DNA of 60,042 nt from a virus. This document shows positions 1-60,042 of the stretch, in pieces. The stretch covers positions 1 to 60,042 of the IMG/VR virus record IMGVR_UViG_3300036715_002143; one strand, given 5' to 3'. Positions within the stretch are counted from its first letter, which is position 1, and each line of letters starts with the position of its first letter. The translations under genes and the position numbers were made by a program. The notes below the pieces were generated by a model. That model was not told the origin of the DNA, made no database searches, and worked only from the letters and a program-made list of their open reading frames with translations.

Positions 1-344
1 TCGGAAGCGGCTCGCTCGACCAGATGCTCGGGGGCGCCGACAAGGCCGCGAGCGCGCTCGCGAACCTGAAGGTCGACCGCGGCGCCACCGCCGTCGCGAA
101 CCCGTTCTCCTCGAGCTACCACCACGGGGCGACGCCCGCGAACGGCAACGGCGGCGGCGCTCTGCCGGGCTCGCTCGGGTGGACGTTCGGCGGCGGCGGC
201 CAGGGGGGCGCGGCTTCGCCCCCGGTCGCGATCGACAAGGTCTCGGCCAACATCATCGGCAGTGCGATCGCCGACTCGCTGAACGGCAAGCAGCTCACCG
301 GCCGGCACACGCCCATCTCCGACCCGTTCCGCCTCTCGTTCTGA
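1..344 (+). CDS. Tail tape measure protein, C-terminal part (continues from 58068-60042)
   Basis: This is the 3' end of the tape-measure gene, read in the frame that enters the window at base 3. It matches the end of the window residue for residue until position 128. It contributes the Gly/Asn-rich tail and ends with a TGA at 342-344. Joined across the circle, the protein is about 702 residues, which by the usual rule of about 0.15 nm per residue predicts a tail of roughly 100 nm. The internal ATG at 24 is not the real start. The next gene starts 2 bases after the stop. Confidence 0.9.
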   Translation, partial: GSGSLDQMLGGADKAASALANLKVDRGATAVANPFSSSYHHGATPANGNGGGALPGSLGWTFGGGGQGGAASPPVAIDKVSANIIGSAIADSLNGKQLTGRHTPISDPFRLSF

Positions 345-346
345 CC

Positions 347-1321
347 ATGGCCGCACTCCCCACCGGAACCGCGAACGGCCTCGGCGGCGCAGACGCGCTG
401 TCGCGTCTGCCGCGCATCACGTGGCGCGGCATCACGTTCCCCTTCGACGACCTCAAGACCGAGTTCCGGCACGACATCGCCGAGCACATGGCGCCCGACG
501 TCGACGGCGCGCACGTCGAGGGGACCGGCCGGCGCGCGCGCGTCGTTTCGTGCAAGGCGATCTTCCTGAACCGCGGCGCGGTGTTCGAGACGACGGGCTA
601 CCTCGACTCGTTCGGCAACGTGCTGCCGCTCTTCCCCGACGTGTTCCGCCTCTTCGTGGGGGCGATGGAAGACCGGAGCGTCGGCGACTTCTACCACCCC
701 GTGCGGGGTGCGATGCGCTGCCGTCCGGTATCGGGCGGCGACACCATCTCGAGCAAGCAGCGCGACGGCGTCGTGCTCGAGTGCCAGTGGATCGAGACGA
801 ACGAAGAGGACACGATCCCGGCGGCGCCGCAGCTCGGAGATCTCTCGATGCTGACGCGCGAGGCGCGCTCGCTCGACGCGATGCTCGCCGCCCTCTCGCC
901 GCAGCCGAAGGCGGCAGCGATGCCGTCGATGTCGTTCGCGTCGCTCGTCGCCCAGACCACCGGCGCGTTCGACTCGGTCACGCTCGCCAAGAACCAGGCG
1001 ACCGGGAAGCTCGACAACATCATCGCGCAGGTCACCAGGCTGCAGACGTCCATGGTGGGCGCGCAGGACGCCGCATGGCTCGCGACGATGGGCCCGCTGA
1101 TGTCCACGTGCGAGCGCATCAAGTCGGCGCTCTACGCGCGCAAGGCGACCGCCACGGCAGGCCAGCGCGCCGTCAGCAACTACGTCGTGCCGATGGACCA
1201 GACGCTCGGCGCCATCGCGAACCACCTCGGCGCGAAGGTCGACGACCTGCTCAAGCTGAATCCGTCGGCCGCATCGGCGCCCGTCGTGAAGCGCTCGACG
1301 CTCATCCGCTACTACGCCTGA
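347..1321 (+). CDS. Mu gpN-like DNA circularization / baseplate protein
   Basis: The 324-residue protein has the N-terminal signature of the DNA-circularization family (Mu gpN type). Residues about 20-75 run from the WRGITFPFD motif into a basic GRRARVV segment. The C-terminal 45 residues look LysM-like (Gln-Thr-Leu-Gly-Ala-Ile then Leu-Leu-Lys-Leu-Asn-Pro), a fold often found at hub-binding ends of tail proteins. It lies directly after the tape measure and before the hub gene, the position of gpN in Mu-like phages. The ATG at 347 is chosen because it follows the tape-measure stop by 2 bases; longer versions overlap that gene. Family assignment is from motif and synteny, not a search. Confidence 0.75.
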   Translation: MAALPTGTANGLGGADALSRLPRITWRGITFPFDDLKTEFRHDIAEHMAPDVDGAHVEGTGRRARVVSCKAIFLNRGAVFETTGYLDSFGNVLPLFPDVFRLFVGAMEDRSVGDFYHPVRGAMRCRPVSGGDTISSKQRDGVVLECQWIETNEEDTIPAAPQLGDLSMLTREARSLDAMLAALSPQPKAAAMPSMSFASLVAQTTGAFDSVTLAKNQATGKLDNIIAQVTRLQTSMVGAQDAAWLATMGPLMSTCERIKSALYARKATATAGQRAVSNYVVPMDQTLGAIANHLGAKVDDLLKLNPSAASAPVVKRSTLIRYYA

Positions 1322-1325
1322 CGCC

Positions 1326-2663
1326 ATGGACGACCAGGTCGAGCTGCTCATCCCGGGCACTGGCGAGCGGGTCCAGTTCTGGACGTCGTACAGCCACGAC
1401 TCGGAGTTCCTGACGCCCACGGACGGCTGGTCGCTCGGCACCGCCGACAAGTCGATCATCCCCGCGCTGCGCGCGAAACTGCGGCCTGGCACGGAGGTGC
1501 AGTTCGTCGTCAACGGGTTGGTCCAGGCCACCGGGATCGTCGACCACCCGAACCTCAAGGGCGGGCGCAGCGGCGGCCACACGGCCACGTTCGCGGGGCG
1601 CGACAAGCTCTCCCCCGTCGTCGACGCCGTGTGCGATCCGAAGTGGGTCTTCAAGCCCACGATGACGATGGGCGACGTGTTCCAGAAGGTGTTCGGCCCC
1701 TTCGGCTTCGCGCTCTTCTCGACGACCGACATCTTCAACCGTCGCGCGCTGACCGGCGTGAACCCGGCGAAGGCTGGCCAGCGCGTGGTGACGCCCGCTG
1801 CCAACGTCGCCGACGGTACCTACCAGGATACGCCGAGCGGGCAGGCCGCCTTCGTCGCGAACGGCAACGTCATCCACTACGACGCCGTCACCGAGCTCTA
1901 CGACCCGACGGCGCCGAAGTCGCTGCAGTCGATGACGTTCGACCAGATGAAGCCGCACGACGGCGAAGGGTGCTTCGAATTCTGCGCGCGTCTGGTCAAG
2001 CGCTTCGGTTACCAGATCTGGCTGAACGCAGCCGGCGACACGGTCATCGTCAGCGCGCCCGACTTCGACTCGCCCGCGCCCTACCGCATCGTGCAGCGCG
2101 ACGGGTTCACCGACGCCGAGGACTACGACGGCAGCTTCGACTACGCCGACCAGCCGTGCGTGATCATCGCCTACGGCACGGGCGGCGGCGGCGTGAACGA
2201 CCGCGCGACCATCAAGTGCGCGATGGTCAACGAGCTCACCGGCGCGACGCGCGACGGCTTCGCCCGCGACGACGTGCAGGCGGCGATCAACAAGTACCCG
2301 GGCGCGCGCGTGCTGCCGATTCGCCCGGAGCTCCTGCCGTACTCGGTCGAGTGGGCAGGGCGTACGACGCGGCCGCTCTACCTCAAGGACGAGGAATCCA
2401 AGAACATCGGCCAGCTCGAGGCGTTCGTTCGTAGGCAGATGGCGCAGCGGCAGAAGCGCGCGCTAACGGTCACCTACACGGTGCGCGGGCACACGCGCAA
2501 CGACGTCCCCTGGCACGTGAACTCGCTGGTCGACATCGACGACGACGTGCTCGACATCCACGAGCCGCTCTGGTGCATCGGCCGCACGTTCACCAAGGGG
2601 CGCGACGGCACGCGCACGAAGCTGACGCTCATCCGCCGCCACACGATGGACCTCCTCGCATGA
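1326..2663 (+). CDS. Baseplate hub protein (Mu gpP/gp44-like)
   Basis: The 445-residue protein opens with a beta-rich segment typical of the Mu gp44/late-control-D hub fold. It has a conserved stretch around residues 90-125 (GRDKLSPVVDAVC then MGDVFQKVFGPFG) and a C-terminal half ending in a segment that describes the hub barrel. In contractile tails this trimer sits on the tail tube and carries the spike encoded next. It begins 4 bases after the gpN-like gene and overlaps the spike gene by 4 bases (ATGA), which indicates translational coupling. Confidence 0.8.
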   Translation: MDDQVELLIPGTGERVQFWTSYSHDSEFLTPTDGWSLGTADKSIIPALRAKLRPGTEVQFVVNGLVQATGIVDHPNLKGGRSGGHTATFAGRDKLSPVVDAVCDPKWVFKPTMTMGDVFQKVFGPFGFALFSTTDIFNRRALTGVNPAKAGQRVVTPAANVADGTYQDTPSGQAAFVANGNVIHYDAVTELYDPTAPKSLQSMTFDQMKPHDGEGCFEFCARLVKRFGYQIWLNAAGDTVIVSAPDFDSPAPYRIVQRDGFTDAEDYDGSFDYADQPCVIIAYGTGGGGVNDRATIKCAMVNELTGATRDGFARDDVQAAINKYPGARVLPIRPELLPYSVEWAGRTTRPLYLKDEESKNIGQLEAFVRRQMAQRQKRALTVTYTVRGHTRNDVPWHVNSLVDIDDDVLDIHEPLWCIGRTFTKGRDGTRTKLTLIRRHTMDLLA

Positions 2664-3373
2664 CCCCCAACCGCGGCGCGCAGTTCATCACCGGCGAGGA
2701 CGTGCTCTCGAGCACGCGCGACGAGGCGACGAACGCGATCGTGCTGCAGCTCGGCGACGTCACGGCGAACGACCCGTCCTCGCAGGAGGCGGTGCTCGTT
2801 CCGCAGTGCGGCTTCGTCTCGCACCCTGCGAAGGCGACGGCGGGACGCGCGGCCGCGCAGGCGTACGGCCTCCGGCAAGGAGATCGCGACATCATCCTCG
2901 GCATCCGCGACTCGCGGTCGGCCGACATCTACGGCGCGCTCGCAGAAGGCGAGTCGTGCGCGTACGCCCCCGCCGGTAGCGCGCGCACGGTCTGGAAGAA
3001 GAACTCCGTCACCGACTACGTCATCGGCACGGACGGCAAGCCGTGCTCGTTCACGTTCGACGAGAACGGCGTCACGTTCCTCTGGCCGTGGGGATCGTTC
3101 TCGTTCACGCGCGACAACGGTCTGCAGGTCAACCACCCGGCCTCTGAGACGTCCATGGCGATGGGCCCGATCTCTGGCCTGCCGTCGCCAGCGGACGTCA
3201 TCAAGGGCGCCTTCTCGGTGGCGGGCGGCATCTGCGAGGTCGCAGGCGCGCTCACGAAGCTCGGCACCGGCACGTTCAGCAACGCGGTCGGGACTGTGGT
3301 CGCGGGGGCAGCGCCGCAGCCTGCAACCCCTCTGACCGCATCTGGCGGCGTCTTCATCGGGAGCGGCGGCTGA
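2660..3373 (+). CDS. Baseplate central spike (Mu gp45-like)
   Basis: The 237-residue protein has an OB-like N-terminal domain with the family's GLRQGDRDIILGIRD segment (residues about 73-87). A repetitive beta-rich region follows, then a Gly/Ala/Pro-rich C-terminus ending in SGGVFIGSGG. This matches the membrane-piercing spikes of Mu-type baseplates. The start ATG overlaps the hub stop (ATGA). It is followed by a tiny Pro-rich gene and gp46, the usual Mu order. Confidence 0.75.
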   Translation: MTPNRGAQFITGEDVLSSTRDEATNAIVLQLGDVTANDPSSQEAVLVPQCGFVSHPAKATAGRAAAQAYGLRQGDRDIILGIRDSRSADIYGALAEGESCAYAPAGSARTVWKKNSVTDYVIGTDGKPCSFTFDENGVTFLWPWGSFSFTRDNGLQVNHPASETSMAMGPISGLPSPADVIKGAFSVAGGICEVAGALTKLGTGTFSNAVGTVVAGAAPQPATPLTASGGVFIGSGG

Positions 3374-3534
3374 TGTCCTCACGCTGCAACTTCACGCTGC
3401 CGGTTGCGCCGCCTCCGCTGCCGTCGCTGCCTCCGCTACCAGCGCCGATCGCCGCCGCCATCCTGGCGCTCGCGCAGGCGAAGGCGGCCGCCCTGCGCGC
3501 GCTCGCCGTCGTGCCGTTCTGCCCCCTCGACTGA
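3373..3534 (+). CDS. Small Pro-rich protein, possible spike-tip or baseplate accessory
   Basis: The 53-residue protein starts with an ATG that overlaps the spike stop (TGATG). It has Cys5, a run of about seven prolines alternating with leucine, an Ala/Lys helix, and a closing PFCPLD motif. I do not recognise the family. Its position between spike and gp46, and the Cys/Pro pattern, would suit a small tip or connector bound to the spike. The reading frame is fully open and the gene fills the gap exactly. Confidence 0.6.
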   Translation: MSSRCNFTLPVAPPPLPSLPPLPAPIAAAILALAQAKAAALRALAVVPFCPLD

Positions 3535-3543
3535 GGCCCACCC

Positions 3544-3990
3544 ATGGCGACACCCGTTCTCGGCGCCGGCCTCTGTCCCGCTGGGAGCTCGGCAGCGGGC
3601 TTCGGCTCGCCGGCGATCGCTGACGAGAACGGCAACACCGTGCTCCCGCTCGCGAACGGGGGCACGGGCACAGGGCGCTACATCGACCCGCAGACGCGCG
3701 ACTACGTGGCGACGGCCGACGGCAACCTGCAGGGGCTCGGCAGCGCAGCGCAGGACGTGTGGCTCACCCTCGCCGCGTTCTCGGGCGGGCCGCGCATGCT
3801 GAACGAGTCGTCGATCGCGAAGTACGAGATCGACATCCGCGCGGCGCTCGCGCCCCTCGTCGCACGCGGGCTCATCACCCTCCGCAGCATCGTCATCGCG
3901 CGCGCGGCCGACACGCCGACTCGCCTTTCGACGGCGATCCGCTGGATCGACACGAGCAGCGGGCAAGAGCTGACGACCTCGATCGTCTGA
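3544..3990 (+). CDS. Baseplate wedge protein, Mu gp46-like
   Basis: The 148-residue protein has the features of the GP46 family. There is a Gln-Thr-Arg-Asp-Tyr segment near residue 43, a long helix-rich middle (ALAPLVARGLI), and a final strand where the gp46/gpW-like wedge subunit inserts into the T4 gp25-like fold. It sits directly before the gp47 (J-like) gene, its normal partner. Start ATG is 9 bases after the preceding stop. Confidence 0.7.
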   Translation: MATPVLGAGLCPAGSSAAGFGSPAIADENGNTVLPLANGGTGTGRYIDPQTRDYVATADGNLQGLGSAAQDVWLTLAAFSGGPRMLNESSIAKYEIDIRAALAPLVARGLITLRSIVIARAADTPTRLSTAIRWIDTSSGQELTTSIV

Positions 3991-3996
3991 GGACCC

Positions 3997-5484
3997 ATGA
4001 CGCTCACGATCAAGACGCAGCCGACGATTCGCGACGACCAGCTCCGGACCATCTCGAACGGCCTGCGCGCGCGCGGCGTCGCGAATCCGAACGTCGGCCC
4101 CTCGAGCGACTACTACGCGATCGCGTCTGGCCTCGCGACCGAGTGCGCGACCGCGCAGGCGAACTCGGCAATCTCCGTCGAGGAGAACATGCCGGACACC
4201 GCGGTCGGAGCAAACCTCGATCGCTGGCTCAACCGCTTCGGCATCCCGCGCCGCCAGGCGTTCAAGTCGACTGGGCGCGGCACGTTTGCGACGTCGGGCA
4301 CGACCATCGTGGTCGCCGGCTCGCAAGCTCTCGGCCCGAACAATGCGCGGTTCGAAGTCGTCTCGTCGGGCACGTACGCGAATGGCGACCCGATCGACCT
4401 GCGCTCGCTCTCGACCGGCGCGATCACGAACCTGCCCGGCGGTACCACGCTCAAGTGGGTGTCGCCGCCGGCCTACGCCGCCACGACGCTCGTGCTCGAT
4501 GCCAACGGCACGACCGGCGGCGCGGACCTCGAGGACGACGAGGCGGCCCGCGTGCGGCTCCTCGACTACATGGCCGACCCGCCTGGCAGCGGCAACTCGT
4601 CGCAGGTCGCGAAGACTGCCGAGGCGTACGGCGCCGCCGTCGAGAAAGCGTTCGTGCACAACGCAGCGAACGGCCCCGGCACGATGCACGTCGCGATCGT
4701 CGGTCCGGCCGCGGCCTCCACGACGCGCTCGAGGCAGGTCTCGCCGGCGAACGTGACGGCGGTGACGGCGCTCGTCGTAGGCGCGCACCCCGAGTACGTC
4801 GAGATCGTCCTGACGTCGGCCGTCGACCAGATCACGAACCTCTCGTTCCTGCTGCAGCTGCCGACGACGGCCAACGCCGGTTCGAACGGGACGAACGGCT
4901 GGCTCGATGCCGTGCCGTTTCCTGCTGTCGCGAGCCTTGGGTTCAAGGCCGCGTACGTGTCGTCGTGGGTCAGTTCGACCGACATCACGATCGCGAACTG
5001 CGCGGCCATCCCGACGATCGGGCAGTCGATCTCGTACATCGACCATACGACGTTCATGCTGCGCACGGCGAAGATCCTGACGAACCCGAGCAACACCGGC
5101 GCGGGGCCGTACGCGTGCCGAGTGACGCTCGACACGCCGTTCACAAACATCGGCGTCAGTGACTACGTGTTCCCCTCCGCGGTGAACGGCGCCAACTACC
5201 TCGCGGCCATCCTCGGCGCGTTCGCGGCGCTGGGGAGTGGGGAGAAGACGGTGCTTCCGGGGCTGCTCCCGTTCGCATACCGCAAGCCGCGCTCGTTCGA
5301 GGCCGCCGACTACACGCTCGGCGCCAAGATGCTGCGGGCGCTCAGCAACGCGGGCGACGAGGTGCTCGACGTTGCGTGGGGCTACCAGAACGGCGGCACC
5401 ACGACGCCCGACCTTCCGGCCAGCATCACGCAGGGGCCGAGCGTGTTCGTCCCCTTCCGCATCGCCTGGTACCCGGCGGCCTGA
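3997..5484 (+). CDS. Baseplate wedge J-like protein (Mu gp47)
   Basis: The 495-residue protein carries the baseplate J signature. An N-terminal ATECATAQANSAISVEE region is followed by GANLDRWLNRFGIPR (residues about 68-82) and a Pro-Gly-Gly-Thr segment. A central EDDEAARVRLLDYMADPPG motif (residues about 174-192) is the typical E..R.R......PP..G of the family. It forms the inner ring of the baseplate wedge with gp46 and gp48. It is somewhat longer than Mu gp47 because of an insertion before the C-terminal domain. Confidence 0.85.
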   Translation: MTLTIKTQPTIRDDQLRTISNGLRARGVANPNVGPSSDYYAIASGLATECATAQANSAISVEENMPDTAVGANLDRWLNRFGIPRRQAFKSTGRGTFATSGTTIVVAGSQALGPNNARFEVVSSGTYANGDPIDLRSLSTGAITNLPGGTTLKWVSPPAYAATTLVLDANGTTGGADLEDDEAARVRLLDYMADPPGSGNSSQVAKTAEAYGAAVEKAFVHNAANGPGTMHVAIVGPAAASTTRSRQVSPANVTAVTALVVGAHPEYVEIVLTSAVDQITNLSFLLQLPTTANAGSNGTNGWLDAVPFPAVASLGFKAAYVSSWVSSTDITIANCAAIPTIGQSISYIDHTTFMLRTAKILTNPSNTGAGPYACRVTLDTPFTNIGVSDYVFPSAVNGANYLAAILGAFAALGSGEKTVLPGLLPFAYRKPRSFEAADYTLGAKMLRALSNAGDEVLDVAWGYQNGGTTTPDLPASITQGPSVFVPFRIAWYPAA

Positions 5485-5493
5485 GAGAAACCC

Positions 5494-5982
5494 ATGGCGA
5501 CCCCGAACAGCTCCGCGCTCGGCGACTACGGAATGCCGGTCGGCGACTACCTCGTCGAGGTGACCGACCCGACTACCGACCAGCCGGCGAGCGGCGCCGC
5601 GCAGCAGGCGTGCGACACGGCCGCGATGACGCGCACCGCGCCGCGCGCGATCGTGAAGTTCACGACGAACGGGACGGGCGTCCCGACGCTAGTGCTGCAC
5701 GAGGCGCAGTGGGGCATCGGCACAACCCCCGTCGTCGCGCGCACCGGCGTTGGGATGTTCACGATCACGTGGCCGGTCACCGTGGTCGACGAGCTCGGCG
5801 TCTCGCAGTCCGTGAACTTGCGGTTCACCGACTGGCCAGCGCTGGACGGCGTCGTCGGCGTGAACCTCGCTACGGCAACCGTCACCGCGCCGAACGTCGT
5901 CACGGTCTACCAGGTCAATATCAGCGGCGGCCCCGTGGCGGCCGACAGCACCGGCGTTTCCTACACTGTGGTCGCGCGCTAG
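5494..5982 (+). CDS. Virion protein of unknown function in the baseplate cluster
   Basis: The 162-residue protein is rich in Thr, Val and Gly with alternating hydrophobic residues, as expected for a beta-sandwich. It has no signal peptide or membrane segment. It is inserted between the J-like gene and the gp48-like gene, so it is probably a baseplate or tail accessory protein. I do not recognise the family. Starts 9 bases after the gp47 stop. Confidence 0.7.
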   Translation: MATPNSSALGDYGMPVGDYLVEVTDPTTDQPASGAAQQACDTAAMTRTAPRAIVKFTTNGTGVPTLVLHEAQWGIGTTPVVARTGVGMFTITWPVTVVDELGVSQSVNLRFTDWPALDGVVGVNLATATVTAPNVVTVYQVNISGGPVAADSTGVSYTVVAR

Positions 5983-5985
5983 CCC

Positions 5986-6687
5986 ATGCCCTACGGCGGC
6001 CTCGCACCGATTCGGCGCTTCGGCTCCTCGCGCGGCGGCGCGCTCGAGGCGCTGACGCGGTCGCTGCTCGCGAGCCGCGGCGTCGCGTTCGACCAGAGCT
6101 CGACGGACACGCTCGTCTGGGTCGAGTGCCACGCGCACGCTCGCGCGATCTGGGAGTGCTACGAGACGGCGCAGCGGGCCGCGAACGTGTTCGATCCCGA
6201 GCGCTGCCCGCTCTCGATGCTGCCGCGCTGGGAGCGGATCTTCCGCATCTACCCGGCGCCGACCGCGACGCCGAGGCAGCGCCGCGCCGCGCTCGTCGCG
6301 TGCTGGCAGCGCATCGGCGCGCCCATCTACCTCGGCGCGCTCACCGCGCTCGTGACCGCGCTCGCTCCGGCGATGTCGCCGACGATCGTGCACGGCACGT
6401 CCGCGACGGCGACGACGCACACGTACACCGCTGTCAGCGTGCCCGGCGGCATCACGACGACGGGCGACGGCATGTGGGGCTCGTCGCTGCACTCGGTCAC
6501 GATCGTCTGTACGCCAGTGGCGGGGGAGTCGATGGGGCAGACCGCGACTCGGCTCGACGCTCTTCGCAGCGCGCTCTGTCGCGTACTGCCCGCATGGATG
6601 CGGTACTACGTCGCGATCAACGATGGTTCGGGCGCGCTGCGCTTCCGTGCGAGCGAACGCAACTGCGACTTGGAGGCGGTGACGTAA
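5986..6687 (+). CDS. Tail protein, Mu gp48 / tail protein I-like
   Basis: The 233-residue protein resembles the gp48 (DUF2313/tail protein I) family. It has an alpha-helical N-terminal half with a DPERCPLSMLPRWERIFRIYP segment, and the conserved R.R..ALVA.W then GAPIYLGALTALV motif near residue 105. This protein joins baseplate wedge to tail fibres. Its stop overlaps the start of the next fibre gene (TAATG). Confidence 0.7.
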   Translation: MPYGGLAPIRRFGSSRGGALEALTRSLLASRGVAFDQSSTDTLVWVECHAHARAIWECYETAQRAANVFDPERCPLSMLPRWERIFRIYPAPTATPRQRRAALVACWQRIGAPIYLGALTALVTALAPAMSPTIVHGTSATATTHTYTAVSVPGGITTTGDGMWGSSLHSVTIVCTPVAGESMGQTATRLDALRSALCRVLPAWMRYYVAINDGSGALRFRASERNCDLEAVT

Positions 6688-7568
6688 TGGCGTTCTCGAA
6701 GACTTGGCCGTCCGGCGTGGCCGCGCTGCAGGTGCTCACGCACACGGAGTTCACCGCGCTCGACAACGACCACGCGAACGCGCTCGACAAGACCGGCGAC
6801 ACGATCACGAGCGGGCACACGATCACGTGGGGCTCCGGCGCGATCCTGGCGCTCGCGAGCGGCGGCGCGATCAACGGTGTCGCGGGCGCGGCGTTCAACT
6901 TCGCCGGCGACATGCTGCTCACCGGCGGCCTGGCGACGTTCACCGCAGAGGCTGGGACGACGGTCGTGCTGAAGGGCGCGTGCGGCGTCTACGCGGGCGC
7001 GACATTCGACGTCAGCGGCGCGAGCACGCGGATCAAGACCGCGAGCGGCGGGCGCATCGTGCTCGGCGACAACGACTACCCTACGTTCTCCGCGACCCGG
7101 AACTTCGCGCGCGGGGTCTCTCTCGCCGGCATCGTCCTCCCGAGCGGAACCACTGGCTGGACGGTCGGGGCGAACGGTCTGACCTCTACTGCGTCCGGCG
7201 CGAATATCTCCAACTTCGCCGTGCCGCAGCGCCTAATGGATGGCGCAACGCTCGCGTCGATCGATCTGTACGTCACGCCGTCGACCACCACCGCGACGCT
7301 TGGCGGGCTGTTCACCGCGTATCGGCGCACGCTCGCCACCGGCGCTGGGCTGGCGGCCTGGACGAGCCTCGGCAGCGTGTCGATCTCCGGCGCGAGCTGG
7401 ACGGACGGGCTCGTGCACAAGGTGACGGCGACGGTCGGCGCGGTCATCTCGGCTGCCGATCAGTTCTCGTTCAGCATCGGCGACGAGACGGGGGGCGCCT
7501 ACGCGGGCGGAAGCGTCTACCACCACATGGTGTTCAACTACACCGCCGGTGGGCTGCTGATGCCCTAG
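6687..7568 (+). CDS. Tail fibre / tail-tip protein
   Basis: The 293-residue protein starts with a short fibre-attachment-like segment (residues about 15-45, HTEFTALDNDHANALDKTG). This is the form seen at the N-terminus of many phage fibres. A Gly/Ala/Thr beta-helix-like repeat region and a C-terminal beta-sandwich follow. Its stop codon overlaps the stop codon of the opposite-strand lipoprotein gene in a shared CTAG. Confidence 0.65.
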   Translation: MAFSKTWPSGVAALQVLTHTEFTALDNDHANALDKTGDTITSGHTITWGSGAILALASGGAINGVAGAAFNFAGDMLLTGGLATFTAEAGTTVVLKGACGVYAGATFDVSGASTRIKTASGGRIVLGDNDYPTFSATRNFARGVSLAGIVLPSGTTGWTVGANGLTSTASGANISNFAVPQRLMDGATLASIDLYVTPSTTTATLGGLFTAYRRTLATGAGLAAWTSLGSVSISGASWTDGLVHKVTATVGAVISAADQFSFSIGDETGGAYAGGSVYHHMVFNYTAGGLLMP

Positions 7569-7987
7569 CAGCTCGCCGCGCACCAGCCGTGCGACAGCGC
7601 GTCCTTGCAGCACATTGGAGTAGGCGCCGCGCAGTCCGAGTTCGTGCCGCATGAGGCAGGCGTCGGCACGCCGGTCGAGAGCGTGCAGCTGGGCGCGCAG
7701 AGCGTCTCGTCGACCATCGTTGCGCCCGTGCCGTCATGGCTGATGAGTGCGCAGCACGGCTCGCCGGGGCAGTCGCTCGCGCGCACGCACATGAAGGGCG
7801 TCGCCGCATCGGCATCGCGGACCGAATCCGCGACCGCGTCCCCGGGCGCCGTCGCTACGTGCGAGTCGGTGACCGCATCGCCCGCCTCCGAGCTCGCGTC
7901 GTTGCCCACGTAGACGTTCGTCACGTTCGTCGTCGACGAGCACCCGCACGACATCGCCACCACCGCCACGGCCCAGAGCTTCCACAT
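7565..7987 (-). CDS. Secreted Cys-rich lipoprotein, probable moron
   Basis: The 140-residue protein has a short signal peptide and a lipobox-like end at residues 13-16 (Ser-Cys-Gly-Cys). An Asp/Ala/Ser-rich linker follows, then a Cys-rich domain with CVRASDCPGEPCC, CGTNSDC and MCC segments. Cys spacing of this kind is frequent in secreted and lipoproteins of Polyangia/Myxococcota (established pattern; assignment here is inference). It is the only reverse-strand gene in the fibre cluster, so it is probably transcribed separately, as morons are. It could be a surface factor or superinfection-exclusion protein made by lysogens. Confidence 0.7.
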   Translation of the reverse strand: MWKLWAVAVVAMSCGCSSTTNVTNVYVGNDASSEAGDAVTDSHVATAPGDAVADSVRDADAATPFMCVRASDCPGEPCCALISHDGTGATMVDETLCAPSCTLSTGVPTPASCGTNSDCAAPTPMCCKDALSHGWCAASC

Positions 7988-8067
7988 GGGGGAAGCCTAG
8001 CCACGACCGGCGGCGCCCGCACAGCACAGAAGAAAGCCGCGGGAATCCGCGCGCCTGGGAGCCTCGC
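7988..8067. other. Divergent intergenic region of the lipoprotein moron
   Basis: These 80 bases separate the reverse-strand lipoprotein start from the next forward fibre gene. They contain a small CGCGGGAATCCGCG inverted repeat at about 8038-8051. They are the only place where the moron's own promoter could lie, but I see no convincing -35/-10 pair. Confidence 0.35.
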
Positions 8068-8988
8068 ATGCGATTCCTTCCGACGAAGACCGGCACGACC
8101 GACGACGCCGCGCCCAGCGGCGCTCCCTCGTCCATCGCGCGGGCGTTCAACATCCAGCAGACGTTCGGCCTGACGATCCCATCGCGCGCCGCCTCGCTGC
8201 GCGGCTACTTCCAGGCGCTCGATGGCGGCGCGGTTCGCGTCGCCGGCGTCACGTGCCTCGCGCAGCTCTACTTCTGCGATCCAGCGACGAACGTCTGGTA
8301 CACCGTCGGGCCCGCGCAGACGCTCACCGCGGAGTCACACTTCGCGTTCCCGTTCGTGCCGCTCGACGCGAACACGTCGGCGTACCTGCAGCTGACGACC
8401 TTCGCAAACGTCGGCACCACGGCCACCGTCGTCGTGCACGCGATCGAGGGCGGCGAGATCGCCGACACGGTCTCCCCGCCGGTGCTCCAGTACGTCGCCG
8501 CGGGCAAGACGCTCACCGACGGCCAGATGGTTCCTGCGCAGGCGACCATCTCGGGCTTCGAGAAGGTGAGCCTCGGCGACGAGATCGCCGGCGAGAACCG
8601 CACCGACGGCGTCATCGCGGCGGCGCTGAAGTTCGTCGCCTCGGGCACCTACTCCCCCTCGCTCTACACGAACTGGGGGGCCAGCACCTCAGCGAACGTC
8701 AAGGCGTCGCCGGGCATCGTCAACAGCTTCTACGCGACGAACGGGAACGGGGCGGTTCGCTACATCCAGTTCCACAACCTGACGACGGCTCCGGGCGGCG
8801 GCACCACGCCGATCTACTCCTTCCCCGTCGCGCCCGGTGGCACCCTCTCGCTTGGCGCGGACTTCTGGACGCAGAACGGCGCGAAGCTCTCGACCGGGCT
8901 GGGGATCGCCGTGACGTGGAGCACCACGCAGGGCACCTACACGGCGGCCACGGCTGCCGACCACACCCTTCACGTCCACTACAACTGA
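8068..8988 (+). CDS. Tail-tip / host-binding protein, beta-rich
   Basis: The 306-residue protein is made of Thr/Val/Gly-rich strands with no signal peptide. A middle segment (SLGDEIAGENRTDGVIAA) and a C-terminal region ending in HLHVHYN-type His/Tyr residues are seen. I do not recognise the family. Position inside the fibre cluster and composition support a virion adhesion protein. Starts downstream of a GGGA-type ribosome site. Confidence 0.65.
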   Translation: MRFLPTKTGTTDDAAPSGAPSSIARAFNIQQTFGLTIPSRAASLRGYFQALDGGAVRVAGVTCLAQLYFCDPATNVWYTVGPAQTLTAESHFAFPFVPLDANTSAYLQLTTFANVGTTATVVVHAIEGGEIADTVSPPVLQYVAAGKTLTDGQMVPAQATISGFEKVSLGDEIAGENRTDGVIAAALKFVASGTYSPSLYTNWGASTSANVKASPGIVNSFYATNGNGAVRYIQFHNLTTAPGGGTTPIYSFPVAPGGTLSLGADFWTQNGAKLSTGLGIAVTWSTTQGTYTAATAADHTLHVHYN

Positions 8989-9000
8989 GCGGAGCCCGCG

Positions 9001-10305
9001 ATGCCTCTCTTCCAGAATCCTACGGTCGACTTCGGCGGGCTCGCGGTGGACGCGTTCGGGGACCTCGTGATGCACGAGTGGAACCCGATCATGCAGTTCG
9101 ACTTCGTGTACGGCGGCGGCGGAGCCTCCGGCATCTACACGGCACCGCATCAGGTGGGTGTCTCGTCGTCGAGCGGCACGGGCGCAGCGGTCACCGCGGG
9201 CTCGGTTGGTGGCAGCGCCCTCACCCTCGCGAGCGGGACTGCGGCGGGCGCGGCGGGCACCACGCCCACCACGGGCGCGGTGTTCACCTCGACCAAGGTC
9301 GCGCGCTACCGCCCGGGGCAGGCCATCCAGTGCCGCTTCAGCGCTGTCTTCGGAGCGGCGACGAACCACAACGGGCCGATCGTCGGCGCGGGCAACACGG
9401 TCGACGGCTACTTCTTCGGCAACAACCCGACGGGCGGCGCGTGGGGCATCCTGCACCGCCGGGCCAGCAGCGACGCGACGGCGGCGGACGGTCTCGTTGG
9501 GTGGGTGGCGGCGAGCGCGTTCTCGGAGGACAAGCTCGACGGCACCGGCCCCTCGGCCATGACCATCGACACGACGAAGTGGAACGTCTTTCAGATCCGC
9601 TACCCGTACCTCGGCGCGGGGCCGATCAAGTTCTACGTCCTGAACCCGGTCACGAGCACGTGGATTCTCTGCCACGTCATCAAGTACCCGAACAGCTCGA
9701 CGATCATCCAGATCACGAACCCCGGGCTCCAGTTCTACGCGACCAACACGAACGATGCGACGGGCAGCGCGGGCACGACCCTCAAGATCGGCTCCGTCAA
9801 CATCAGCATCAGCGGGATGCGGCTCTACCTCGGCCCGGTCTTCGGGGACAACAACTCCAAGGCCACGATCACGACCGAGACGAACATCATCTCGATCCGC
9901 AACTGCACCACGTTCAACGGGGTCACCAACCGCGGCATCCTCCGGTTGCGGTCCATCTCCTTCGCGGCGGCGCTCGGCACCGGCATCGGCACCCTGCGCG
10001 TCCTGAAGGGCACCACCATCGGAGGCGCGCCGAGCTTCACCACCGTCTCCGGTACGACGGCGGACGCGGGCGTCACCATCACCTCGGGCCTCTCGATGGC
10101 CTCGCGCGACGTGGCGGGCACGACGGTCTCGGGCGGCACCGTGATGTTCAATGGCGTGGTCGCCGGAGCGGGCGGGACGGCTCCCCCGTTCGACCTCACC
10201 CCGTTCGACATCTTCGTCAACCCGGGTGAGACCATCTCTCTGGCGATGGGCGCTACCGCTGCGGCCACGTGCGCCGTTGCCATCAACTGGAACGAGGATC
10301 AGTAA
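9001..10305 (+). CDS. Tail-tip / host-binding protein, lectin-like
   Basis: The 434-residue protein has a first domain of about 200 residues with a YRPGQAIQCRFSAVFG segment and a following FQIRYPYLG core. These recall beta-jelly-roll carbohydrate-binding proteins of phage tails. A second Thr/Gly-rich domain follows. The exact family is not recognised. It is translationally coupled to the next gene (TAATG). Confidence 0.6.
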   Translation: MPLFQNPTVDFGGLAVDAFGDLVMHEWNPIMQFDFVYGGGGASGIYTAPHQVGVSSSSGTGAAVTAGSVGGSALTLASGTAAGAAGTTPTTGAVFTSTKVARYRPGQAIQCRFSAVFGAATNHNGPIVGAGNTVDGYFFGNNPTGGAWGILHRRASSDATAADGLVGWVAASAFSEDKLDGTGPSAMTIDTTKWNVFQIRYPYLGAGPIKFYVLNPVTSTWILCHVIKYPNSSTIIQITNPGLQFYATNTNDATGSAGTTLKIGSVNISISGMRLYLGPVFGDNNSKATITTETNIISIRNCTTFNGVTNRGILRLRSISFAAALGTGIGTLRVLKGTTIGGAPSFTTVSGTTADAGVTITSGLSMASRDVAGTTVSGGTVMFNGVVAGAGGTAPPFDLTPFDIFVNPGETISLAMGATAAATCAVAINWNEDQ

Positions 10306-10631
10306 TGGCCAGCACCATCGCATTCGTGTGGCGTGAAGTTGAGCCGGTCATCGTCAACAACGCGCAGGCTGTCGACGGCGCCGGCCTCCCGTTGTGGAAG
10401 GTCACCCTCGACGTGCGCACGGCGAGTGGGACGAAGTACCTCGGGCACGTCGTGCAGTGCGCGGCGTCCAACGGCGCCGGCATCCGGCAGGCCGTGAAGG
10501 CGTACGCGAAGGCGCTCGACGACGCGGAGCAAGTCGTGATGGTGAAGACCCCGGCGGCCATCCTCGCGCTCATCGGGCAGCCGGTGGACCTCCAGTTCAA
10601 CCCGGTCCTCGACTGGGACACGGTGCCCTGA
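10305..10631 (+). CDS. Small fibre-cluster protein, unknown function
   Basis: The 108-residue protein contains an N-terminal strand region, a helix (AGIRQAVKAYAKALDDAEQV) and a C-terminal FNPVLDWDTVP. It has no signal, membrane or metal-binding motif. Its location between two lectin-like fibre genes suggests a chaperone or adaptor for a fibre, but nothing in the sequence proves it. Confidence 0.65.
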   Translation: MASTIAFVWREVEPVIVNNAQAVDGAGLPLWKVTLDVRTASGTKYLGHVVQCAASNGAGIRQAVKAYAKALDDAEQVVMVKTPAAILALIGQPVDLQFNPVLDWDTVP

Positions 10632-10632
10632 G

Positions 10633-12411
10633 ATGGCCCGGCGCCTGCGCTCGCGGCACTACGGGGGGACGCTCGCGCTCCTCGTCGCGGCGGCCACGGC
10701 ATCGACGGCACTCGACGCGTCGCTCTCGCCCGGCGCTGGCAACGTCACCGCCGCGTGCTGGGTCAAGGGCACTGCGCAGACGACCACGACTGAGGTGCTG
10801 GAGCTGGTGAACGCCACCAGCGCTGACGGTCTATCGGTCTCGGTCTCGGCCGGCTCGCTCATCGCGAAGGTGCGCGGGGGCACGGCTGCGAGCGTGGCTG
10901 CGGCGGTCGTGCTCAACGGATCCTGGCACCGCGTGACGGCGTCGTGCGACGCGTCGACGAAGACGGTCGTGCTCTACGTCGACGGCGTGCAGGTCGCGAC
11001 GTCGGGCGCCGCCGCGTGGGCGGGGAGTTTCCCCGCGACGTGCAAGCTCGTGCTCGGACTCGGCTCGGTCGGCAACAGCGCGCTGACAACGCAGGGCGAC
11101 GCCGTACTCGACGTCGGCCACGCCTGGTCGGCGCTCGACGTCGCGGCCGACTACCTCGACGGCGTGCAGCCCGCGACGTACACGCACCGCTGGCCCCTCG
11201 ACGACGGCGCTGGCTCGACGGCGCGCGCGACGCGTGGCGGGCTCGCGCTGACGCTCTCCGGCGGCGCGGCGTTTGCTGCCGACTCGCCGATGCTCGGGCG
11301 GGGGGCGGTGCGGAACCTCTGCGCGCGATCCAGCCGCATCGACCTCGCCCCGTGGGGCATGGGAGGAGGCGCGACGACGACAGCGTTCGCGGGCTCGGTC
11401 CCTACCGCGATCGACGGCATGGTGACGCTCATCACCGCCGCTGGTTCGTACCTGATCCAGACGATTGCGACGGGAGTCGCCAAGTCGAATCGGATCTACA
11501 TCCAGAGCTTCTACGTCACGAAGGTCTCCGGCACCGACTGGTGCTACCTGTCGAACGACCAGGGGACGGCGGGCGCGTGGTTCAATCTCGCGACGGGCGT
11601 GAAGGGCTCGGCGTCGGGCTCGATGCTCTTCTCGGAGACGGAGGCGACGAGCGTTGCCGGCGTCTACCGCGTGTGGATCGGCTACTCGTCCAACACGATC
11701 ACCACGCCCAACTTCATCGCTCTCCAGGTCTCGGCGAACGGCTCGACTTCGGCCATCGCGGCCGGGCAGATGGCGGCCGGCGGCGCGCAGTTCGAGGAAG
11801 CCTACCCCGGCCAGACGACGCCCTCGCCGTACGTGCCCACGGGCGCGGCGCCGCTCAGCGTCTACGGGGCGAGGGACTGGAGGCAGAACGCGATGACGCA
11901 GACGGCGGACCTCGCGAACGCGGCGTGGACGAAGATGGCTAACGTCATCGTCTCAGCGCCCACGTTTGCGGACCCCGAGGGCGGCACCCGCGCGAACCAG
12001 ATCGATCTCACGACGGCGGTATCGCAGGCCGGCGTCTATCAGACGACGAGCGGCATCATCCCGAAGGGGGCGAACGCGCTCGCGAACGTGTGGCTCCGGG
12101 CCGACGTCGCAGGCAACGTCGACCTGCGCGACCCTGTCACCGGCTACGGGGCAACGATCGCCGCGACAACGGCATGGCAGCTCTACGCCGTCGCTTGGCA
12201 GAACGCCGCCGGTTCCGGCACGACGGGCCTGCGTATCAACAAGTCGGCGAGCGGCGCAGCGAGCGTCGTCTACGCGTACAAGCCGCGGCTGACGCAGTGG
12301 AATGGCTCCGTTGTCGCGACCGGCGCGATCGTCAACGCGGTCGCCGACTACATCCCCGCCACGTCGGCCCCCGCCAACAGCTCGGGCGCGCCGAGGAGCC
12401 AGGCCCTATGA
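10633..12411 (+). CDS. LamG-domain tail protein with two C-terminal binding modules
   Basis: The 592-residue protein has a concanavalin-A/LamG-like domain over residues about 20-185 (ACWVKG, GSWHRVTASCD, VVLYVDGVQVA). It then has two beta-sandwich modules of about 175 residues each. The first ends with PGQTTPSPYV; the second begins near RQNAMTQ and ends with NSSGAPRS. Both end motifs recur in the next gene. LamG domains bind sugars, so this is probably a receptor-binding protein. Its stop overlaps the next ATG (ATGA). Confidence 0.75.
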   Translation: MARRLRSRHYGGTLALLVAAATASTALDASLSPGAGNVTAACWVKGTAQTTTTEVLELVNATSADGLSVSVSAGSLIAKVRGGTAASVAAAVVLNGSWHRVTASCDASTKTVVLYVDGVQVATSGAAAWAGSFPATCKLVLGLGSVGNSALTTQGDAVLDVGHAWSALDVAADYLDGVQPATYTHRWPLDDGAGSTARATRGGLALTLSGGAAFAADSPMLGRGAVRNLCARSSRIDLAPWGMGGGATTTAFAGSVPTAIDGMVTLITAAGSYLIQTIATGVAKSNRIYIQSFYVTKVSGTDWCYLSNDQGTAGAWFNLATGVKGSASGSMLFSETEATSVAGVYRVWIGYSSNTITTPNFIALQVSANGSTSAIAAGQMAAGGAQFEEAYPGQTTPSPYVPTGAAPLSVYGARDWRQNAMTQTADLANAAWTKMANVIVSAPTFADPEGGTRANQIDLTTAVSQAGVYQTTSGIIPKGANALANVWLRADVAGNVDLRDPVTGYGATIAATTAWQLYAVAWQNAAGSGTTGLRINKSASGAASVVYAYKPRLTQWNGSVVATGAIVNAVADYIPATSAPANSSGAPRSQAL

Positions 12412-13517
12412 GCCCCCGTGGGACAGTGACGAACCTCGCGCTGCAATCGGAGTCGTTCGCGAGCCCGTGGGTGCCTGCGAACGTGACGATCCCCGCCTAC
12501 GTCGGAGCGATGCCGACCATGGCGCGCGCGCCCACGAGCGGCGTCGTCGTGAGCGACGACAACAACTACGGCACACACGGGGTCTTCCTGCCGCCTGCCG
12601 GAGTCGTTTGGGGGCGGTTGATCTTCAGCATCTTCGCGAAAGCCGTCGCTGGGTCTGGCTGGTTCTCACCTAGCGGCATTCGCGCCGGCGGTTACTCCTA
12701 CTTCGACCTAGTGAACGGCGCGCTCGGCACGGTCCCGACCTCGCTGCTCACTCCGTACATGGAGGCAGCCGGAAACGGCTGGTACCGGCTCGCGCTCGCG
12801 ACGACCGACGCAGTAGTGCAGACGGGGCTTCAGCAGAGCCTCGTGCTCGGGAACGGAGGGGGGGCCTACCAAGGCGTCTCGGGGCAGAGGATCGCGCTTG
12901 CGGGCGCGATGCTCGAAGTCGCACAGCCCGGCCAAACCACACCGAGCCCCTACGTCGTGAGCGGCGCCACCGCGGGCGTCGGGCGGAGGGAGACGCGGCA
13001 GAACTACTATAGGTTCAGCGACGACCTTACGAAGAGCGAGCACATCAAGAACACCGGCATCGTCATCGTCTCCGGCAGCCTCGACGTGCCAGCCCCGTCC
13101 GACGTGCCCACGGCCGCCGTGCAGAAGTGGACGTACGACGGGAGCGGCGTTGCTGGCGATTACCGACTCTACAGCAACGCGGGCGCGATCGAACTGCTCT
13201 ATCGGAAAGGCGTGCCCTACGCGTGGGCCATGTGGATGCGCGTTGCGTCCGGCACGCTGCCGCTCCGCGTGCAGCTCTGCATCAACGTGCAGGCCATCAC
13301 GGTCACCTCGACGTGGCAGCGCTTCCTGATCCTCGCGACCGGCAACGGCTCATTGGGGATTCAGCCGACGGTCTTCTCCGCGGCGGCCAACAATGCCGCG
13401 TTCACGCTCTATACAGCGGGCGCGCAGCTCGTGCAGGGCAACAACATGCCCGACTACATTGCCACCCTAGGCGCCCCCGCGAACGCGAACGGAGCGCCGC
13501 GAAGCATCGTGAGCTGA
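12408..13517 (+). CDS. Tail receptor-binding protein, paralogous to the C-terminal half of the LamG protein
   Basis: The 369-residue protein consists of two modules that mirror those of the preceding gene in the same order. Module one starts near TNLALQSESF and ends with PGQTTPSPYV. Module two starts near RQNYYRF and ends with NANGAPRS. The LamG domain is absent. This looks like a duplication of the module pair, giving a second, diverged host-binding protein. The ATGA overlap couples it to the LamG gene. Confidence 0.7.
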   Translation: MSPRGTVTNLALQSESFASPWVPANVTIPAYVGAMPTMARAPTSGVVVSDDNNYGTHGVFLPPAGVVWGRLIFSIFAKAVAGSGWFSPSGIRAGGYSYFDLVNGALGTVPTSLLTPYMEAAGNGWYRLALATTDAVVQTGLQQSLVLGNGGGAYQGVSGQRIALAGAMLEVAQPGQTTPSPYVVSGATAGVGRRETRQNYYRFSDDLTKSEHIKNTGIVIVSGSLDVPAPSDVPTAAVQKWTYDGSGVAGDYRLYSNAGAIELLYRKGVPYAWAMWMRVASGTLPLRVQLCINVQAITVTSTWQRFLILATGNGSLGIQPTVFSAAANNAAFTLYTAGAQLVQGNNMPDYIATLGAPANANGAPRSIVS

Positions 13518-13785
13518 ACGTGCGCCCGGCCGAATCGTGGCTATCCAACAAGTGACCCCCGCGCCGTTCCACCGGCCGAGGGTCGTGGCCACAACCTGCG
13601 GAAACAGGGTGCAGCATGGAAACGATACGTCGCGACGAGCGCATTGCAACGTTCAGCATCGGTGATCGGTTCGGCCTCTTCACAGTGACCGGCGGCCCAA
13701 GAAGCGCGTCGCCTGACTTTCAGCATCAACTACCCGGAGGGCACCAGCGAAAGCCGGCGACCTTCGGCGCTTTTGGAGCATCGCG
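13518..13785. other. Intergenic region in the fibre cluster, no gene supported
   Basis: These 268 bases lie between two fibre genes. A short forward frame starting at 13616 contains a GDRFGLFTV segment reminiscent of HNH/AP2 endonuclease N-termini. However, it runs into the next gene and lacks the rest of the domain. Composition is less GC-biased by codon position than the neighbours. I see no clear promoter or terminator. Confidence 0.4.
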
Positions 13786-14790
13786 ATGCCGCCCTCTCCG
13801 CTGTGCACTGTGAACGGCTCTGCCACTGCCGACGGATTCAACGCATCTGCGGGCGCCGCGCTCACCATCCAGCTCGTCGATCTCTCGGCGCGCTCGTGGT
13901 CGCTCGCGGTCTTCGGCGTCGACGACTCGCAGACATTCCCAGGGCCCGCGCTCTCGATCAACCCGACGACGCGCACGGCGACGGCGACGGCCCCCGCGCT
14001 CGGCACGACGACGCTCTTCCGCTCCACCGTCATCGACGGGCAGGGCAACTCGTACTCGACGACGTTCGCCGTCTACGTGCTCGCGAGCAACGGCAACCGC
14101 GTGATCGCCTTCGGGGAGACGACCGAGGGCGGCTCGCTCGCCGGCTGGATCAATCAGCTGAACGCGCAGGCACGAGCGCTCACGAACACGCCAGGCTTCG
14201 CGACGCTCGTCGCGCCCCCCGCGGCGGCGACGTTCACCGCGAACGCCGGCAACGGCAGCGGCGCCGCGCTCGCCGACATCTCCGGCGGCGGGCTGCTGCT
14301 CACCGGCGCGAAGGGCGCGAGCGACGACAGCAAGAACGCGGGCTTCTACCGCGCGAAGTCGGGCGCGAAGACGCTCACCGTTTGCATGCGCTTCGTGCTC
14401 ACCGACACGGGCGGTGTCGCGGGCGCGAACGCGGCGGTCGGGCTCTACTTCGCCGAGGCCGCGACGGGGCGCATCAAGGTGTTCCGCAGCTTCGCAGGCG
14501 CCCTGCCGCAGCAGCTGTTCTTCAACAGCTACACGAACCCCACGACGGCCGTCGGCGGCGGTGCGGTCCTCGGTGTCGGGATCGGCAACACGTTCTGGCT
14601 CCGCCTCGCCGACGACGGGACCAACATCGTCGCGTCCTACTCGACCAACGGGAAGAACTGGACGCAGGCCGCGAGCGAGGCGCGCGGCACGTTCCTCACG
14701 ACGACGCCCGGCGGAGACCGCATGGGCGTCTTCGCCGCCGGCTTCTCGTCGGCGGTGCAGGCCGAGATCCTCAGCTACGCAGAGACCTGA
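13786..14790 (+). CDS. Tail-associated concanavalin-A-like protein
   Basis: The 334-residue protein starts with an Ig-like Thr/Ala-rich segment. It continues (residues about 130-330) with a jelly-roll domain (GGGLLLTGAKGASDDSKNAGFYRAK, FWLRLADDGTNIVASYSTNGKNW split across strands). This resembles DUF1349-type/laminin-like glycan-binding folds. It is the last fibre gene before the lysis region. It may bind capsule or exopolysaccharide. Confidence 0.65.
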   Translation: MPPSPLCTVNGSATADGFNASAGAALTIQLVDLSARSWSLAVFGVDDSQTFPGPALSINPTTRTATATAPALGTTTLFRSTVIDGQGNSYSTTFAVYVLASNGNRVIAFGETTEGGSLAGWINQLNAQARALTNTPGFATLVAPPAAATFTANAGNGSGAALADISGGGLLLTGAKGASDDSKNAGFYRAKSGAKTLTVCMRFVLTDTGGVAGANAAVGLYFAEAATGRIKVFRSFAGALPQQLFFNSYTNPTTAVGGGAVLGVGIGNTFWLRLADDGTNIVASYSTNGKNWTQAASEARGTFLTTTPGGDRMGVFAAGFSSAVQAEILSYAET

Positions 14791-14850
14791 TCGCGCTCCC
14801 GAGCGCGCATGAACGGCTTCCCCGAAGCGGGCGCGGCCTGGGAGAGATCC

Positions 14851-15375
14851 ATGAACTCGAAGCTCAAGACGTTCTACTCGCTGCTCGCCTTCTTCCTCGT
14901 CGCGCTCTACGCGATGCCGTCTGCGCGCCCGTACATCGAGACCGCCGCGAAGGCGCTCGGCGCCGTCGCCCTGATCGCCACCTCCCTCGCGGCGCTGCCG
15001 GGCGCGATCGGTCGCTTCGGAGCCGCGCTCGGGCAGGACGTGGACGCGCTGCTCGCGATCGTGCCGAAGCCTCCGACCGACGGCTCGAAGCCGAAGGGGC
15101 CGCCGGCGGTCATCATCTCCGCGCTCGCGATCTCGATGCTACTGGGCGGCTGCTCGTGGCTGAAGTCGAAGGAGCCCGTCCTCACCCAGGACGGCAAGGA
15201 CGAAGTCGCCTGCGTCTTCTCACACTTCCTTGCGGGCGACTCGGTCGAGGACACGGCGGCGGCCTGCGGCGGCCTGCTGATCAAGGACGTGATCGACCTG
15301 TTCGCCATCGCGCACAAGTCGGGTGTGCCGCACGGCCCCTCGCCGGCCGCGAGCTCGTCGACGGTGAAGCCGTGA
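14851..15375 (+). CDS. Membrane protein with internal lipobox, holin-like
   Basis: The 174-residue protein has two N-terminal hydrophobic segments (residues 8-24 and 34-54). A linker follows, then a third hydrophobic segment ending in Met-Leu-Leu-Gly-Gly-Cys101, a perfect lipobox in the middle of the chain. The part after Cys101 is soluble and carries two more Cys. The ATG at 14851 has a GGAGAG ribosome site 4 bases upstream and is preferred over an ATG 42 bases earlier that lacks one. It opens the lysis region, so a holin role is plausible; a fusion of holin and lipoprotein (Rz1-like) is an alternative. Confidence 0.6.
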   Translation: MNSKLKTFYSLLAFFLVALYAMPSARPYIETAAKALGAVALIATSLAALPGAIGRFGAALGQDVDALLAIVPKPPTDGSKPKGPPAVIISALAISMLLGGCSWLKSKEPVLTQDGKDEVACVFSHFLAGDSVEDTAAACGGLLIKDVIDLFAIAHKSGVPHGPSPAASSSTVKP

Positions 15376-16193
15376 GCCGCGAGCTCGGCCGCTTCGGCAA
15401 GGGGTACCGGCCCGATCCCGAGCATCGCCGTTCGGCGAAGCGTGGGCTCGCACACCTGATCGGGACGTCGTTCGCGGTGCCGGCGAAGGCCTCGCTTCGG
15501 CAGTTCGCGCCGCCGGTCCAGGATCAGCTCCAGACCAGCGAGTGCACCGGCTTCGCGTTCCGGCGCGCGATCGACACCCGCCTCGGCTTCCATGGCGTCG
15601 CCTACGAGCCGCACTCCTGCCAGGGCATCTACACGATCGGCCGCTGCCTGCAGCGCGCGCGGATGCCGTGGGGCCCAGGTGAACCGCTCGCCGACGATGG
15701 GGCGATCCCGTCCGACGTCGCTGAGGGGTGCGCGAAGGGCGTTCCCACCGAGAAGGCGTGGCCGTTCGACCCCGCGACGGTGAACGCGGACCCGCGCCTC
15801 GACGAGATGCTCGACGCGGCCCGCTTCGTCGTGAAGGAGATCTACCGCATCGAGGCGGTCGGTTCTGACCGCGTGCGCGCGGTGATGGCGGCGATCGCGG
15901 CCGGGTACCCGGTCGTCTTCGGCACCGAGGTCGATCGGCGCTTCGAGGACTACGACGGGCGCGACCTCGTGCTGCCGTCGCTGCCCGGCAGGAGCCTGGG
16001 CGGGCACATGCTCTGCGGAGGCCTCGAGTACGAGACCCTGCCGAGCGGCATCGTCGTCTTCGGCGGCGACAACTCGTGGGGCACCGACACCTGGGGTGAC
16101 CGCGGGACGTTCCGCTATGGCGAGGAGTTCCTCGCCGACCCGCAGCTCGACGACCTCTACGCCGTCGAGATCGGCGAGCGAGGTGCGCCGTGA
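15372..16193 (+). CDS. Papain-family (C1) cysteine peptidase
   Basis: The 273-residue protein shows the full C1 peptidase triad. Cys58 lies in QTSECTGFAF (after the oxyanion Gln near 52), His212 in GGHMLCGG, and Asn234 in DNSWGTDTWGDRG. The last is the family's NSWG..WG..G signature. There is no signal peptide. It starts with a GTG overlapping the previous stop (GTGA). Sitting between a holin-like gene and the endolysin, it may cut peptide crosslinks or surface proteins during lysis, but processing of virion or host proteins is equally possible. The peptidase assignment is strong, the role is not. Confidence 0.85.
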   Translation: MSRELGRFGKGYRPDPEHRRSAKRGLAHLIGTSFAVPAKASLRQFAPPVQDQLQTSECTGFAFRRAIDTRLGFHGVAYEPHSCQGIYTIGRCLQRARMPWGPGEPLADDGAIPSDVAEGCAKGVPTEKAWPFDPATVNADPRLDEMLDAARFVVKEIYRIEAVGSDRVRAVMAAIAAGYPVVFGTEVDRRFEDYDGRDLVLPSLPGRSLGGHMLCGGLEYETLPSGIVVFGGDNSWGTDTWGDRGTFRYGEEFLADPQLDDLYAVEIGERGAP

Positions 16194-16477
16194 AGCGCGC
16201 GTTCACCCTCGTAGCGCTTGCGCTCGCGCTCGTCGCCTGCTCTCCGGCGCCCACGCCTGCGCCCGTGCCCATCCCGGGCGCGACACCGGCGGACGCGTGC
16301 ACCGCGCTTGCCGCCGAGTCGTGCCCCGAGGGGCTCGACCCGAAGTGCGTCGACGTCCTCACCGACATGATGCAAAGCCGCTTCATCGAGCAGCGCGCCG
16401 TGGGCTGCCTCGCGGCGTCGAAGTCGCCCGCAGAAGCGCGCGCGTGCAAGACCGTCGCGTGCAAGGGCGTGCCGTGA
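16190..16477 (+). CDS. Small lipoprotein in the lysis region
   Basis: The 95-residue protein has a lysine/arginine start, a hydrophobic signal and a lipobox (Leu-Val-Ala-Cys17). A Pro-rich linker (PAPTPAPVPIPG) follows, then a compact domain with six Cys. Lipidation would place it on the outer-membrane inner leaflet. Its place in the cassette recalls Rz1-type outer-membrane spanins, although it is longer and Cys-rich. GTG start overlaps the peptidase stop (GTGA). Confidence 0.65.
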   Translation: MKRAFTLVALALALVACSPAPTPAPVPIPGATPADACTALAAESCPEGLDPKCVDVLTDMMQSRFIEQRAVGCLAASKSPAEARACKTVACKGVP

Positions 16478-16746
16478 GCTCGCTTGTCGTCGTCAGCATC
16501 GCGTGCGAGGCCGACCGGGCCTCGTTCGTGGTGCGCGCGGCGGAGACGCATCCGCAGGCGGTGCGCCCGATCTTCGACGAGCAGATCCGACGCGCGTCCG
16601 TCGCGCTCGATCTCTGCCACCTCGAGGCCTACCCGGACCGCGTGCGCGAGCGTGAAGCCGCGACCAGCTGGCTCGAGCACTGCCGCGAGGCGCGCGAGGC
16701 GATGACCTGGGACGCGTGGTGCGTGAGGAAAGGGATTCGACCGTGA
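16474..16746 (+). CDS. Small protein of unknown function in the lysis region
   Basis: The 90-residue protein has a beta-alpha start (SSLVVVSIACEADRASFVVRAA) and a helical, charged remainder ending in WDAWCVRKGIRP. No signal peptide or membrane segment is present. It is coupled to both neighbours by GTGA overlaps. I do not recognise the family. Confidence 0.6.
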   Translation: MSSLVVVSIACEADRASFVVRAAETHPQAVRPIFDEQIRRASVALDLCHLEAYPDRVREREAATSWLEHCREAREAMTWDAWCVRKGIRP

Positions 16747-17711
16747 GCATCACGAAGCATCCCGGGCGCCTCGGCGTCGACATCTCCTCGCTCCAGGGCG
16801 AGATCGACTTCGCGAAGCTCGCCGCCTGGCGCTCGCCCGACGGTCGCCGCATCGAGTTCGTGATCGCGCGCGCCTGCAACGGCACCGTCCGCGACTCCCG
16901 GCACCGCGAGTACCGCCAGGCTGCGAAGGCGAACGGGCTCCTCTTCGGCAGCTATGGCGTGCTCTACCCCGCGGGCGATGCGGTCGCGCAGGCCGACACG
17001 TTCCTCGACGTGGTCGGCGTCGTCGAGCCCGACGAGCTTCCCCCGATGCTGGATCTTGAGGTCGAGGACGGGATTCCTGGCGGCGATGGCGAGCACCGCG
17101 CGGGCCTCGCCTGGGTCGAGCGCGTCGAGGACGTCACGGGCCGGCGCTGCCTGGTCTACACCGGCTGGGGCTTCTGGAAAGCGATCGACGATCGCGCCGA
17201 GTCGCCGCTCGCCGACCGGCCCCTCGTCGTCGCCCACTACACTGACGGCGACAAGCCGCTGATGCCGCGCGCGTGGCACGCGTGGACGATCCACCAGTAC
17301 AGCGGCAACGGCGGCGAGCGCGTGGCCGGCTGCCTCGTCGACATCGACCGAGACGTCGCGCACCCGAGCGTCGGCCTGCTCGAGATCATCGCCGCGTCGA
17401 AGCTCCACGAGGCGCACCCGCGCCCGTGGATGCCGAGCGTCCACGAGCTCCAGGCGCGTCTTGGCGTCGATGCCGATGGCGTGTGGGGGCCGAAGTCGAA
17501 CGCCGCGCTGCGTGCCTACCAGACGGCGCAGGGGCTGCCCCCGACCGGCATCGTCGGCCCGCGCACGATCGCGCTGCTCTTCCCCGAGCACGTCGCGCCC
17601 ACCGAGCCCCCGCCGACGCTCCCGAGCCTCGAGCCTCCCCGGGCGCCCGCCGAGACCGCCCCGCTCACCGAGGCCGAGCGCGACGCGCGCGAGCTCGAGG
17701 GGGTCCCGTGA
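16743..17711 (+). CDS. Endolysin: GH25 muramidase with peptidoglycan-binding domain
   Basis: The 322-residue protein carries a glycoside-hydrolase family 25 lysozyme domain (residues about 8-215). It starts LGVDISSLQG with catalytic-site Asp13, and includes the LDLEVED strand with Asp104 and Glu106. Conserved YTGWGFWK and WTIHQYSG segments follow. Residues about 230-285 form a peptidoglycan-binding domain (LQARLGVDADGVWGPKSNAALRAYQ in pieces). A Pro-rich tail closes the chain. There is no signal peptide, so release depends on a holin. It cleaves the MurNAc-GlcNAc bond. Confidence 0.9.
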   Translation: MSITKHPGRLGVDISSLQGEIDFAKLAAWRSPDGRRIEFVIARACNGTVRDSRHREYRQAAKANGLLFGSYGVLYPAGDAVAQADTFLDVVGVVEPDELPPMLDLEVEDGIPGGDGEHRAGLAWVERVEDVTGRRCLVYTGWGFWKAIDDRAESPLADRPLVVAHYTDGDKPLMPRAWHAWTIHQYSGNGGERVAGCLVDIDRDVAHPSVGLLEIIAASKLHEAHPRPWMPSVHELQARLGVDADGVWGPKSNAALRAYQTAQGLPPTGIVGPRTIALLFPEHVAPTEPPPTLPSLEPPRAPAETAPLTEAERDARELEGVP

Positions 17712-17905
17712 GGCCCGACCCCCGCGCCGAGCCGGACGACGCCCCCGACACGCTCCCCGCGCCGCCGCCCGTCCCGTCCATGGGCCCCCGGACGCGTCCG
17801 TCGAGCCCGACCGCCCCGCGCATCGCCGACATCCTCGCGGAGGGCCGGCGCGCCGCCGGGCTGCCGGGCGAGCCTACGACCGCCACGCCCGAGGGCGACA
17901 CGTGA
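17708..17905 (+). CDS. Small Pro-rich protein after the endolysin
   Basis: The 65-residue protein is Pro/Asp/Ala-rich and mostly disordered, with a short helix (RIADILAEGRRAAGLPG) at the C-terminus. No signal or membrane segment. It is linked to the endolysin by a GTGA overlap. Function unknown. Confidence 0.5.
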   Translation: MRPDPRAEPDDAPDTLPAPPPVPSMGPRTRPSSPTAPRIADILAEGRRAAGLPGEPTTATPEGDT

Positions 17906-17907
17906 CC

Positions 17908-18057
17908 ATGGAGCTGCTCGCCTCCCTCGCCTGCCTCTCGATCGGAGGCGTCGCCGCCCACGCGCTGCTGATCGCTAGCGAGGCACGCGACTCGGTGCGC
18001 ATCTCTCGCCGCCGCATGAAGCGGCACTGGAGCACTCCGCCGTGCCGCTCGAAGTAA
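17908..18057 (+). CDS. Small single-span membrane protein, lysis region
   Basis: The 49-residue protein has one hydrophobic segment (residues 3-22) followed by a very basic tail with several Arg and Lys. The ATG at 17908 or the GTG at 17902 (overlapping the previous stop) could be used. Its 3' end overlaps the next gene by 16 bases in another frame, an arrangement typical of lysis gene pairs. Confidence 0.55.
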   Translation: MELLASLACLSIGGVAAHALLIASEARDSVRISRRRMKRHWSTPPCRSK

Positions 18058-18317
18058 CCCCCGCCCTGCTCGGCCTCGCGGTGACGGCGTGCACCATCCT
18101 CGTCGGCTCGGCGGTCCAGGTCGTGCTCGCAGCGCGCGACGCCCGGGACGCCGCGTCCGAGGTCAAGGCGCACGCCGAGACGCTCATCGCGATCCGGGTC
18201 GCGCAGGGGCGGCACGAAGAGCGGCTCGACGCGCACGAGGACGAGATCGGCAGAGTGCGCACGGGCGTCGAGGCGAACGCGACGGCGCTCGCGCGGCTCG
18301 TGGGCACGAAGAAGTAG
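18042..18317 (+). CDS. Membrane-anchored coiled-coil protein (holin- or spanin-like)
   Basis: The 91-residue protein has an N-terminal membrane span (residues about 8-29). A long charged helix with heptad spacing follows (DAASEVKAHAETLIAIR, HEERLDAHEDEIGRV). This resembles XhlA-type lysis proteins or inner-membrane spanins. It is the last gene of the late operon. GTG start lies inside the previous gene. Confidence 0.6.
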   Translation: MPLEVTPALLGLAVTACTILVGSAVQVVLAARDARDAASEVKAHAETLIAIRVAQGRHEERLDAHEDEIGRVRTGVEANATALARLVGTKK

Positions 18318-18318
18318 C

Positions 18319-18360
18319 GTCGTCCATCGCGACCTGAAGCCCGACAACATCACGAACGAG
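18319..18360 (+). other. Orphan fragment coding for a Ser/Thr kinase catalytic loop; possible attachment core
   Basis: Read in frame from 18319, these bases encode VVHRDLKPDNI followed by TNE. This is an exact catalytic-loop (subdomain VIb) signature of Hanks-type Ser/Thr kinases. Nothing else of a kinase is present, and the fragment starts right after the last late-gene stop. A nine-residue core match is far beyond chance, so I read it as DNA shared with a host kinase gene. It could be an attP core or a recombination scar. No integrase was found to decide between them. Confidence 0.55.
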
Positions 18361-18362
18361 AA

Positions 18363-18405
18363 CGCCGCCTGCCCTCACGGGTCGGCGGCGCTTCGTCGTT
18401 TTGTG
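18363..18405. terminator. Intrinsic terminator between converging operons
   Basis: A hairpin pairs CGCCGCC (18363-18369) with GGCGGCG (18384-18390), with inner CCC/GGG pairs. CTTCGTCGTTTTG follows. It lies between the last rightward late gene and the end of the leftward early operon, so it can serve the late operon. The T tract is imperfect. Confidence 0.55.
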
Positions 18406-18929
18406 GCGTCACTTCGTCGCGGCGTCGTAGCGGGCGAGGGCGACGGAAACGTCGCGCCACGGCATCCGGTCGTAGTGCCCGTCGGCGCGATCTCCCGCGT
18501 GCTCGTCGCAGTGCGCCCACATGACGTCCCACCACTCGCCGACCTTGTGTCGCACTCGGACCGTGATGCCGTCAGCCATCGCTGGCCCCCCTTCCCCGCC
18601 TTCGCCTGCGCGGCCGCATCCCACGCATCGAGCCGCGCGCGCTCCGCTTGCAGCAGCCGACCGACCTCCGCCGAGCTGGCGTTGCTCGCGGCGATCCACG
18701 CCTTGTGCGCCTCGGTGTCGGCCTTGGTCGCCGCGTCCCACCGAGCCATCGCGCGCTGGTACGCGTCCCATGCCTTGCTCGCGGCGTCGCTCGTCGCGTG
18801 GCTCTTGCGAAGCGCGGCCAGTTCGGCGCGAAAGAGCGCCGCGACCTTCGTCTCTCCGCGTTCGTCCGCGAACCTCGCGTGCCGCAAGAGATCGCCGATG
18901 CGCTCTGCACGCTTGTCGTCGTCCCGCAT
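18375..18929 (-). CDS. Helical protein of unknown function, end of left operon
   Basis: The frame starting at 18929 has a strong GGAGGCGG ribosome site. It encodes a helical, Ala/Arg/Asp-rich protein; residues 1-115 look genuine (RIGDLLRHARFADERGETKV then AWDAYQRAMARWDAATKA). After that the frame runs with poor composition into the terminator hairpin before its first stop, while the alternative frame encodes a plausible small protein. Possible explanations are a programmed -1 shift at GGGGGGC (18591-18585), which would give a 173-residue fusion, or simple overlap. Confidence 0.5.
   Translation of the reverse strand: MRDDDKRAERIGDLLRHARFADERGETKVAALFRAELAALRKSHATSDAASKAWDAYQRAMARWDAATKADTEAHKAWIAASNASSAEVGRLLQAERARLDAWDAAAQAKAGKGGQRWLTASRSECDTRSASGGTSCGRTATSTREIAPTGTTTGCRGATFPSPSPATTPRRSDATKRRSAADP
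18409..18579 (-). CDS. Small protein overlapping the end of the upstream gene
   Basis: The 56-residue protein (ITVRVRHKVGEWWDVMW near its start, ending VALARYDAATK) has normal protein composition, with Trp and His residues. Its ATG has an AAGGGGGG ribosome site about 6 bases upstream. It is nested in the 3' part of the previous gene in the -1 frame. It may be separate or the C-terminus of a frameshift product. Function unknown. Confidence 0.55.
   Translation of the reverse strand: MADGITVRVRHKVGEWWDVMWAHCDEHAGDRADGHYDRMPWRDVSVALARYDAATK
18585..18591 (-). promoter_or_regulatory. Possible -1 frameshift site GGGGGGC
   Basis: On the minus strand the heptamer reads G_GGG_GGC in the frame of the upstream gene, which fits the X_XXY_YYZ slippery pattern. 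A -1 shift joins residue 115 of the upstream protein to the frame of the 56-residue protein. The same G run also serves as a ribosome site for that protein, so separate translation is an equally good reading. Confidence 0.35.
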
Positions 18930-19201
18930 CACCCGCCTCCCTTCGCGCCGCGCGCCCCGGTCCCGTCGCACGTCGGGCAACGTCGCCGGCCGACGATCGC
19001 GCCTTGGCCTCCGCAGTCTCCGCACGCCTCCCCCGCTCCCGCGGCCGGCGGTGGGGTGGCGATGTCGAGGTGGCGCCCGCACGCGTCGCAGAACACGCGA
19101 CCGCTGGTGGGCGTCCACTGCTGGAGCGTCAGCGCGCGCAGGCAGTGCCCGCAGCGCGCAACGCCGCTCGTCGTGTCGATTTGCAACGCGTCGTCGCTCA
19201 C
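18929..19201 (-). CDS. Double zinc-ribbon protein
   Basis: The 90-residue protein contains two metal-binding units. CGHC (near residue 17) pairs with CDAC, and a DnaJ-type pair CGDCGGQG / CPTCDGTG lies in the C-terminal third. The GTG at 19201 follows a GGAGGTGG ribosome site. It overlaps the next gene by one base (TGATG). It probably binds nucleic acid or protein through zinc; the role in the phage is unknown. Confidence 0.7.
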   Translation of the reverse strand: MSDDALQIDTTSGVARCGHCLRALTLQQWTPTSGRVFCDACGRHLDIATPPPAAGAGEACGDCGGQGAIVGRRRCPTCDGTGARGAKGGG

Positions 19202-20310
19202 TCCCCACCTCCCGCCTTCTCCGCCGAGGAGTGGCAGTCGCATTGACACGTCGGTCCGCACCGTCGCCGCCCGCGGCCGAAGCACGGACCTAGATGCATG
19301 TTGCCGTGCGGGCACGCGACCTCGTCGGCCTCGGTCCAGTCGTCTTCCCTCGCCCCTCCCGGCGCGGACGAGGCGGGGGTCGCGACCGGCGGCCACGGCT
19401 CGCCACGCGCGCGCCTCGCCTCTTGCAGCGCGTAGGTGAGATCGTTCCAGTGCCGCGATTCGACCACCTCCTCGACCTCGGCTTCGTACAACGCGAACGC
19501 CGCGTGCTCGATCGCCACGGCCCGCTCGACCGCGGCGAGGGCGGCGAGGAGGGCGCGCACTGCGTCGATCGCCGATCCATCGGCGGGCGGATGCGCGCCG
19601 GCGTCCGCGAGCGCCAGCCTGATTTCGAGCATCTCGTCATGGTCCTCGCGAAGGTCCTTCGCCCACGCTTCGACCGCCTCGATCGGCCCAGGCTCGTGCA
19701 CGTAGTCGGCCTCGTAGCAGATGCCGATCGCGTGCGCCGAGCGGAGGGCGTACTCCTTCAACGTCGAGATGTCCGCCCGCATCGCAGCCGACTCGGCGAG
19801 GGCGGCGTCGCGGGCGGCGACGGCTGCGTCAAAGCACGTGCCCAAGCTCGCCAGGCGGGCCTCCGCCGTCCACGCGCGCACGTTCTCCTTGGCCCACATG
19901 CCGGCGAGCTTTGCGTGGGCGTCTCGCTCGCGCCTCGCGCCGTCCCGCTCCGCCGTCAACGTCGCCTCGCGCGCGGCGAGGAGGGAGGCGATACCGACGG
20001 CGTCCGCCCGGAACGCCGGGTCCAGGTCGATCTCCACGTCGTCGCCGATCCATCGCTCCAACTGCTCGCGCACCCACGACGCATGGAACGGGTAGCGCGC
20101 GATCACGTGGCGTGCTGCGTCCTCACGGTGGCTGCGCGTCACCACGGCGCTTGGGGGGTGCGGGTTGGCGGGGGCGTCATCGGGCATCGGGGGACTCCTG
20201 GGCGCGATTGCGTGCGCGGTACAGGTCGAGCGCTGCGCGCCCTCCAGCATGTCGATCGCCCTGTCCAGCGCCTGCAAGTCCACCGGGCTCGCTTCGTTCG
20301 TCGTGGTCAT
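19198..20310 (-). CDS. Large helical protein with Cys/His-rich C-terminus, unknown function
   Basis: The 370-residue protein has a central coiled-coil-like region (ARRERDAHAKLAGMWAKENV, ALAESAAMRADIS) and long Ala/Glu helices. The C-terminal 45 residues have a cluster of Cys and His (CPHGNMHLGPC, CGPTCQCDCH), probably a zinc site. ATG at 20310 is preceded by AAAGG and overlaps the upstream gene. A second possible start lies about 50 codons later. Phage early-region proteins of this layout are common but uncharacterised. Confidence 0.65.
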   Translation of the reverse strand: MTTTNEASPVDLQALDRAIDMLEGAQRSTCTAHAIAPRSPPMPDDAPANPHPPSAVVTRSHREDAARHVIARYPFHASWVREQLERWIGDDVEIDLDPAFRADAVGIASLLAAREATLTAERDGARRERDAHAKLAGMWAKENVRAWTAEARLASLGTCFDAAVAARDAALAESAAMRADISTLKEYALRSAHAIGICYEADYVHEPGPIEAVEAWAKDLREDHDEMLEIRLALADAGAHPPADGSAIDAVRALLAALAAVERAVAIEHAAFALYEAEVEEVVESRHWNDLTYALQEARRARGEPWPPVATPASSAPGGAREDDWTEADEVACPHGNMHLGPCFGRGRRRCGPTCQCDCHSSAEKAGGGE

Positions 20311-20546
20311 GTTGCAGCCTTTCGTTTCGCCATCGCGTTGCACGCCTTACACTCGCTCGCTCGTCCCGACGACCGCGCCGCGTTGCTCGCGAACGCACCC
20401 CGCGCGAGCCACTGCCGGCACGCGCCGCACCAGTGCTCGCCCGCAGCCTCGCGCTCGACCAGCGTCGAGACGTCGTGGCCCATGCGCCGCGCGCGGATGC
20501 GGAGCACGGCATCGGCGGCGGGGGTGTAGCCGCGGGGGCGGGGCAT
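20307..20546 (-). CDS. Small zinc-finger protein
   Basis: The 79-residue protein has an Arg-rich N-terminal helix and a CGAC ... CKAC zinc pair (residues about 43-70) with a QWLARGAFASN segment between. This spacing resembles small HNH-like or zinc-ribbon proteins, but the His/Asn of an active HNH site are not seen. ATGs overlap with both neighbours. Confidence 0.65.
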   Translation of the reverse strand: MPRPRGYTPAADAVLRIRARRMGHDVSTLVEREAAGEHWCGACRQWLARGAFASNAARSSGRASECKACNAMAKRKAAT

Positions 20547-21178
20547 CAGGCGACCTCCGCGCGGCGCACGCTGCGAGCGATGCCGAGGAGGATGTCGCGG
20601 AAGGGGAGCGGGGTGGCGAGGCGCTCGGCGCTCGAGATACGCGGCATGCGGCGACGCTCGCTGGACGCTGCCTGCCGCTCGGCGCGCGAGTGGAAGCCGG
20701 GCTCGAGACGCACGCACTCGCTCGCACACCAGCGGAGCGCCGGCAGCGAGTCGACGCCGAACGCGTAGAGCCACGTCGCTTTGCGTGCGCGGTGGCCGTA
20801 GTGGCCCTGCTTGACGCAGCACGTCCAACCGCGGAGGTCGCCGGCAGGCCTCCAGCCCCCCGCCTTCGGCGGCGCGACGAGCCCGAACGCTTGCCATGCG
20901 GCCGACGCCTCGGGATGCTCGAGCACGCCACCGAACGCGCGAACGCTCGCGAGCGCGGAGGCGAAGCACCCAGCGTCGTCGCCCTTCACGCGGCGCACCT
21001 TCACCGACGGGCCGCCGTGCCAGTACCGCCCCCAGCGCTGGCATGGAGGGTGCGCCACGACCGCATGCGGCCCGGCGTAGGCGCGTGCGTCGCGAATCTC
21101 ATCCCACGGGTCGACGAGTCCGGCGAGCTCCGGCGCGTAGTAGCAGCCGCCCGTCTCGACGTAGAGAGCAGCGATCAT
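20546..21178 (-). CDS. Cytosine-methyltransferase-like protein, minimal form
   Basis: The 210-residue protein contains HPPCQRWGRYW (residues about 44-54), which resembles C5-methylase motif IV with the Pro-Cys-Gln nucleophile loop. It also contains GGVLEHPEAS (near residue 85), like motif VI, and a GHYGHRARKATW segment like motif VIII. The usual SAM-binding motif I (FxGxG) is not evident, so it may be a reduced or non-catalytic relative. It overlaps the HD-domain gene by 4 bases. A role in DNA modification or nucleotide binding is inference. Confidence 0.55.
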   Translation of the reverse strand: MIAALYVETGGCYYAPELAGLVDPWDEIRDARAYAGPHAVVAHPPCQRWGRYWHGGPSVKVRRVKGDDAGCFASALASVRAFGGVLEHPEASAAWQAFGLVAPPKAGGWRPAGDLRGWTCCVKQGHYGHRARKATWLYAFGVDSLPALRWCASECVRLEPGFHSRAERQAASSERRRMPRISSAERLATPLPFRDILLGIARSVRRAEVA

Positions 21179-21933
21179 CGTCCCTCCCCCGCCGCCCGGA
21201 GCCGCGTCTCTTCCGCCGGCGCCGCAGCCGCCCGCCTCGCGATCAGCTCGTCGAAGCGCCGCATGAACTCGTCGCGCGCGCGCTCGGGTGACCAGGGCTC
21301 GATGCGCACTGAGAGCGGCGCCGCTCCAGGCAGGCCGTCACGGTGCGCGCGTAGGTCGCGCTTCTCGGTCGCGAGCAGCCGCGCGTCGGCGACGTGAACG
21401 CTCGCGGGCATCGCGGGTGCCAGCCCGAAGGCCTCGGCCACCGCGAGCTCGAGGCGGCGCTCGGCCGCCCGGTAGCCCGCGAGCGCCGGTGCGCGCTTCA
21501 CCGGCTTCGGCACGTCGACGAGGTAGGCCTCCGTCGCGTCGTGCAGCAGGCCCCAGAGCGCGTCGTCGTAGTGGCAGGCGTGCGAGACGAGCACCGAGTG
21601 CTGCCCGACGCTGTAGAACCCGCGCACGTGCCCCGCGAAGCGGCAGAGGTGCGAGAGGCCCCAGGCGATGTCCTCGATGCGCACCTCGGCGGCGAGCGGC
21701 TCCAGCGGCCAGAAGCGGACGCCTGAGTGCGTGAGGATCCAGCCCTCTGGGTCGCGCCCCTCGGCGGGGTCGCGCGCGTCGTCGAGGGCCCCGCGCGCGG
21801 CGAGCTCGCCCTCGTAGGCGGTGAGCAGCTCGAGGCAGAGGTGGCCGGCGACCAAGCCCGACGGGAAGCCGGACGGGGCGGTGGCGGCGGCGCGGATGGC
21901 GTCGCGGCGCCAGGCGGGGATCGTGGGGATCAC
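21175..21933 (-). CDS. HD-domain phosphohydrolase
   Basis: The 252-residue protein has the metal-binding pattern of YfbR-like HD hydrolases. A YSVGQHSVLVSHAC segment supplies the first His. The LLHDATEAYLVDVPKPVK segment supplies the HD pair, with an Asp further on (VADARLLATEKRDL). Such enzymes dephosphorylate deoxynucleoside monophosphates and help phages balance nucleotide pools. GTG at 21933 overlaps the upstream stop (GTGA). Confidence 0.8.
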   Translation of the reverse strand: MIPTIPAWRRDAIRAAATAPSGFPSGLVAGHLCLELLTAYEGELAARGALDDARDPAEGRDPEGWILTHSGVRFWPLEPLAAEVRIEDIAWGLSHLCRFAGHVRGFYSVGQHSVLVSHACHYDDALWGLLHDATEAYLVDVPKPVKRAPALAGYRAAERRLELAVAEAFGLAPAMPASVHVADARLLATEKRDLRAHRDGLPGAAPLSVRIEPWSPERARDEFMRRFDELIARRAAAAPAEETRLRAAGEGR

Positions 21934-22364
21934 GTCCGCACCGCCGGCTTGCCGCTGCCCTTGCAGTCCGTGCACTCGCGATACGTCGTGCCGTCGACGG
22001 CACTCCAGCCGGTGACGCGCCGGCCGCCGCCCTGGCACCGGACGCACTTGCCGGTCTCCGCTTCCCACTCGCGATCGAAGGCGCGCATGCTCGCGCGGCT
22101 GAGCACGAAGATGCGGGCGGTGCCGGAGACGGGCTTGCTGTAGTTCGTGCGCCCCTTACGCGGGCCGGTCTTGAACGTCTCGGTGTAGACGCCGCCCGTG
22201 AGCAGAACCGAATCCGGCTCGATGCTCTCGAAACGCTTCGCGGTCCACCCGGGGATACCGAGCAAGCGCGACGCCTGCAGCGACATCAGGTCGACCCACT
22301 CGAAGGCGGGGGAGGCGTCGGGCTCGGCGGCGGACGTGGTGGGGAGCGACGGTTGCGCGCTCAC
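21930..22364 (-). CDS. Zinc-ribbon protein (DnaJ-type CxxCxGxG pair)
   Basis: The 144-residue protein has an N-terminal half with a GIPGWTAKRFESIEPDSVLLTGG strand region (split here by a turn). The C-terminal zinc ribbon is formed by CVRCQGGG and CTDCKGSG. A TGPRKGRTNYSKP segment is basic and may touch nucleic acid. GTG start overlaps the upstream stop. Function unknown. Confidence 0.65.
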   Translation of the reverse strand: MSAQPSLPTTSAAEPDASPAFEWVDLMSLQASRLLGIPGWTAKRFESIEPDSVLLTGGVYTETFKTGPRKGRTNYSKPVSGTARIFVLSRASMRAFDREWEAETGKCVRCQGGGRRVTGWSAVDGTTYRECTDCKGSGKPAVRT

Positions 22365-22945
22365 GACAGCCCCCGCGCCGCGCGCGCGGCCTCGCGAGCC
22401 AGCTCGACGTAGTGCTTCGCCGTCTGGCCGTCGTCGGGGCCGAGGTGTTCGCAGAGCGCGGCGAGCGCAGCGATCGTGGCGGCGGAGTCGTCGCGCGCGT
22501 CGGGCTTGCCCATCGCCTTGACCGCGGCGTCCCGCTCGCACCGCAGCGCGAGGTTCGCGCTCATCGCGGTGTCGCGCTCGCGCGTCACGGTCGCGATCGT
22601 CTCCGCGGCGCTGTTCAGGTTGTGGCGGTCGGCGCGCGCACTATCGCGAGCCTTCCGCAGCTCGGCGAGGAGCAGGTCGGAGTTCCGCACCGCGTCGCCG
22701 TCCGGCGGGACGAGGTTGAAGATCGTTACGATCTCGCCGACGAACTCGGCCACCTTGAGGGCGAGCATGGTCGAGTGCGCGCGGGTCTTGCTCATCTCGC
22801 GCACGACGGAAGCGCAGCGCTCAGCGAGCATCACGCCCGAGCGCTCGGGCATGTCGGCGAGGTTCAGCGCCTCGTGCGCCGCCTCGATCTCCTTGCGGTA
22901 CATCGCGAGCGCGCGCGGGTTGGCGTGTTTCTTGGGGGTCGTCAT
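22361..22945 (-). CDS. Helical early protein of unknown function
   Basis: The 194-residue protein is almost entirely alpha-helical, with a basic start (TPKKHANPRALAMYRKEI) and a later coiled-coil-like region (ATVTRERDTAMSANLALRCER). The ATG at 22945 has a GAGGAG ribosome site. It is the first gene after the 140-base gap that holds the tRNA-like element. Not recognised. Confidence 0.65.
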   Translation of the reverse strand: MTTPKKHANPRALAMYRKEIEAAHEALNLADMPERSGVMLAERCASVVREMSKTRAHSTMLALKVAEFVGEIVTIFNLVPPDGDAVRNSDLLLAELRKARDSARADRHNLNSAAETIATVTRERDTAMSANLALRCERDAAVKAMGKPDARDDSAATIAALAALCEHLGPDDGQTAKHYVELAREAARAARGLS

Positions 22946-22974
22946 TCTGGGCTCCTCGGGGTCGAGTCGTTGGC

Positions 22975-23052
22975 CGTCGGCGTGCGGAGTCGAACCGCCA
23001 CACGATCCCCGCTCGTTCAACACGGGGTCGCGCCCCGATCCTGGGCGCCGAC
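22975..23052 (-). tRNA. tRNA-like element, possibly degenerate
   Basis: On the minus strand, GTCGGCG (23052-23046) and CGCCGAC (22982-22976) form a perfect 7-bp acceptor stem. The stretch is 77 bases long and contains a T-loop GGTTCGACTCC. A CCCCG/CGGGG stem sits where the anticodon arm belongs. However, the loop is 11 rather than 7 bases, no good D-arm is seen, the T-stem has a mismatch, and CCA is not encoded. It may be a decayed tRNA or a tRNA mimic; the anticodon cannot be assigned. Confidence 0.3.
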
Positions 23053-23083
23053 GAAGAGGCCGCCCTCGCGGGCGGCGGAGTCG

Positions 23084-23746
23084 CTACTGCGCGGCGCGTG
23101 CGGGCCGCGTGGCGAGCCAGCGCTGGAAGTCGGCTTCCTGCTCCTCGGCCACGACGGCCTGCCGGTCGAGCAGCTCGCCGTACGTCGCCGGCACGCGACG
23201 GTCGCGAGCGAGCGCGAAGAGGACCTTGAGCGCCAACTCGGCGTCGGCGGTCGCGCGGTGCGACTCCGCTGCGCTGAGGCCGAGGCGGCCCGCGACGTCG
23301 CCGAGGCGCTTCTTCCCGCGCTCGTAGCGCTGAATGAGGCGGGCCCAGACGTACGGGTCGATCCATCGAGTCGCCGGGTCGAGGGCCGGCGGCCTCACGG
23401 AGAGGCCCGTGCGCGCCCACTCGGCCTCGACGAATCGACGGTCGAACGAGGCGTTGTACGCGGCGGGCAGCGCGCCTTCGAGCGCCGTCGCAACCTCGAC
23501 CGCCACGTCGGCGAACGAGGGCGCTCGGGCAACGTCCTGGTCGCGGATGCCGTGCACCGCGGTCGCAGCCTCCGGGATCGGCATCCCCGGGTTGAGCATC
23601 CAGTGGTGCACGGCGACGACCTTGCCGGCCTCGGCGACGACGATGGCCAGCTCGACGATTCGGCCCTCGGCTTCGTCGAGCCCCGTCGTCTCGGTGTCGA
23701 TCATCGCCAGGCGCGCGGGGGCCCAGGGGGCGGTGGGGGCGCTCAC
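23084..23746 (-). CDS. DnaQ-like 3'-5' exonuclease (DEDDh)
   Basis: The 220-residue protein shows all three exonuclease motifs: MIDTETTG (Asp17, Glu19), AYNASFDRRFV with the second Asp, and HRATADAE with the catalytic His and last Asp. It also has the VHGI segment typical of DnaQ epsilon-type proteins. It may proofread host polymerase or trim recombination ends. GTG at 23746 follows a GGAGGTG ribosome site and overlaps the upstream stop. Confidence 0.88.
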   Translation of the reverse strand: MSAPTAPWAPARLAMIDTETTGLDEAEGRIVELAIVVAEAGKVVAVHHWMLNPGMPIPEAATAVHGIRDQDVARAPSFADVAVEVATALEGALPAAYNASFDRRFVEAEWARTGLSVRPPALDPATRWIDPYVWARLIQRYERGKKRLGDVAGRLGLSAAESHRATADAELALKVLFALARDRRVPATYGELLDRQAVVAEEQEADFQRWLATRPARAAQ

Positions 23747-24003
23747 GGGCACCTCCGATTGAGCTTCGCGAAGATGCCTTTGCCGAACACGGCCTCGACG
23801 GCCGTCTCGTAGACGTAGGCGCGCAGCTTCTCGTCGCGGAACCTCTCGGACCACTGCTGCCCGATGCCCACGCGGACGAGCTCGTGCAGCGCGCTCCAAT
23901 CCGGATTCACGAGCGGGCTCGGGGGCGTCTCGCGGTCCTCTGCCTCTCGGCGCGAGATCTCCGCGCGCAGCTCGTCGACGGTGGCAGTGCGGATTGTGCT
24001 CAC
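23743..24003 (-). CDS. Small helical protein between nuclease genes
   Basis: The 86-residue protein is helical and charged, with an N-terminal segment (TVDELRAEISRREAEDRE) and a C-terminal VYETAVEAVFGKGIFAKLN. Overlaps of 4 bases on both sides couple it to the PD-(D/E)XK nuclease and DnaQ genes. It may be a nuclease partner; the family is not recognised. Confidence 0.65.
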   Translation of the reverse strand: MSTIRTATVDELRAEISRREAEDRETPPSPLVNPDWSALHELVRVGIGQQWSERFRDEKLRAYVYETAVEAVFGKGIFAKLNRRCP

Positions 24004-25220
24004 TGCGCAGCCTCCGCCTTCGCCGGCATCTCCGCGCGCGGCTTGAACTCTTCGTGCTTCGTCGAGGTCTTCTTCGTCACCGCCCCCGCCGCGCGCAGGG
24101 CGTTCACGGTCCGCGTCGTGATGCCGTCGATCGTCTCGACGGGGGCGACGCGCGTCCCTTCCGGTTCGGCCTTCTGCGTGGCCTGCACCACGGCCGCCGC
24201 GCGCTTGATCGCGGCCTTGCTGGTGTCGAGCGTCACCGCCCGCTCCCATGCGGGGCCGAGCTGCACCTTGAGCGCCTCGATGGCGGCCCGCGTCGATAGA
24301 TCGATCGCCTCGCGCGAGCTCGCGTGCGGGCCCCACATGGTGCCGCCGCCGACGTCGATCGCGCCGTGCTCCTCGGTGTAGAAGCGCAGCGCTTGCCAGA
24401 CGGCATTGATCTTCGCAGTCGCCGCTCGCAACGCCGCGTAGAGCTGCGCCGCGTGCTCGGGCGACGCGATCTCGCCGGCGCTCGTGACGATTCGCAGCCG
24501 GCGGACATCCTCGGGCGCCACCTCCGCGAGCGCGTTCTCGGTCGCCGGGCACTGCCCGAAGCGGTCGCAGAACTTCCCGCGGCAGTGCGGCCCCGCGACG
24601 GGCGCCGCGCCCGGGACGGCGCGCACGATCGCCTCGATGGTCGCTCGTCCTTCCTCGAGGTCGAACGCGTCGAGCTCGGCCTCGTCGACCCAGACGTCGG
24701 AGTCGCCGATCTTGGCGATCGACACGCGGGCGGAGTTGCAGCGCGCCACGCTTGCCGCCGCGATCGCGCCCGCGAGCAGCTGCAGGTTGCCCGCGGCGCG
24801 CTCGACGTGAGCAGCAAAGCCCGCCTTCCAGTCGGCGACGTGCACCGTGCGGCCGTCGACGCGCACGGCATCGGCCGTGAGCGGGATCCACCCGTCCGGG
24901 CACGCCGAGTAGTCGCGATGCTCGCCGCTCGGGAGCTCCATCCCGCGCCCCGTCTCGGGGTCGAACGCGAACGCGACCTCTGGGCGCCAGCCCTCGTCGC
25001 TGTGCAGAGCCCACCATTCCGCGAGCCACACCGCGTGCTTCGCGCTGCGCGGCGTGTCGTCGCCCGTCCGCATCGTGTGCGCGATGAAGGCGTGCTCCTC
25101 GTTTCCAGCCTCGGCGTCCTTGCGCTCGACGCGCTCGACAGCGGGCACATCGGCGCGCGCGGAGAACCCGCAGAGCGCCGCGAGCGAGACCTTCGAGCCG
25201 CTGATCGTGTGCGCGATCAC
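24000..25220 (-). CDS. PD-(D/E)XK nuclease, Cas4/RecB-like exonuclease
   Basis: The 406-residue protein has a RecB-type nuclease core. An FIAHTMRTGDD region is followed by VRVDGRTVHVADWKAGF, which supplies the Asp and the D-x-K catalytic pair. A Cys cluster follows (CRGKFCDRFGQC), as in iron-sulfur Cas4/AddB-like enzymes. The C-terminus is helical with a Lys-rich tail. It lies directly beside RecT, the usual pairing of end-resecting nuclease and annealing protein in phage recombination modules. Confidence 0.75.
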   Translation of the reverse strand: MIAHTISGSKVSLAALCGFSARADVPAVERVERKDAEAGNEEHAFIAHTMRTGDDTPRSAKHAVWLAEWWALHSDEGWRPEVAFAFDPETGRGMELPSGEHRDYSACPDGWIPLTADAVRVDGRTVHVADWKAGFAAHVERAAGNLQLLAGAIAAASVARCNSARVSIAKIGDSDVWVDEAELDAFDLEEGRATIEAIVRAVPGAAPVAGPHCRGKFCDRFGQCPATENALAEVAPEDVRRLRIVTSAGEIASPEHAAQLYAALRAATAKINAVWQALRFYTEEHGAIDVGGGTMWGPHASSREAIDLSTRAAIEALKVQLGPAWERAVTLDTSKAAIKRAAAVVQATQKAEPEGTRVAPVETIDGITTRTVNALRAAGAVTKKTSTKHEEFKPRAEMPAKAEAAQ

Positions 25221-26197
25221 TGGATCCCCCCACCGAAGTCCGGCTCGGGGTCTTGCGTCGCCGGCTCCTCGCGCGGCGCGTTCAGCAGCGCGTCGCGTCG
25301 CGCGGTGAGGTCAGCCACGATCGCGCGGCGGTGCGGCGTCCCCTTCGGCGCGAGCTTCGCGAGCTTCGCCGTCAGCGCGTCGCACTCGTCGACCGTCTCC
25401 GCGGCCGCGATGAGCGCGCCGGCCTCGATGGCCATCGCGTCGTAGTCGGGAGCCGTGGCCGACGGGGGCGCAGCCTGCGCGGGCGCTTCGGGCTGCGTCG
25501 CGCCCCTCGTGTGCTGCGGCGCCGGGTTCGGCGGCGGCCCGACCTTCTCCTCGACGGCGGCCGCGAGCGGCGTTGCCTCGTAGGTCACGCGCTCGGCCTG
25601 CACCGTCGCGACGATGCCGGCGTCGTCCATCTCGTCAGCGGTGTAGAGCCCATTCGTGAGATCGGGGAACACGGCGCGCGCACCCTGCGACGACGCGCGA
25701 GCGCGCAGCATCGCGGCGGGGTTGCCGACCCAGTTCTTCTTGCCGGTGAGCCCCGCCGTCTTCGCTTGCTCGATCGTGTACGAGAAGCGGATCGCAGGGC
25801 GGCCGCGGCGCTTGATCGAGTAGGTCGCGATCCTGTCGGTCGACTCGATGAGGTCGAACGCTTCGCAGATGTCCGAGCGGCGCAGGCAGAGCCCGACCAT
25901 CAGCGACGCGTCGAGGCCGGGGCGGCCTTCGATGATGTAGACGCCGCGCATGGACTGCATCGGGGTGAGCCCGAGCTCCATGCCCGTCGACATGCGGATC
26001 AGCGCCTCCTCGGGGGAGCGCACACCGCATAGGCCGACCTTCGCGACGGCCACGCAGTAGTTCCAGACGTCGTCCATGTTCCGCGGCGCGATGGCCGCGC
26101 GCGGGTCGATGATCGCGAGCGCGCTCGACGACTGCGGCTGCGGGGCCGCGGCGAGGGCGGCGGGGGGCTGGGGACTCGTGACGCTCGTTCCGTTCAT
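25217..26197 (-). CDS. RecT-like single-strand annealing protein
   Basis: The 326-residue protein matches the RecT family over residues about 30-200. Conserved segments include GMELGLTPMQSMRGVYIIEGRP, CEAFDLIESTDRIATYSIKR and GNPAAMLRARASSQGARAVFPD (each split by short gaps). The C-terminal third is Ala/Pro-rich with a helix bundle. ATG at 26197 has a GAGGAGG ribosome site. It anneals complementary strands during phage recombination. Confidence 0.8.
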   Translation of the reverse strand: MNGTSVTSPQPPAALAAAPQPQSSSALAIIDPRAAIAPRNMDDVWNYCVAVAKVGLCGVRSPEEALIRMSTGMELGLTPMQSMRGVYIIEGRPGLDASLMVGLCLRRSDICEAFDLIESTDRIATYSIKRRGRPAIRFSYTIEQAKTAGLTGKKNWVGNPAAMLRARASSQGARAVFPDLTNGLYTADEMDDAGIVATVQAERVTYEATPLAAAVEEKVGPPPNPAPQHTRGATQPEAPAQAAPPSATAPDYDAMAIEAGALIAAAETVDECDALTAKLAKLAPKGTPHRRAIVADLTARRDALLNAPREEPATQDPEPDFGGGIQ

Positions 26198-26220
26198 GGG
26201 GATCCTCCTCGTGTCGTCGT

Positions 26221-26406
26221 TCACGCCGCGTCGCCGCGGCTGTCGTCCTGGTCGCTCACGAGCGCGAACGCGTCGCACTCGACGATCTCGATCGCTCGGC
26301 GCGGCAGCTTCCCGCCGCACACGAAGTAGCGGCCGCCGCGCAGCATGCGGAGGCGCGTCGGCAGGAACGCGAGCGCCGGGGCGTCTCGCAGGTCGGCGGC
26401 GGTCAC
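26221..26406 (-). CDS. Small protein of unknown function upstream of RecT
   Basis: The 61-residue protein has a compact strand-rich core (FLPTRLRMLRGGRYFVCGG) and an acidic end (SDQDDSRGD). GTG start overlaps the upstream gene's stop. Not recognised. Confidence 0.55.
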   Translation of the reverse strand: MTAADLRDAPALAFLPTRLRMLRGGRYFVCGGKLPRRAIEIVECDAFALVSDQDDSRGDAA

Positions 26407-26981
26407 GACTGCACCGCCTTCGCGTCGTGCATGGCGGCCACCGACGTTGCGGCGATCGCGCACGAGACCAGCGCTTGATGGTAGGCGGCGCCGAGCGCCT
26501 CGGCCTCCTCGGTCGTGCGGCGCGACAGCGCGACCGCATCGACGTGCAGGTACGCCCGCGATGCCGCATCGAACTCGCGAGCCCGCTCCAGCATGCTCTG
26601 GACCTGGGCGAAGTTCACCCGCGCCAGGTCGACGCCGAAGTCGGCGGCGAGCCGCACGAGTGCGACGGCCGCGCGAACCCCGGGGGCGGTCAGCTCGAGT
26701 GCTCGCGCCTGCGCGCACTTCGGGCACCGGCCGTCGTCGTCGTAGTCGGCATTGAGCACGAGCGCGCCGCACTCGTCGCAGAGCGCGCGGGCCTCGCGGC
26801 AGCCGTTGCAGAGCATCCGGCCGCCCATCTCTTCGATGGTGATCAGGACGCGCAGGCCGGGGTAGTGGCGGTCCTGCGCGGTCTCGCCGCACTCCTCGCA
26901 CTCGGGCTCCGGCTCGACCTCGGGCTCGCGCTTGCCGTAGCACGCGTCGCAGTCCGTCGCGCCGCACATGCAGCGGCTCAC
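26403..26981 (-). CDS. Cys-rich multi-zinc protein
   Basis: The 192-residue protein starts with a CMCGATDCDAC cluster. Four further CxxC pairs follow (CEEC, CNGC, CDEC, CPKC) over the first 90 residues, suggesting two or three zinc ribbons. The remainder is helical (ARVNFAQVQSMLERAREFD). It could be a nucleic-acid-binding accessory of the recombination genes. GTG start overlaps the upstream stop. Confidence 0.65.
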   Translation of the reverse strand: MSRCMCGATDCDACYGKREPEVEPEPECEECGETAQDRHYPGLRVLITIEEMGGRMLCNGCREARALCDECGALVLNADYDDDGRCPKCAQARALELTAPGVRAAVALVRLAADFGVDLARVNFAQVQSMLERAREFDAASRAYLHVDAVALSRRTTEEAEALGAAYHQALVSCAIAATSVAAMHDAKAVQS

Positions 26982-27154
26982 GACTGCACCCGCACGGCCT
27001 GCTCGGCCTCGAGGTCTGCGGCCTGCCGCTCGATGCGTTCCGCCGTCGCCAGCGCGTCGGCCTTGGCCCACGGGATCGTTTCCGCGCTCGCGAGACAGCG
27101 CCACGTGTGCGCCGCGCGGCGCAGCGTCTCGGGCGTCACGACCTGCGTGATCAC
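26978..27154 (-). CDS. Small helical protein, unknown function
   Basis: The 58-residue protein is helical and starts ITQVVTPETLRRAAHTW. A second helix runs ADALATAERIERQAADLEAE. GTG start overlaps the upstream stop (GTGA). Not recognised. Confidence 0.55.
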   Translation of the reverse strand: MITQVVTPETLRRAAHTWRCLASAETIPWAKADALATAERIERQAADLEAEQAVRVQS

Positions 27155-27543
27155 GGCCGCACCTCGGCGCGCCGAAGCTCGCTCGTCCACCGCGCGAGGT
27201 CTCTCTGCCACTTCGCGTGCGCCTGGATCGCCCCGAACGCCGCGCGGAACGCCGCGAGCATCCCGGGCACGAGCAGCACGTCGGTGCGCGCCGCGAGCCA
27301 GCGCAGCTCCGTGGCGACGTCGGCGAGCTCGGACGTCGCGTCGAGCGAGAAGAGCGACGCTGCGTGCCGGGCGTGGCCGCTCGACCGGAGGCGGACGGCG
27401 ACCGCGTCCACGGCCTCGACGACGGGCGCCAGCGGGGCGCCGCAGCCGAGCGTGTCGGCGTAGGCGGCGACGACCGGCGACGAGGCGATGGCAGCGGGCA
27501 CCGCGTCGCAGCGGGCGCAGGTGGCGCGGAGGGCGGCGCTCAT
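27151..27543 (-). CDS. Helical protein with N-terminal Cys pair, unknown function
   Basis: The 130-residue protein has a CARC pair near residue 9 and Cys45. The rest is Ala/Leu/Arg-rich helix with a LARWTSELRRAEV end. ATG overlaps the upstream stop. It is the second gene of the left operon. Not recognised. Confidence 0.6.
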   Translation of the reverse strand: MSAALRATCARCDAVPAAIASSPVVAAYADTLGCGAPLAPVVEAVDAVAVRLRSSGHARHAASLFSLDATSELADVATELRWLAARTDVLLVPGMLAAFRAAFGAIQAHAKWQRDLARWTSELRRAEVRP

Positions 27544-27731
27544 GACGCCAGCTCCCGCGCCATCTCGTCCGCGTCGCACTCGTCGCACACGGTCACGAGG
27601 CGGCCGGCGCGGAACGTCGTGGCGAGCGCGCATCCGTGCAGCGGGCACTCGTCGGCGCCGTCGACGTCCGACGGCGAGAGCTGCGAGCGGCGGGTCACCG
27701 ACTCGGCGCGGGCGATGCGGTTCGTGGACAT
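27540..27731 (-). CDS. First gene of the left early operon, small zinc-binding protein
   Basis: The 63-residue protein has a basic N-terminus and a likely zinc site formed by CPLHGC and CDEC (residues about 29-55). It is the promoter-proximal gene of the leftward operon, directly under the operator-controlled promoter. Such first genes often encode regulators or host-takeover proteins; this one is not recognised. Confidence 0.6.
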   Translation of the reverse strand: MSTNRIARAESVTRRSQLSPSDVDGADECPLHGCALATTFRAGRLVTVCDECDADEMARELAS

Positions 27732-27774
27732 GGGGGCGAGTCCTTTCGTCGCCGGGCTTCCTCGCCTGCGACGT

Positions 27775-27820
27775 GACTAGATATGCGCCTAGTCGTGCGA
27801 CCCGTCAAGCACGACTAGTC
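27775..27820. promoter_or_regulatory. Operator sites of the left early promoter
   Basis: The stretch has a 10-bp inverted repeat, CTAGTCGTGC (27789-27798) and GCACGACTAG (27809-27818), separated by 10 bases. A further GACTAG lies at 27775-27780. On the minus strand, 27794-27785 reads GACTAGGCGC. The same GACTAGGC core recurs around the CI and Cro starts. The sites overlap the leftward promoter, so repressor binding would block it. Confidence 0.6.
27780..27808 (-). promoter_or_regulatory. Leftward early promoter (sigma-70 type)
   Basis: On the minus strand, TTGACG (27808-27803) and CATATC (27785-27780) are separated by 17 bases, a near-consensus vegetative promoter. The first gene of the left operon starts 49 bases further on. 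Both elements lie within or beside the operator repeats. Confidence 0.55.
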
Positions 27821-27830
27821 ACAAATCGAC

Positions 27831-28541
27831 ATGCCCCGGAAAAACAACGTCCGCGGGGCACGTGACGGGCCTACGGCTCGTGGCGAGCCTTGGTTGGTGA
27901 CCATCAAGCTCGACGACGCCGAAGCCTTCGCGCAGCGAAACCTCCGCATCGCAGCCCTCGACGGGCACGACTCGCCGCCCTGGCGCATCGCGCTCGCGCG
28001 GCTTGGGGTGCGGTTCGCGACGTTCGGCGCGCGTTCGCCGATCTACGCGCGCTCAGGCGTCGGCACGCACGGCACCATCAACGGCGCGCCGGTCGTCTAC
28101 GTCTACGACGGCATGTGCGACCGGGACACAGCGCTCACTGCGTGGCACGAGCACGGCCACCACATGATCTTTGCCGAGGGTCTCGTGCTGACGTGCCACG
28201 CCGAGGCGTTCTGCACGCGGTATGCGGCGGCGATGCTGGCTCCCGCCGACTCGATGCGCCGCGCATGGCAGCAGACACGCGACCTGCTCGAGCTCCACGC
28301 GCTCCGGCCCGCGACGTCGGCGAGCGTTCTGCTGCTGCGGCTCGGCGATCTCGAGCTGGCGCCGGTCGCGCTCTACGACCGCAAGGGGCCGCGACGCGCG
28401 ATTCCTGCGCAAACGATGCCGCGCGGCGTGGGTTGCTTGGTCGACCTCGCGCGCCGCGGGGGATTCGCCGAGAACGAGAACGGTCGCGCGTGGCGCCTGC
28501 TCGACGACGCCGCTCGTGTCGGCGTTGTGCTCGCGGCGTAG
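27831..28541 (+). CDS. ImmA/IrrE-family metallopeptidase
   Basis: The 236-residue protein has the zinc site WHEHGHHMIF (HExxH form, near residue 104). A downstream helix HAEAFCTRYAAAMLAP supplies the third ligand region (Glu) and the family's AA.LLAP motif. Residues before it form the usual strand pair (GAPVVYVYDG). ImmA-type peptidases inactivate phage or ICE repressors. Lying beside a CI-like gene, it may cleave that repressor. Its start is 11 bases after the operator region. Confidence 0.8.
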   Translation: MPRKNNVRGARDGPTARGEPWLVTIKLDDAEAFAQRNLRIAALDGHDSPPWRIALARLGVRFATFGARSPIYARSGVGTHGTINGAPVVYVYDGMCDRDTALTAWHEHGHHMIFAEGLVLTCHAEAFCTRYAAAMLAPADSMRRAWQQTRDLLELHALRPATSASVLLLRLGDLELAPVALYDRKGPRRAIPAQTMPRGVGCLVDLARRGGFAENENGRAWRLLDDAARVGVVLAA

Positions 28542-28550
28542 AATCTCGCG

Positions 28551-29024
28551 ATGACGAATCAGCAGCCGCAGCCCGCCCCAGCGAAGCCGTCCATGCCGTG
28601 GTGGCAATACCCGATCGCCGTGATCGGCGGCCTTGCGATCGCTGGCGCGATCTACGCGTCCGTCGACAAGAAACGCCCCGAGACGGCGGCGGCGATGCCG
28701 GCCGAAGATCCGCGCGCGGGGGCCCCGATCCTGCCGCTGGTCGAGATCGTCGGCCTCGCGGACGCCGAGGACGAAGCGAAGTTCAACCGGACGTGGCGAG
28801 GCAAGTTCGTCGGCGTCGCCGGCACCGTGACCAGAGTGCTGCAGCAAAACGGCGGCTACGCGACGGTTACGATCGAAGACGGCGCGCGCGTCGAGGCGCG
28901 GTGCGTGATCGGGCCTCCGCGCAACTCCGGCGCCGCGGCCGAGGGGAAACGGGTCACGATCGTTGGTCGCGCCGATCAACTCTCGGCGGTCGCGCTCATG
29001 CTTCGGGACTGCGAGGTCCGCTAG
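28551..29024 (+). CDS. Membrane-anchored OB-fold protein
   Basis: The 157-residue protein has one membrane span (residues about 19-41) after a Pro-rich cytoplasmic start. A linker and a C-terminal OB-fold domain follow (WRGKFVGVAGTVTRVLQ, ARVEARCVIG, GKRVTIVGRADQL). This resembles the tRNA_anti-like family found in bacterial and prophage membrane proteins. It is transcribed with the ImmA-like gene toward CI and overlaps the CI 3' end by 4 bases. It may be expressed in lysogens; an exclusion role is a guess. Confidence 0.65.
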   Translation: MTNQQPQPAPAKPSMPWWQYPIAVIGGLAIAGAIYASVDKKRPETAAAMPAEDPRAGAPILPLVEIVGLADAEDEAKFNRTWRGKFVGVAGTVTRVLQQNGGYATVTIEDGARVEARCVIGPPRNSGAAAEGKRVTIVGRADQLSAVALMLRDCEVR

Positions 29025-29548
29025 CGTTTCGGGGCGTCGGGGTCGACTGGGTCGGCGTGGACCGTTGTTGTGTCGAGCTGGACGTCGGGCTCTGGCAGTC
29101 GCCCGCGCTTGTCGTCCTCGATCACTGCGAGCAGCGCCTTCGTCTGCTCTTCCAGATCGAGCTTCGGGATCTTCCCGTGATGGGTGTAGCGATCCTCGTA
29201 GTGCTCGAAGGCGTATCGCGCGCGCGGTGACGCTCGCAGGTAGAGCGCGGTGCGGCGCACCTGTTCCTTGGGGTCAAGCGCCGGCTCGTCCTCGCTCGGC
29301 TCGACCACGCGCAGACGCACCTTGCCAGTCAGGCGCTCGGCCGTCGTTCCGTACGTCGTTGCGAGGATCGCGAGCGCGTCATCGGGCACCGGCGCGCCAC
29401 GCTCCCAGCGGCTGACGGTGATCACGTCGCGGTGCACGACTGCGCCGATCTCCTTCTGCGTCTTGCCGATGGCCTCGCGAGCGGCCTTCAACCGCGCGCC
29501 GCGCGCCTTATCGAGCCTCATGGTCGCCATGGCGTCGAGACTAGGCAT
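29021..29548 (-). CDS. CI-like transcriptional repressor (XRE HTH)
   Basis: The 175-residue protein has an XRE helix-turn-helix (residues about 17-70: LKAAREAIGKTQKEIGAVV, VITVSRWERG). The variable C-terminal domain is rich in charged residues. It lacks the LexA/CI Ser-Lys autoprotease motif, so induction may instead use the ImmA-like peptidase. The start ATG at 29548 follows GGGGTGAG and lies inside an operator copy (GACTAGGCAT), suggesting autoregulation. Internal ATGs at 29530 and 29521 are alternatives. Confidence 0.8.
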   Translation of the reverse strand: MPSLDAMATMRLDKARGARLKAAREAIGKTQKEIGAVVHRDVITVSRWERGAPVPDDALAILATTYGTTAERLTGKVRLRVVEPSEDEPALDPKEQVRRTALYLRASPRARYAFEHYEDRYTHHGKIPKLDLEEQTKALLAVIEDDKRGRLPEPDVQLDTTTVHADPVDPDAPKR

Positions 29549-29633
29549 CAGCTCACCCCGAGAAAAGAAGGCTCAACACGAGAGGTCTTGACTAGGCGTC
29601 GCGGCAAGCGCAACTTACTAGGCATGGCTAGTC
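29539..29633. promoter_or_regulatory. Operator copies between CI and Cro genes
   Basis: Copies of the switch operator lie at 29539-29548 (GACTAGGCAT), 29590-29599 (GACTAGGCGT) and 29616-29625 (TACTAGGCAT). An inverted GCTAGTC lies at 29627-29633. They overlap the CI start codon, the -35 of the Cro promoter and the Cro start codon. CTAG is rare in GC-rich DNA, so this clustering is unlikely to be chance. Confidence 0.6.
29588..29616 (+). promoter_or_regulatory. Rightward early promoter (Cro promoter)
   Basis: TTGACT (29588-29593) and CAACTT (29611-29616) are 17 bases apart. Transcription starting about 7 bases later would begin at or just before the Cro ATG at 29624. No ribosome site precedes that ATG, so the first message may be leaderless. 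The -35 sits inside an operator copy. Confidence 0.5.
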
Positions 29634-29866
29634 GAAAAGGACGCCGGTCGCACCGGAAGGTTGCGCCACCTCGGTGGAACGAGCTGGAGAAGGCCCGCGT
29701 CGGGGCGGGCATGACCCAGAAGGCGCTGGGTGAACTGCTTGGCGTAGACGCGCTCACCGTGTCGCGCTGGGAGCGCGGGACGACGACGCCCAACAAGTTC
29801 GTGCGACCGAAGCTCGACGCCTGCTTCCCTGGGCTCGTGTCGCCGCGCGAAGCGAAGGCGGCATGA
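29624..29866 (+). CDS. Cro-like transcriptional regulator (XRE HTH)
   Basis: The 80-residue protein has a basic N-terminal arm and an XRE helix-turn-helix (ARVGAGMTQKALGELLGV, LTVSRWERGTTTP). Its recognition segment is close to that of the CI-like protein (TVSRWERG in both), which fits both binding the same operators. It is divergent from CI and starts the right early operon. An upstream extension is open but lacks a ribosome site. Confidence 0.75.
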   Translation: MASRKGRRSHRKVAPPRWNELEKARVGAGMTQKALGELLGVDALTVSRWERGTTTPNKFVRPKLDACFPGLVSPREAKAA

Positions 29867-29869
29867 TCT

Positions 29870-30283
29870 GTGGCCAACACGAACAAGCGCCACACGCCTG
29901 GCCACGTGTACTTCGCGATCTCCGACTGCGAGACGCTGGTCAAGATCGGCTTCTCGACCGACCCAGCGACGCGCGTCGAGCGTGTGTGGAGCGACCGGCC
30001 GCACAAGTCCACCGCCCGCGGGCCACTCTCGCTCGTCGCCACGCGCCCAGGCGTGCTCGCTGACGAGGCGCGCGTGCACGGCTTCCTTCGTGGGAACCAA
30101 GCGCCCGACGGCGGCTACCTCCGCGGCGTCTGCCGCGAGTGGTACCGCGCCACGTTGCCGGTGCTCGCGCTCATTCACCGGCTCAAGACAAATCCGAACG
30201 AGTCGCTCGACGACGCGATGGTCGCTGTCGAGGCCTTCGAGCGCGGCGACGCGTTCGTCACCACGAGCCATGCCGCCGAGTAG
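29870..30283 (+). CDS. GIY-YIG-like (T5orf172) nuclease-family protein
   Basis: The 137-residue protein matches the T5orf172/MUG113 pattern. GHVYFAISDCETLVKIGFS near residue 10 corresponds to the GIY...YIG strands (VYF ... VKIG). DPATRV follows, and a later VHGFLRG and WYRAT close the domain. It may be a small nuclease. GTG start is 3 bases after the Cro stop. Confidence 0.65.
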   Translation: MANTNKRHTPGHVYFAISDCETLVKIGFSTDPATRVERVWSDRPHKSTARGPLSLVATRPGVLADEARVHGFLRGNQAPDGGYLRGVCREWYRATLPVLALIHRLKTNPNESLDDAMVAVEAFERGDAFVTTSHAAE

Positions 30284-30287
30284 CCCC

Positions 30288-30530
30288 ATGCCCATCGCCC
30301 CTCCCGCTCCCCGCTGGCTCGCGTACGTCCTCGGCGCTGTCGCCTTCGCGGCCGATGCGCTGCACGCCGTCGCGGCTCGCTTCGCGGCGTCCAAGACCGT
30401 CGACGCCATCGCCCTCGACCACGTCGAGCGCTGCCGACCGGACGTCGTCGGCGAAGACCCGCCCGCCTGGATCGCTGCCGCTCGTGACCTGACGACGCCG
30501 CCGATGAACGCGCGCGGCGGGGAGGCCTGA
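30288..30530 (+). CDS. Small hydrophobic/helical protein, unknown function
   Basis: The 80-residue protein has an Ala-rich hydrophobic segment (residues about 10-32, LAYVLGAVAFAADALHAVA) that could be a membrane span. A soluble tail follows. ATG at 30288 is 4 bases after the previous stop. Not recognised. Confidence 0.55.
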   Translation: MPIAPPAPRWLAYVLGAVAFAADALHAVAARFAASKTVDAIALDHVERCRPDVVGEDPPAWIAAARDLTTPPMNARGGEA

Positions 30531-30533
30531 CCC

Positions 30534-30767
30534 ATGCCCCGCCACTCCACCGCCTGCACTCCCCAGCTGCGCCCCCGCATCACGTCCGCGCAGCTCCGCG
30601 AGGCCCCCGCGCCCGCGTCGCTCACCGTCGGCGACCGCGTGTACCTCGTCGGCGAGCCGGCCTGCGTCGGCACCGTGCGCGAGGTCCGCGTCGGCGAGGC
30701 CGTCGTCGATTTCTCGCTCGGTCGTGCGCAGCCGCCAATCTTCATGCTCCGCCGCGTGGAGGGCTGA
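30534..30767 (+). CDS. Small protein with KOW-like segment, unknown function
   Basis: The 77-residue protein has a C-terminal strand-rich part (VGDRVYLVGEPACVGTVREV) resembling small SH3/KOW-type folds. It has no signal or metal-binding motif. It is tightly packed in the early operon. Confidence 0.55.
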   Translation: MPRHSTACTPQLRPRITSAQLREAPAPASLTVGDRVYLVGEPACVGTVREVRVGEAVVDFSLGRAQPPIFMLRRVEG

Positions 30768-30769
30768 CC

Positions 30770-31198
30770 GTGGCCATCTACGAAATCGTCAATCCGAGCG
30801 ACGCGTACACGATTGATCACGCCGACGAGAACGTCGCGTGCGCTGCGGCGCTGCTGCTCGGCGAGGGGCACTACGCGCTCACCCGCGAGGATGGCGAGCG
30901 TACGCTCCCGCTCTTCATCTTCGGCGGCGCCGACGCGTGGCTCGAAGCGCGCGGCATGATGCCCTTCGGCGCTTGGATCGACGCGCATCTCGTCGCCATC
31001 GCCGACGCGCTCGACTCGGTAACGATCGGCGACTTCGAGGAGCGGCGAAAGCTCGCGGCCAAGCTCGCCACGTTCGAGCCTGCCGAGCGCGACGGCATCC
31101 GCGCGGCGCACCACGATCGGAAGCGGTCGAGCATGAACAACATCGGCGCGCGGGCACGGCGGGACGCCAAGGTCCTGCGCGAGAGGGCAGGCGCCTGA
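30770..31198 (+). CDS. Early protein of unknown function
   Basis: The 142-residue protein has an N-terminal strand domain (YEIVNPSDAYTIDHADEN) typical of small phage early proteins. A helical, basic C-terminus with many Arg follows. GTG at 30770 comes 2 bases after the preceding stop. The family is not recognised. Confidence 0.6.
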   Translation: MAIYEIVNPSDAYTIDHADENVACAAALLLGEGHYALTREDGERTLPLFIFGGADAWLEARGMMPFGAWIDAHLVAIADALDSVTIGDFEERRKLAAKLATFEPAERDGIRAAHHDRKRSSMNNIGARARRDAKVLRERAGA

Positions 31199-31199
31199 A

Positions 31200-31289
31200 A
31201 TGTTCGCCACCGACGACGAGCTCATCGTGTTCAAGCGCATCGACGGCTCGCCCATGAGCGACGCTGAGTCATGCGGAAGGGCGGCCTGA
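31200..31289 (+). CDS. Very small early protein
   Basis: A 29-residue reading frame (starting FATDDELIVFKRIDG) fills the gap between two genes exactly. It ends in a TGATG overlap with the next start. A GAGAGGG sequence about 10 bases upstream could be its ribosome site. Function unknown. Confidence 0.4.
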   Translation: MFATDDELIVFKRIDGSPMSDAESCGRAA

Positions 31290-31627
31290 TGACCAAGCGC
31301 AACTTCAACCCGTGGCGCTCGGACACCGCCAACACGCACAAGCCGCACTACGCGCGGGCGCTCGTGAATCGCCCCAACCCGACCACATACTCGGTGCTCG
31401 GCAAGGGGACGACGACGAAGAAGCAGGGCGTCGTGCTCTGCTCGGTCACCGACGGCGGCCGCGCCTTCGATCTCGCCAACTCGATGCCCGAGGCGCGCGG
31501 CTACGGCGCCGGGGACGATGGGGACGACCGCGTCTTCTACGTTCTCGGCGCGCAGGTGGAAGAGGCGGCCGAGGACGCTGTGACGATCAAAGTTGCCCCC
31601 GCGCCGCATCAACGGCCGGGGGCGTGA
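31289..31627 (+). CDS. Early protein of unknown function
   Basis: The 112-residue protein has a basic start (TKRNFNPWRSDTANTHKPHY) and an acidic middle (GDDGDDRVFYVLGAQVEE). ATG at 31289 has a GGAAGGGCGG ribosome site; an ATG 18 bases earlier lacks one. It overlaps the helicase GTG by 4 bases, so it may be a helicase partner. Confidence 0.6.
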   Translation: MTKRNFNPWRSDTANTHKPHYARALVNRPNPTTYSVLGKGTTTKKQGVVLCSVTDGGRAFDLANSMPEARGYGAGDDGDDRVFYVLGAQVEEAAEDAVTIKVAPAPHQRPGA

Positions 31628-33030
31628 CCAACGAAAGGTATTCGCCAGTGGCTCGAGAATATCACGACTTCGTCGCAAGCAAGTCTCAGGTCGAGGCCAG
31701 CGGAGGGATCACCCCTGTGTGGATGCCCGACTTCCTATTCGACTTCCAACGATCGCTCGTCGAGTGGTCGCTACGAAAGGGTCGCGCCGCACTATTCGAG
31801 GACTGCGGGCTCGGCAAAACTCCGCAGCAACTCGTGTGGGCTGAGAACGTCGTGCGCAAAACGAACCGGCCGGTGCTCGTCTTGACTCCGCTCGCCGTCA
31901 CGTCGCAGACGATCCGCGAGGGCGAGAAGTTCGGGATCGATGCGCGCCGCGCGCCGACAGGGCTCGTTCACAACGGCATCAACGTCGTCAACTACGAGCG
32001 GCTGCACCACTTCAACGCGTCGGACTTCGCAGGCGTCGTGCTCGACGAGTCGTCGATCCTCAAGAGCTTCGAGGGTACGACGCGCGCGGCGATCACGGAT
32101 TTTATGCGGACGACTCCGTATCGCTTGCTCTGCACAGCGACGGCCGCGCCGAACGACTACTACGAGCTCGGCACATCGAGCGAGGCGCTCGGCCATCTCG
32201 GCTTTATGGATATGCTGGCGCGATTCTTCAAGAACGCGCGCAACAACGCGTCACTCGGCCGAGCGTGGGCGACATCGGGCGGCGGTCAGCCGCAATGGAT
32301 GTTTCGCGGCCATGCCGAGCGACCGTTCTGGCGATGGGTTACGTCGTGGGCGCGCTCGATTCGACGCCCTTCCGACCTCGGTTTCAGCGATGACCGGTTC
32401 ACGCTCCCTCCGATGCAAGAGCGTGAACACGTGGTGCGCGCGCAGAAGGCTCGTGGAGGATTCCTGTTTAGCGTGCCAGCCATCGGGCTACAGGAAGAGC
32501 GGGAGGAGCGGCGCCGCACCATTCGCGAGCGGTGCGAGATGGTCGCCTCACTCGTCGAACACGATGCGTCGGCCGTGGCGTGGTGCCATCTGAACGACGA
32601 GGGCGACCTGCTCGCGAAACTCATCCCGGGCGCGGTGCAGGTGAGCGGGCGCGACTCCGACGACGAGAAGGAAGAGAAGTTCGCTGCGTTCACGTCGGGG
32701 CAAATCCGGGTGCTCGTGACGAAACCTGTTATCGGCGCGTGGGGACTCAACTGGCAGCACTGCGCGCATATGACCGCGTTCTCCGGGCACAGCTTCGAGC
32801 AGTACTACCAATCGATCCGCCGCTTCTGGCGCTTCGGTCAGACGCGTTCAGTTATCGTCGATCACGTGTTGAGCGACGGCGAAGGGCGCGTACTCGCAAA
32901 CCTGCGACGCAAGGCCGCGCAGTCCGAGAAGATGTTTGCTGAGCTCACACAACACGTCCAAGACGAGCTGCAAATCACGCGCGCCGTCGCCGACTACACG
33001 AAGAAAGAGACGGTGCCGTCATGGCTGTAG
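31624..33030 (+). CDS. SNF2/DEAD-like helicase
   Basis: The 468-residue protein has helicase superfamily 2 motifs. These are Walker A EDCGLGKT (residues 59-66), LVLTPLAV (Ia), VVLDESS (DExx-type Walker B), TATAAPND (III) and a C-terminal QYYQSIRRFWRFGQ (motif VI). It also has the Gln-rich FDFQ segment typical of SNF2 Q-motifs. Such translocases are frequent in phages next to methyltransferases. It overlaps the methyltransferase gene by 10 bases. Confidence 0.85.
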   Translation: MTNERYSPVAREYHDFVASKSQVEASGGITPVWMPDFLFDFQRSLVEWSLRKGRAALFEDCGLGKTPQQLVWAENVVRKTNRPVLVLTPLAVTSQTIREGEKFGIDARRAPTGLVHNGINVVNYERLHHFNASDFAGVVLDESSILKSFEGTTRAAITDFMRTTPYRLLCTATAAPNDYYELGTSSEALGHLGFMDMLARFFKNARNNASLGRAWATSGGGQPQWMFRGHAERPFWRWVTSWARSIRRPSDLGFSDDRFTLPPMQEREHVVRAQKARGGFLFSVPAIGLQEEREERRRTIRERCEMVASLVEHDASAVAWCHLNDEGDLLAKLIPGAVQVSGRDSDDEKEEKFAAFTSGQIRVLVTKPVIGAWGLNWQHCAHMTAFSGHSFEQYYQSIRRFWRFGQTRSVIVDHVLSDGEGRVLANLRRKAAQSEKMFAELTQHVQDELQITRAVADYTKKETVPSWL

Positions 33031-34046
33031 CCGACCAAGTGCTGACCGATAAGTACGCCATATACAATGGCGATTGCGTCGACGTGCTCGCGCAGATGCC
33101 GAAGCAGAGCGTGCACCTGAGCATCTACTCGCCGCCGTTCGCGGGCCTCTATCACTACTCGTCGAACGAGCGCGACATGAGCAACTGCCGCTCGTATGAC
33201 GAGTTCATGGAGCACTACGCGTTCGTGGTGCGCGAACTCGCGCGGCTCACGCACCCCGGGCGCATCACGGCCGTGCACTGCACTGATGTGCCGAGCGGAA
33301 ACACGGGCCGCGACCACATGCGCGACTTCCCAGGCGACATCATCCGCTTGCACGAGACGATGGGATGGAAGTACTGCGCGCGCTACGCGGTGTGGAAAGA
33401 CCCGTTCGTCGTCTACCTGCGCACGCTCCAGAAGTCGCTCCGCCATCGAACGTGCGTCGATGACTCGTCTAGGTGCTCGGTCGCGGCGGCCGACTACATG
33501 CTCATGTTCCGGCGCGAAGGCGAGAACCGAGAGCCCATCGCACACCCGGTCGGGCTCACCCACTACGCGGGATCGCGCGAGCCTCCGGCCAACGTAATGA
33601 AGGACCGCGGGCACACCGGCAAGCAGACCGAGAACCGATACTCGCAATGGGTCTGGCGCCAGTACGCCTCGGCGTTCTGGGATGACGTGAGACTCGATCG
33701 CGTGCTGCCGTTTCGCGAGTCGAAGGACCCGGACGACGAGAAACATGTGCACCCGCTGCAACTCGACGTTATCGATCGCGCCGTGACGCTGTGGAGTAAC
33801 CCGGGTGACGTCGTGCTCACCCCGTTTATGGGCGTCGGTAGCGAGGTGTACGGCGCCGTGCAACTCGGTCGCAAGGGTGTCGGCGTCGAGCTGAAGCCGT
33901 CGTACTTCAAGCAAGCGCGGATGAACCTCGAAGCTGCCGCGTCGGGCGTCGAATCGGTCGCGAGGCAGGCTGAGATGTTCGCCACGGCGAAGCCTGACGA
34001 ATGGAGCGAGGGCGAAAGCGAGGACTCCGCTGGTGGTGATGAATGA
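33021..34046 (+). CDS. DNA methyltransferase, beta-class N4/N6
   Basis: The 341-residue protein has the catalytic motif SPPF (residues 37-40, Ser instead of the usual Asp or Asn). The SAM-binding motif TPFMGVGSE lies near the C-terminus (motif IV before motif I, the beta order), with a long target-recognition region between. A NGDCVDVL segment precedes the catalytic motif. It modifies adenine-N6 or cytosine-N4. With the helicase it may protect phage DNA from restriction. Confidence 0.85.
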   Translation: MAVADQVLTDKYAIYNGDCVDVLAQMPKQSVHLSIYSPPFAGLYHYSSNERDMSNCRSYDEFMEHYAFVVRELARLTHPGRITAVHCTDVPSGNTGRDHMRDFPGDIIRLHETMGWKYCARYAVWKDPFVVYLRTLQKSLRHRTCVDDSSRCSVAAADYMLMFRREGENREPIAHPVGLTHYAGSREPPANVMKDRGHTGKQTENRYSQWVWRQYASAFWDDVRLDRVLPFRESKDPDDEKHVHPLQLDVIDRAVTLWSNPGDVVLTPFMGVGSEVYGAVQLGRKGVGVELKPSYFKQARMNLEAAASGVESVARQAEMFATAKPDEWSEGESEDSAGGDE

Positions 34047-34118
34047 GCGCCCGCCCCCGCATCCACGCAGCCGTGGCCCGCACCCGCGCCGCGGGGGCTG
34101 CAGCTCGCGAAGGTCCAC

Positions 34119-34403
34119 GTGCGCGATATCGAAGCGCTGCTCGTCGATCTCGAGCGGGCCGAGATGCGGCTGGCGTGTTGGGCGCTGTCGGATGCGTTCG
34201 GGGCGCTCGACCTGCACGGCGACGGAGACGGCACGTACTACGCGCAGCCGTGCGCGTGCGGGCACGCGTGCGACGATCACGTGGTCTGCGTCGGGCGGTG
34301 CGACTCGTGCGCGTGCCGCGCGTTCGTCGCGCGCACGTCCCCCAGCGATTCCGATTCCGGCGCCGCGGTGGCGTCGCTCAACACGACTACGGAGGCAACG
34401 TGA
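34119..34403 (+). CDS. Small Cys/His-rich zinc protein
   Basis: The 94-residue protein has an N-terminal helix (IEALLVDLERAEMRLACW) and a zinc-type cluster CACGHACDDHVVCVGRCDSC. GTG at 34119 has a GAAGG site upstream. The competing frame starting at 34043 has a shadow-like Arg/Ala composition. Overlaps the next gene by 4 bases. Confidence 0.55.
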   Translation: MRDIEALLVDLERAEMRLACWALSDAFGALDLHGDGDGTYYAQPCACGHACDDHVVCVGRCDSCACRAFVARTSPSDSDSGAAVASLNTTTEAT

Positions 34404-34579
34404 GCAACATCGACGACGGCCCGATCCACGGACGGGTGGGCGATGCGACGACGCGTGAGATCGAGGCTCACGTCGCGCACGTCGCCGACCGCGGCACCGT
34501 CATCGGGCTCCGCGCGTCGCTCCGCGCGATGAAGGCCGAGCGGGCGATCGAGGCCGTCACGGCGGGAGGCGCGTCGTGA
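34400..34579 (+). CDS. Small helical early protein
   Basis: The 59-residue protein contains an amphipathic helix (ASLRAMKAERAIEAVTAGG). GTG start overlaps the previous stop and its own stop overlaps the next GTG. Not recognised. Confidence 0.5.
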   Translation: MSNIDDGPIHGRVGDATTREIEAHVAHVADRGTVIGLRASLRAMKAERAIEAVTAGGAS

Positions 34580-34776
34580 CGCGCATCGTCCCGCTCGACG
34601 ACGACGCGCTCTTCGCGCTGGCACGCATCGCCGAGCACAGGCGCCGCCTCATCTCCTCGGACGCCGAGGCGCGCGCCGTCTACGCCGAGGTGAGGTCGTA
34701 CGCCGTCGAAGTCGTCAACGCGATCTTCCGCGTCGCGCCCGAGCTCGCCGAAGGCATCGGCCCGGTGACGCCGTGA
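34576..34776 (+). CDS. Small helical early protein
   Basis: The 66-residue protein is helical and acidic (LFALARIAEHRRRLISS, AEVRSYAVEVVNAIFRV). GTGA overlaps on both sides. Function unknown. Confidence 0.55.
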   Translation: MTRIVPLDDDALFALARIAEHRRRLISSDAEARAVYAEVRSYAVEVVNAIFRVAPELAEGIGPVTP

Positions 34777-34904
34777 TCCGCCTCGGCACCGCCATCGCGT
34801 CCGCGGCGTTCATCGTCGACGCGTCCGAACCGCTGTCCTGCGTCGTGGGCTTCGCGCTCGCGATCGTCTGCTTGTGGGCGCTCGCGCCCGAGGGGTCCCT
34901 CTGA
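34773..34904 (+). CDS. Small membrane protein before the transglycosylase-like gene
   Basis: The 43-residue protein is almost entirely hydrophobic with two likely membrane passes (residues 4-15 and 22-40). Its stop overlaps the next ATG, coupling it to a secreted transglycosylase-like protein. It could help that protein act at the envelope. Confidence 0.5.
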   Translation: MIRLGTAIASAAFIVDASEPLSCVVGFALAIVCLWALAPEGSL

Positions 34905-35362
34905 TGTTCGCTTCCCTGTTCATGCTCGCGATGTCGCTGACGCACGGCCACGCCTACGAGCGCGCCGTCGGCGCCGCGACCACCGTCTGCAACGTCGTCG
35001 CTACCGAAGACGCGTCGTGGGCGTTCCCCGCGCTCGCCGCCGAGGACCCGTGGGCCGCGCGCGCGAAGCTCGGGCGGCTGCTCATCACCTGGTCGTACTA
35101 CGAGTCGAGCTACATGCCTGGCGCGATCGGCGATTCGGGCCGCTCGTGCGGCATCATGCAGACCGCGCCGAGCCACACCGGCCAGACGTGCCGCGACCTG
35201 CTCACGGCGCACGCGAGCTACCGCGCCGCGCTCACGATCCTGCGCGGCCTCGTGCGCGACTGCGGGTCGCTCCCGCGCGCGCTCGGCGCGTACGCCGGCG
35301 GCCACTGCGGCGACGCGATGGACCTCGTCGAGCGGCGATGCGCTGCGGTCGGTGGGTGCTGA
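34904..35362 (+). CDS. Secreted lytic-transglycosylase-like protein
   Basis: The 152-residue protein has a signal peptide (residues 1-17) and an SLT-like domain. WSYYESSYMPGAIGD supplies the catalytic-type Glu, followed by CGIMQTAPSHTG (the G.MQ motif). The YAGG segment is near the end. Several Cys could form disulfides in the periplasm. It is short for the family. Its place in the early operon, directly before the initiator gene, is unusual for a cell-wall enzyme. Confidence 0.65.
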   Translation: MFASLFMLAMSLTHGHAYERAVGAATTVCNVVATEDASWAFPALAAEDPWAARAKLGRLLITWSYYESSYMPGAIGDSGRSCGIMQTAPSHTGQTCRDLLTAHASYRAALTILRGLVRDCGSLPRALGAYAGGHCGDAMDLVERRCAAVGGC

Positions 35363-35363
35363 G

Positions 35364-36323
35364 ATGGACTGGGTCCACGAGACCAGGCGGTTCCTCTACG
35401 TGCGCGAGGAGGGGGCCTTCGCCGCCCTCCCGGCCATCACGCGGGGCATCGGCGCGCTCGTGATCAAGGTCGTGGACGACGCCGGCGAGCTCGTTCTGAC
35501 CCCCGGCGAGACCCCCGGCGAGGCCGTCTGCCGCCTCTGCCGGGCCCACAAATCGGAGCGTGCGCAGGTGTCCAGAGCGGTCTCCGCGCTCGTCGAGGAC
35601 GGCTACCTAGTGGTCGCTGGCGATGTCGTTGCCATCCGAAACTACCCGGCCGCTCAGGGCGTCGAGCCCATGTCGGCGGACGAGCGCTCCGATCGCCGGA
35701 AGGCCGAAGCGCTGAAAAAAGCAGTGCAGCGCGCGAAGAAGAAGGCCGCTCAGGGGGCGGACGTTAAGGCGGATGTCCCCGCCAATGTCCCGGGGACACG
35801 TCCAGGGGACAAATCTGGGACATGTCCCGGGGGACAAATCCAGCCTCGCGGGTGCGCGCCCACGGACGCGCCTACGCGCGCGGGGGGATCCTTCCCTTCC
35901 GGTCCTTCCGTTCCTTCCGAAGAGCAGCAGCAGAGCGGCGGCGGCGCGGAGGGGTTGCCCTACGACGCAAAGCACGAGGCCGGGATCGCCCTACTCGTCG
36001 CCCAGCGAGACACCCTCGGCGGCCTCGACGACCGGGAGCTCCGGCCATGGGGCCGGGAGCTCGTCGAGGCGGTGCGCTTGCTGGTCCCGAGCGACGCGTC
36101 GCCCGCCGCGTACGTCGGCGCCGCGCTCGGCAAGCTGCGCGACCAGGTCTCGGCGAACCCCGCCATGCTGCCCGCTCGGCGCCTGACGTACCTGCGCACG
36201 ACCGCCACGGGCCTCGCCGCCGAGGACAAGCCACGCGGATGGCCGCTCGGGCGCGCCGCGCCGCTGGACGCCTCGGGTGCCACGGTGCCGAAGCTCCGCC
36301 TGACCGGATCGGAGCGGTACTAG
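35364..36323 (+). CDS. Replication initiator-like winged-helix protein, carries iterons
   Basis: The 319-residue protein starts with a winged-helix domain (residues about 1-95: RFLYVREEGAFAALPAITRG, VSRAVSALVEDGYLVV). A basic region (LKKAVQRAKKKAAQG) follows, then a Pro/Gly-rich linker encoded by the iteron block. A C-terminal helical domain ends the chain. This is the layout of lambda O-like initiators, with the origin inside the gene. It sits two genes before DnaB. The assignment rests on architecture and synteny. Confidence 0.6.
   Translation: MDWVHETRRFLYVREEGAFAALPAITRGIGALVIKVVDDAGELVLTPGETPGEAVCRLCRAHKSERAQVSRAVSALVEDGYLVVAGDVVAIRNYPAAQGVEPMSADERSDRRKAEALKKAVQRAKKKAAQGADVKADVPANVPGTRPGDKSGTCPGGQIQPRGCAPTDAPTRAGGSFPSGPSVPSEEQQQSGGGAEGLPYDAKHEAGIALLVAQRDTLGGLDDRELRPWGRELVEAVRLLVPSDASPAAYVGAALGKLRDQVSANPAMLPARRLTYLRTTATGLAAEDKPRGWPLGRAAPLDASGATVPKLRLTGSERY
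35774..35840. repeat. Iteron cluster, candidate replication origin
   Basis: Six copies of GGGACA or its reverse TGTCCC lie within 67 bases of the initiator gene. They include a perfect 12-bp palindrome at 35817-35828 and a direct repeat GGGGACAAATC at 35805-35815 and 35830-35840. An initiator's own gene is the classic place for such iterons. The encoded linker is Gly/Pro-rich and unconstrained. Confidence 0.55.
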
Positions 36324-36616
36324 TGGCCGCCGTCGCGATCCTTCCGCCGCTCGCCGCGCACGTCGAGGCGATGCGCAAGGCCGTCGCCGCGCTGTCGCCG
36401 AGCGGCGCGCGCACCGTCGGGCACAATGCGCTCGCCCGCGCCGTCTACCTGGCGTTCTCGGGTCACCGTCCGCCGTTCACCGGCGCTCGGTTCGACGACG
36501 CCGACGCCGAGCTCTGGGGCGCCGCGTGGCTTTGGATCGTCCCCGGCACGCGCCTGCTCGAGCTCGATGCCGGCCTCCGCGGCACGTTCCTGACCGAGAT
36601 CGGCGGGCTGTCGTGA
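36323..36616 (+). CDS. Early protein between initiator and helicase, unknown function
   Basis: The 97-residue protein is helical with Trp/Phe residues (LAFSGHRPPFTGARF, AAWLWIVPGTRLLEL). GTG overlaps the initiator stop and its stop overlaps the DnaB start. The position suits a helicase loader or adaptor, but no ATPase motif is present, so this is only inference. Confidence 0.55.
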   Translation: MAAVAILPPLAAHVEAMRKAVAALSPSGARTVGHNALARAVYLAFSGHRPPFTGARFDDADAELWGAAWLWIVPGTRLLELDAGLRGTFLTEIGGLS

Positions 36617-38088
36617 CCGGCATGCGCCGCGAGCGCGAGAAGGTTCGCGCCATCGACGTTGGCGATCGCACCCTTCCTGCCGACCATGCCGGCGAGCGCG
36701 AGCTCGTCGCGACGGCGTTCCACGACGCGAAGAACCGTCCCGAGCTGCTCGCGGCGATCCCGTCCGCCGACTTCGACCAGCCCGCGCTGCAGACGATCTG
36801 GGGCGCGATCGACCGGCTCGAGAGCGCGGGCAAGCCCGTCGACGTGGTGACGCTCGTCGCCGAGCTGCGCGACGTGATGCACGAGCTCGGCGACAACACC
36901 GCGAAGGGCTTCCCGTTCCTGAACGGGATCATCTCGCGCAATGCGGCGGCCCCGCGGCACGCGCTCGAGTGGGCGCGGCAGCTGCGCGAGGTCGCGCACC
37001 GCCGGCGGATCATCACGCAGGCGCAGCTCGTGATCGGCGAAGCGTTCACGCTGGCGCCCGATCGCGTCGACGGCTTCGCGGCGCGCGCGCTCGACCAGAT
37101 GGCCGAGGCGTGCATGGACAAGACGGCGACGGGCGGCCCCGCGACGCTCGGCGCGATCACCGAGGCCCGGCTCGTCGAGTTGCGCGACCAGTGGGCCGGC
37201 AAGCGCGACCCGTGGGGCATGCGGCTGCCGTACCCGATGCTGCACAAGATGACCCACGGCCTACGCCCGGGGCAGGTCGTCTTCGTCGGCGGCGACACCG
37301 GAAGCGGCAAGACGATCGTCGGGCTCGAGGTCGCGCTCGACCTCGCTGGCCGCGTCTACCACGGCGAAAAGATCGCGGTCGGCTACCTGTCGCTCGAGAT
37401 GCCGCGCGCGGACATCTGGAACCGCGCCGTGTGCGCGATGACGCTCGACCCGTACACGAAGCGACGCGGCGTCATCACCGCATCGGAGCTGCAGTCGGGT
37501 CCGAAGACGCAGCACGACGAGCTCGACCTCACGCGCTGCGGGTGGATCGAGCAGGCGTCGCGCGAGCTCGAGGAGGTCCCGCTCTTCATCGACGACTGCG
37601 GCCACGACATGTGCCGAGTGCGCGCGACCGTGCGCCGGATGCAGGGGCTCGCTCGCCAGCGCGGCGCGCGCCTGCGCCTGGTCGTCGTCGACCACTTCCA
37701 CCTGCTGAAGTTCGACGGGAAGGCCGAGCGTCGCGACATCGCGATCGCCGACGCGTGCGAGCAGATGAAGCGCCTCGCCGTCGACGACGAACTCGTGATG
37801 CTGCCGCTCGCGCAGTTCAACCGCGAAGCGTCGAAGCGCGCGCCTGACCAGCTGCCGACCGTGACCGACGTGAAGGACGGCAGCGCGATCGAGCAGATCG
37901 CCGACACGATGATCCTGATGCACCGACCGTGGCTGCTGCACCGGAACAAGACCAGCGCCGAGGCAAAGGACGTGAAGCACACCGTGCTCGCGGTGCTCGC
38001 GAAGAGCCGCGAGACCGGCTGGCTCGGGCACGTCTCGATGCGCTTCGGCGGCACTAACCGATTCGAAGAGCGCGACTCCGCCGACTGA
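36613..38088 (+). CDS. Replicative DNA helicase, DnaB family
   Basis: The 491-residue protein has a DnaB N-terminal domain (residues about 25-165). A RecA-type core follows, with Walker A GGDTGSGKT (226-234), LSLEMP, Walker B LRLVVVDHFHLL and a PLAQFNREA sensor segment. It unwinds DNA for host polymerase, as the phage has no polymerase of its own. No primase gene was seen. GTG start overlaps the previous stop (GTGA). Confidence 0.92.
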   Translation: MTGMRREREKVRAIDVGDRTLPADHAGERELVATAFHDAKNRPELLAAIPSADFDQPALQTIWGAIDRLESAGKPVDVVTLVAELRDVMHELGDNTAKGFPFLNGIISRNAAAPRHALEWARQLREVAHRRRIITQAQLVIGEAFTLAPDRVDGFAARALDQMAEACMDKTATGGPATLGAITEARLVELRDQWAGKRDPWGMRLPYPMLHKMTHGLRPGQVVFVGGDTGSGKTIVGLEVALDLAGRVYHGEKIAVGYLSLEMPRADIWNRAVCAMTLDPYTKRRGVITASELQSGPKTQHDELDLTRCGWIEQASRELEEVPLFIDDCGHDMCRVRATVRRMQGLARQRGARLRLVVVDHFHLLKFDGKAERRDIAIADACEQMKRLAVDDELVMLPLAQFNREASKRAPDQLPTVTDVKDGSAIEQIADTMILMHRPWLLHRNKTSAEAKDVKHTVLAVLAKSRETGWLGHVSMRFGGTNRFEERDSAD

Positions 38089-38134
38089 TTCGACCCGACC
38101 CCAACGCCACGACCACCACCGAGGAGAACCGACC

Positions 38135-38710
38135 ATGCGAACCGTGACCCGCACCCTGCTCTGCACGCTGACCGCCGAGGAGCACAACCGCGTGTACGCC
38201 GCGCACTGCGCGAAGCTGAAAGAGATCGAGCTCGTGCAGAACGAGAAGCGCGCGGCCGTGTCCACGCACAACGCGACGCTGAAGGAGCTGCGCGCCGAGG
38301 AGCGCCGGCTCTTCGCCGCGGCCGATGTCGGCGCCGAGGAGCGCGAGGTCGAGTGCCGCGAGGAGGACGCCGGCGACGGCACGATCCGCGTGTTCCGCAC
38401 CGATACCGGCGAGTGGCTCGAGGACCCGCGCCAGGGTGCCGAGCGCCAGCAGGAGCTCCCGCTCACGCGCCCCGGCCGCGCCTGCGAGGGCTGCGGCAAC
38501 GCCGACGGCACGCACCACCCATCGTGCTTCGTCGGCCAGGTGAACGGCGGCATCGTCGACCCGAGCGACGGCGACGACGACGGCGACGCGCCCGACTACA
38601 GCGAGGCCGCGGAGATCGCCGCCGAGCAGGTGGCCACGGGGAGCGCGCCGGAGCTCGGCGAGCCCGCGAAGAAGTCCCGCAAGCGCAAGGGCGCCGAGGC
38701 GAGCGCGTGA
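38135..38710 (+). CDS. Early protein with coiled coil and zinc-type Cys cluster, unknown function
   Basis: The 191-residue protein has a helical N-terminal part with a possible coiled coil (residues about 20-60) and an acidic middle. A CEGCGNADGTHHPSC cluster may bind zinc. The tail is acidic, then basic. ATG at 38135 has a GAGGAG ribosome site after a 46-base gap, a likely internal operon start. Not recognised. Confidence 0.6.
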   Translation: MRTVTRTLLCTLTAEEHNRVYAAHCAKLKEIELVQNEKRAAVSTHNATLKELRAEERRLFAAADVGAEEREVECREEDAGDGTIRVFRTDTGEWLEDPRQGAERQQELPLTRPGRACEGCGNADGTHHPSCFVGQVNGGIVDPSDGDDDGDAPDYSEAAEIAAEQVATGSAPELGEPAKKSRKRKGAEASA

Positions 38711-38907
38711 CCTCGCCGCTCGATGCCCTGCGCCGCCTCGGGCGCGCGCTGGTCGACTGCGACGCGAAGGGGCTCGCGAGCTTCCACGCGCGCATGTCGG
38801 CCGACCATGGGCCGCACGTCGACGCGCACGACGCTGCCGTCGCCGAGGTGAACGTTGCGCGGCGCGAAGTCGACGAGCTGGCCCGAGCGATCGCGGGGCA
38901 GCCGTGA
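38707..38907 (+). CDS. Small helical early protein
   Basis: The 66-residue protein is helical with several His (FHARMSADHGPHVDAHDAA). GTGA overlaps on both sides. Not recognised. Confidence 0.55.
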   Translation: MTSPLDALRRLGRALVDCDAKGLASFHARMSADHGPHVDAHDAAVAEVNVARREVDELARAIAGQP

Positions 38908-39221
38908 CCCGGAAGCTCCAGCTCCGCGCGGTGCCGCCGGCGCCGGTCGCCTCCGAGGCCAGCGCGGTCCGGTATGACATCGCCGACGGGCCGCTCGTGC
39001 TCGTGCACTCGGTGCCCGGCGCGACGAACGCCGACCGGCGCGCGATGGCGACGCGGCTCCAGGACATCGTAGGGACCGTGGTCGTGATGCCGGCGGGCTG
39101 GGGCTTCGAGGTCTTCGAGACCCCGGCGCCCGAATCGGTCGGGCCGCGGGCGTGCCCGTCGTGCGGCCAGCCCCGGCCGGTCGACGGCTGCCCGCTCTGC
39201 GAAGTCGGGGGCCGGCCGTGA
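38904..39221 (+). CDS. Early protein with C-terminal zinc ribbon
   Basis: The 105-residue protein has a beta-rich N-terminal domain (PLVLVHSVPGATNADRR) and a C-terminal zinc ribbon formed by CPSC and CPLC. It directly precedes the RuvC-like gene with a 4-base overlap. Function unknown. Confidence 0.6.
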   Translation: MTRKLQLRAVPPAPVASEASAVRYDIADGPLVLVHSVPGATNADRRAMATRLQDIVGTVVVMPAGWGFEVFETPAPESVGPRACPSCGQPRPVDGCPLCEVGGRP

Positions 39222-40000
39222 CCGCCAGCGCGATCCTGTCGATCGGGACGCCCCTGCGGCCGACGTTGCCGGCCGCTCCTGCGCCGCTGAGCAGCGAGAA
39301 CGGGCGCGCCGTGGCGCGTCAGGCAAAGCCCGTGCAAACGGCCGTGAAACGGCCGCTAGGGGCATCGGCTCGGCGGGGCGGATCCGCCAAGCCGGTACCC
39401 CCTCCCCGCTTCGACCTCGTCCCCGCCTCCCGGATCCTCGGGCTCGTCGGGGACATCACCGAGGCGCCGGACGGCGACCCCCAGGCGTGGCTCTGGCGGA
39501 GCGACCCGCGCGCGCCGGCGCCGACGGTGATCGCGGTTGACGTCGGGGCCGACGCCGCGATCGCGCTGCTCTCCGACGCGCGCGCGGCCGTCCACGGCTT
39601 CCGATTCCCCCGCCTCGATGGCGGCACGATGCACGGCTTCCGCGACGTTGGGCGGTGGCTCCTCGAGCAGAAGCTCGGCGAGCGCGTGCTCGTCGTCGTC
39701 GAGGACGTCTTCCAGGCGCGCGGCCCGAAGGCGAACCCGTCGACCTCGGCGGGCCTCTCGCGGCGGGTCGGCGCACTGGTCTGGGGTCTCTCGAACCTCG
39801 GTCCGGTGTGCCGCGTGCTCGCAGTGCAGTGGCAGAGCGACATGATCGGGAAGGCGACGAGGAACGCCGGGAAGCAGCGCTCGCTCGACGTGGCGCGGGC
39901 GCGCTTCCCCGGCCTGGGTGTCGAGACGGATCACGAGGCCGACGCCGTCCTGCTCGGCCTGTGGGCTCGTGGCGGACGCATGCCGAAGGGGAGGTCGTGA
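39218..40000 (+). CDS. RuvC-like Holliday-junction resolvase
   Basis: The 260-residue protein has a basic, disordered N-terminal extension (about 100 residues). An RNase-H/RuvC-like core follows, with AVDVGADAAIALLSD (first Asp), VVVEDVFQARG (catalytic Glu) and a C-terminal DHEADAVLLGLWA (final Asp pair). The K..NAGKQRS segment is typical of phage resolvases. It would cut branched DNA before packaging. The long extension is unusual for the family. Confidence 0.75.
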   Translation: MTASAILSIGTPLRPTLPAAPAPLSSENGRAVARQAKPVQTAVKRPLGASARRGGSAKPVPPPRFDLVPASRILGLVGDITEAPDGDPQAWLWRSDPRAPAPTVIAVDVGADAAIALLSDARAAVHGFRFPRLDGGTMHGFRDVGRWLLEQKLGERVLVVVEDVFQARGPKANPSTSAGLSRRVGALVWGLSNLGPVCRVLAVQWQSDMIGKATRNAGKQRSLDVARARFPGLGVETDHEADAVLLGLWARGGRMPKGRS

Positions 40001-40734
40001 TGCGACAGGCAGAGGTGGAACGGTTCAAGGCGCTCGCGGCGAAGCTCGCTGCGGGCGAGGTCTTCGGCTCGGCGGCGGGGATCGGCGCCGCGCTGGACTG
40101 CAAGGGGAACATCGCGCAGCAGGCGGTCTCGGCCGCGAGGCGAGAGGGGCTGCTTGCGCACGAGCCCCGGCGCCTCGAGACGCTGCAGGTCACCGCGAAG
40201 GGGCGGAAGCTCGCAGGGCTCGGGACGCCGGATGTCGCGCCGGCGCCCGCGCGCTCCGTCGCCGAGGTGGCCGCACGCCACATCGAGGCGCCCGCGCACG
40301 TCGAGCGATGGACGGTCGCCGAGATGCGCGAGCTGCTCGACGCGCCGCGTACGCTCGTCCGGGCGGTGCGCCGCGCGCTCGCCACGCCGTGGGGGCCTGC
40401 GCTGCTCGAGACCATCGAGGCGATGGCCGAGGAGATTGCGCCGACGCCGCCGGTCCGCGTCGCGGTCACGAGCGCCGCGCGTGTCGCCCGGGCGAAGCCG
40501 CAGACCGCGCCCGTCGAGGACGAACCGGCGCCCATGCGCGCCCGCAAGATGGCCGGGCCGTTCCGTGTCGTCGACGCAGGGGGCGACGTTGTGCGCACGT
40601 GCCGCACGCTCTCGGCCGCGACGGCGGCGCTCAAGAGCGACGACGCCGACCACGTGCTCGATGCCGACGGCAACACCGTCGGGCGCGCGGGCGTCGATGA
40701 CGAGGACGACGAGGAAGGGAGCGACGACGAATGA
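40000..40734 (+). CDS. Winged-helix-like protein with acidic C-terminus
   Basis: The 244-residue protein has an N-terminal helix-turn-helix/winged-helix-like region (residues about 1-60). A middle helical part and a very acidic tail (DDEDDEEGSDDE) follow. ATG at 40000 is preceded by GAGGTCG. It may be a DNA-binding regulator of middle genes. Not recognised as a family. Confidence 0.55.
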   Translation: MRQAEVERFKALAAKLAAGEVFGSAAGIGAALDCKGNIAQQAVSAARREGLLAHEPRRLETLQVTAKGRKLAGLGTPDVAPAPARSVAEVAARHIEAPAHVERWTVAEMRELLDAPRTLVRAVRRALATPWGPALLETIEAMAEEIAPTPPVRVAVTSAARVARAKPQTAPVEDEPAPMRARKMAGPFRVVDAGGDVVRTCRTLSAATAALKSDDADHVLDADGNTVGRAGVDDEDDEEGSDDE

Positions 40735-40943
40735 CCGACCGGATCAACGCCTACACCGTGGTGTTGGATCGCGACGTTCGCGAGGACGACGCCGAAGACA
40801 TCGCCACCGCGCTGCGCATGGTGCGCGGCGTCCTGTCGGTGACGCCCAACGTCGCGAAGCTCGGAGACTACATCGCGATCGAGCGGGCCAAGAACACGCT
40901 CCGCGAGCGCCTGTTCGCGGTCGTGGCGGAGAGCGACAAGTGA
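40731..40943 (+). CDS. Small early protein, unknown function
   Basis: The 70-residue protein has the beta-alpha-beta look of a small domain (INAYTVVLDRDVREDDAEDI, VRGVLSVTPNVAKLG). ATGA/GTGA overlaps on both sides. Not recognised. Confidence 0.6.
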   Translation: MTDRINAYTVVLDRDVREDDAEDIATALRMVRGVLSVTPNVAKLGDYIAIERAKNTLRERLFAVVAESDK

Positions 40944-41368
40944 CCCGCATCCGCATCCGCTGCCGCCCACCGGCTCCAACGAAGACCATCGGCGGCACGC
41001 TCGTCCGATTCGCCGACCTGCGCGACGTCGAGGTCTTCACGGTCGACCACAACGGCATCGAGACGTCGATCGGCGCGAACGTCGAGAGCGTGGCGTTCAC
41101 GATCGGCGGCAACGATCCGGCGCGCGCGACGCTGACGTTCCTGAACCCTGAGCTCGACGTCGAGGGACTCGTCGACGCCGCGCCCGGGCACGACTCGGAC
41201 GCCGAGCGGGCGCTGGCCGACGTCTGGGACGCGCGGCTGCTCACGGACTTCTCGCGCGAGCTGACCGCCGCCGACGTGCAGCGCATCCGCGACATGAACC
41301 CGGCCGAGCGCGCGATCCGCGTTGCGGCGGCGAACGCCGAGCGGGCCCGTGTGTGGAGCAGCGAATGA
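40940..41368 (+). CDS. Early protein of unknown function
   Basis: The 142-residue protein has a strand-rich first half (EVFTVDHNGIETSIGANVES) and a helical C-terminal half (ELTAADVQRIRDMNPAERA). GTG overlaps the previous stop. Not recognised. Confidence 0.6.
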   Translation: MTRIRIRCRPPAPTKTIGGTLVRFADLRDVEVFTVDHNGIETSIGANVESVAFTIGGNDPARATLTFLNPELDVEGLVDAAPGHDSDAERALADVWDARLLTDFSRELTAADVQRIRDMNPAERAIRVAAANAERARVWSSE

Positions 41369-41646
41369 GCTACCCGAACGCGACGATTCACCGCATGTAC
41401 CTGCAGGCGTACATGCACGCTCGCTCCGGCGCGCCGCTCTCCGACGCGTTCTCGGACTTCGATGTGAGCGAGTCGCCTCGCGAGTTCTCCGAGCGGATCG
41501 CGGCCTACGCGGTTGGTGCTGACGAGGGGAAGATCGGGAACGGCCCGCGCGGCATCGCCGATGTCGTCGGGCTCGTCGAGTGCCTGATCGGCCGCGAGGA
41601 TGGCGCCGAGGGCGACGGCAAGAAGCCGATCGGTTTCGAGCCATGA
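41365..41646 (+). CDS. Small early protein, unknown function
   Basis: The 93-residue protein starts with an ATG overlapping the previous stop (ATGA). It has an N-terminal helix with Tyr/Met residues and an acidic C-terminus. Not recognised. Confidence 0.55.
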   Translation: MSYPNATIHRMYLQAYMHARSGAPLSDAFSDFDVSESPREFSERIAAYAVGADEGKIGNGPRGIADVVGLVECLIGREDGAEGDGKKPIGFEP

Positions 41647-41972
41647 CCGCGCCTGCCCGCTGCGTCGTCTGCCGCCGGCCCTTGCACGATCGCGCGTCGA
41701 TCGCTGAGGGCGCGGGACCCGTCTGCGCGGTGCGGCGCGCGCAGGTTCCGCTCGAGCTCGACGCGGCGGCCGACGCTCCCGCGCCGAGCGAGCCGGCCAC
41801 CGACTACGCGGCGACCGACTTCGACGACTGGCCGTGGGTCCGCGCGTGCCGAGAGGACGCGGCGGCGCGCGGCGTCGCGTGCCGGCCGGGCTGCCCGGGA
41901 GAGACGTACGGCCGGTGCGCGCGGTGCGCCGGCGAGCAGGAGCGCGCAGCGCAGAAGGCGGCGAGAGCATGA
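41643..41972 (+). CDS. Zinc-binding early protein
   Basis: The 109-residue protein has CVVCRRPLHD at the N-terminus with Cys28 nearby, and CRPGCPGETYGRCARC at the C-terminus. This suggests two zinc sites joined by an acidic linker. ATG overlaps the previous stop. Function unknown. Confidence 0.6.
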   Translation: MTAPARCVVCRRPLHDRASIAEGAGPVCAVRRAQVPLELDAAADAPAPSEPATDYAATDFDDWPWVRACREDAAARGVACRPGCPGETYGRCARCAGEQERAAQKAARA

Positions 41973-42406
41973 CCAGCGCGCGAGAAGCGGCGGCCGCGAG
42001 CGAGGCCGCCCGAGATCGATGCCGTCACGGCCTGCTGCTGTCGTCGGCGCACCGGCCGGCCGACGAGTGCCGCGAGTGCGTGACGGCCGACGTGTCCGTC
42101 CTGGCGTACCAGGCAGTGCGCCCGGGCCCGACGCTCGACGAGGTCGGCGCAATGTTCGGCGTCACCCGCGAGCGCGTCCGGCAGATCGAGGCGGTCGCGC
42201 TGCGCAAGCTCGGTCCCCGGCTCGCCGCCGCGCTGGGGATCACCGACGCCGATCGCGGCGAGATCCTGTCAGACGCCGAGCGGCGCGATCGCGTCGTCGC
42301 TCGGATGCGCCGCGACGGGATGACCAAGGACGAGATCACCGACGCGATCGGGAGCGATGAGCGCGCCCGCGCCGTGGGCAACGCCAGGGAGAGGAACGCC
42401 ACATGA
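41969..42406 (+). CDS. Sigma-70 region-4-like DNA-binding protein
   Basis: The 145-residue protein has a textbook sigma region 4.2 helix-turn-helix (residues about 55-78): TLDEVGAMFGVTRERVRQIE followed by AVALRKLG. Region 2 is absent. A small Cys/His cluster precedes it. Such orphan region-4 proteins can redirect host RNA polymerase. It lies near the end of the early operon, just before the late genes, so a late-switch role is reasonable inference. Confidence 0.7.
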   Translation: MTSAREAAAASEAARDRCRHGLLLSSAHRPADECRECVTADVSVLAYQAVRPGPTLDEVGAMFGVTRERVRQIEAVALRKLGPRLAAALGITDADRGEILSDAERRDRVVARMRRDGMTKDEITDAIGSDERARAVGNARERNAT

Positions 42407-43347
42407 GCCGCCGCGCCACGCTAGAGATCGTTGAAGCCCACGACGTGCCCGCCTCGCCGCTCGCCGAGTGGATGGCCGACGAGGACGCGCGCCTTGATGC
42501 CCGCGCGGACGAGCAGAGCGAAGCGCGCGCGCTCTTCGAGCAGGTCGGCGCCGCCGCCGAGGACGTCGACGCCTTCCTCGTCGAGGGCGTGCTCAAGCCG
42601 CTCGCGGCGTTCGGGAAGGGCCTGCTCAAGCCGAAGCCGAAGCGAGACCCCGACGTCAGGTGGCCGAACGAGGTCGCGGCGCTGCGTGCCTGGTGGCAAG
42701 TCCGCGACACGTCCAGGCGTTCGCCGACCGCGAGGCTCGCCGTGCATTGCGAGACGGGCGGCACGTTCACCGCGGCGTCCCGCCCCGCCGAGCCGCGCAT
42801 GGACGACGGCGTGATCCATGTCGCCCGCGCGCTCGCGAAGGTGAGCGCCGAAGCCCTCGCGTGGACCGTCTCGGCCTGCATCGAGCTGCGGCCCCCCCGC
42901 GCGCGCACTGAGGGCGGCGAGCTGCGCAACAGCCGTGGCAACGGCTTCGGCGGCGAGAGCGTGGGCAGCGCGCAGTCCATCGCCGCGACGGCGCGCGAGA
43001 CGGGCGACAACACGGAGACGTGGCAGCGGCTCGTCGCCGAAGCGCACGGCCTCGAGCAGGACGAGGCGACGCTCGAGCGCATCGACGCCGCCGTGAAGGG
43101 GGCGAAGCGCGCGCTCCGGGCGGCGCTCCGGGCGGTGGAGCTCGACACGCGGCCCCGCTGGCTCATCCCGCCGGCGACCAGGCGCGAGCTCGAGCGGGAC
43201 GTAGCGCCCGAGGTCGTCGCGACATGCACCGGCGCCGTCATCGTCGATGGCCTTCGCGGCGAGTGCGGGGAAGGCCAGGCGCTCGCGGCCGACGTCGCGG
43301 CGTCACCGCGGTGCGAGCGGTGCGGGAAGCCGTGGGGGGCGAGATGA
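42403..43347 (+). CDS. Large early protein with C-terminal zinc pair, unknown function
   Basis: The 314-residue protein has an acidic helical N-terminus and a central domain (DTSRRSPTARLAVHCETGG, VIHVARALAKVSAEALAW). The C-terminus ends in CERCGKPW, half of a zinc ribbon. ATGs overlap neighbours on both sides. The family is not recognised. Confidence 0.6.
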   Translation: MSRRATLEIVEAHDVPASPLAEWMADEDARLDARADEQSEARALFEQVGAAAEDVDAFLVEGVLKPLAAFGKGLLKPKPKRDPDVRWPNEVAALRAWWQVRDTSRRSPTARLAVHCETGGTFTAASRPAEPRMDDGVIHVARALAKVSAEALAWTVSACIELRPPRARTEGGELRNSRGNGFGGESVGSAQSIAATARETGDNTETWQRLVAEAHGLEQDEATLERIDAAVKGAKRALRAALRAVELDTRPRWLIPPATRRELERDVAPEVVATCTGAVIVDGLRGECGEGQALAADVAASPRCERCGKPWGAR

Positions 43348-43640
43348 AGATGCAGATGCGGAAGTCGAACCGCGCGGCTGTTCGACTGCTTTGCGAACTG
43401 TTCGAGCACGTGAAGGGCGATGTCGAAGAGGGCTGCCGAATTGTCGAGATCCACCTGTCTGCGAAGATGCTCCGAGCGAGCTTTGGCGCCCGTGCGCCGG
43501 AAACGATCGCCGGGATACCGATTCGACCAACGAGAGGCATGAGCGACGACACGGCGCTCATTGTCAGCCAACCAACGAGCAGCGGCATGTGGCGAGATCG
43601 CACAACGATCACTGCGCCGAAGGAGGATCTTGAGCAATGA
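43344..43640 (+). CDS. Small early protein, unknown function
   Basis: The 98-residue protein has a basic N-terminal helix (KMQMRKSNRAAVRLLCELF) and a strand-rich second half. Its codon usage is visibly less GC3-biased than the neighbours (more A/T at third positions), which may mark recent acquisition. Overlaps both neighbours by 4 bases. Confidence 0.55.
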   Translation: MKMQMRKSNRAAVRLLCELFEHVKGDVEEGCRIVEIHLSAKMLRASFGARAPETIAGIPIRPTRGMSDDTALIVSQPTSSGMWRDRTTITAPKEDLEQ

Positions 43641-43900
43641 GCGATACCAGAGAGATCCCCGACTGCGATGCGGACCTGCGCGAGTTCGGCAGGCCGGTGT
43701 CAGAGACGTACAAGTCGAGACTGCGCGAGCGCGCAGATCGGGTTTTCGAGGTCGGAATTGAACTCGCGATCGACCGCCGGGCAAGGCGCGAAGCGGCGCA
43801 CGCCGCGATGGTGGATCGGTTCGTGACGCAGGTCTGCGTCAGAGGGCGCGAGCAGCTCCGCGCCAACGCCGCCGCGAAGGCGGGGGAGAAGAAGCGGTGA
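43637..43900 (+). CDS. Small helical early protein
   Basis: The 87-residue protein is helical and strongly basic (RLRERADRVFEVGIELAIDR, ending AAAKAGEKKR). Possibly nucleic-acid binding. ATGA and GTGA overlaps on both sides. Not recognised. Confidence 0.55.
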   Translation: MSDTREIPDCDADLREFGRPVSETYKSRLRERADRVFEVGIELAIDRRARREAAHAAMVDRFVTQVCVRGREQLRANAAAKAGEKKR

Positions 43901-44034
43901 GGCGCTCTCTCCTGATGCGGCTCGTGCTGGCGCACCACGCCGACGAGTTCACCGCGATGTTCGGGTGGCGCAGGCGCACGATGGAGCGGTGGGACGCGTG
44001 GGCAGAGACGTTCGGGAGAAGGGTCGGGCTGTGA
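43897..44034 (+). CDS. Very small basic early protein
   Basis: The 45-residue protein (LLMRLVLAHHADEFTAMFGW near its start) is helical, basic and Trp-rich. GTG overlaps the previous stop and its stop overlaps the next GTG, so it is placed with some confidence despite its size. Function unknown. Confidence 0.5.
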   Translation: MRRSLLMRLVLAHHADEFTAMFGWRRRTMERWDAWAETFGRRVGL

Positions 44035-44195
44035 GCCGACGCCAGATGCCCTACGACCCGCCTGCCGGGCACGTCTACGACCTCTCGGCGCGCATCGAAC
44101 CGCCGAGCGACCGGCGCGCGCGACGCGGCGGCAGGCACTACACGGCGCGTGAGCTGCGGCTGCGGGCCGAGCGTGCTACGTGGAAGAGACACTAG
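44031..44195 (+). CDS. Last gene of the right early operon, small basic protein
   Basis: The 54-residue protein is very Arg-rich (PPSDRRARRGGRHYTARELR) and probably binds nucleic acid. GTG overlaps the previous stop. It is followed by 140 bases that contain a strong terminator. Confidence 0.5.
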   Translation: MSRRQMPYDPPAGHVYDLSARIEPPSDRRARRGGRHYTARELRLRAERATWKRH

Positions 44196-44303
44196 CCTCG
44201 ACGGAGGCGGCGCGCCCTGGTTGCCGCGGGTCACCGCGAACGATTGGGGGTCTCGGTGGTGGCCCGAGCGTGTCGCCCTACAACGCGAGGCAGCCACCGT
44301 GAG

Positions 44304-44336
44304 CGGCTCGGACTTCGGTCCGGGCCGTTCGTCTTT
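44304..44336 (+). terminator. Strong intrinsic terminator of the right early operon
   Basis: CGGCTCGGAC (44304-44313) pairs with GTCCGGGCCG (44318-44327) through ten positions (one G-T wobble) around a TTCG tetraloop. TTCGTCTTT follows. This is a highly stable hairpin with a T-rich tail. It lies after the last early gene and overlaps the 3' end of the opposing HTH gene. Confidence 0.8.
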
Positions 44337-44595
44337 AACCGGCCGGATGTAGCGGCAATTCGAGCTGCGCGCGACGCATGACCAGCGTCGGCCGGGGCCG
44401 CTGCGCCCACGCGAGCAGCTCGTGCTCGTACGCGACGATCATCCTGCGGCCCCACAGAAATACCGGCAGGCCTGCGGCGTCCGCCCACCGGCGCGCCGTC
44501 GTCTGGTCCACGCCGAGCACGGCGGCGACGCCTTTCCAGCCGAAAACGTTGGGGCGCGTGGTGCGCGTCACGGTCGTAGTCGTCGGCTCGGCCAT
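44335..44595 (-). CDS. Excisionase/MerR-like HTH protein at the early/late boundary
   Basis: The 86-residue protein has a winged HTH of the AlpA/excisionase type (VFGWKGVAAVLGVDQTTARRW then GLPVFLWGRRMIVAYEHEL). ATG at 44595 has a GGGAGGTGG ribosome site. It is the only reverse-strand gene for many kilobases and is divergent from the packaging genes. It may repress or activate late transcription, or act as an excisionase, although no integrase is seen. Confidence 0.7.
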   Translation of the reverse strand: MAEPTTTTVTRTTRPNVFGWKGVAAVLGVDQTTARRWADAAGLPVFLWGRRMIVAYEHELLAWAQRPRPTLVMRRAQLELPLHPAG

Positions 44596-44688
44596 CGTGT
44601 GCCACCTCCCGCACAGAAGAGATAACACGTTCCTGACTGTTCGCGCGCGTGACGGCACAGAACCGCACGCCCATGGCCCACTACGCCC
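44596..44688. promoter_or_regulatory. Divergent region between the HTH gene and late genes
   Basis: These 93 bases separate the reverse HTH gene from the first late gene. They are A/T-richer than their surroundings and hold AGATAACACG and TGACTGTTCGCGCGCGTGACGG segments. A TTATCT box for the HTH gene can be seen on the minus strand without a good -35. Late and HTH promoters are both expected here. Confidence 0.4.
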
Positions 44689-44946
44689 GTGGCGAGACCT
44701 GCTCCCAGATGCGAGTTTCTCGTCATGCTCGGACACGGGTGGGGCGAAGGCGACTCGATGCAGATGCCGGCGCTGGTCGCCTCCTACGGCTTCCAGGACG
44801 ACGAGCCTGCGGTGGTCCTGTTCCTCGCCGGCGGCGGGCCCCGCGCCAAGCTCGTGAAGCTCGAGACGCCGGAGCTGAATGCCCGCCTCGCCTTCGCCAT
44901 CGCCGGCGGGATGACGGGGGAGATCGTCGAGCCGGGGCAGGCGTGA
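44689..44946 (+). CDS. Small protein before the tape-measure-like miniprotein, unknown function
   Basis: The 85-residue protein has a GHGWGEGDSMQMPALVASYG region and a strand-rich remainder (PAVVLFLAGGGPRAKLVKLE). GTG at 44689 has no strong ribosome site, and internal starts are possible. It directly precedes and overlaps the tape-measure-like small protein (TGATG). Not recognised. Confidence 0.5.
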   Translation: MARPAPRCEFLVMLGHGWGEGDSMQMPALVASYGFQDDEPAVVLFLAGGGPRAKLVKLETPELNARLAFAIAGGMTGEIVEPGQA

Positions 44947-45092
44947 TGGTCAACCTCGGCAGCATCGGCCCCGCGATCGGCGGCGCCGTGACGCTCCGGG
45001 GCCAGCTCGAGATCGCCGCCGCCGCGCTCCAGAAGTTCGCCGGCTTCGTGATCTGCGAAGTGGTCAGGCCGGCTCAGATTCCGCCGAAATAA
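44946..45092 (+). CDS. Miniprotein resembling the hydrophobic segment of the phage tape measure
   Basis: The 48-residue protein aligns without gaps to residues 153-199 of this phage's own tape measure. About 26 of 47 positions are identical by hand alignment, including AIGGA, GFVI and RPA. That part of a tape measure is its hydrophobic, probably membrane-inserting segment. Here it stands alone with its own start (TGATG overlap) and stop. It may be a decoy for superinfection exclusion, a regulator of tape-measure assembly, or a leftover of recombination. Confidence 0.6.
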   Translation: MVNLGSIGPAIGGAVTLRGQLEIAAAALQKFAGFVICEVVRPAQIPPK

Positions 45093-45173
45093 CCATCCCG
45101 GGCCGGGTCGTGATTGACAGAGGCCAACGCGACGCGCCGTGGAACTCACGCGCGCGCGTGCGCGCGAGGCCCC
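45093..45173. other. Intergenic region before the terminase genes
   Basis: These 81 bases contain a CCCGGGCCGGG stretch, a TTGACA box (45114-45119) without a clear -10, and an alternating CG/CA tract (about 45150-45166). A packaging start or late promoter may lie here or in the small-terminase gene, but nothing is conclusive. Confidence 0.35.
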
Positions 45174-45614
45174 GTGGCGAAAAAGCACCCCTCCTTCACG
45201 ACCGTCGAGGAGCGGGTCACCTACATCGCCGACCGCCTGATGCGTCGCGGCCGATGGGTGAAGCACAAGACGCAGATGGAGCTCGCGGCCGCATGGGTCC
45301 TCGACCCTGCAACGATCCGCGGCTACTCCGCCGAGGCGTCGCGCTCGCTGCGCCTCGACCCCGACGAGCGTGACGCTCTGCGCGCGGAGCTCGCTGCGCA
45401 CGCCGCAAGGCTGCGCCGCATGGCGACGCGCGAGCGATCGAAGGTGACGGGCCTGCGGAACATCGAGGCGGCGCTCAAGGCGATCGAGCTGCACGCGCGA
45501 CTCGTCGGGCTCGACGCCGCGCAGGCGCAGAGCGCGCAGGCCGCGCCGAAGATCGAGATCGTGGCGCCGTCGGAAGCCGACGTGCCGCCGAAGCCGGACC
45601 CCGATGCAAATTGA
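45174..45614 (+). CDS. Terminase small subunit
   Basis: The 146-residue protein has an N-terminal HTH-like region (VTYIADRLMRRGRWVKHKTQ, LAAAWVLDPATIRGYSAEA). A long central helix for oligomerisation follows, then a Pro/Glu-rich tail that would contact the large subunit. It overlaps the large-subunit gene by 11 bases. GTG at 45174 is preferred; a TTG further upstream is weaker. Confidence 0.7.
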   Translation: MAKKHPSFTTVEERVTYIADRLMRRGRWVKHKTQMELAAAWVLDPATIRGYSAEASRSLRLDPDERDALRAELAAHAARLRRMATRERSKVTGLRNIEAALKAIELHARLVGLDAAQAQSAQAAPKIEIVAPSEADVPPKPDPDAN

Positions 45615-46947
45615 CCTGACCGCTCGCCCGCAGTGGGACGCCTATCGGGCGCTCGTGCCGGGGGCGACGGTGTGCACGCCGTGGGGGCGCGGCGGAGGGA
45701 AGTCGACCTTCCTGCGGCTCGCGGCCTACCTGCTGGTCGCGAGGTGGGACAGCCGCCTGCGGCCCGGCGCGAAGACGCCTGGCGTGCGGATCGTCGTGCT
45801 GATGCCGACGCTGGTGCAGGCGCGAAAGGTCCACCTCACGCACCTGCTGAACGAGATCGAGGGATCGGGCGAGTGGGCGTGGCTCGGCGCGGTGGTGAAC
45901 CGAAGCGAGCTGCGCGTCTCGTTCCCCGGCGGGTCGTGGATTCAGTTCGTCAGCGCCGAGGCCGCGCAGGGGTCGCGCGGCATTCGCTGCGACGCCGTGT
46001 TCGTCGACGAGGCGGACGACATCGACACCGAGATCGTTGACGCGGTCTCGATCCCTTGGTTCAGCGAGCCGCATTCGCTCTCGATGACGCTCGTGTCTGG
46101 CACGTTCAAGCGTGGCCGGTACGGGCTCCTCTATCGCACGCACGCGCGCGGCACGGGCAAGCTGCTCGACGCCGAGGGGCAGCGCTTCGCCGACCACGCA
46201 TCGTTCCTGGCCACCTGCTACGACTTCCCGAAGTTCGTCAGCGCGCGCGCGATCGAGAAGGCGCGCCGCGAGACGCAGCCGACGATCTTCGCGCGTGAGT
46301 GGCTCTCAGACGCCGACGCCGCAGAAGGTCTCGTGTACTCGACGTTCGACGAGAAGTTCCACGTCGCGGAGCCAGCGATCGGCGCCGTCTTCTCCGAGGT
46401 CCTGATCGGCGGCGACCACGGCTGGGAGGACCCCGGCTGCTTCTACGCGATCGGCATCATCGGCAGCGGCGCGGACGCGGTCGCGCACGTCGTGTACGAG
46501 GTCTATGCCTCGCATCGCGACGAGGACTGGTGGGTCGCCGAGGCGCAGAAGCTCGTCGCCTGGTACCCGAACGCGAAGTGGTACCTCGACCCGTCGAGGC
46601 CCGACCGCATCGCGGCGCTGAAATCGAAGGCCGGCATTCGCCTCGGCGACGTCGACAACAGCATCGAGGCCGGCGTCGACTGCGTCGCCAACCTGCTGTC
46701 GATTCGCGAGCGCGAGGGCGGACGGCAAGCGGCCCGGCTCTACGTGTCGCCGCAGTGCCCGAACCTGATTCGCGAGTTCGGCCTCTACCGCCGCAAGCGC
46801 GACCCGAAGAACAAGGAACGCGTCCTCGACGACATCGAGGACAAGAACAACCACGCGATGGACGCCCTCCGCTACCCGCTGCTCGCTCGCTTCCGAGCTC
46901 GAGCCGCTGGCGGGCGCAACGACCGCGGCGCGGAGCAGAGGCAATGA
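45604..46947 (+). CDS. Terminase large subunit
   Basis: The 447-residue protein has the packaging ATPase motifs: Walker A GRGGGKST (residues 28-35) and Walker B VFVDEADD (132-139). LVSGTFKRGR follows as the coupling motif. The RNase-H-like nuclease carries GGDHGWEDPGC, WYLDPSRPDR and NNHAMDALRYP, which supply the acidic metal ligands. It packages DNA into the prohead and cuts it. It overlaps the portal ATG (ATGA). Confidence 0.92.
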   Translation: MQIDLTARPQWDAYRALVPGATVCTPWGRGGGKSTFLRLAAYLLVARWDSRLRPGAKTPGVRIVVLMPTLVQARKVHLTHLLNEIEGSGEWAWLGAVVNRSELRVSFPGGSWIQFVSAEAAQGSRGIRCDAVFVDEADDIDTEIVDAVSIPWFSEPHSLSMTLVSGTFKRGRYGLLYRTHARGTGKLLDAEGQRFADHASFLATCYDFPKFVSARAIEKARRETQPTIFAREWLSDADAAEGLVYSTFDEKFHVAEPAIGAVFSEVLIGGDHGWEDPGCFYAIGIIGSGADAVAHVVYEVYASHRDEDWWVAEAQKLVAWYPNAKWYLDPSRPDRIAALKSKAGIRLGDVDNSIEAGVDCVANLLSIREREGGRQAARLYVSPQCPNLIREFGLYRRKRDPKNKERVLDDIEDKNNHAMDALRYPLLARFRARAAGGRNDRGAEQRQ

Positions 46948-48710
46948 GCACCGCGATCGCGCCCGAGTTCAACGCGCGCACGTCGCGCTACCAGCGCCTC
47001 GCGCGCCTGCTCGCGTACACCGACAGCACGCAGTACGCCGGCCGCCCCGACTGGTGGACCGGCGGCAGCAAGCGCGTGCCGCTCCGCGAGCGCGCGCCCT
47101 GCATCATCTACCCGCTGCCGAAGAACGCGGCGCTCGAGGCGGTCCGCTTCACCTTCGGCGAGGGGCGGTTCCCGAAGATCGTCGTGCGAGCCGAGGAGGC
47201 CGACACGGCAGTCGGCGGCTTCGGGCTATCGAAGGACGACGCCGAGGCCTTGCAGCGCGGGGTCGCCGACATCATCGAGCAGGCGCAGCTCAAGGTGGGC
47301 CTGCGCACGCTGCTGCTTGGCGGCCTCACCGCGTGCACCGCGGTCGCCATTCTGTCGGTGCGCGACGGCCGTCTCTGCGCCGACTACGCCCGCGCACTCG
47401 ACTGCATCCCGACGTTCAAGCGCCCTGGCGATCCGACGTCGCCCGTCGTCGCGCTGACGTGGACGTACCAGTACGCGTCGGAAAGGCCCGACGAGCGCAC
47501 AGGCGAACCGACGAGCGTGCAGTGCTACTTCCGGCGGGACATCACGGCGACCGAGGTCGTCGACTACGAGCCCGCCGAGGTCGTGCAGGGCCAGCGGCCG
47601 ACGTGGCGCGAGTCGCTGCGTGAGGCGCACGGCTTCTCGTTCTGCCCCGTCGTCTGGATTCGCAACCTCCCGAACGAGCATCGCGGGGACATCGACGGCA
47701 CCTCGTTGCTCGACGGTCTCTTCGAGGAGTTCGACTCGCTGAACCTCGCGCTGTCGCAGCGGCACCGCGGGATCATGTTCTTCGGCGTCCCCCAGCCCTG
47801 GGAGACCGGCGTCGACGAAGACGACGGCCCCGCCGCGACCGGCCGAACGGCGAGCACGCCTGGCTGGTCGGCTGCTCCTGCCGGGGCCAACGCGCCACCG
47901 GGCGCCGTCGGAGCTGGCGGCGTCTGCGCTGTCCCTTCGGGTGGCGATGCGGCGCGCAAGGTCGGGCCCGACGCGATCTGGTCCTACCAGGGCGAGAACG
48001 TGAAGGTCGGGCTCGTCGAGACGACCGGGGCGGCGTTCAAAGTCGCCACCGACCACGTCGACGACATCAGCGCGCGCCTGAAGCAGTCGATGGGCGTCGT
48101 GCTCGCCAACGCCGTCGACACGCTCGGCAAGGGCGACATGAGCGCGAAGTTCCTCGCCCTCGTCTACGCCCCGCTGCTCGCCCTGGTCGACGACCTGCGC
48201 GAATGCTGGTGGGGCGCGGGCCTGCAGCCGATCGTCCAGATGTTCCTGCGCATCATCGCGGAGCTCGATGGCAAGGGGCTCCTGCTCCGCAACGCCAACG
48301 GGATCGCCGCGCTGCTCAAGGGGCGCACGATGGTCACCGAGGCGGGCCCGATGTGGCTCCCGCCACCGATGTCGCCCGTGTGGGGCCCCTACTTCTCGGC
48401 GTCCGACGACGAGGTCGGCAAGGCGGTCGACGCGACGGAGAAGGCCATCACGGCCAAGCTCATCCCGCGGCGCGCGGGTGTGACGTACCTGGCGAACCAC
48501 TTCGGCATCGAGGACGTCGACGAGGCGCTCGAGGAGATCGACGAGGAGGCGCAGGCCGCGGACGCCGCGCACTCCGAGGGCTTCCACGCCGCGATGACCA
48601 GGCTCGCGGCGAAGACGGACGACGGCGACGGGGCCGACACCGAAGACGCTGCCGAGGGCAACGACACCGAAGACGAGCCCGCTCCCGCGAGCGAGCGCGC
48701 CGAGGCCTGA
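46944..48710 (+). CDS. Portal protein
   Basis: The 588-residue protein follows the terminase with a 4-base overlap. It shows the portal layout: an N-terminal wing, a segment HRGDIDGTSLLDGLFEEFDSL (split) before the stem helix, and a C-terminal crown with acidic, disordered tail. A Gly/Ala/Pro-rich insert (residues about 300-335) lies in the middle. The dodecamer forms the DNA entry channel. Confidence 0.85.
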   Translation: MSTAIAPEFNARTSRYQRLARLLAYTDSTQYAGRPDWWTGGSKRVPLRERAPCIIYPLPKNAALEAVRFTFGEGRFPKIVVRAEEADTAVGGFGLSKDDAEALQRGVADIIEQAQLKVGLRTLLLGGLTACTAVAILSVRDGRLCADYARALDCIPTFKRPGDPTSPVVALTWTYQYASERPDERTGEPTSVQCYFRRDITATEVVDYEPAEVVQGQRPTWRESLREAHGFSFCPVVWIRNLPNEHRGDIDGTSLLDGLFEEFDSLNLALSQRHRGIMFFGVPQPWETGVDEDDGPAATGRTASTPGWSAAPAGANAPPGAVGAGGVCAVPSGGDAARKVGPDAIWSYQGENVKVGLVETTGAAFKVATDHVDDISARLKQSMGVVLANAVDTLGKGDMSAKFLALVYAPLLALVDDLRECWWGAGLQPIVQMFLRIIAELDGKGLLLRNANGIAALLKGRTMVTEAGPMWLPPPMSPVWGPYFSASDDEVGKAVDATEKAITAKLIPRRAGVTYLANHFGIEDVDEALEEIDEEAQAADAAHSEGFHAAMTRLAAKTDDGDGADTEDAAEGNDTEDEPAPASERAEA

Positions 48711-48713
48711 CCC

Positions 48714-49640
48714 GTGTCCGCCGCACAGCAGCAGCGGACGCGCACCGCCCTGCTGACGACCGAGGCCGCGCTCCTCGAGCGGATGCGGCGCGCGGTCGAC
48801 ACGATCGTGAAGGCGCACTTCTCGACCGACGCACGCAAGGAAGCGGTCTTCGCGGGCATCAACGCCACCGCCGACGCGCTGCAGCAGCACCTCCCGGCCG
48901 TCATCGCGGCAGGCCGAGCCGACGCTCGCAACGCGGCGCTCAAGACGCTGCACGCCGACGCCGACGCGCTCCGCAGGGAGCTCCGACGCGCCGGCGAGGC
49001 CGACACGCTCCCCGAGCTGCCGATGCCGAGCGACTCGGTGCAGGCAGATCGGGCGCAGGCCAGATCGAGCGCGATGGCGTTCGCTGGCGCGTGGCAGACC
49101 GCCGCGCTCGCGCAGGTCGCCGCAGCCGCGGTGGCCGACAGGACGATCGCTCCGAAGGCCATCGCGCGCGCGGCCACCAAGTCCACGGTGCACCACGTCG
49201 ACCGCATCGCGGCGACCGAGAACTCGACGGCGTTCAACGACGAGCGCGCGGCCGGCGCGGCGACAATGACGGCACCTGGCCAGCCCGGCGTCGCACCTGT
49301 CACGCCGCACGCGGACCGGCCCCCGGGCGCTCGCGGCGTCATCGAGCCGCAGCCCACGCCAGCGGCAGCCGCGAAGGTCGCCGAAGCCACCGCAGCGGCG
49401 CCGCCCGCACATCCGCCGAAGCGCCCGATCGACGAGCCGCAGAACCCTGCCGGCAAGGTCATCACGATCCGCGTGTGGGATTCCACGCTCGACGCTCGCA
49501 CGTGTCCCGTGTGCGCCGCGGCTGACGGCGTCTGGACCGAACTCGGGATGCCGTTCCTCCTCCGCGGCCGCGCCGTCGAGCCGGGCAAAGTCCATCCGAA
49601 CTGCCGTTGCGTGGCGCATCTCGCGACGCGCCGAGCCTAA
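48714..49640 (+). CDS. Mu F-like head morphogenesis protein
   Basis: The 308-residue protein has a helical N-terminal half and an Ala/Pro linker. The signature C-terminus of the Mu F/SPP1 gp7 family reads WDSTLDARTCPVCAAADG followed by PGKVHPNCRC. The family acts in head assembly or early DNA ejection. GTG start 3 bases after the portal stop. Confidence 0.85.
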   Translation: MSAAQQQRTRTALLTTEAALLERMRRAVDTIVKAHFSTDARKEAVFAGINATADALQQHLPAVIAAGRADARNAALKTLHADADALRRELRRAGEADTLPELPMPSDSVQADRAQARSSAMAFAGAWQTAALAQVAAAAVADRTIAPKAIARAATKSTVHHVDRIAATENSTAFNDERAAGAATMTAPGQPGVAPVTPHADRPPGARGVIEPQPTPAAAAKVAEATAAAPPAHPPKRPIDEPQNPAGKVITIRVWDSTLDARTCPVCAAADGVWTELGMPFLLRGRAVEPGKVHPNCRCVAHLATRRA

Positions 49641-49730
49641 CCGCCACTCCCGCGAGTCGGCATATCCGCCGCGCGTGACCGAGTGCGGCAACACCCGGCC
49701 ACGGCCGGACCACCCGAAAGGCACTGAGTC

Positions 49731-50126
49731 ATGGCCATCACCAATGGCACCTGCGTCGGCGTGACTACGTCCACCTCCCGCTCTGTGAGCGCGATGCAGA
49801 CGGCGCGCGTGTTCCTCACGCACGACAGCACGAACAACTACGACACCTCGGCGCACGGCAAGCTGCTCGGCGTCGGCGCGCTCATCTCGGCCAGCCGCCG
49901 CAACGGCATGACCGTGACCCTGCGCGGCGTCTCCTCGGTGTCGACCCAGGACGCGTCGAAGGCGAGCGACGGCACGCTCCTGCAGCTCGGCACCGTCGCG
50001 ATCTCCAGCGCCGACATCACGTACAACGTGCTGCAGTCGGACCGCTCGACCGAGATCACGAACGGCGCCCCGTGCGCTGCGCAGAACGATCCGTTCGCGA
50101 TCGACGTGATGTTCACCGAGGCGTGA
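49731..50126 (+). CDS. Head-associated protein of unknown function
   Basis: The 131-residue protein is Ser/Thr/Ala-rich and beta-like (ARVFLTHDSTNNYDTSAHGK, TLLQLGTVAISSADITYNV). It sits between the F-like gene and scaffold after a 90-base gap holding a CCGGCCACGGCCGG palindrome. A GAAAGGCACTGAGTC ribosome site precedes it. It is probably a virion protein; the family is not recognised. Confidence 0.6.
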   Translation: MAITNGTCVGVTTSTSRSVSAMQTARVFLTHDSTNNYDTSAHGKLLGVGALISASRRNGMTVTLRGVSSVSTQDASKASDGTLLQLGTVAISSADITYNVLQSDRSTEITNGAPCAAQNDPFAIDVMFTEA

Positions 50127-50214
50127 TCCAGCGCTGACGCGACGGCCCGCGGCGCTCCGACATGCGCCGCACCCCCAACGCTCTCGCCGGCGACATGGCG
50201 AGTAGGGAGTGCAC

Positions 50215-50898
50215 GTGACTGAACTTGCTGGCGCCGTCGCGGCGCCGGGTGGGCAGACCCTCGCCCAGCCCATCCCCGACGTCGTCCAGGCGCAGCCCGT
50301 CGCCGCAGTCGTCCCGCCCGCCGTCGACGCTGCCGAGGTGCGCCTCACCAGCGCGCAGCTCAAGGATCGCCTCGACGAGACCCGTCGGAGCGCCGAGACC
50401 GCCGCGCTCAAGGGCCTCGGCTTCGAGACTCGCGAGCAGGCCGACGCGTTCGTGAAGAGTGCGAAGGCGCTGCAGGACGCGCAGCTCACCGAGGCGCAGC
50501 GCCAGGCGAAGGCGCTCGAGGAGCTGGCGCCGAAGGCCCAGCGAGCCGACGCGCTCGCCGCGCGCCTCAAGACGTACTCCGACCGCGAGTTCGCGGGCCT
50601 CCCGGAGACCATTCAGAAAGCGATCGACAAGAGCGCCAACGGAGACCCGGAGAAGCGACTCGAGGTCATCGACCTCTTTCGCGAGTCGGGCCTCCTCGGC
50701 GCATCGATCACCACGCCGCAGCCCGCCCCGGCTCCCGCGAACGCGGGCGCGGGACAGGGCGCTCCGCCGAAGCCGACCACCGCGCAGACCCCGTTCGATC
50801 AGTGGCAGTCGCTGATGACGGCGGGGAAGACCGTGCAGGCCGACATCTTCTACCAGACCAACGCGCCCGCCATCGAGAAGAGCCGGCCGCAGTCCTGA
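50215..50898 (+). CDS. Scaffold-like head assembly protein
   Basis: The 227-residue protein is highly helical and acidic/Gln-rich with coiled-coil segments (SAETAALKGLGFETREQADA, KALEELAPKAQRADALAARL). A Pro/Ala linker and a short C-terminal basic end follow. This is the pattern of phage scaffolds. It directly precedes the major capsid gene, as scaffolds do. GTG at 50215 follows AGGGAG at 5 bases. Confidence 0.7.
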   Translation: MTELAGAVAAPGGQTLAQPIPDVVQAQPVAAVVPPAVDAAEVRLTSAQLKDRLDETRRSAETAALKGLGFETREQADAFVKSAKALQDAQLTEAQRQAKALEELAPKAQRADALAARLKTYSDREFAGLPETIQKAIDKSANGDPEKRLEVIDLFRESGLLGASITTPQPAPAPANAGAGQGAPPKPTTAQTPFDQWQSLMTAGKTVQADIFYQTNAPAIEKSRPQS

Positions 50899-50939
50899 CC
50901 GCCCTGTCACGAGGGCATTGACCAGAAAGGCATCTAGCG

Positions 50940-52076
50940 ATGTCCTCGATCTCTCGCGCTACTCTCCCGCAGAACTTCCTCGACAGCGTGTCGAGCGGCA
51001 TGCGTCTCCCCACGCCCGAGCCGCAGTACTTCTTCGCCAAGATGGCGATGGGCGCCCGGCTCACGCTCGCAGCGCTCGATGCCGGCCTGCCGACCGTGCA
51101 GCAGTTCGTCACGATGTCCGGCGGCGGCGCGCAGCTCCCGCCAGACCTGAACGAGATGGCGCGCGCGGCCGACGCCTACCCGGGCGCGATCCTCGCCGTC
51201 GACGACTTCGGCAAGGGGATGGGCGACACCATCAAGTTCCGCCGCGACTCGTACGGCGGCGGCGGCTTCGACCAGGCGTCGCGCAAGCTCACGACGAACA
51301 CGACGATCTCGACCACCGGCCAGGCCATCCAGATGGAGGAAGTGCCGGTCATCCTCGAGCAGTTCCACGGCCCGATGGCCGCGGGCGCGACGGCTCCGGC
51401 GCCGTACCAGATCCCCGAGTTCGACGCGAAGTACCGCGCCGCGAAGGAAGCGCTGACCTCGGTCACCACGCGCTACCTGCGTCGCGACTACGTGAAGTGG
51501 CTCGACTCGGTCGTGCGCGACCAGTTCCGCAAGTCGAGCTACATCAGCTACGCCGACCCTACGACCGTGACGAGCTCGGCCTCGTTCACCGCGGGCGCCG
51601 GGCACCTGCTCTCGCTCGAGGGCATCATGGCGGCCCGCAAGGCCATCAGCGATCGCGAGTGGCAGAAGTTCGGCAACGGCCGCTTCATGTGCCTCGTCCC
51701 GACGAAGTTCAACACGGACATGGTCGGCGACGTCGACTACCGCGAGCTGTCGAAGGTGCACGCCGACGGGCGCAACCAGCTCTTTGGCTACATCGGCAGC
51801 GTGCAGGACGTCGACTTCTTCGAGTGCACCACGCTCAAGACGTACGCCGCGGGCGACGTCATCCCGGGCGACGGCGGCACGGTCGCGAGCGGCGTGACGG
51901 TGCAGGAGTCGCTCCTCTTCGGGCCCGGCGCCGTCGGCGTCGGCACGGCGCTCCCGGCCGAAGCTCGCTGGGCCGACGACACGAACTACGGCACGCTCGC
52001 GAAGTGCATCTGGTTCGCCATGCACGCGTTCGAGTGCGTCGACTCGCGCGGCGTCCAGCGGATCCTCTCGCAGTAG
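50940..52076 (+). CDS. Major capsid protein
   Basis: The 378-residue protein follows the scaffold and has the HK97-type layout (N4-gp56-like). It has an N-terminal arm, an E-loop region (GGGGFDQASRKLTTNTTI), a spine helix (DYVKWLDSVVRDQFRKSS) and a P-domain with LVPTKFNTDMVG. No processing site is obvious. ATG at 50940 has an AAAGG ribosome site. Confidence 0.85.
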   Translation: MSSISRATLPQNFLDSVSSGMRLPTPEPQYFFAKMAMGARLTLAALDAGLPTVQQFVTMSGGGAQLPPDLNEMARAADAYPGAILAVDDFGKGMGDTIKFRRDSYGGGGFDQASRKLTTNTTISTTGQAIQMEEVPVILEQFHGPMAAGATAPAPYQIPEFDAKYRAAKEALTSVTTRYLRRDYVKWLDSVVRDQFRKSSYISYADPTTVTSSASFTAGAGHLLSLEGIMAARKAISDREWQKFGNGRFMCLVPTKFNTDMVGDVDYRELSKVHADGRNQLFGYIGSVQDVDFFECTTLKTYAAGDVIPGDGGTVASGVTVQESLLFGPGAVGVGTALPAEARWADDTNYGTLAKCIWFAMHAFECVDSRGVQRILSQ

Positions 52077-52105
52077 TCCCGGCCTGAAAGAAAGGGACGA
52101 ACCAG

Positions 52106-52483
52106 ATGGCATCCAGTTCCCCGAACCGCCTGCAGGTACTGCGGGCGGCGGCGATCCTCACGAACTCCGAGGTCAAGTCCTCGTCGTTCGACATCAATCA
52201 GGCGGACAGCGCGGGCGTCGAGCTCCAGTTCGCCTTCACGCTCGGCAGCCTCACCAACGGGCTGTTCAAGTTCTACGTCAGCGACGACGGCTCGACGTGG
52301 ATCCCGCACGAGGACGGCGCGGGCGCGCTGCTGCGCACGTTCACCGCCAATGCGGCCCAGACCGTCGCGATCTACGCGCCGGGGTGGAAGTTCCTCTGCG
52401 TCGGCGTGACGGGCACCGGCACGGTCACGAGCTCGACCGCAACGATCACGGCGCGCTACCTGCGCCGCGGCTCGCAGCGCTGA
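52106..52483 (+). CDS. Head decoration-like protein
   Basis: The 125-residue protein is beta-rich (VELQFAFTLGSLTNGLFKFY, WIPHEDGAGALLRTF) with no signal peptide. It lies just after the major capsid gene, where decoration or stabilising proteins are usual. Assignment is by position and composition only. Confidence 0.6.
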   Translation: MASSSPNRLQVLRAAAILTNSEVKSSSFDINQADSAGVELQFAFTLGSLTNGLFKFYVSDDGSTWIPHEDGAGALLRTFTANAAQTVAIYAPGWKFLCVGVTGTGTVTSSTATITARYLRRGSQR

Positions 52484-52503
52484 ACGAGCAGTAGGGAGCA
52501 CCG

Positions 52504-53121
52504 ATGGGCACGTCTGCCGTATCGACTGCGGAGATCGAGGCGACTCGGTTTCACCTTGGATACGGCAACGTGCTTGTGTCCGCGTATCCGTACACACCTG
52601 ATGGTTTCTTGGAGATCTTCCGGCAGGTCATTCAGCCGAACCTCCAGGCCGGCGCCGAGACGTCCGCTACGACCGCAATCGCGGCGGGCGCCTCGGTCGC
52701 CGTGACCCCGCTCGACATGACGGGGATCGCGCCCTACGCGCGACTCGTCGTCGACGTCGGGCCGGCGCAGGAGATCGTGACCGTCGCCGTCGTGACGCTC
52801 ACGACCTTCGCCGCGACCTTCACGAACGCGCACTCGGCGGCCGGCTACCCGATCGCCGTCGAGAGCGGCGTGACGCGCCTGCGTGCGCTGCTCGCGTCGC
52901 TGACGACCTGCCACGCGCGCATCCAGTCGCCGACGATCGCGAACCGCGCGGGCATCTCCAAGGTCGACGAGATCGAGTTCCAGACCTTCAACGGCAAGAA
53001 CCTCGCCCTACGCGGCGCGCGCGAGCAGTACCGGCAGCTGCAGGCCGACCTCTCCTCGCTCGTTCGCGTCCCCGTCCGGCAGGAGTCGGGCGGCGGCCGC
53101 GGGCAGCTCGAGGTCTACTAA
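52504..53121 (+). CDS. Head-tail connector-like protein
   Basis: The 205-residue protein has a Thr/Ala/Val beta-rich middle and a basic C-terminus (LALRGAREQYRQLQ). Position after the decoration protein suggests a head-completion or connector role. Not recognised as a family. Confidence 0.6.
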   Translation: MGTSAVSTAEIEATRFHLGYGNVLVSAYPYTPDGFLEIFRQVIQPNLQAGAETSATTAIAAGASVAVTPLDMTGIAPYARLVVDVGPAQEIVTVAVVTLTTFAATFTNAHSAAGYPIAVESGVTRLRALLASLTTCHARIQSPTIANRAGISKVDEIEFQTFNGKNLALRGAREQYRQLQADLSSLVRVPVRQESGGGRGQLEVY

Positions 53122-53123
53122 CC

Positions 53124-53585
53124 GTGTCGCTCGTCTCCGACATCCTCGGCGACATCGACGAGATCCGCGGCGACGTGCCCGGCGACATCGGGCTGCGGCC
53201 GTTCCGCATCTGGGTGACGTCGCGCGCGTGGTCGGGTACCCGCGTCGGCGTAGGCACGAAGACGGACACGACGACGGAGCTCACCTGCGCAGGCAGGCCT
53301 CCGAAGGTGAAGCAGATCAGCGACGCAGACGTCATCGCGTCGGGCGGGCTCTACTCGTCCGGCGACATCGAGGTCGGCCCCATCACCCCGGCATACACGG
53401 GCGGCGGCGTGGCGGTCTCGACGTGGCAGCCGAACATCGGCGCGAGCCCGACCGAGGGACCGTGGTTCCGCGTGACGGGCCCCGGCTACCCGACGGCGGG
53501 CGCCTGGTTCAAGTCGAAGTCGAGCGGCGGCAACTTCTCGACGCGCGTCACGCTCGTGATGTCGCAGACCGGGGAGTCGCCATGA
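53124..53585 (+). CDS. Neck / head-closure-like protein
   Basis: The 153-residue protein starts helical (VSDILGDIDEIRGDVPGDIG) and continues as strands (FRIWVTSRAWSGTRVGVGTK, SSGDIEVGPITPAYTGGG). It lies two genes before the tail-terminator region, the slot of head-closure proteins in Mu-like phages. It overlaps the next ATG by 4 bases. Confidence 0.6.
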   Translation: MSLVSDILGDIDEIRGDVPGDIGLRPFRIWVTSRAWSGTRVGVGTKTDTTTELTCAGRPPKVKQISDADVIASGGLYSSGDIEVGPITPAYTGGGVAVSTWQPNIGASPTEGPWFRVTGPGYPTAGAWFKSKSSGGNFSTRVTLVMSQTGESP

Positions 53586-54067
53586 CCGCGCGCATCGAGG
53601 CCAACGGCTGCATCATCGAGATGGGGGTCTACGCCCGCATGTTCGAGGCGGCCGCGGGCGAGATCGTGTCTGGCGTGGCCGACGTCGCGGTTGAGCAGAT
53701 CCAGCACTCGGACCGATTCAAGTCGCGCAGCGGCGAGCTCCAGCGCCGCACCTACTCGCAGCAGAAGGGCGCCGGCTTCGAGGTCGTGGCCGACACGCCC
53801 TACTCGAGGTGGGTCGACCAGGGGCGTGGGCCCGTCGTCGCAGGCTCGCGCCGCATCGCGGTCGGGCCCGGCAAGGCGACACGCAAGATCAAGACGGGCA
53901 TGCGCATGCTCCGCTTCGTCATCAACGGGCAGGTCTTCTTCCGTAAGAGCGTGAAGGCGAGCCGCCCGCGCCTCTTCATGGACGAGGCGTCCTACGCCGG
54001 CGCGTTCGCTGTCGGTGACGTCTCCGATCGCGTGCTCGAGAACTTCTTCGGAGCGCACCAGCGATGA
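53582..54067 (+). CDS. HK97 gp10-like tail-completion protein
   Basis: The 161-residue protein has the gp10 family pattern. There is a helical N-terminal half, a HSDRFKSRSGELQRRTYSQQ segment (SG.L..S-like), then AVADTP-type YSRWVDQGRG (the Y...HE.G equivalent) and a final RPRLFMDEA. The family completes the neck. ATGs overlap neighbours on both sides. Confidence 0.7.
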   Translation: MTARIEANGCIIEMGVYARMFEAAAGEIVSGVADVAVEQIQHSDRFKSRSGELQRRTYSQQKGAGFEVVADTPYSRWVDQGRGPVVAGSRRIAVGPGKATRKIKTGMRMLRFVINGQVFFRKSVKASRPRLFMDEASYAGAFAVGDVSDRVLENFFGAHQR

Positions 54068-54795
54068 CCGCGCTCGAGTACGGCACGTTCGGCGTCGGAT
54101 CCGTCGTCTACCCGCTCGCGACGGGGACGGGGCACAGCTTGCTCGTCGACGCGGACCCCGCGATCGGCGCGCTGCTCGACTACTTCGAGTGGTCGCTCGC
54201 GCACTACATGGGCGCGCGCTGGACGGAGGCCGCGACGGCCGCCGGGCTCACGGCCGCGCAAGCGCTCGTTCCCGTGACGCAGAAGCTCTGCTTCGAGCCC
54301 ACGGACTACCTGACGCAGGAGCAGGTCGCGCTCCCAGCGCTCGCCGTCTACCGCACGCGCTCGGTCGCGAGCGACAAGACGAGCGGCTGGACCAACGCCG
54401 CGCGCGAGGTCGTCTGCGCGTGGATGATGCCGCCGCTGACGCCCGGCCAGATGGAGCAGCTCTGGCCATTCACGCGCGCCGTCGAGGACATCCTCACGCA
54501 CGCCGTGTCGCAGGGGTTCGACCCTGGGTACAAGCTCGGCGTCTGGGTGCTCGGCGATGACGGCATGAGCCAGGTCGACGTCAACGACTCCGCGTTCGCG
54601 AAGTGGGAGGCCGTCGCCGGCAAGGACCTCACGATCCCCGCGATCATGATGCGGCTCACCGTGCACGAGCGCCTCGAGCCCGTGGCGGGCGCGTTCGATC
54701 CGACCACCGGCGGCGACGTTCACGTCGACCTCGCCGATGCGCATGGAGCGGCGACGATCGCCGACTTCATCCAAGACCGTCTCTCCAGCACTTGA
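54064..54795 (+). CDS. Tail terminator-like protein
   Basis: The 243-residue protein contains a helix-rich first half and a WVLGDDGMSQVDVNDSAFAK segment followed by strands. Immediately after the gp10-like gene and before the sheath cluster, it probably caps the tail tube. The family is not recognised. Confidence 0.55.
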   Translation: MTALEYGTFGVGSVVYPLATGTGHSLLVDADPAIGALLDYFEWSLAHYMGARWTEAATAAGLTAAQALVPVTQKLCFEPTDYLTQEQVALPALAVYRTRSVASDKTSGWTNAAREVVCAWMMPPLTPGQMEQLWPFTRAVEDILTHAVSQGFDPGYKLGVWVLGDDGMSQVDVNDSAFAKWEAVAGKDLTIPAIMMRLTVHERLEPVAGAFDPTTGGDVHVDLADAHGAATIADFIQDRLSST

Positions 54796-54806
54796 GGCCC
54801 AGAACA

Positions 54807-55199
54807 ATGGCTCTCCGCATCCTCGCGCGCGGCAGCGCGTCGGTCCCCGACTACGTGAAGCTCGCCAACTCGATCAAGGCGGGCGTGCCGCTACCGGCGG
54901 CGTCGCGGCTCATCGGGCGCGACTTCGTGCTCGACGATTCCGGCAAGACGATGGGCAGCTACCCCGCGAAGCCCGAGCCGACCGACGTGCCCGACGTGCA
55001 CGAGTACCGGCAGCACGTCATCGAGGGCTCGCTCTGGGCCGCCGACGAGGCGACCGCGAAGGCCTGCGGGGTGAAGTTCGACCCGACCTTCGGCGGCGAG
55101 TTCAAGACCCACGAGCTGGCTGCGTCGACGGAGCCCGCGCCCGAGCTCGTCCCCGCCGTCACCGAGCCCGCCGAGCCCACGCCCCCCGCCGCGGCCTGA
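54807..55199 (+). CDS. Small protein before the sheath, Mu DUF2635-position
   Basis: The 130-residue protein has a VPDYVKLANSIKAGVPLPAA start, a central VHEYRQHVIEGSLWAADEA region and a Pro/Ala-rich tail. In Mu a small DUF2635 protein precedes the sheath; this one is longer and only similar by position. ATG 12 bases after the previous stop. Confidence 0.55.
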   Translation: MALRILARGSASVPDYVKLANSIKAGVPLPAASRLIGRDFVLDDSGKTMGSYPAKPEPTDVPDVHEYRQHVIEGSLWAADEATAKACGVKFDPTFGGEFKTHELAASTEPAPELVPAVTEPAEPTPPAAA

Positions 55200-55256
55200 G
55201 TCGCGCGCGCCCCAACGCACTGACCCGCTGCCGAGCGCCGCGGGGTGGAGACACGC

Positions 55257-56798
55257 ATGCCCACGATCCCGATTCTCGGACTCCCGTCGACCGACGTGGT
55301 CCCCGGCCAGTACGCGCAGGTGAACTTCGCCCAGGGCGCGGCGGGCGGCTCGAGCGGCCTGCGCAAGGCGCTGATCATCGCCAACTTCACGTCGACCGAC
55401 GGCATCGCGACCGCCGACACGCTCTACGGGCCAGATACGCCCGTCGTGCTCGCGAGCGACGCGGATGCGGTGGCGCTCTTCGGCAAGCGCTCGGAGGCGC
55501 GTATCGCCTACAAGCGGTTCGTTCGAGCCAACGGCGTGACGCCCGTCTACGTGCTCACCGTCGCCGACCCTGCGGGCACGGCCGCGAAGCTCGCGATCAC
55601 GTTCACCGGCACTGCGACCGCGACCGGCTTCGTGCGCGTCTACTGCGGCGACCGCTTCGTCGACGTCCTCATCTCGACCGGCGACACGCCGACGGTCATC
55701 GCGACCGCATGCGCGGCGGCGGTCAACTCGCAGCAGGACTGGCCCGTCGTCGGCTCGTTCCTCGCGGGCGTGCTGACGATGACGGCGGCCCAGACGGGCG
55801 TGCGCGGCAACTGGCTCCGCGGCTCCGCGCGCGTCTACGGCGCCGGCGTCGGCGTCACGTCCTCGGCGACCGCACAGGGGTTCTTTACCACCGGCGCCAC
55901 CGTCGACACGTGGACCACCGCGCTGACGAAGATCATCGCGCTGCGCTTCTACTACATCGTGTCGGCGTGCGACGGAGGGCAGTCGGACACCGGACTGCTC
56001 GCGCTGGCGACGCAGATCTCCTCGCAGGGCCAGGCGGCGACCGGCATCCGGCAGCGCGTGTTCGTCGGCAGCGTCGACACGAACGCGAACACGATCACGA
56101 TCGCGAACGGGGCGACGAAGGGCAACAACGCCCGCATCGAGTACATCAACGGGCCGGCGTTCGACCGCACGCCGCTCGAGCTCGCCGCCGAGGCCGCGGG
56201 CGCCTACGCGCTGCTCGAGTCGTCCAGCGTGCCCGAGTGCAACTTCAACGGCCTCGGCAGCGACGCGAACACATCGTTCCTGTGGACCGTCCCCGCGCCG
56301 CTGAACGCGTCAGCGATGACGCACCCGAACATGGTCGCATCGCTCGCGAGCGGCGTGACTCCGATCGGCGTCGGAGCCAACGGCGGCTCGTACATCGTCA
56401 AGCGCATCACGTCGTACTGCTTGACCAACTCGCAGGCCGACTACCGCATCCGCGACGCGCACAAGGTCACCGTCTGCGACTTCTTCGCCGACGACCTCAT
56501 CACCCGCGGCTCGGCGGCGATGTCGCGCAAGGTGCTCGGCGATGACCCGAAGAACGGTCAGCCCATCCGCGTGCCGAACCTGATCACGCCGCGCGAGATC
56601 ACCGCCATCGCCCAGAAGCTCACGCGCGAGTATGGCGACAACGGTCTGCTGCAGGACGTGCAGAACACGATCGACGGCATCTCGACGATCCGTGACGGTA
56701 CCGCTCCGACGCGCACGATCACGCGCGTGCAGCCGAAGCCTTCGGACATCTCCGACCAGCAGGTCTGGGTGATCGACCAGCTCTCGTTCACCGGCTGA
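55257..56798 (+). CDS. Tail sheath protein (Mu gpL-like)
   Basis: The 513-residue protein matches the contractile-sheath family. An N-terminal IPILGLPSTDVVPGQY arm comes first, then SGLRKALIIANFTS with LYGPDTPVVLASDADAVALFG. Conserved EITAIAQKLTREYGDNGLLQ lies near the end, where the C-terminal arm interlocks subunits. It surrounds the tube and drives contraction. The ATG at 55257 with GGTGGAG upstream is preferred over a GTG 12 bases earlier. Confidence 0.88.
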   Translation: MPTIPILGLPSTDVVPGQYAQVNFAQGAAGGSSGLRKALIIANFTSTDGIATADTLYGPDTPVVLASDADAVALFGKRSEARIAYKRFVRANGVTPVYVLTVADPAGTAAKLAITFTGTATATGFVRVYCGDRFVDVLISTGDTPTVIATACAAAVNSQQDWPVVGSFLAGVLTMTAAQTGVRGNWLRGSARVYGAGVGVTSSATAQGFFTTGATVDTWTTALTKIIALRFYYIVSACDGGQSDTGLLALATQISSQGQAATGIRQRVFVGSVDTNANTITIANGATKGNNARIEYINGPAFDRTPLELAAEAAGAYALLESSSVPECNFNGLGSDANTSFLWTVPAPLNASAMTHPNMVASLASGVTPIGVGANGGSYIVKRITSYCLTNSQADYRIRDAHKVTVCDFFADDLITRGSAAMSRKVLGDDPKNGQPIRVPNLITPREITAIAQKLTREYGDNGLLQDVQNTIDGISTIRDGTAPTRTITRVQPKPSDISDQQVWVIDQLSFTG

Positions 56799-56880
56799 CC
56801 GAGCCGAGACGCACACCACCTGAGCACGCGCCTGCGGTGGCCTGAGCGGCTGCCGCGGGCCGTCGTGCGCCCGGAGCCGC

Positions 56881-57276
56881 ATGTCCGCTACGAATCTCCA
56901 GAAGTACACGATCGCACAGGTCTACATCGGGCCGCAGGGCGGCTCGCCGGGCCTGCAGCTCGAGGCGCAGTCGATCACGGTCAAGCGCATGTCGGGCGCG
57001 TCCGACGTCGACACCGGCGCGAAGGGCTTCGCAGGCCAGTCGCCCGGCTCGCCGAAGATGACGATCACCGTGACGTCGGCGGTCCCCGCGGCGGGCATCG
57101 AGTTCGACCCCGGATCGTACATCAAGAACCTCGACGTGGCCGACATCGTCGTCTTTGCCTTCGGCAAGACGCTCGCCTCCTCGGGCTTCATCAACGACGA
57201 CACCTTCGCCTACTCGGTGAACTCCGAGGGGAAGCTCGACTTCGAGGTGAAGTGCCAGATGGCCGAGTGGGTGTGA
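56881..57276 (+). CDS. Tail tube protein
   Basis: The 131-residue protein follows the sheath and is strand-rich (LQLEAQSITVKRMSGASDVD, SPKMTITVTSAVPAAGIEF). Its length is normal for Mu-like tubes. The 82-base gap after the sheath contains a small CCACC/GGTGG hairpin. Confidence 0.75.
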   Translation: MSATNLQKYTIAQVYIGPQGGSPGLQLEAQSITVKRMSGASDVDTGAKGFAGQSPGSPKMTITVTSAVPAAGIEFDPGSYIKNLDVADIVVFAFGKTLASSGFINDDTFAYSVNSEGKLDFEVKCQMAEWV

Positions 57277-57279
57277 CGC

Positions 57280-57969
57280 GTGGCTGAGCCCATCGCGCCG
57301 GCGGACATGTGGGAGCAGATCACCGCGATGCCTCGTGCGTCGCGCGTGGTCCCGTTCCCGCGCAAGAAGCCGTGCCTCGTGTGCGCCGACCCCTCGGGCC
57401 CGTGCGACCATCCGCGCGAGGACCTCTGCGAGCTGCGCATCTGGGTGCTGAACCAGGAAGAGGTGCAGCAAGCGGTCGCGCAGGCGGAGGTGCGCACGCG
57501 CAATCTCCTGAACCCGCCCAAGAAGGACGAGGCGCCGACGCGCGGCTACGACGAGCTGCGCAACCTGCACAGCAACATCGAGCTGCTGTTCCGCGCGTGT
57601 CGGAAGGTCGACGACGTCCAGCGCCCGTTCTTCCCGGCGAAGGGGCACATCGAGCGCTACCTCTCGTCGGACGAGATCGGCGTGCTCGTGAACCTCTACT
57701 GCCACGTGCAGGCCGAGCTCGGCCCGATCATCGGGTCGCTGACGCAGCCCGAAATGGACGCCTGGATCGCTCGCTTCCAGGAGGGTGGCGCCGCGGCGTA
57801 CCCTTTAGATTCGCTCTCCTGGGGGGCTGCGATGGCCCTTCTGGCCTACGCGATTTCTACGGCGCGCCCGTCTCCCAGCTCACCGACGGACACCTCCTCG
57901 CTTGGGCCGCCGCCCGACGAGAGCACCAGCGCGGCGCCGAGCGAGATGCCGAGCGAGCCGCCGGCATAG
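57280..57969 (+). CDS. Tail assembly chaperone, unshifted form (gpG-type)
   Basis: The 229-residue protein follows the tube and precedes the tape measure, the fixed place of tail chaperones. It contains a CLVCADPSGPCDHPREDLC cluster and a helical core (ELRNLHSNIELLFRACRKVD). After the slippery site it continues with a Pro/Ser-rich tail. It binds the tape measure during assembly. GTG start 3 bases after the tube stop. Confidence 0.75.
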   Translation: MAEPIAPADMWEQITAMPRASRVVPFPRKKPCLVCADPSGPCDHPREDLCELRIWVLNQEEVQQAVAQAEVRTRNLLNPPKKDEAPTRGYDELRNLHSNIELLFRACRKVDDVQRPFFPAKGHIERYLSSDEIGVLVNLYCHVQAELGPIIGSLTQPEMDAWIARFQEGGAAAYPLDSLSWGAAMALLAYAISTARPSPSSPTDTSSLGPPPDESTSAAPSEMPSEPPA

Positions 57970-58058
57970 AGACGTTCGACGCCCCGCCGCTCGAGGCGCA
58001 GGCGACGCGCATCGTGAGCCCCGAGGCCGCGGCGCTCTACCCGTACATGCAGCGATAG
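57280..58058 (+). CDS. Tail assembly chaperone, -1 frameshift fusion (gpGT-type)
   Basis: A -1 shift at CCCTTTA (57801-57807) after residue 176 joins the chaperone to an overlapping frame (57807-58058). That frame encodes 83 further residues including GLRDFYGAPVSQLTDGHLLA and a C-terminal IVSPEAAALYPYMQR. The overlapping frame has no start codon of its own and ends just before the tape measure. The fusion is 259 residues. The G/GT pair is a conserved feature of long-tailed phages. Confidence 0.75.
57801..57807 (+). promoter_or_regulatory. Programmed -1 ribosomal frameshift site CCCTTTA
   Basis: In the chaperone frame the codons are TAC CCT TTA, so the heptamer C_CCT_TTA fits the X_XXY_YYZ rule exactly. 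Slipping one base back continues in the open T frame. A GC-rich tract with a GGGGGG run follows within 20 bases and may stall the ribosome. Confidence 0.75.
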
Positions 58059-58067
58059 AGGTGCTCC

Positions 58068-60042
58068 GTGGCGCAGCCCGTTCGGATTCTGTTCGTCACG
58101 GAGGGCGTCGACCGCGTCACCGAGGCGTTCCGCACCGTCGAGCAGGCTGCACGCCGCACGCAGTCGAGCGTCAGCGCGCAGCTCGGCAAGCAGGCGCAGG
58201 CGACGCGCTCGAGCGCGCAGGCCACCGTGCAGGCGCACGCGTCGGCCGAGCGCGCGAAGACCTCGAACGTCGACAAGGAAGCGTCGAAGCGCGAAGCCGC
58301 GGAGAAGCGCGAGGCCGACAAGTCGAACGCGTACTGGCGCAAGGCGCACCAGAAGCGTCTCGACGAGAATGCGCGCGCGGACGCGAAGGCTGCGCAGGAC
58401 GCGAAGCGCGCGGCCGACAAGCTCGCGAACGCGAAGAAGCACAACCCGAACGCCACGGGCATCGAGGGGCTCTCCAAGAAGGAAGCCGTCTCGATGCTCT
58501 TCGGGTCCTCGAGCGCTGGCATGGCCAGCCTCGGCGGCATCGGCATGGCGATCGGCGGGGCGATGGCGCTCAAGTCGGCGCTCTCGCTCGCGGCCAACGC
58601 CCTGACGCAGTTCGGCGGCTTCGTGATCAACGAGGTACTGCGCCCCGCGCTCGCGGCCAAGAAGGGCGCGGCCCAAATGGCGAACACCGGCGCGGGCAGC
58701 GCGGCCGGCATCTACGCCGACTCGCGCGCGATGGCGCTGGCGCACGGCGTGGGCGTCGACAAGGCGCAGGCGGCGATGGGCGCGGCGTACGAGAAGACGC
58801 GCGACTACGGCTCGGCCAAGTCGGTCGCGGGCCTCGCGCTCTCGCAGGCGCGCGCGTACGGCATCGACGACGTCGGCGGGCTCACGTCGCACCTGGCGAC
58901 GATGCGCACGCAGCTCCACGGCATGAAGGATTCGGAGTTCGCGGCGTTCGCGAGCACGCTCGTCGGGCAGTCGAAGACGGGCGGACTCTCGCTCGCGACG
59001 CAGGCGGCGCTCGGCGGTACGACCTCGGACATCGCACGCTCGTTCACCGGCGGCTCGGCCGGCCTCGACGCCCGCAACATCGCAGGCGTGCAGGGCATCG
59101 TCGGCATGTCGGCGCAGAGCACCGGCGACGCCCAGAAGTCAGCCGCGGGCCTCGCGTCGCTCGTCGAGCTCGCGAAGACCATGCGCGTCGGCCTCGACAC
59201 CGAGGGGCGCGTGAAGGACGTGAACGCGCTCGTTCCGGCGATGATCGAGAAGCTCGGTGGCAGTGCAGCGGCGATGAACAAGCGCGGCGTGGGAGCCGAC
59301 ACGATCGACTTCCTCCGCCCGTTCATGGACAAGATGAAGAACGGCGGGGCCACCGGCCTGATCGCTTCCATCGCATCCGCCGGCACCGACGCGAAGGCGA
59401 CGGCCGGCATCACCGGCAAGGACGAGGCGACGGTCGCGCAGACGACGCAGGAGCGCCTCGATGGCGCGATCGAGCGGCTCAAAGAGAAGCTCGTCACGCT
59501 GCTCCCCGCATTCGAGCACGTGATCGGTGCGTTCACCGACAATGCGCCCGCGTTCGAGGCCGTGGTCGACAACGCTCTGATTCCCTTCGGCGTCGCCCTC
59601 GGAGACGTCGTCGCGTTTACGATCAACAACCTGCAGCCCGGCATGGAGCTCCTGTCGGGGCTCTTCGAGGTTCTGGCCGGCGCGACGCGCGTGGCGGTGC
59701 TCCCGCTCACCATCCTGCCCGGCGTCATCCTCAAGGCGATGGCGATGCTCGTCGATCTCGTGCCGCAGTCGCTCCAGACCGAGGGCATGCAATCGTTCGT
59801 CGCGGGCGCGAACAAGTACGGCGACCTCGCGTTCGGAAGCGGCTCGCTCGACCAGATGCTCGGGGGCGCCGACAAGGCCGCGAGCGCGCTCGCGAACCTG
59901 AAGGTCGACCGCGGCGCCACCGCCGTCGCGAACCCGTTCTCCTCGAGCTACCACCACGGCGCGACACCCGCGAACGGCAACGGCGGCGCCGGAGCGCTCC
60001 CCGGCTCGCTCGGCTGGACGTTCGGCGGTGGCGGACAGGGCG
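58068..60042 (+). CDS. Tail tape measure protein (5' part; continues at 1-344)
   Basis: The protein starts with GTG at 58068. It has an N-terminal strand, a long charged Ala/Lys coiled coil (residues about 25-125), a Gly/Ala hydrophobic segment (about 148-190) that resembles membrane-inserting tape-measure segments, and a further hydrophobic region (about 540-570). The rest is Ala/Gly helix. The window ends inside the gene; across the circle it totals about 702 residues. It sets tail length and guides DNA ejection. Confidence 0.88.
   Translation, partial: MAQPVRILFVTEGVDRVTEAFRTVEQAARRTQSSVSAQLGKQAQATRSSAQATVQAHASAERAKTSNVDKEASKREAAEKREADKSNAYWRKAHQKRLDENARADAKAAQDAKRAADKLANAKKHNPNATGIEGLSKKEAVSMLFGSSSAGMASLGGIGMAIGGAMALKSALSLAANALTQFGGFVINEVLRPALAAKKGAAQMANTGAGSAAGIYADSRAMALAHGVGVDKAQAAMGAAYEKTRDYGSAKSVAGLALSQARAYGIDDVGGLTSHLATMRTQLHGMKDSEFAAFASTLVGQSKTGGLSLATQAALGGTTSDIARSFTGGSAGLDARNIAGVQGIVGMSAQSTGDAQKSAAGLASLVELAKTMRVGLDTEGRVKDVNALVPAMIEKLGGSAAAMNKRGVGADTIDFLRPFMDKMKNGGATGLIASIASAGTDAKATAGITGKDEATVAQTTQERLDGAIERLKEKLVTLLPAFEHVIGAFTDNAPAFEAVVDNALIPFGVALGDVVAFTINNLQPGMELLSGLFEVLAGATRVAVLPLTILPGVILKAMAMLVDLVPQSLQTEGMQSFVAGANKYGDLAFGSGSLDQMLGGADKAASALANLKVDRGATAVANPFSSSYHHGATPANGNGGAGALPGSLGWTFGGGGQG
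59833..60042. repeat. Terminal redundancy with window start (circular closure)
   Basis: Bases 59833-59959 are identical to 1-127. Thereafter 59960-60042 diverge from 128 onward by substitutions and one extra codon, while keeping the tape-measure frame. This means the sequence closes into a circle and that the two ends come from two alleles of the same gene. The tape measure should therefore be counted once. Confidence 0.9.

Follow-up and report, generated by a model that had tools for sequence, protein, structure and literature searches.

An orphan kinase catalytic-loop block in a phage late-operon spacer and its recurrence among GC-rich phages

The main finding of this study is that the window, i.e. 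the whole 60,042-nt IMG/VR virus contig of a soil-type phage (70.6% GC), bears a 33-nt block whose sequence is that of the catalytic loop (subdomain VIb) of bacterial protein-kinase genes. The block lies in a non-coding spacer, is isolated from any other kinase sequence, is not explained by chance, is absent from the nearest complete relative of the phage and recurs, in the form of orphan fragments, in other GC-rich phages. As to its origin, we give about even chances to the block being a short piece of a Ser/Thr-kinase gene of the host, captured by recombination into a permissive 3' untranslated spacer. Both that it arrived by capture and that it serves no present function in this phage we infer.

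The block and its surroundings

The original prediction placed an intergenic VVHRDLKPDNI in one reading frame, and this was confirmed by translation of positions 18319-18351 of the plus strand (GTCGTCCATCGCGACCTGAAGCCCGACAACATC). It had assigned 42 bases to the block (18319-18360, plus strand, translated as VVHRDLKPDNITNE); the first 33 nt are kinase-identical, but the last 9 nt form the 5' side of a terminator hairpin. The block starts one base past the TAG stop codon (18315-18317) of a 91-aa ORF and reaches up to this strong hairpin. The ORF (18042-18317, plus strand) is a small late gene with one TM-like segment and a holin/spanin-like position, having a homologue (43% over 75 aa) in the nearest complete relative, G003, and it is preceded by an endolysin gene with a peptidoglycan-binding region (16743-17711, plus strand). 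On the other side, the first ORF of the converging minus-strand operon (18409-18579) gave no family match. Folding indicates that the late operon ends with an intrinsic terminator at about 18351-18400 (plus strand), composed of a long stem and a U-rich tail; for 18318-18405 the MFE was -38 kcal/mol (z -3.1), with the block mostly unpaired just before the terminator. Thus, the predicted non-coding position beside a terminator is correct, and the end of the late operon is a plausible place for an attachment site. As in intrinsic (Rho-independent) late-operon terminators in general, the hairpin and the U-rich tail follow immediately downstream, in a position conserved in G003; what differs here is the block inserted between the stop codon and the hairpin.

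The Pkinase profile (PF00069) matched the window solely at the block, over 13 residues and with 10.3 bits, the cut-off being 31.7. No ORF with a full Pkinase catalytic domain was found at the block and no kinase lobes nearby, and a six-frame search with a profile built from 55 phage-contig kinases detected no other kinase pieces within 2.5 kb, in agreement with the isolation claimed originally. A truncated or frameshifted phage kinase gene is ruled out for the window by this absence of kinase lobes within 2.5 kb. Extension of the C-terminus of the upstream gene by a kinase fragment is likewise ruled out, since the frame of the block differs from that of the 91-aa ORF and lacks a start codon. 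The same loop region is present in phage genomes bearing Ser/Thr kinases, such as Stk of 933W-type phages and the PaV-LD kinase; however, those are complete genes, whereas here there are 11 residues' worth of sequence, out of frame and with no start.

Among GTDB representative genomes, the exact 33-mer occurred once, as part of a genuine kinase gene in a MAG of the Planctomycetaceae, and near matches of 33-38 nt were present in plasmid-borne kinases; an exact 30-mer of the block was found in no other viral contig. Searches for known structured RNAs (Rfam, 0 matches at the gathering threshold) and for tRNA gave no match. Two direct repeats of 10-15 nt, found in 18150-18520 in a check for arm-type repeats, were chance-like.

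The phage encodes a RecT-like annealing protein, an exonuclease, DnaB, a RuvC-like resolvase and a CI/Cro-like repressor pair. The region 27897-29866 contains an ImmA/IrrE-like HEHGH protein (assigned by reading of the sequence, with no NCBIfam or Pfam match), a CI-like repressor and a divergent Cro-like HTH protein, the last being 96% identical in G003. This region looks like a temperate switch without a detectable integrase, and the CI/Cro-like pair suggests a temperate phage. Neither tyrosine (PF00589) nor serine (PF00239) recombinases were matched at E<=1 in the phage (G000) or in G003. The distant relatives G011 and G008 carry PF00589 tyrosine integrases, and tblastn with these proteins revealed nothing convincing. 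An imperfect end repeat of about 205 nt (1-205 and 59833-60042; 127 nt exact, then a few changes) would fit either variant ends or a genome that is complete and circularly permuted. Elsewhere in the window, we noted a small protein bearing a domain similar to sigma-70 region 4 (41969-42406), a 314-aa protein with no family match (42403-43347) that is 80% identical in G003, most of its neighbours being at 40-70%, and an HTH_17 (excisionase-like) protein (44335-44595, minus strand), alone on its strand, conserved in G003 (57%) and with no recombinase nearby.

G003 (59,975 nt, TerL 70% identical) is devoid of the block at the syntenic place, where both the gene and the terminator are kept: the 91-aa homologue is followed directly by its own hairpin with a T-run tail. 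Hence either a lineage-specific insertion in our phage or a loss in G003 may be assumed, the comparison being with one relative. This conserved order of gene and terminator also bears on the question of whether an assembly or library artefact placed a conserved kinase k-mer in the contig, an explanation that draws on the metagenomic source of the contig and on the loop being a repeated k-mer in soil samples. We consider it highly improbable, as not only the shared gene-terminator order, but also the non-kinase sequence on both sides of the block, which is not expected of a k-mer chimera through a repeat, and the finding of like fragments in contigs of many samples, with in-frame examples in L150 and L153, speak against it.

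Recurrence of orphan kinase fragments

More interesting than the block of the window alone is the recurring set of orphan fragments. When 2.9 million viral contigs were scanned with degenerate patterns, HRDLKP[DE]N was found at 24 loci and VHRDxKPxN[ILVFM] at 68, and a codon-reversed control of the former at none. The majority of these matches represented real kinases. Orphan fragments were present in 15 contigs (L057, L064, L069, L072, L076, L078, L141, L143, L150, L153, L156, L158, L167, L175 and L201), and the orphan-bearing contigs all have 61-74% GC and belong to unrelated phages. L147 is doubtful as a carrier, L056 (a genuine but frameshifted kinase) and L065 (a match inside an HNH-like protein) were left out of the count, and L180 and L062 contain longer partial kinase pieces. 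Chance would yield about 0.3 and 0.15 orphans for the two patterns, or about 0.5 together, as extrapolated to some 12 Gb of GC-rich contigs with Markov rates calibrated on nine chance matches of the ABC control described below. Moreover, nine of the ten short fragments that match the second pattern have I or V at position -2, a residue which this pattern leaves free, and the tenth, that of L147, has L. The excess over chance expectation, the empty control and the residues at position -2 together indicate that the fragments are derived from kinases.

For the window itself, Markov models predicted 3-4e-7 occurrences of HRDLKP[DE]N and 1.5-5e-8 of [IV]VHRDxKPxN[ILV]. A chance resemblance, in favour of which there is nothing but the very large number of sequences read, is ruled out by these expectations and by the codon-reversed control, and the preference for I or V at position -2 is equally at odds with it; we regard its probability as negligible, in accordance with the original view of chance as very unlikely.

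The fragments vary in length from about 30 to 220 nt (L180 about 222, L057 78-174, L175 132, L167 99 and the others about 30-66), and many of them end near the same 11-residue core, [IV]VHRDxKPxN[ILV]. They are located directly after stop codons (the window, L069, L072, L076 and L141), before start codons (L076 and L201) or in frame, in linkers and at gene ends (L150, L153, L158 and L175). About 15 of 16 overall, and 9 of the 10 intergenic ones, are in the sense orientation relative to the flanking genes. In L201, a TAG stands at a variable codon of the block; therefore, any role would be exerted at the level of DNA or RNA. The block of L076 (CCACCGCGACCTCAAGCCGGAGAAC, 350-375 as oriented) fills the entire gap between a TAG stop codon and the ATG of a DnaB-like gene, for which it would supply the ribosome-binding site (GGAG). 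In L153, IVHRDIKPDNI is read in frame within the linker of an endolysin-like protein.

The sense-strand bias and the near-constant core would be in line with an element acting through homology or at the RNA level, kept since the phage would profit from its being identical to kinase genes or mRNAs present in number in the host. Such an element might provide a short homology patch for RecT/exonuclease-assisted recombination in a temperate phage with no integrase, or an unpaired 3'UTR acting on kinase RNA; the RecT-like protein and the exonuclease, encoded where an integrase was not detected, and the mostly unpaired state of the block before the terminator fit these two variants. However, G003 has no block despite the same lifestyle genes, and gene content differs among the other carriers, which makes this possibility quite improbable in our opinion.

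A control with an ABC motif, GGQQQRVA, gave 9 non-ABC matches, none of which extended into LSGGQQQRVAIAR. As a test of random host fragments this result is not decisive, its weight depending on the copy number of the motif in the hosts.

Recombinases in the vicinity of the block

It was originally proposed that the block is the core of attP, in which crossing over by a site-specific recombinase would integrate the phage DNA into the catalytic-loop region of host kinase genes. A length of 33 nt, as is typical of recombination cores, the location at the end of the late operon with a terminator adjoining, and the CI/Cro-like pair, suggestive of a temperate phage, are all in favour of this proposal, as is the stop codon in the L201 block. 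The pieces of host genes contained in the attP sites of phages (with tRNA, dusA and similar targets) resemble the block in being short conserved stretches of a host gene, non-coding and beside a terminator; they differ in that here neither a recombinase nor a host junction was detected, and in that the target would be the catalytic loop in the middle of a gene of a multicopy family. For this phage the proposal was not supported, given the unmatched PF00589 and PF00239, the missing block of G003 and the failure to find a junction with a host kinase gene. Among about 90 kinase-bearing viral loci, none showed a kinase gene split at subdomain VIb by phage DNA, no close integrated relative of the phage was present in 392 genomes of one phylum, and a literature search for kinase-gene attB sites found nothing. 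Phages Mx8 and Mx9 of Myxococcus are comparable as phages of kinase-rich bacteria that integrate, a Myxococcota host being only a guess in our case. The attP of Mx8 is located within the int gene, and both phages have two attB sites each in the chromosome, for which a kinase gene is not mentioned (PMC6070905). An int gene is present in Mx8, but none was found in our phage.

Other carriers of the block provide evidence of a different kind. In 4 of the 8 recombinase-bearing contigs, the block is within 1.7 kb of a recombinase gene (0.65 expected, P ~0.003, with approximate gene spans and a threshold set after the distances had been seen); in L150, L153, L201 and L076 a distance of 15-45 kb separates block and recombinase, which argues against an attachment site. 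L064 and L141 share a module consisting of the orphan block, a spacer, a small serine recombinase and a sigma-like gene. The block precedes the recombinase by 357 and 323 nt, respectively, and is alike at 31 of 39 nt in the two phages, in the same place amid otherwise unalignable non-coding DNA. The recombinases themselves, of about 220 aa and 51% identical, resemble the catalytic domains of CcrB, XisF and IS607. The G207 prophage encodes a related enzyme, with 44-47% identity to the L141 and L064 recombinases, and a block-like sequence, EVHRDLKPHKFM, lies 104 nt upstream of its gene. No other integrated element was found in which a related recombinase adjoins a block-like sequence. The G207 prophage was rejected as an integrated relative proving the attP function, and indeed counts against it, as the sequence lies within the prophage and the prophage itself is inserted elsewhere than in a kinase gene.

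Block-bearing contigs have diverse integrases, which do not constitute one clade, and therefore no single integrase explains the set; a clade common to all carriers was looked for and not found. Taken together, an attP core is an unlikely identity for the block of the window. A role as a recombination site in other block-carrying phages, namely in a subset of the carriers, has some support and is a live possibility.

Capture of a host fragment and its implications

According to the capture reading, which we prefer, a catalytic-loop fragment of a host kinase gene would be transferred into the phage genome when phage and host DNA recombine. It would then be kept in the 3' untranslated spacer between the last stop codon of the late operon and the terminator, where an insertion may cost nothing. 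Such a fragment would be visible to us because conservation is highest at the loop in this gene family, which may number hundreds of copies in kinase-rich bacteria. Sorangium has 317-508 such kinases (PMC3696898), and thus offers a large target for capture. The spread of fragment lengths, and the presence of fragments in GC-rich phages unrelated to one another, be it in spacers, linkers or gene ends, count for this mechanism, as do the absence of the block from G003 and the diversity of the integrases. What counts against it are the ending of many fragments near a common 11-residue core, which passive capture does not predict, the sense-strand bias, the retention of the block in L064 and L141 despite 51% identity of their recombinases, and the lack of comparable captured fragments in the ABC-motif control, a result whose weight depends on host copy number.

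A bolder reading is that the codons of the kinase catalytic loop would be a selected DNA or RNA element, carried repeatedly by phages of kinase-rich, GC-rich bacteria as a kinome-wide, multi-copy recombination target. Small serine recombinases might act on it in phages of the L064/L141 type, and host or Red-type recombination in those without an integrase, such as ours. We find this bolder proposal possible, though doubtful.

Selected blocks would make kinase catalytic loops a new, conserved, multi-copy target for integration or recombination, and would account for how phages with no recognisable integrase might be maintained in kinase-rich bacteria. Passive ones would allow the frequency with which phages acquire pieces of host genes to be estimated by counting. 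With about 16 contigs in the set, the question can be tested in either case.
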